Shown one piece after another: positions 1 to 6,401 of a stretch of DNA of 6,401 bases. The stretch covers positions 1 through 6,401 of the forward strand of contig MGML01000132.1 of the NCBI GenBank assembly GCA_001796415.1, given 5' to 3'. The position numbers and the translations under genes were made by a program. The notes beneath the pieces were generated by a model. The model was not told the DNA's origin. It saw only the letters and a list, made by a program, of their open reading frames with translations, and made no database searches. Source of the stretch: Chloroflexi bacterium RBG_13_46_14. GTDB taxonomy: Bacteria; Chloroflexota; Dehalococcoidia; Dehalococcoidales; UBA2162. Within the stretch, counting starts at the first letter, position 1. Each line of letters begins with the position of its first letter.

Positions 1-766
1 GGTTACTGCCTGAAGGCGCGGCAACCTCAAGGACCTGACCGGACAGCTTGATGGCAACATCAGAAACAAGCCAGGCTACGGTAATACCGATATCCTCGGG
101 AGTAGTGGCCCTGCCGGCTTTGTCCAGGTTCTCTACCAGGTCGATCATACCCGGATCTCCGCCCGTTCTATGGAAGTTGGTGTTTCCCGGGCCGGGGGCG
201 ATGATATTGATATTAATGCCCTTATGTCCTACCTCGCTGGCAAGTGTCTTGCTGAACATAACAGTACCGGACTTTGCCGCTATATACACGGCGGCACCGG
301 CAAGCCCTGAAGGCTGATGAGCGGCGTGAGTGGAGAAATTCACTATTTTCCCGTAACCGCGTTCCAGCATGTGGGGGAGAAGCGCCTGGGTCATGTTCAT
401 CGTGCCCCTGAGGTTTATGTTGATATCTATATCCCGTGCTTCCTGGGTTGTTTCGGTAAAAGGACGGATTCCGCTGGCACGTCCGGCGCAGTTCACCAGG
501 ATATCTATGTGGTCGAATTCCTCGAGCGCCTGAGATATCGCGGTATCAACCGATGCTCTGTCGGTAATATCTACTTTAAGGCTGGCTGCTTTTCTTCCCA
601 GTGCTTTTACCGCGTCGGCGGTTTTCTCTGCTCCAGGGAGATCGATATCGGCACAGATAACATCACAGCCTTCCTCGCCCAGCTTAAGTGCTATACCCCT
701 GCCGAAACCAACCTGGCTGCCGGTTCCCGTTACCAGCGCTATCTTGTCAGTTAATCTCAGATCCAT
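1..766 (-). CDS. Short-chain dehydrogenase/reductase (SDR, FabG-like), 3' end cut by window edge
   Basis: This is a classical SDR, a cytoplasmic NAD(P)-dependent oxidoreductase with a Rossmann fold; the substrate cannot be told from sequence. It starts at the ATG at 764-766, behind a strong Shine-Dalgarno (AGGAGGA, 771-777). About 255 codons are present, close to the usual full length of about 250-260, so only the last few are likely missing. Visible motifs are the nucleotide loop T13-G14 to G20-F-G22, acidic residues D40/D42 after strand beta2 (suggesting NAD over NADP), N92-C-A-G95, active-site N118, S145/T146, and Y161-x3-K165, followed by an A-P-G-P-G turn. Two loops differ from the textbook form. 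The glycine loop is about two residues longer than TGxxxGxG, and Ser-to-Tyr spacing is 15-16 residues instead of about 13, so this is probably a distinct SDR subfamily. The PAC2 gene lies 105 bases upstream on the same strand; co-transcription is possible but not shown. Confidence 0.93.
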   Translation of the reverse strand, partial: MDLRLTDKIALVTGTGSQVGFGRGIALKLGEEGCDVICADIDLPGAEKTADAVKALGRKAASLKVDITDRASVDTAISQALEEFDHIDILVNCAGRASGIRPFTETTQEARDIDININLRGTMNMTQALLPHMLERGYGKIVNFSTHAAHQPSGLAGAAVYIAAKSGTVMFSKTLASEVGHKGININIIAPGPGNTNFHRTGGDPGMIDLVENLDKAGRATTPEDIGITVAWLVSDVAIKLSGQVLEVAAPSGSN

Positions 767-770
767 CGGG

Positions 771-777
771 TCCTCCT
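771..777 (-). promoter_or_regulatory. Strong ribosome binding site of the SDR gene
   Basis: On the minus strand AGGAGGA lies four bases before the ATG core region of the SDR gene (ATG at 764-766). It fixes that ATG as the start. It contrasts with the PAC2 and zinc-ribbon genes in this window, which lack a recognisable Shine-Dalgarno. Confidence 0.8.
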
Positions 778-871
778 CGTGCGTGTATCGATATGACGCC
801 TAATATTAATATATGATTACACGGCAGGGCAATATGGTTTGAGTATCGCAGGAGACTAGAAGTGGGGGATG

Positions 872-1759
872 TTACTGAGTGTCTTCGCGGAAGCGTCTAT
901 CCATCTCGGCGAGGAAATTTTGCACCTCGGGTGAGAGTTCGGTCGTCGTATGGTCTTCAGTATTCTCGCTTCGGTTATCATAGCGGTTTTCAAGCTGTTT
1001 GACGATGGATTTCAGTTGCGGGTTGTTGTCCAGTGCGGTGTTTATCTGTTCCATCTGGCGTAACGCGTTATTTTCAAGAGACTGGTCGACCGGGATACCG
1101 TAAATAGAAGACAATATACGCATCAGTCTCGTGGCGCCGTTATAATCTTCCTGCATCTGGGTATATTGCGGCAGGTGGGCAATAAGACTCATTGTCTCCA
1201 TTCCCATATCGGGAGCTTTCTGTGATATGAGAAAACATATCGATGTCGGTCCCCGGTACTCTATGGACGTAACACCATTATCTGCCAGGTGCCTGCTGGT
1301 AGTATCACCGATGGCTTCCCCCGTAACGGTCAGCGGTCGGGTGTGGGGAACGAAGTCGTTCATGCTGCCGACGATAGTATAACGCTTCACGCCGAACTTC
1401 TGCATGAGATCGAGAACCGATTCGACATATTCTTCCCCATGATGATGCGGTTCAAGCAGTCGCAGGAAGATGAAATCGCTCCCCGATTGCTGTTTGCTGA
1501 ACGTAACGTAAGTATTGGGAATGGTCATCCTTCGATGACCTGCGGAGACGAAGCTGGTAGGGCGATGACGGGTAAAGTCGAAGAAATCGCCCGGTTTGGC
1601 AAGTCTGGCAAGATCCTTTACACCAAGCTGGTTTTCCATCCAGGCAATCACAACAGAACCGACTCCTCCTACATCTACCCAGGGCTTGAGCATGGCTATA
1701 GCGCAGGGATCATTAAGTTCAGGTAAAGGTTCATCAAGCTCAAAAGCACGCAATCTCAT
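872..1759 (-). CDS. PAC2 (proteasome assembly chaperone 2) family protein
   Basis: A 295-residue protein with the features of the PAC2 family (Pfam PF09754), related to archaeal and eukaryotic proteasome assembly chaperones and found in Actinobacteria and Chloroflexota. The bacterial role is not established. Recognisable segments are the N-terminal W-x-D-x-G-G-V-G turn (around residues 27-34), the D-F-F-D-F-T-R-x-R-P block (around 58-67), a central segment with I-V-G-S-M (around 129-133), and a Gly/Thr-rich stretch leading into G-P-T-S-I-C-F-L. The last 70 or so residues are charged and helix-rich, ending in a probable short coiled coil (F-L-A-E-M-D-R-R-F). No signal peptide or membrane helix is seen, so it is presumably cytoplasmic. 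The ATG at 1757-1759 has no clear Shine-Dalgarno and sits about six bases after a possible -10 element, so the mRNA may be leaderless. A 145-codon opposite-strand ORF inside it is a shadow. Confidence 0.9.
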   Translation of the reverse strand: MRLRAFELDEPLPELNDPCAIAMLKPWVDVGGVGSVVIAWMENQLGVKDLARLAKPGDFFDFTRHRPTSFVSAGHRRMTIPNTYVTFSKQQSGSDFIFLRLLEPHHHGEEYVESVLDLMQKFGVKRYTIVGSMNDFVPHTRPLTVTGEAIGDTTSRHLADNGVTSIEYRGPTSICFLISQKAPDMGMETMSLIAHLPQYTQMQEDYNGATRLMRILSSIYGIPVDQSLENNALRQMEQINTALDNNPQLKSIVKQLENRYDNRSENTEDHTTTELSPEVQNFLAEMDRRFREDTQ

Positions 1760-1765
1760 ACTTCA

Positions 1766-1795
1766 ATCTTAGCAAAGCAAGGGGCGTCAAGGCAA
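1766..1795 (-). promoter_or_regulatory. Possible promoter of the PAC2 gene (leaderless arrangement)
   Basis: On the minus strand TTGCCT (1790-1795), an 18-base spacer and TAAGAT (1766-1771) give a fair sigma70-like match. The -10 element ends only six bases before the ATG at 1757-1759, so a transcript would begin at or next to the start codon. This fits the missing Shine-Dalgarno. The match is partial, so the call is tentative. Confidence 0.35.
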
Positions 1796-1831
1796 ACCGG
1801 GGAATGATTGAGTAAAAGGAATAATTGATAT

Positions 1832-1889
1832 AGATTGCTTCGCTTTCCGCATTAGGCGGATTGACGGTGAATCTCGCAATGACTCGCTG
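1832..1889. repeat. Inverted 'ATTGC...GCAAT' element, likely a degenerate dispersed repeat
   Basis: The plus strand reads AGATTGCTTCGCTT (1832-1845), a small perfect hairpin (TCCGC 1846-1850, GCGGA 1856-1860, five-base loop), then CTCGCAATGACTCGC (from 1873). The outer ATTGC (1834-1838) and GCAAT (1876-1880) are inverted copies. From memory, intergenic repeats with GATTGCTTCG...CTCGCAATGA ends are abundant in many environmental bacterial genomes, Chloroflexota included. This copy looks like one with a divergent middle. It lies just downstream of the tRNA-Gly gene, where it could also fold in the tail of the tRNA transcript. Copy number cannot be judged from one window. Confidence 0.5.
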
Positions 1890-1902
1890 GAATGGAAAAA
1901 CA

Positions 1903-1978
1903 TGGAGCGGAAGACGAGATTCGAACTCGCGACCTCCTCCTTGGCAAGGAGGCGTTCTAGCCACTGAACTACTTCCGC
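1903..1978 (-). tRNA. tRNA-Gly, anticodon GCC
   Basis: A complete 76-base tRNA on the minus strand, including the encoded CCA (1903-1905). The acceptor stem pairs GCGGAAG with CTTCCGC. The anticodon stem is CCTCC/GGAGG around the loop TTGCCAA, giving anticodon GCC and reading glycine GGC/GGU codons. The T arm has the standard TTCGAAT loop on a GCGAG/CTCGT stem with one G-T pair. It follows tRNA-Phe by 25 bases and is presumably processed from a shared precursor. A run of five T on the minus strand (1896-1900) lies just past the CCA and may help end transcription. Confidence 0.97.
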
Positions 1979-2003
1979 CCGGGAATACCTCTATTCAACT
2001 ATA

Positions 2004-2079
2004 TGGTGCCGAGGACCAGAATCGAACTGGTGACACCTTGATTTTCAGTCAAGTGCTCTACCGCCTGAGCTACCTCGGC
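2004..2079 (-). tRNA. tRNA-Phe, anticodon GAA
   Basis: A complete 76-base tRNA on the minus strand with encoded CCA (2004-2006) and discriminator A (2007). The acceptor stem pairs GCCGAGG with CCTCGGC. The anticodon stem CTTGA/TCAAG encloses the loop CTGAAAA, giving anticodon GAA. The T arm is ACCAG/CTGGT with a TTCGATT loop. It is the first gene of a two-tRNA unit (Phe then Gly), with a near-consensus promoter about 20 bases upstream. Confidence 0.97.
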
Positions 2080-2098
2080 ATATGATTGCACAAAGGAT

Positions 2099-2127
2099 AT
2101 TGTATCTATTAGCCATATGGGTGTCAA
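2099..2127 (-). promoter_or_regulatory. Sigma70-type promoter of the tRNA-Phe/tRNA-Gly unit
   Basis: On the minus strand a perfect TTGACA (2122-2127) is separated by exactly 17 bases from TACAAT (2099-2104), a five-of-six match to the -10 consensus. Transcription would start near 2092, about 13 bases before mature tRNA-Phe. This is the strongest promoter in the window, as expected for stable RNA. Its first ten bases, TTGACACCCA, recur in the promoter before the homoserine dehydrogenase gene. Confidence 0.85.
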
Positions 2128-2300
2128 GTGAGGAAAGTTGATTTGATGAAGGTAGATTCTGCCTTAGTTTTCCATAAATAATAGGCTCTCCGGACATATT
2201 GGCAGGGGAACTGTCTTTCAGACATGAGACTGTAAGATGGTCATTTCTTATCGCAGGACAGATCATAGAGAAACAAGGAGTATAGGACAATGTTATGCGG
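2128..2300. other. Intergenic stretch without a supported gene
   Basis: Between the tRNA promoter and the micro-ORF I see no convincing gene, RNA or repeat. An 81-codon minus-strand frame opening with TTG near 2290 runs straight through the tRNA promoter into the tRNA-Phe gene and is spurious. A tiny hairpin (TGTCT/AGACA around 2212-2226) has no T tract and is not a convincing terminator. Confidence 0.5.
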
Positions 2301-2381
2301 TTATCGCTGTCGGATTTTAAAGTATGCGACTATCAGAATAACCAGTAGAACAGCGAGAACTACTGTTAACCAAGTCGGCAT
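2301..2381 (-). CDS. Micro-ORF: 26-residue predicted single-pass membrane peptide
   Basis: A minus-strand ORF from ATG (2379-2381) to TAA (2301-2303) encodes 26 residues. The sequence starts M-P-T-W-L-T, continues as an uninterrupted run of V, L, A and I (about residues 5-20), and ends A-Y-F-K-I-R-Q-R. That is a textbook single transmembrane helix with a positively charged C-terminal end, predicting a cytoplasmic C-terminus. A strong GGAGGAGG sequence (2386-2393) lies just before the ATG, and a good promoter with an overlapping dyad lies 57 or so bases further up. Start, stop, ribosome site and promoter are all in the right order, which favours a real gene despite its size. I do not recognise the family. 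Many bacterial membrane peptides of this size act on a partner membrane protein or in stress responses, but no function can be assigned here. An overlapping 38-codon plus-strand frame is a weaker candidate. Confidence 0.6.
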   Translation of the reverse strand: MPTWLTVVLAVLLVILIVAYFKIRQR

Positions 2382-2385
2382 GGTA

Positions 2386-2393
2386 CCTCCTCC
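2386..2393 (-). promoter_or_regulatory. Strong ribosome binding site of the 26-residue micro-ORF
   Basis: GGAGGAGG on the minus strand ends four bases before the ATG at 2379-2381. It is among the best Shine-Dalgarno matches in the window and is the main reason to accept such a short ORF. The spacing is slightly tight if the last AGG pairs, and normal if the first GGAGG does. Confidence 0.7.
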
Positions 2394-2443
2394 GATGTCT
2401 ATGTAGAAACGTATTCTGTACTGGGATTTTTGTTAATTGTACA

Positions 2444-2473
2444 GATGATACTATACATAAATAGTATCGTCAA
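2444..2473 (-). promoter_or_regulatory. Promoter with overlapping operator-like dyad upstream of the micro-ORF
   Basis: On the minus strand TTGACG (2468-2473), a 17-base spacer and TATCAT (2445-2450) form a good sigma70-type promoter reading toward the micro-ORF. The spacer and part of the -10 are covered by a perfect 8-base inverted repeat, GATACTAT (2447-2454) and ATAGTATC (2461-2468), around a six-base centre. The symmetry extends to 11-base arms (2444-2454, 2461-2471) with one mismatch. A dyad between and over the two promoter elements is the usual place for a repressor, or for a MerR-like activator. A MerR site would normally have a longer, 19-20-base spacer, so a repressor fits better. 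No regulator gene is adjacent. Confidence 0.55.
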
Positions 2474-2521
2474 TAGTGAATCATTTGAACGAGAGTGATT
2501 ACCCTGAGAGAGCATTACCAG

Positions 2522-2920
2522 CTATCTTACAGCTTCACCGGCAAGCTTGTCGGCTTCTTTGTTCAGATTCCTGGGAATATGAGTGATAGTAAAGCTTTTA
2601 AATCGGCTCTTTAGTTCGATTACCTTCTGGTAGAGTAGTTTCAGGTCGGCGTTTTTCACCCTGTACCTGCCGTTTATCTGCCTGACGATAAGTTCGGAGT
2701 CGGCGCGTATTTCCACCTCGTCGAACCCAAGTGAAACGGCTTTTTCCAGGGCGGCAATCACTGCCATATATTCAGCCTGATTATTGGTAACTCTGCCTAC
2801 GGCCCGTGAGATAGTGGTGACGGTTTCACCCTGCTGGTTTTGAATTACGACGCCTATCGCCCCGGGTCCGGGATTGGGCTCCGCCATGCCGTCGGTATAT
2901 ATCAACGCTTTTTTACTCAA
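2522..2920 (-). CDS. RNase H family protein (RNase HI-type fold, short form)
   Basis: A 132-residue protein with a full RNase H core. Likely activity is hydrolysis of RNA in RNA-DNA hybrids with divalent metal. The four acidic catalytic residues are D10 (Y-T-D-G), E50 (N-Q-A-E-Y), D74 (R-A-D-S-E) and D124 (N-K-E-A-D), with H114 near the flexible catalytic-loop position. It is shorter than E. coli RNase HI (155 residues) and lacks the basic handle, resembling the YpdQ/archaeal-type group rather than canonical RnhA. The start is TTG at 2918-2920. The frame is closed by a TGA not far upstream, and no ATG or GTG intervenes. The zinc-ribbon gene stops four bases earlier (TAG, 2925-2927), so translation is probably coupled. 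That pairing is known from several phyla, for example Actinobacteria. Whether this member is catalytically active is inferred from motif retention only. Confidence 0.92.
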   Translation of the reverse strand: MSKKALIYTDGMAEPNPGPGAIGVVIQNQQGETVTTISRAVGRVTNNQAEYMAVIAALEKAVSLGFDEVEIRADSELIVRQINGRYRVKNADLKLLYQKVIELKSRFKSFTITHIPRNLNKEADKLAGEAVR

Positions 2921-2924
2921 TTTG

Positions 2925-3620
2925 CTAAGCCAGGTAAAGGATACGTCCGCAGCTGCTGCATCTCACCATGCTGCCGCTTCTTACCTGATGAAGTTCGTTG
3001 AGGGGCAGAGATATTCGGCAGCCGCGGCAGATGCCCTGTTCAACTCTTGCTACAGATGCGCCTTTCTGTTTTTTAAGTTCTTCATAAACTTTCAGTACCC
3101 GGGGATCTATCTCGGACGCCAGTGCCTTTCGTTTTTCCTTAAGACCGGAAATGACATTTTCAAGTTCCTTTAATTCGATAGTAAAGACTTTTTGTTGTTC
3201 ATTCCACTCCGTTTCCAGCTTTTCCAGGTTGCTGCGGAGTTCCGATATAGTAGAGTTCGTTCTCTCAATGGTTTCCATGATTTCCAGATCCCGGTCTTCG
3301 AGTTTTCCCCGGTTATTTTTAAGGTTTTCAATCTCCTGCTGAAGGCTGGTTAGTTCCTTGGGGCTGGTTGTTTTTCCGCTATATAGTTTTTCTTCGAATT
3401 TTGAGAGTTTTACGGAGATATCTTCTATCTCCCATTCGACCGTGTGCTGGGTGTGGGCTATCTCTTCGAGCTGTTTGGTTTCGGTTTCCAGTTTCGTCCG
3501 GGTTTCGGTTATATCTTTACATTCGCCCAGTTGCGCGGATATACGGGCATAATCCTGCTCATTCGACGCGAGTTCCTGATCGACTTCCTGCAGATTGAAA
3601 AGCTGTCTGGATATATTCAT
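2925..3620 (-). CDS. C4-type zinc-ribbon coiled-coil protein
   Basis: A 231-residue protein of the zf-RING_7 (Pfam PF02591) type. Residues 1 to about 175 are charged and heptad-like (long coiled coil, starting N-I-S-R-Q-L-F-N-L-Q-E-V-D). The C-terminal 35 residues form a four-cysteine zinc ribbon: C198-x2-C201 and C221-x2-C224. The family is widespread and conserved but poorly characterised; a nucleic-acid or scaffold role is commonly proposed. I chose the ATG at 3618-3620. A GTG at 3663-3665 would add 15 residues (V-L-L-I-I-F-D and so on), but those do not look like the family's start and overlap a plausible promoter. It lies immediately upstream of the RNase H gene, with four bases between stop and start. 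Divergently oriented on its other side is the terminase cassette. Several plus-strand frames inside are shadows. Confidence 0.9.
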   Translation of the reverse strand: MNISRQLFNLQEVDQELASNEQDYARISAQLGECKDITETRTKLETETKQLEEIAHTQHTVEWEIEDISVKLSKFEEKLYSGKTTSPKELTSLQQEIENLKNNRGKLEDRDLEIMETIERTNSTISELRSNLEKLETEWNEQQKVFTIELKELENVISGLKEKRKALASEIDPRVLKVYEELKKQKGASVARVEQGICRGCRISLPLNELHQVRSGSMVRCSSCGRILYLA

Positions 3621-3633
3621 TGTGATTGAGCTT

Positions 3634-3662
3634 ATTTTATAACGGTCGAAGATTATTAGCAA
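3634..3662 (-). promoter_or_regulatory. Possible promoter of the zinc-ribbon/RNase H operon
   Basis: On the minus strand TTGCTA (3657-3662), a 17-base spacer and TAAAAT (3634-3639, five of six to consensus) lie just before the ATG at 3618-3620. The leader would be only about seven bases, which fits the absence of a Shine-Dalgarno. This promoter lies inside the extension that a GTG start at 3665 would require, so it favours the shorter protein. Confidence 0.4.
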
Positions 3663-3708
3663 CACAGGAGAAAAACGGGAACCGGCGACACGAGTTTATG
3701 GTCTTAAT

Positions 3709-3724
3709 TAGAACAAAAGTTCTA
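3709..3724. promoter_or_regulatory. LexA/SOS-type box between the zinc-ribbon gene and the terminase pair
   Basis: A perfect 16-base dyad contains GAAC-AAAA-GTTC (3711-3722), flanked by TA on both sides. GAAC-N4-GTTC is the core of the LexA (DinR) operator of Gram-positive bacteria, and I recall a Dehalococcoides LexA being reported to use the same type of site. It ends 57 bases before the small-terminase ATG. It abuts TATTAT (3723-3728), a possible plus-strand -10 without a clear -35, and the same DNA reads TATAAT on the minus strand (3724-3729). Position and spacing suit repression of the terminase pair, with release on DNA damage. Control of the divergent housekeeping operon is the alternative. 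LexA binding itself is inferred. Confidence 0.55.
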
Positions 3725-3781
3725 TTATAACAATTACAGAGACATGCATAAGGCACTATCGATAAAGGATGGCAGAGACAA

Positions 3782-4153
3782 ATGAAAACGGGAGAAACGA
3801 AAGAAACGAAAAAGAAAAGAGGTGCTCCAAAGGGAAATCAGAACGCGAGGAAACACGGGTTTTATTCCAAGGTCCTGGATGAAAAAGAACAGGCTGCCTA
3901 TGATGAGGCTATCTTTGTAGAAGGTATCGATGAGGAAATCGCGTTGCTGAGAGTGAAGATGATCTCGTTGCTCGAACGCGACCCGGAAAACATAAGACTT
4001 ATTTCCCAGGCTGCCAATACACTTATAAAGCTGATACTTATCAAACACGACGTAGACAGGAATGATCCTAAATCCATGAAAAAAGCAATATATACCGTTC
4101 TCAGGGACGCAGCGTTGCCGCTGGGCATCAAAATAGGTTCCAGATTTCTTTAA
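3782..4153 (+). CDS. Terminase small subunit-like protein
   Basis: A 123-residue basic protein directly upstream of a large terminase gene. After a lysine-rich start comes R13-G-A-P-K-G-N-Q-N-A-R-K-H-G-F-Y-S29, a motif common at the N-terminus of phage small terminase-like proteins. The middle (about residues 45-95) is helical and may mediate oligomerisation. In phages the small subunit recognises viral DNA and recruits and regulates the large subunit. Start ATG 3782-3784 has a weak AAAGGA (3764-3769) 12 bases away. An ATG at 3769 is out of frame and does not encode the motif. A nine-base tandem duplication (3794-3802, 3803-3811) encodes E-T-K twice. Identification rests on the motif and the neighbour more than on a strong domain match. 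A LexA-type box lies upstream. Confidence 0.72.
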   Translation: MKTGETKETKKKRGAPKGNQNARKHGFYSKVLDEKEQAAYDEAIFVEGIDEEIALLRVKMISLLERDPENIRLISQAANTLIKLILIKHDVDRNDPKSMKKAIYTVLRDAALPLGIKIGSRFL

Positions 4154-4158
4154 TAAGT

Positions 4159-5550
4159 ATGAAAAAGTCGGATCAACCACATGTACAACTGTTACGGCCG
4201 TACCAGAGAGAAGCAGCCGCTGCCATCGTTGACAGCGTGCTTTCCAGAAAGGGCCTAACCTTTTGCGTGGAAATCGCCCGGCAGGGAGGTAAGAACGAGC
4301 TTTCAGCCCAGATCGAGCTTCTTCTCCTGACGCTGTTTATGGCGGGATCACGTACCCTGGTGAAGTGTTCGCCTACTTTTAAACCGCAGACGGTCATTTC
4401 CATGGACAGGTTGAAAGACAGGTTGAACGATGCCGGATTCGAGGGTTTCTGGACTTCGGAAAAAGGCTACATCATCAGGCTGGTGTACGCACGGGCTCTG
4501 TTTCTGTCCGCCGATAAGTCAGCCAATGTGGTAGGACACACGGCGGATTTACTTCTGGAAGTTGATGAAGCTCAGGATGTAAGTATCGAGAAATATACCA
4601 AAGAGTTCAAACCAATGGGCGCGACCACCAATACGACGACCGTCCTGTACGGTACCACCTGGGATGACACGACGCTGCTTGAGCAAACCAAACAGACCGC
4701 CTATGAACTGGAAAAAAAGGATGGGATAAAGCGGTGTTTTCGTTACGACTGGCAGGAAGTAGCGAAATATAACCCGGACTATTTGACCTATGTCGAAGGT
4801 GAAAAAGCACGCCTTGGTGAAGATCACCCGTTATTCCTGACACAGTATCGACTGATGCCGGTTCGGGCTGGAGGAGGTTTCCTGTCTGCCCAGCAGAGGG
4901 CGCAGCTCCAGGGCGAACATATGAGGAGACATAGACCTGAAAAAGGGAAGATATATGTTGCCGGAATAGACCTTGCCGGTGAATCGGAAGAAGGTGATGA
5001 AGAGAGACTGTCAGCGAAAAAACCACGCCAGGATTCCACGGTGATAACTATCGGTGAACTGGATTTTTCGCGTTGCAATGATTTTCAAAAACAACCTGTT
5101 ATCAGGTTAGTGGAACACTATTACTGGACAGGTAAAAACCACAGCGCTCTGTACGGTCAGCTAATTGACATAATCAAGAATGTATGGAAATGCCGCAGGG
5201 TGGTTGTTGACTCAACAGGAGTTGGGCAGCCGGTATATTCATTTCTGCGACAGGCACTTGGTTCAAAAATAGTACCTTTTACCTTTACTGCCAGGTCAAA
5301 GTCGGAACTCGGTTACGGCCTCCTGGCGGCTATTAACTCCGGCAGTATAAAAATGTACGCTGGTGATGGTTCGGAAGAATACAGCCGCTTCTGGACAGAA
5401 ATGGAGAAAGCAAGGAGCCGTTACCGTTCCAATCAGACGATGAACTTCTATGTAGAGCCTTCGCAGGGTCACGATGATTTCTTGATGAGTCTGGCACTGC
5501 TTGTACAGGCCGCCGAGGGGTATACGCCGAGAGAAGCGAGGGGAAAGTAA
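4159..5550 (+). CDS. Phage terminase large subunit (ATPase and nuclease), stand-alone
   Basis: A 463-residue large terminase, the motor that packages and cuts phage DNA. ATPase half: Y15-Q16 (adenine-binding motif), Walker A-like A40-R-Q-G-G-K45-N46 (Asn where Thr/Ser is usual, a variant seen in other terminases), Walker B L131-L-L-E-V-D136-E137, and coupling motif Y164-G-T-T-W168. Nuclease half (RNase H-like): D271 in G-I-D-L-A-G, D292 in Q-D-S-T, D351 in V-V-V-D-S-T-G-V-G, and H438-D-D440. Length and motif order are normal for the family and no frameshift is seen. The gene starts five bases after the small-subunit stop, without its own Shine-Dalgarno, so translation is probably coupled. No portal, head or tail gene follows: homoserine dehydrogenase begins 66 bases on. 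Remnant prophage, gene-transfer-agent part, or domesticated or defence function are all possible. Confidence 0.93.
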   Translation: MKKSDQPHVQLLRPYQREAAAAIVDSVLSRKGLTFCVEIARQGGKNELSAQIELLLLTLFMAGSRTLVKCSPTFKPQTVISMDRLKDRLNDAGFEGFWTSEKGYIIRLVYARALFLSADKSANVVGHTADLLLEVDEAQDVSIEKYTKEFKPMGATTNTTTVLYGTTWDDTTLLEQTKQTAYELEKKDGIKRCFRYDWQEVAKYNPDYLTYVEGEKARLGEDHPLFLTQYRLMPVRAGGGFLSAQQRAQLQGEHMRRHRPEKGKIYVAGIDLAGESEEGDEERLSAKKPRQDSTVITIGELDFSRCNDFQKQPVIRLVEHYYWTGKNHSALYGQLIDIIKNVWKCRRVVVDSTGVGQPVYSFLRQALGSKIVPFTFTARSKSELGYGLLAAINSGSIKMYAGDGSEEYSRFWTEMEKARSRYRSNQTMNFYVEPSQGHDDFLMSLALLVQAAEGYTPREARGK

Positions 5551-5578
5551 TTGACACCCACCTGCCCGTAGCGATAAT
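5551..5578 (+). promoter_or_regulatory. Promoter of the homoserine dehydrogenase gene
   Basis: A perfect TTGACA (5551-5556) begins on the base right after the terminase stop codon. A 16-base spacer and GATAAT (5573-5578, five of six) follow. Transcription would start near 5585, giving a leader of about 30 bases. This makes the downstream gene independent of the terminase cassette. Confidence 0.75.
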
Positions 5579-5602
5579 ATTAGGCTACTTGAATCTAATT
5601 AC

Positions 5603-5608
5603 AAGGAG
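5603..5608 (+). promoter_or_regulatory. Ribosome binding site of homoserine dehydrogenase
   Basis: AAGGAG lies eight bases before the ATG at 5617-5619, which is good spacing, and selects that ATG over the in-frame ATG three codons later. Confidence 0.8.
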
Positions 5609-5616
5609 TGCTTGTT

Positions 5617-6401
5617 ATGGCAGAGATGAAGAAGGTAGCGGTTATCGGCTGGGGCACCATAGGCACAGGCGTGGTCGAGTTACTGTATAAAAAAGGAATA
5701 CCTGGCCTGGAACTGGTAAAAGTATGCGATATCGATTTGGAGACAGACAGGGGTCTTACCCTGCCTTCCAGAATGCTGACAAATAACTGGCACGACATTA
5801 CCGATGATCCCGCAATCGATATAGTTGTCGAACTGATAGGCGGAATCGAGCCGGCCAAGACTATCCAGATGGAAGCCTTGAATAAGGGGAAAGATGTGGC
5901 AACCGCCAACAAGAAACTGCTGGCCAAAGAAGGTGAGACCATATTCAAGCATGTCATCGATCTTGACCGGAAAATCGGTATCAGGGCAAGCTTTGTCGGC
6001 GCCCACTCGTTTATTCACGAACTGGGGCTGGTCGGTTCGGAATCCAAGGTATACAAGAGGATATATGCAATCCTGAATGGTACCTGTAATTACATTCTTT
6101 CGAAGATGACCGGAGAGGGGAAAGGCTTCGATGAGGCGCTGAAAGGAGCCCAGGCCGAAGGTTTCGCCGAAGCCAACCCAACCGATGATATCGAGGGGTA
6201 TGATACGGAGAACAAGATCCGCATCTTACTTGGCTTAATCACGAATTCATATAAGTATGCCGGAGACTTTCCCGTCGAAGGAATCAAGAACATCGATGTC
6301 CAGGATATCCGGTACGCTGATGAACTCGGGTATTCCGTGAAACTTATCGGAGTAATCGAACATGCCGAGGATACCTATGATGTTGCTGTGCATCCCGCGT
6401 T
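5617..6401 (+). CDS. hom: Homoserine dehydrogenase, N-terminal 261 residues (3' end outside window)
   Basis: Homoserine dehydrogenase reduces aspartate-4-semialdehyde to homoserine with NAD(P)H, on the path to threonine, methionine and isoleucine. The N-terminal Rossmann motif is G11-W-G-T-I-G16-T-G. It is followed by the conserved A97-N-K-K100 (active-site lysine), L153-N-G-T-C-N-Y-I, and F-A-E185-A-N-P-T-D-D-I-E-G-Y-D196-x3-K200. E185, D196 and K200 keep the spacing of yeast residues E208, D219 and K223. Members are usually about 430 residues, often with a C-terminal ACT domain, so about 170 residues lie beyond the edge. The loop usually written G-G-G-I-P-I is here G128-A-H-S-F-I133, which is unusual and might mean a changed substrate or a paralog. 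It has its own promoter and a good ribosome site. An ordinary functional enzyme remains the most likely reading. Confidence 0.88.
   Translation, partial: MAEMKKVAVIGWGTIGTGVVELLYKKGIPGLELVKVCDIDLETDRGLTLPSRMLTNNWHDITDDPAIDIVVELIGGIEPAKTIQMEALNKGKDVATANKKLLAKEGETIFKHVIDLDRKIGIRASFVGAHSFIHELGLVGSESKVYKRIYAILNGTCNYILSKMTGEGKGFDEALKGAQAEGFAEANPTDDIEGYDTENKIRILLGLITNSYKYAGDFPVEGIKNIDVQDIRYADELGYSVKLIGVIEHAEDTYDVAVHPA

What the first reader, a model, noticed from the sequence alone, without database searches (positions are those of the whole stretch)
3782..5550. Stand-alone phage terminase pair in a housekeeping neighbourhood
A small terminase-like gene and an intact-looking large terminase (ATPase and nuclease motifs present) sit alone. 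To the left is the zinc-ribbon/RNase H operon, and to the right, after 66 bases, homoserine dehydrogenase with its own promoter. No portal, capsid, tail, lysis or integrase gene is in the window. A decaying prophage would usually lose ORF integrity, so two clean, tightly spaced genes suggest they are kept for a purpose. Candidates are a gene-transfer-agent packaging module with its other genes elsewhere, a phage-satellite-like element, or a domesticated DNA motor/nuclease for repair or defence. Selection itself is inferred.
Basis: partly seen in the sequence, partly recalled or inferred. Interest (0 to 1): 0.75.

Follow-up and report, generated by a model that had tools for sequence, protein, structure and literature searches.

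The report
Split GTA-like DNA-packaging gene pair
Two virus-derived DNA-packaging genes sit alone among housekeeping genes of a Dehalococcoidia bacterium; in relatives they belong with virus-shell genes, next door or elsewhere in the genome, and seem to be inherited like ordinary genes, so they may help build virus-like particles that carry the cell's own DNA.

Summary
In detail: a terS-like gene (3782-4153) and an intact terL (4159-5550) stand alone between zinc-ribbon/RNase H genes and hom. The window's genome is not held, so the rest comes from relatives. In its class 222 of 393 genomes match the TerL profile, 170 the capsid profile, 149 both. 19 of 30 genome loci have the same zinc-ribbon neighbour. 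Complete loci add HTH, portal, scaffold, capsid, adaptor and propeller-hub genes. Seven of 30 genomes share the terL-hom layout; six of these have portal and capsid on other contigs or scaffold positions. The TerL tree largely follows the host tree. Window-L023 dN/dS is 0.067 for terL, 0.059 for hom. Best reading: packaging half of a split, vertically inherited module that works like a gene transfer agent; particles and cargo untested. Main rival: a capsid-independent role, since some lineages lost the capsid gene but keep constrained terS-terL. A clade of mobile relatives carries HNH and, where contigs allow, integrase.

The parts
3782..4153 (+). terS-like gene, short terminase small-subunit-like protein, 123 aa
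   Evidence: PHROG 1889 (E 2e-10, profile 83-143 of 276), NF040601 (profile 83-141 of 233, below cut-off); a homologue was called in 44 of 52 fetched loci, mostly directly before terL
4159..5550 (+). terL, terminase large subunit, 463 aa
   Evidence: Pfam PF17289 Terminase_6C above cut-off; PHROG TerL matches; 22-row alignment
4279..4296 (+). TerL Walker A-like motif RQGGKN (residues 41-46)
   Evidence: R41, Q42, G44, K45, N46 invariant in 22 sequences; motif name recalled
4552..4569 (+). TerL Walker B-like motif LLEVDE (residues 132-137)
   Evidence: E134, D136, E137 invariant in 22 sequences; motif name recalled
4969..4971 (+). TerL acidic residue D271, read as nuclease residue
   Evidence: invariant in 22 sequences; role recalled
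5209..5211 (+). TerL acidic residue D351, read as nuclease residue
   Evidence: invariant in 22 sequences; role recalled
5473..5478 (+). TerL acidic residues D439-D440 (GHDD), read as nuclease residues
   Evidence: invariant in 22 sequences; role recalled
2925..3665 (-). zinc-ribbon coiled-coil protein (CT398-like): left address marker of the locus in relatives
   Evidence: PF24481; left of terS in 19 of 30 genome loci
2522..2920 (-). RNase H: left address marker
   Evidence: PF13456/PF00075
5617..6401 (+). homoserine dehydrogenase (cut by window end): right neighbour, same in 7 of 30 genomes
   Evidence: PF00742, PF03447; cluster c15
3711..3722 (.). GAACAAAAGTTC palindrome before terS, possible SOS-type operator (reading recalled); not conserved, weak lead
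   Evidence: exact match; such a box lies before 3 of the 36 terS motifs found, about 0.3 expected from the rate over all loci

Best explanation
The pair is the DNA-packaging half of a phage-derived head module that Dehalococcoidia inherit with the chromosome and that most likely works like a gene transfer agent. The full module in relatives is terS-terL, an HTH protein, portal, scaffold-like protein, HK97-type capsid protein, adaptor, and a protein with a lectin/sialidase-type propeller and a hub-like C-terminal part. In relatives with the window's layout the module is split: terS-terL stay by the zinc-ribbon gene and hom, the rest lies on another contig; the same is inferred for the window. 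Proposed mechanism: the proteins act in trans; TerS-TerL dock on the portal of an empty head and fill it with whatever DNA is at hand, mainly host chromosome, because the element lacks the HNH nuclease and the integrase that its mobile relatives carry beside terS. Shown: gene identity, shared neighbourhood, split layout in relatives, one TerL match in 192 of 222 positive genomes, purifying selection, a TerL tree largely congruent with the host tree, HNH homologue missing from 37 of 40 genomes. Inferred: particle formation, host-DNA cargo, delivery, the role of HNH loss, and that the window's own genome holds the head genes.
For: TerL and capsid profiles co-occur: 149 both, 73 TerL only, 21 capsid only, 150 neither of 393 (not corrected for kinship). 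Zinc-ribbon neighbour in 19 of 30 genome loci. terL-hom layout in 7 of 30 genomes; portal and capsid gene on other contigs in G001, G002, G003, G005, G006 and at another scaffold position in G007; from contig lengths at least about 18 kb (G002) and 42 kb (G003) away. Head genes complete in L098 (G001) and L099 (G002), and up to the contig ends in L103 and L110. On a 1,686,510-base contig (G152) terL and capsid gene are both present about 0.6-1.1 Mb apart. dN/dS window-L023: terL 0.067, hom 0.059; 12 listed capsid-gene pairs 0.05-0.11. Host marker versus terL r 0.38 p 0.0025 (n 28), portal r 0.68 (n 15), capsid r 0.72 (n 14); shared clades. HNH homologue in 3 of 40 genomes, 0 of the 10 whose main contig matches the listed genome size. 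Portal, capsid, adaptor, hub.
Against: The window's own genome is not held. No particle, cargo or expression data. No tail-tube, tape-measure or lysis gene among the proteins scanned; the only tail-like signs are a PHROG match of one L035 gene and the hub-like part of the 660-aa protein. The TerL-host correlation is moderate and 10 of 25 inner TerL branches are open. Head genes are damaged or lost in several genomes that keep terL, so a particle cannot be made there. G004 of the terL-hom group shows neither portal nor capsid gene. L046 has an ORF of the integrase cluster left of the zinc-ribbon gene (not followed up), and no genome-wide integrase search was made. In G001 both the terL and the head contig start at contig ends, so its distance is unknown. 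Many genomes are drafts. The small subunit is weakly recognised.
Confidence: 0.6

Rival explanations
1. The terminase pair has been kept for a capsid-independent job, such as a DNA motor-nuclease in repair, recombination or defence; head genes are optional.
For: In G043 and G126 (sizes like Dehalococcoides, recalled) scaffold, capsid gene and adaptor are gone, and G079 shows none of the five head genes at its locus; between the three, terS dN/dS is 0.04-0.07 and terL 0.11-0.14. Head genes are also broken in G003, G010, G011, G017, G021 while terL stays open. Class-wide 50 genomes have a strong TerL hit (E <= 1e-100) without capsid hit against 21 capsid-only, p 0.0008 (the 21 were not filtered by E-value, kinship not corrected).
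Against: In the window's own clade head genes are present and constrained. G079's terL match ends at residue 393 of 464, before the last acidic residues. These genomes were found through terL, which favours keeping it. No PADLOC match for terS or terL. Drafts can miss the head contig.
Confidence: 0.2
2. Slowly decaying remnant of an old prophage without present function.
For: Several relatives have lost parts of the module.
Against: dN/dS 0.067, like hom; TerL tree largely congruent with hosts; TerL profile match in 222 of 393 genomes, one match in 192 of them.
Confidence: 0.12
3. Part of a mini-phage or satellite that still packages itself (cfPICI-like), merely integrated.
For: Related elements carry HNH and integrase beside terS-terL, and two such contigs look circular at 12.5 and 14.9 kb.
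Against: Those fall in a separate TerL clade; zinc-ribbon-linked loci have no HNH cluster member and, except an ORF in L046, no member of the integrase cluster; the module is split over loci in relatives.
Confidence: 0.06

Closest known systems
Gene transfer agents (RcGTA and other -gtaviriformidae)
   Same: Phage-derived packaging and head genes in the chromosome, mostly vertical inheritance, genes over several loci (as described in passages of PMC9953437 and PMC10883770)
   Different: Module is smaller than the 17-gene RcGTA head-tail cluster (passage); no comparison of sequences with RcGTA was made; RcGTA-like TerL groups with headful phages (passages of PMC7947584) whereas this family has HNH-bearing kin; particle and host-DNA cargo untested
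Capsid-forming PICI satellites (cfPICI)
   Same: The mobile relatives combine integrase, HNH, terS-terL, portal, capsid and adaptor in 12-15 kb; cfPICIs make their own capsids (passages of PMC11389934; gene layout recalled)
   Different: The zinc-ribbon-linked form has no HNH beside terS and is not linked to an integrase (one ORF in L046 unresolved); helper phage unknown; propeller-hub protein present
Phages with SPP1/P22/SU10-like portal, SU10-like adaptor and phrog_212 capsid protein
   Same: Profile matches of portal, capsid protein and adaptor (the adaptor match is just under Pfam's cut-off)
   Different: Best phage-collection TerL is 33% identical (Bacillus phage vB_BboS-125), best listed capsid proteins about 39-40%

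Membership tests
Gene transfer agent (viriform) | Virus-derived packaging and head genes in the host chromosome | tested here: met
   terL here; portal, capsid protein, adaptor in relatives
Gene transfer agent (viriform) | Vertical inheritance | tested here: met
   TerL tree largely congruent with the host tree and shared neighbourhood, in relatives
Gene transfer agent (viriform) | Genes spread over several loci | tested here: met
   In relatives with the window's layout and in G152, G174; other relatives have one locus
Gene transfer agent (viriform) | No integration or self-replication genes (criterion recalled) | tested here: inconclusive
   No HNH and, L046 apart, no integrase-cluster ORF at zinc-ribbon-linked loci; no genome-wide integrase or replication search
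Gene transfer agent (viriform) | Purifying selection on the genes (criterion recalled) | tested here: met
   dN/dS 0.067 terL for window-L023; 0.05-0.11 for 12 capsid-gene pairs
Gene transfer agent (viriform) | Particles that package mostly host DNA | not testable with these tools
   needs purified particles
Gene transfer agent (viriform) | Tail and release functions | tested here: inconclusive
   propeller-hub protein and one tail-like PHROG match; no lysis gene among proteins scanned; rest of genomes not searched
cfPICI-like satellite | Own integrase next to capsid and packaging genes (recalled) | tested here: not met
   not in the window nor between the zinc-ribbon gene and terL in relatives; found in the separate clade
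Terminase large subunit (Terminase_6C) | Profile match above cut-off and conserved ATPase and nuclease residues | tested here: met
Terminase small subunit | Profile match above the curated NCBI cut-off | tested here: not met
   NF040601 32.3 bits of 120; partial PHROG matches; hence called terS-like, the role inferred from its place before terL

The most novel reading that the evidence does not exclude
A so far unreported gene transfer agent family of the class Dehalococcoidia, present also in cultured Dehalogenimonas, related to 12-15 kb integrase-bearing mini-elements, that became host property by losing the integrase and the HNH/cos packaging step, so that a self-packaging element turned into a host-DNA packager; in some lineages its terminase half has outlived the capsid and taken a second role.
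Probability: 0.4. Interest if true: 0.85.

Novelty: new member of a known kind. Interest (0 to 1): 0.7.

Why it matters
Gene transfer agents are experimentally known from few groups (recalled). A module of independent origin across an anaerobic class, including cultured Dehalogenimonas, would offer a natural route of gene exchange in slow-growing bacteria with small genomes. Chromosomal and mobile forms of one family would allow a direct test of how a phage-like element becomes a gene transfer agent: compare what each packages, with and without HNH.

Tried and rejected
G007 (CP070645) first seemed to have terL broken in two halves 957 kb apart. The halves share 141 identical bases next to N runs: a scaffolding artefact, so its distances are not used.

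A GAAC-N4-GTTC box before terS (3711-3722) suggested SOS control. It recurs before only 3 of 36 terS motifs found (that motif search did not find every terS), so it is a weak lead only.

The ORF clusters were made by transitive BLAST links and lumped portal, scaffold and 660-aa protein; some rows I first labelled portal by length were the 660-aa protein. Gene presence was therefore rechecked by tblastn with reference proteins in 18 loci and 8 loci. The longest-ORF rule also hid terS in the window map, terL in L016 and the capsid gene in some loci such as L120; window terS was added by hand. The integrase and HNH labels come from profile scans of L013 alone; other loci carry them by cluster membership.

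In one search some listed TerL matches span one stop while their open frame is full length (for example G325); I take these as terminal stops and did not check them one by one.

Recent-prophage and single-strain readings were rejected. Defence: no PADLOC match for terS or terL; the zinc-ribbon protein's PADLOC hits look like coiled-coil matches.

Papers: eight searches with the group's names list no title or abstract on a gene transfer agent of Dehalococcoidia, Dehalococcoides or Dehalogenimonas; most papers listed were not opened. Passages only were read of PMC9953437, PMC10883770, PMC7947584, PMC11389934, PMC8522061, PMC10924106, PMC13055281. Two more searches were on satellites and gene transfer agents in general. 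I recall, unseen here, a 2012 paper (Waller et al.) on prophage activation in a Dehalococcoides consortium; whether it touches this locus is unknown.

Full report
What is there. The window carries a terS-like gene (3782-4153) and terL (4159-5550) on the plus strand, 5 bases apart, hom starting 66 bases after terL, and on the minus strand to the left a zinc-ribbon/RNase H pair, tRNA-Phe, tRNA-Gly, a PAC2 protein and an SDR. TerL matches Pfam Terminase_6C above its cut-off and keeps the residues that are invariant over 22 aligned sequences, read here as Walker A, Walker B and nuclease residues D271, D351, D439-D440 (roles recalled). The small protein matches only positions 83-143 of a 276-position TerS profile and stays far below the NCBI cut-off. 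A homologue was called in 44 of 52 fetched loci, mostly directly before terL, which makes TerS the likely role. It lacks the N-terminal part of longer phage TerS proteins, where a DNA-binding domain often lies (recalled); relatives from the mobile clade are equally short, so this is not special to the chromosomal form.

Host. No whole genome is held for the window. The nearest of the 30 genome loci is L023 (Dehalococcoidia bacterium W403, 89% identical TerL); all 30 records are titled Dehalococcoidia, Dehalococcoidales or Chloroflexi.

Neighbourhood. Of 30 genome loci, 19 have the zinc-ribbon gene left of terS (in L032 with an 877-aa ORF between); four begin too close to terL to tell (L023, L025, L030, L047); seven have other neighbours (L034, L038, L039, L042, L044, L045, L050).

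Split layout. Seven of 30 genomes (G001-G007) have hom after terL, directly or with one or two ORFs between (L026, L028), G007 by the piece L102; in eight further loci the contig ends at or just after terL. Portal and capsid gene were found in six of the seven, the miss being G004, a 0.8 Mb draft. They lie on other contigs than terL in G001, G002, G003, G005, G006. Contig lengths put them at least about 18 kb away in G002 and 42 kb in G003; in G001 both lie at contig ends, so its distance is open. Structural genes are complete in L098 (G001) and L099 (G002) and complete up to the contig edges in L103 (G006) and L110 (G005); in G003 the capsid gene is interrupted. G007 is a scaffold with a joining artefact and is not used for distance. 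In other genomes (for example G008, G009, G013, G019) terminase and head genes are neighbours. In genomes whose main contig matches the listed size, terL and capsid gene lie about 8 kb apart in G111 and G216, about 45 kb or more in G097, and 0.6 Mb or more in G152 and G174. G111's contig length (1,851,576) equals that of a Dehalogenimonas alkenigignens contig; the sizes of G152, G126 and G237 equal those I recall for D. lykanthroporepellens, Dehalococcoides mccartyi 195 and D. formicexedens.

Spread and inheritance. 222 of 393 genomes of the class match the TerL profile at E <= 0.001 (some weakly) and 170 the capsid profile; 149 both, 73 TerL only, 21 capsid only, 150 neither (Fisher p about 1e-29, kinship not corrected; counted from lists I copied out). 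Thirty of the 222 show more than one TerL match. A host marker (S12-S7-EF-G, 28 genomes) correlates with terL (r 0.38, p 0.0025), portal (r 0.68, n 15) and capsid protein (r 0.72, n 14). Both trees hold the groups G001/2/5/6/7 and G011/13/17/21/23; G008/14/20 group in the TerL tree and, with G028 among them, in the host tree. The TerL tree has 10 open branches of 25, and G026 is a misfit with a very long host branch, perhaps a mis-binned marker. The window groups with L023, L024, L028 and L029, all of the terL-hom layout, SH-aLRT 99.

Selection. Nei-Gojobori dN/dS for window-L023 is 0.067 for terL (dS 0.83) and 0.059 for hom; L023 starts after terS, so terS had no such pair. Twelve listed close terL pairs of other loci, many from the mobile clade, run 0.04-0.12; capsid-gene pairs 0.05-0.11; terS pairs 0.01-0.37, the highest at dS 0.09.

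Mobile relatives. Thirteen loci carry an HNH-cluster gene before terS, nine of them also an integrase-cluster gene; the labels come from profile scans of L013. L016 has no open terL frame and was not in the tree; the other twelve fall into one TerL clade of 15 rows, SH-aLRT 97, without the zinc-ribbon neighbour. L022 has 144-base direct terminal repeats and the first 40 bases of L012 recur 194 bases before its end, so both look circular at about 14.9 and 12.5 kb. A homologue of the HNH protein occurs in 3 of 40 genomes: G025, which holds the mobile form; G002, four divergent copies, none on its terL or head contig; G017, marginal; and in none of the 10 genomes whose main contig matches the listed size. 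HNH partners are needed for cos cutting in HK97-type phages (recalled). Loss of this partner and of the integrase is the simplest route to host-DNA packaging, but the direction of change depends on the root, which was not settled. L046 has one integrase-cluster ORF left of its zinc-ribbon gene; it was not followed up.

Results against a simple gene-transfer-agent reading. In G043 and G126 the region from mid portal to the hub protein is deleted, and G079 shows none of the five head genes at its locus; none of the three has a capsid hit. terS dN/dS between them is 0.04-0.07, terL 0.11-0.14, but G079's terL match ends at residue 393 of 464. G017 has a portal-hub fusion frame, G021 only the hub end, G011 a portal stub with intact capsid gene, adaptor and hub, and G003 and G010 a serine-recombinase element inside the capsid gene. 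With strong TerL hits only, 50 genomes are TerL-only against 21 capsid-only (p 0.0008; the 21 not filtered likewise, kinship not corrected). Either the terminase decays more slowly or it has a second job; sampling through terL favours finding it.

Known relatives. Phage records are distant: 33% for TerL, about 39-40% for the capsid protein. Gene transfer agents are described as vertically inherited, spread over several loci and packaging host DNA (passages of PMC9953437 and PMC10883770). The first two are met in relatives; the last cannot be tested here. RcGTA-like TerL is placed with headful phages (passages of PMC7947584), whereas this family has HNH-bearing kin, so the origin is probably independent (inference). 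Eight searches with the group's names listed no report for this class.

Verdict. The pair is most likely the packaging half of a split, host-inherited, gene-transfer-agent-like module of Dehalococcoidia (0.6), with a capsid-independent terminase role as the main rival (0.2).

Noticed in passing
L100 (G003) 6627-15466 and L033 (G010) 17667-19317: The capsid gene is interrupted at about codon 47-52 by an element with a large serine recombinase in two genomes (recombinases about 45% identical), so the capsid gene seems to be an attachment site.
   Followed up: partly
window 3711-3722: Perfect GAAC-N4-GTTC palindrome between the zinc-ribbon gene and terS, possible SOS-type operator; not conserved in most relatives.
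   Followed up: partly
L051 and L102 (G007, CP070645): terL appears in two halves 957 kb apart that share 141 identical bases next to N runs: a scaffolding artefact in a record titled as a chromosome.
   Followed up: yes
L012 and L022: Two IMG/VR contigs look circular at about 12.5 and 14.9 kb and hold integrase, HNH, terminase, portal, capsid, adaptor and hub genes: a very small self-contained element.
   Followed up: partly
L037 10038-11696: Single open frame fusing the portal N-terminus (1-131) to the hub protein C-terminus (236-667); portal-hub junctions at other positions in L126 and L127.
   Followed up: partly
L024 12562-14451 and relatives: An Ig/TIG-domain protein, mostly on the opposite strand, lies next to the terminase or the head genes in many loci; its link to the module is unknown.
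   Followed up: no
L021 3295-9725: Viral contig with two terS-like genes and the head module divergent from terL, a possible intermediate layout.
   Followed up: no
L046, integrase-cluster ORF of 304 aa left of the zinc-ribbon gene: Tyrosine-recombinase-like ORF near a zinc-ribbon-linked terminase locus; may be a host recombinase or a sign of mobility.
   Followed up: no
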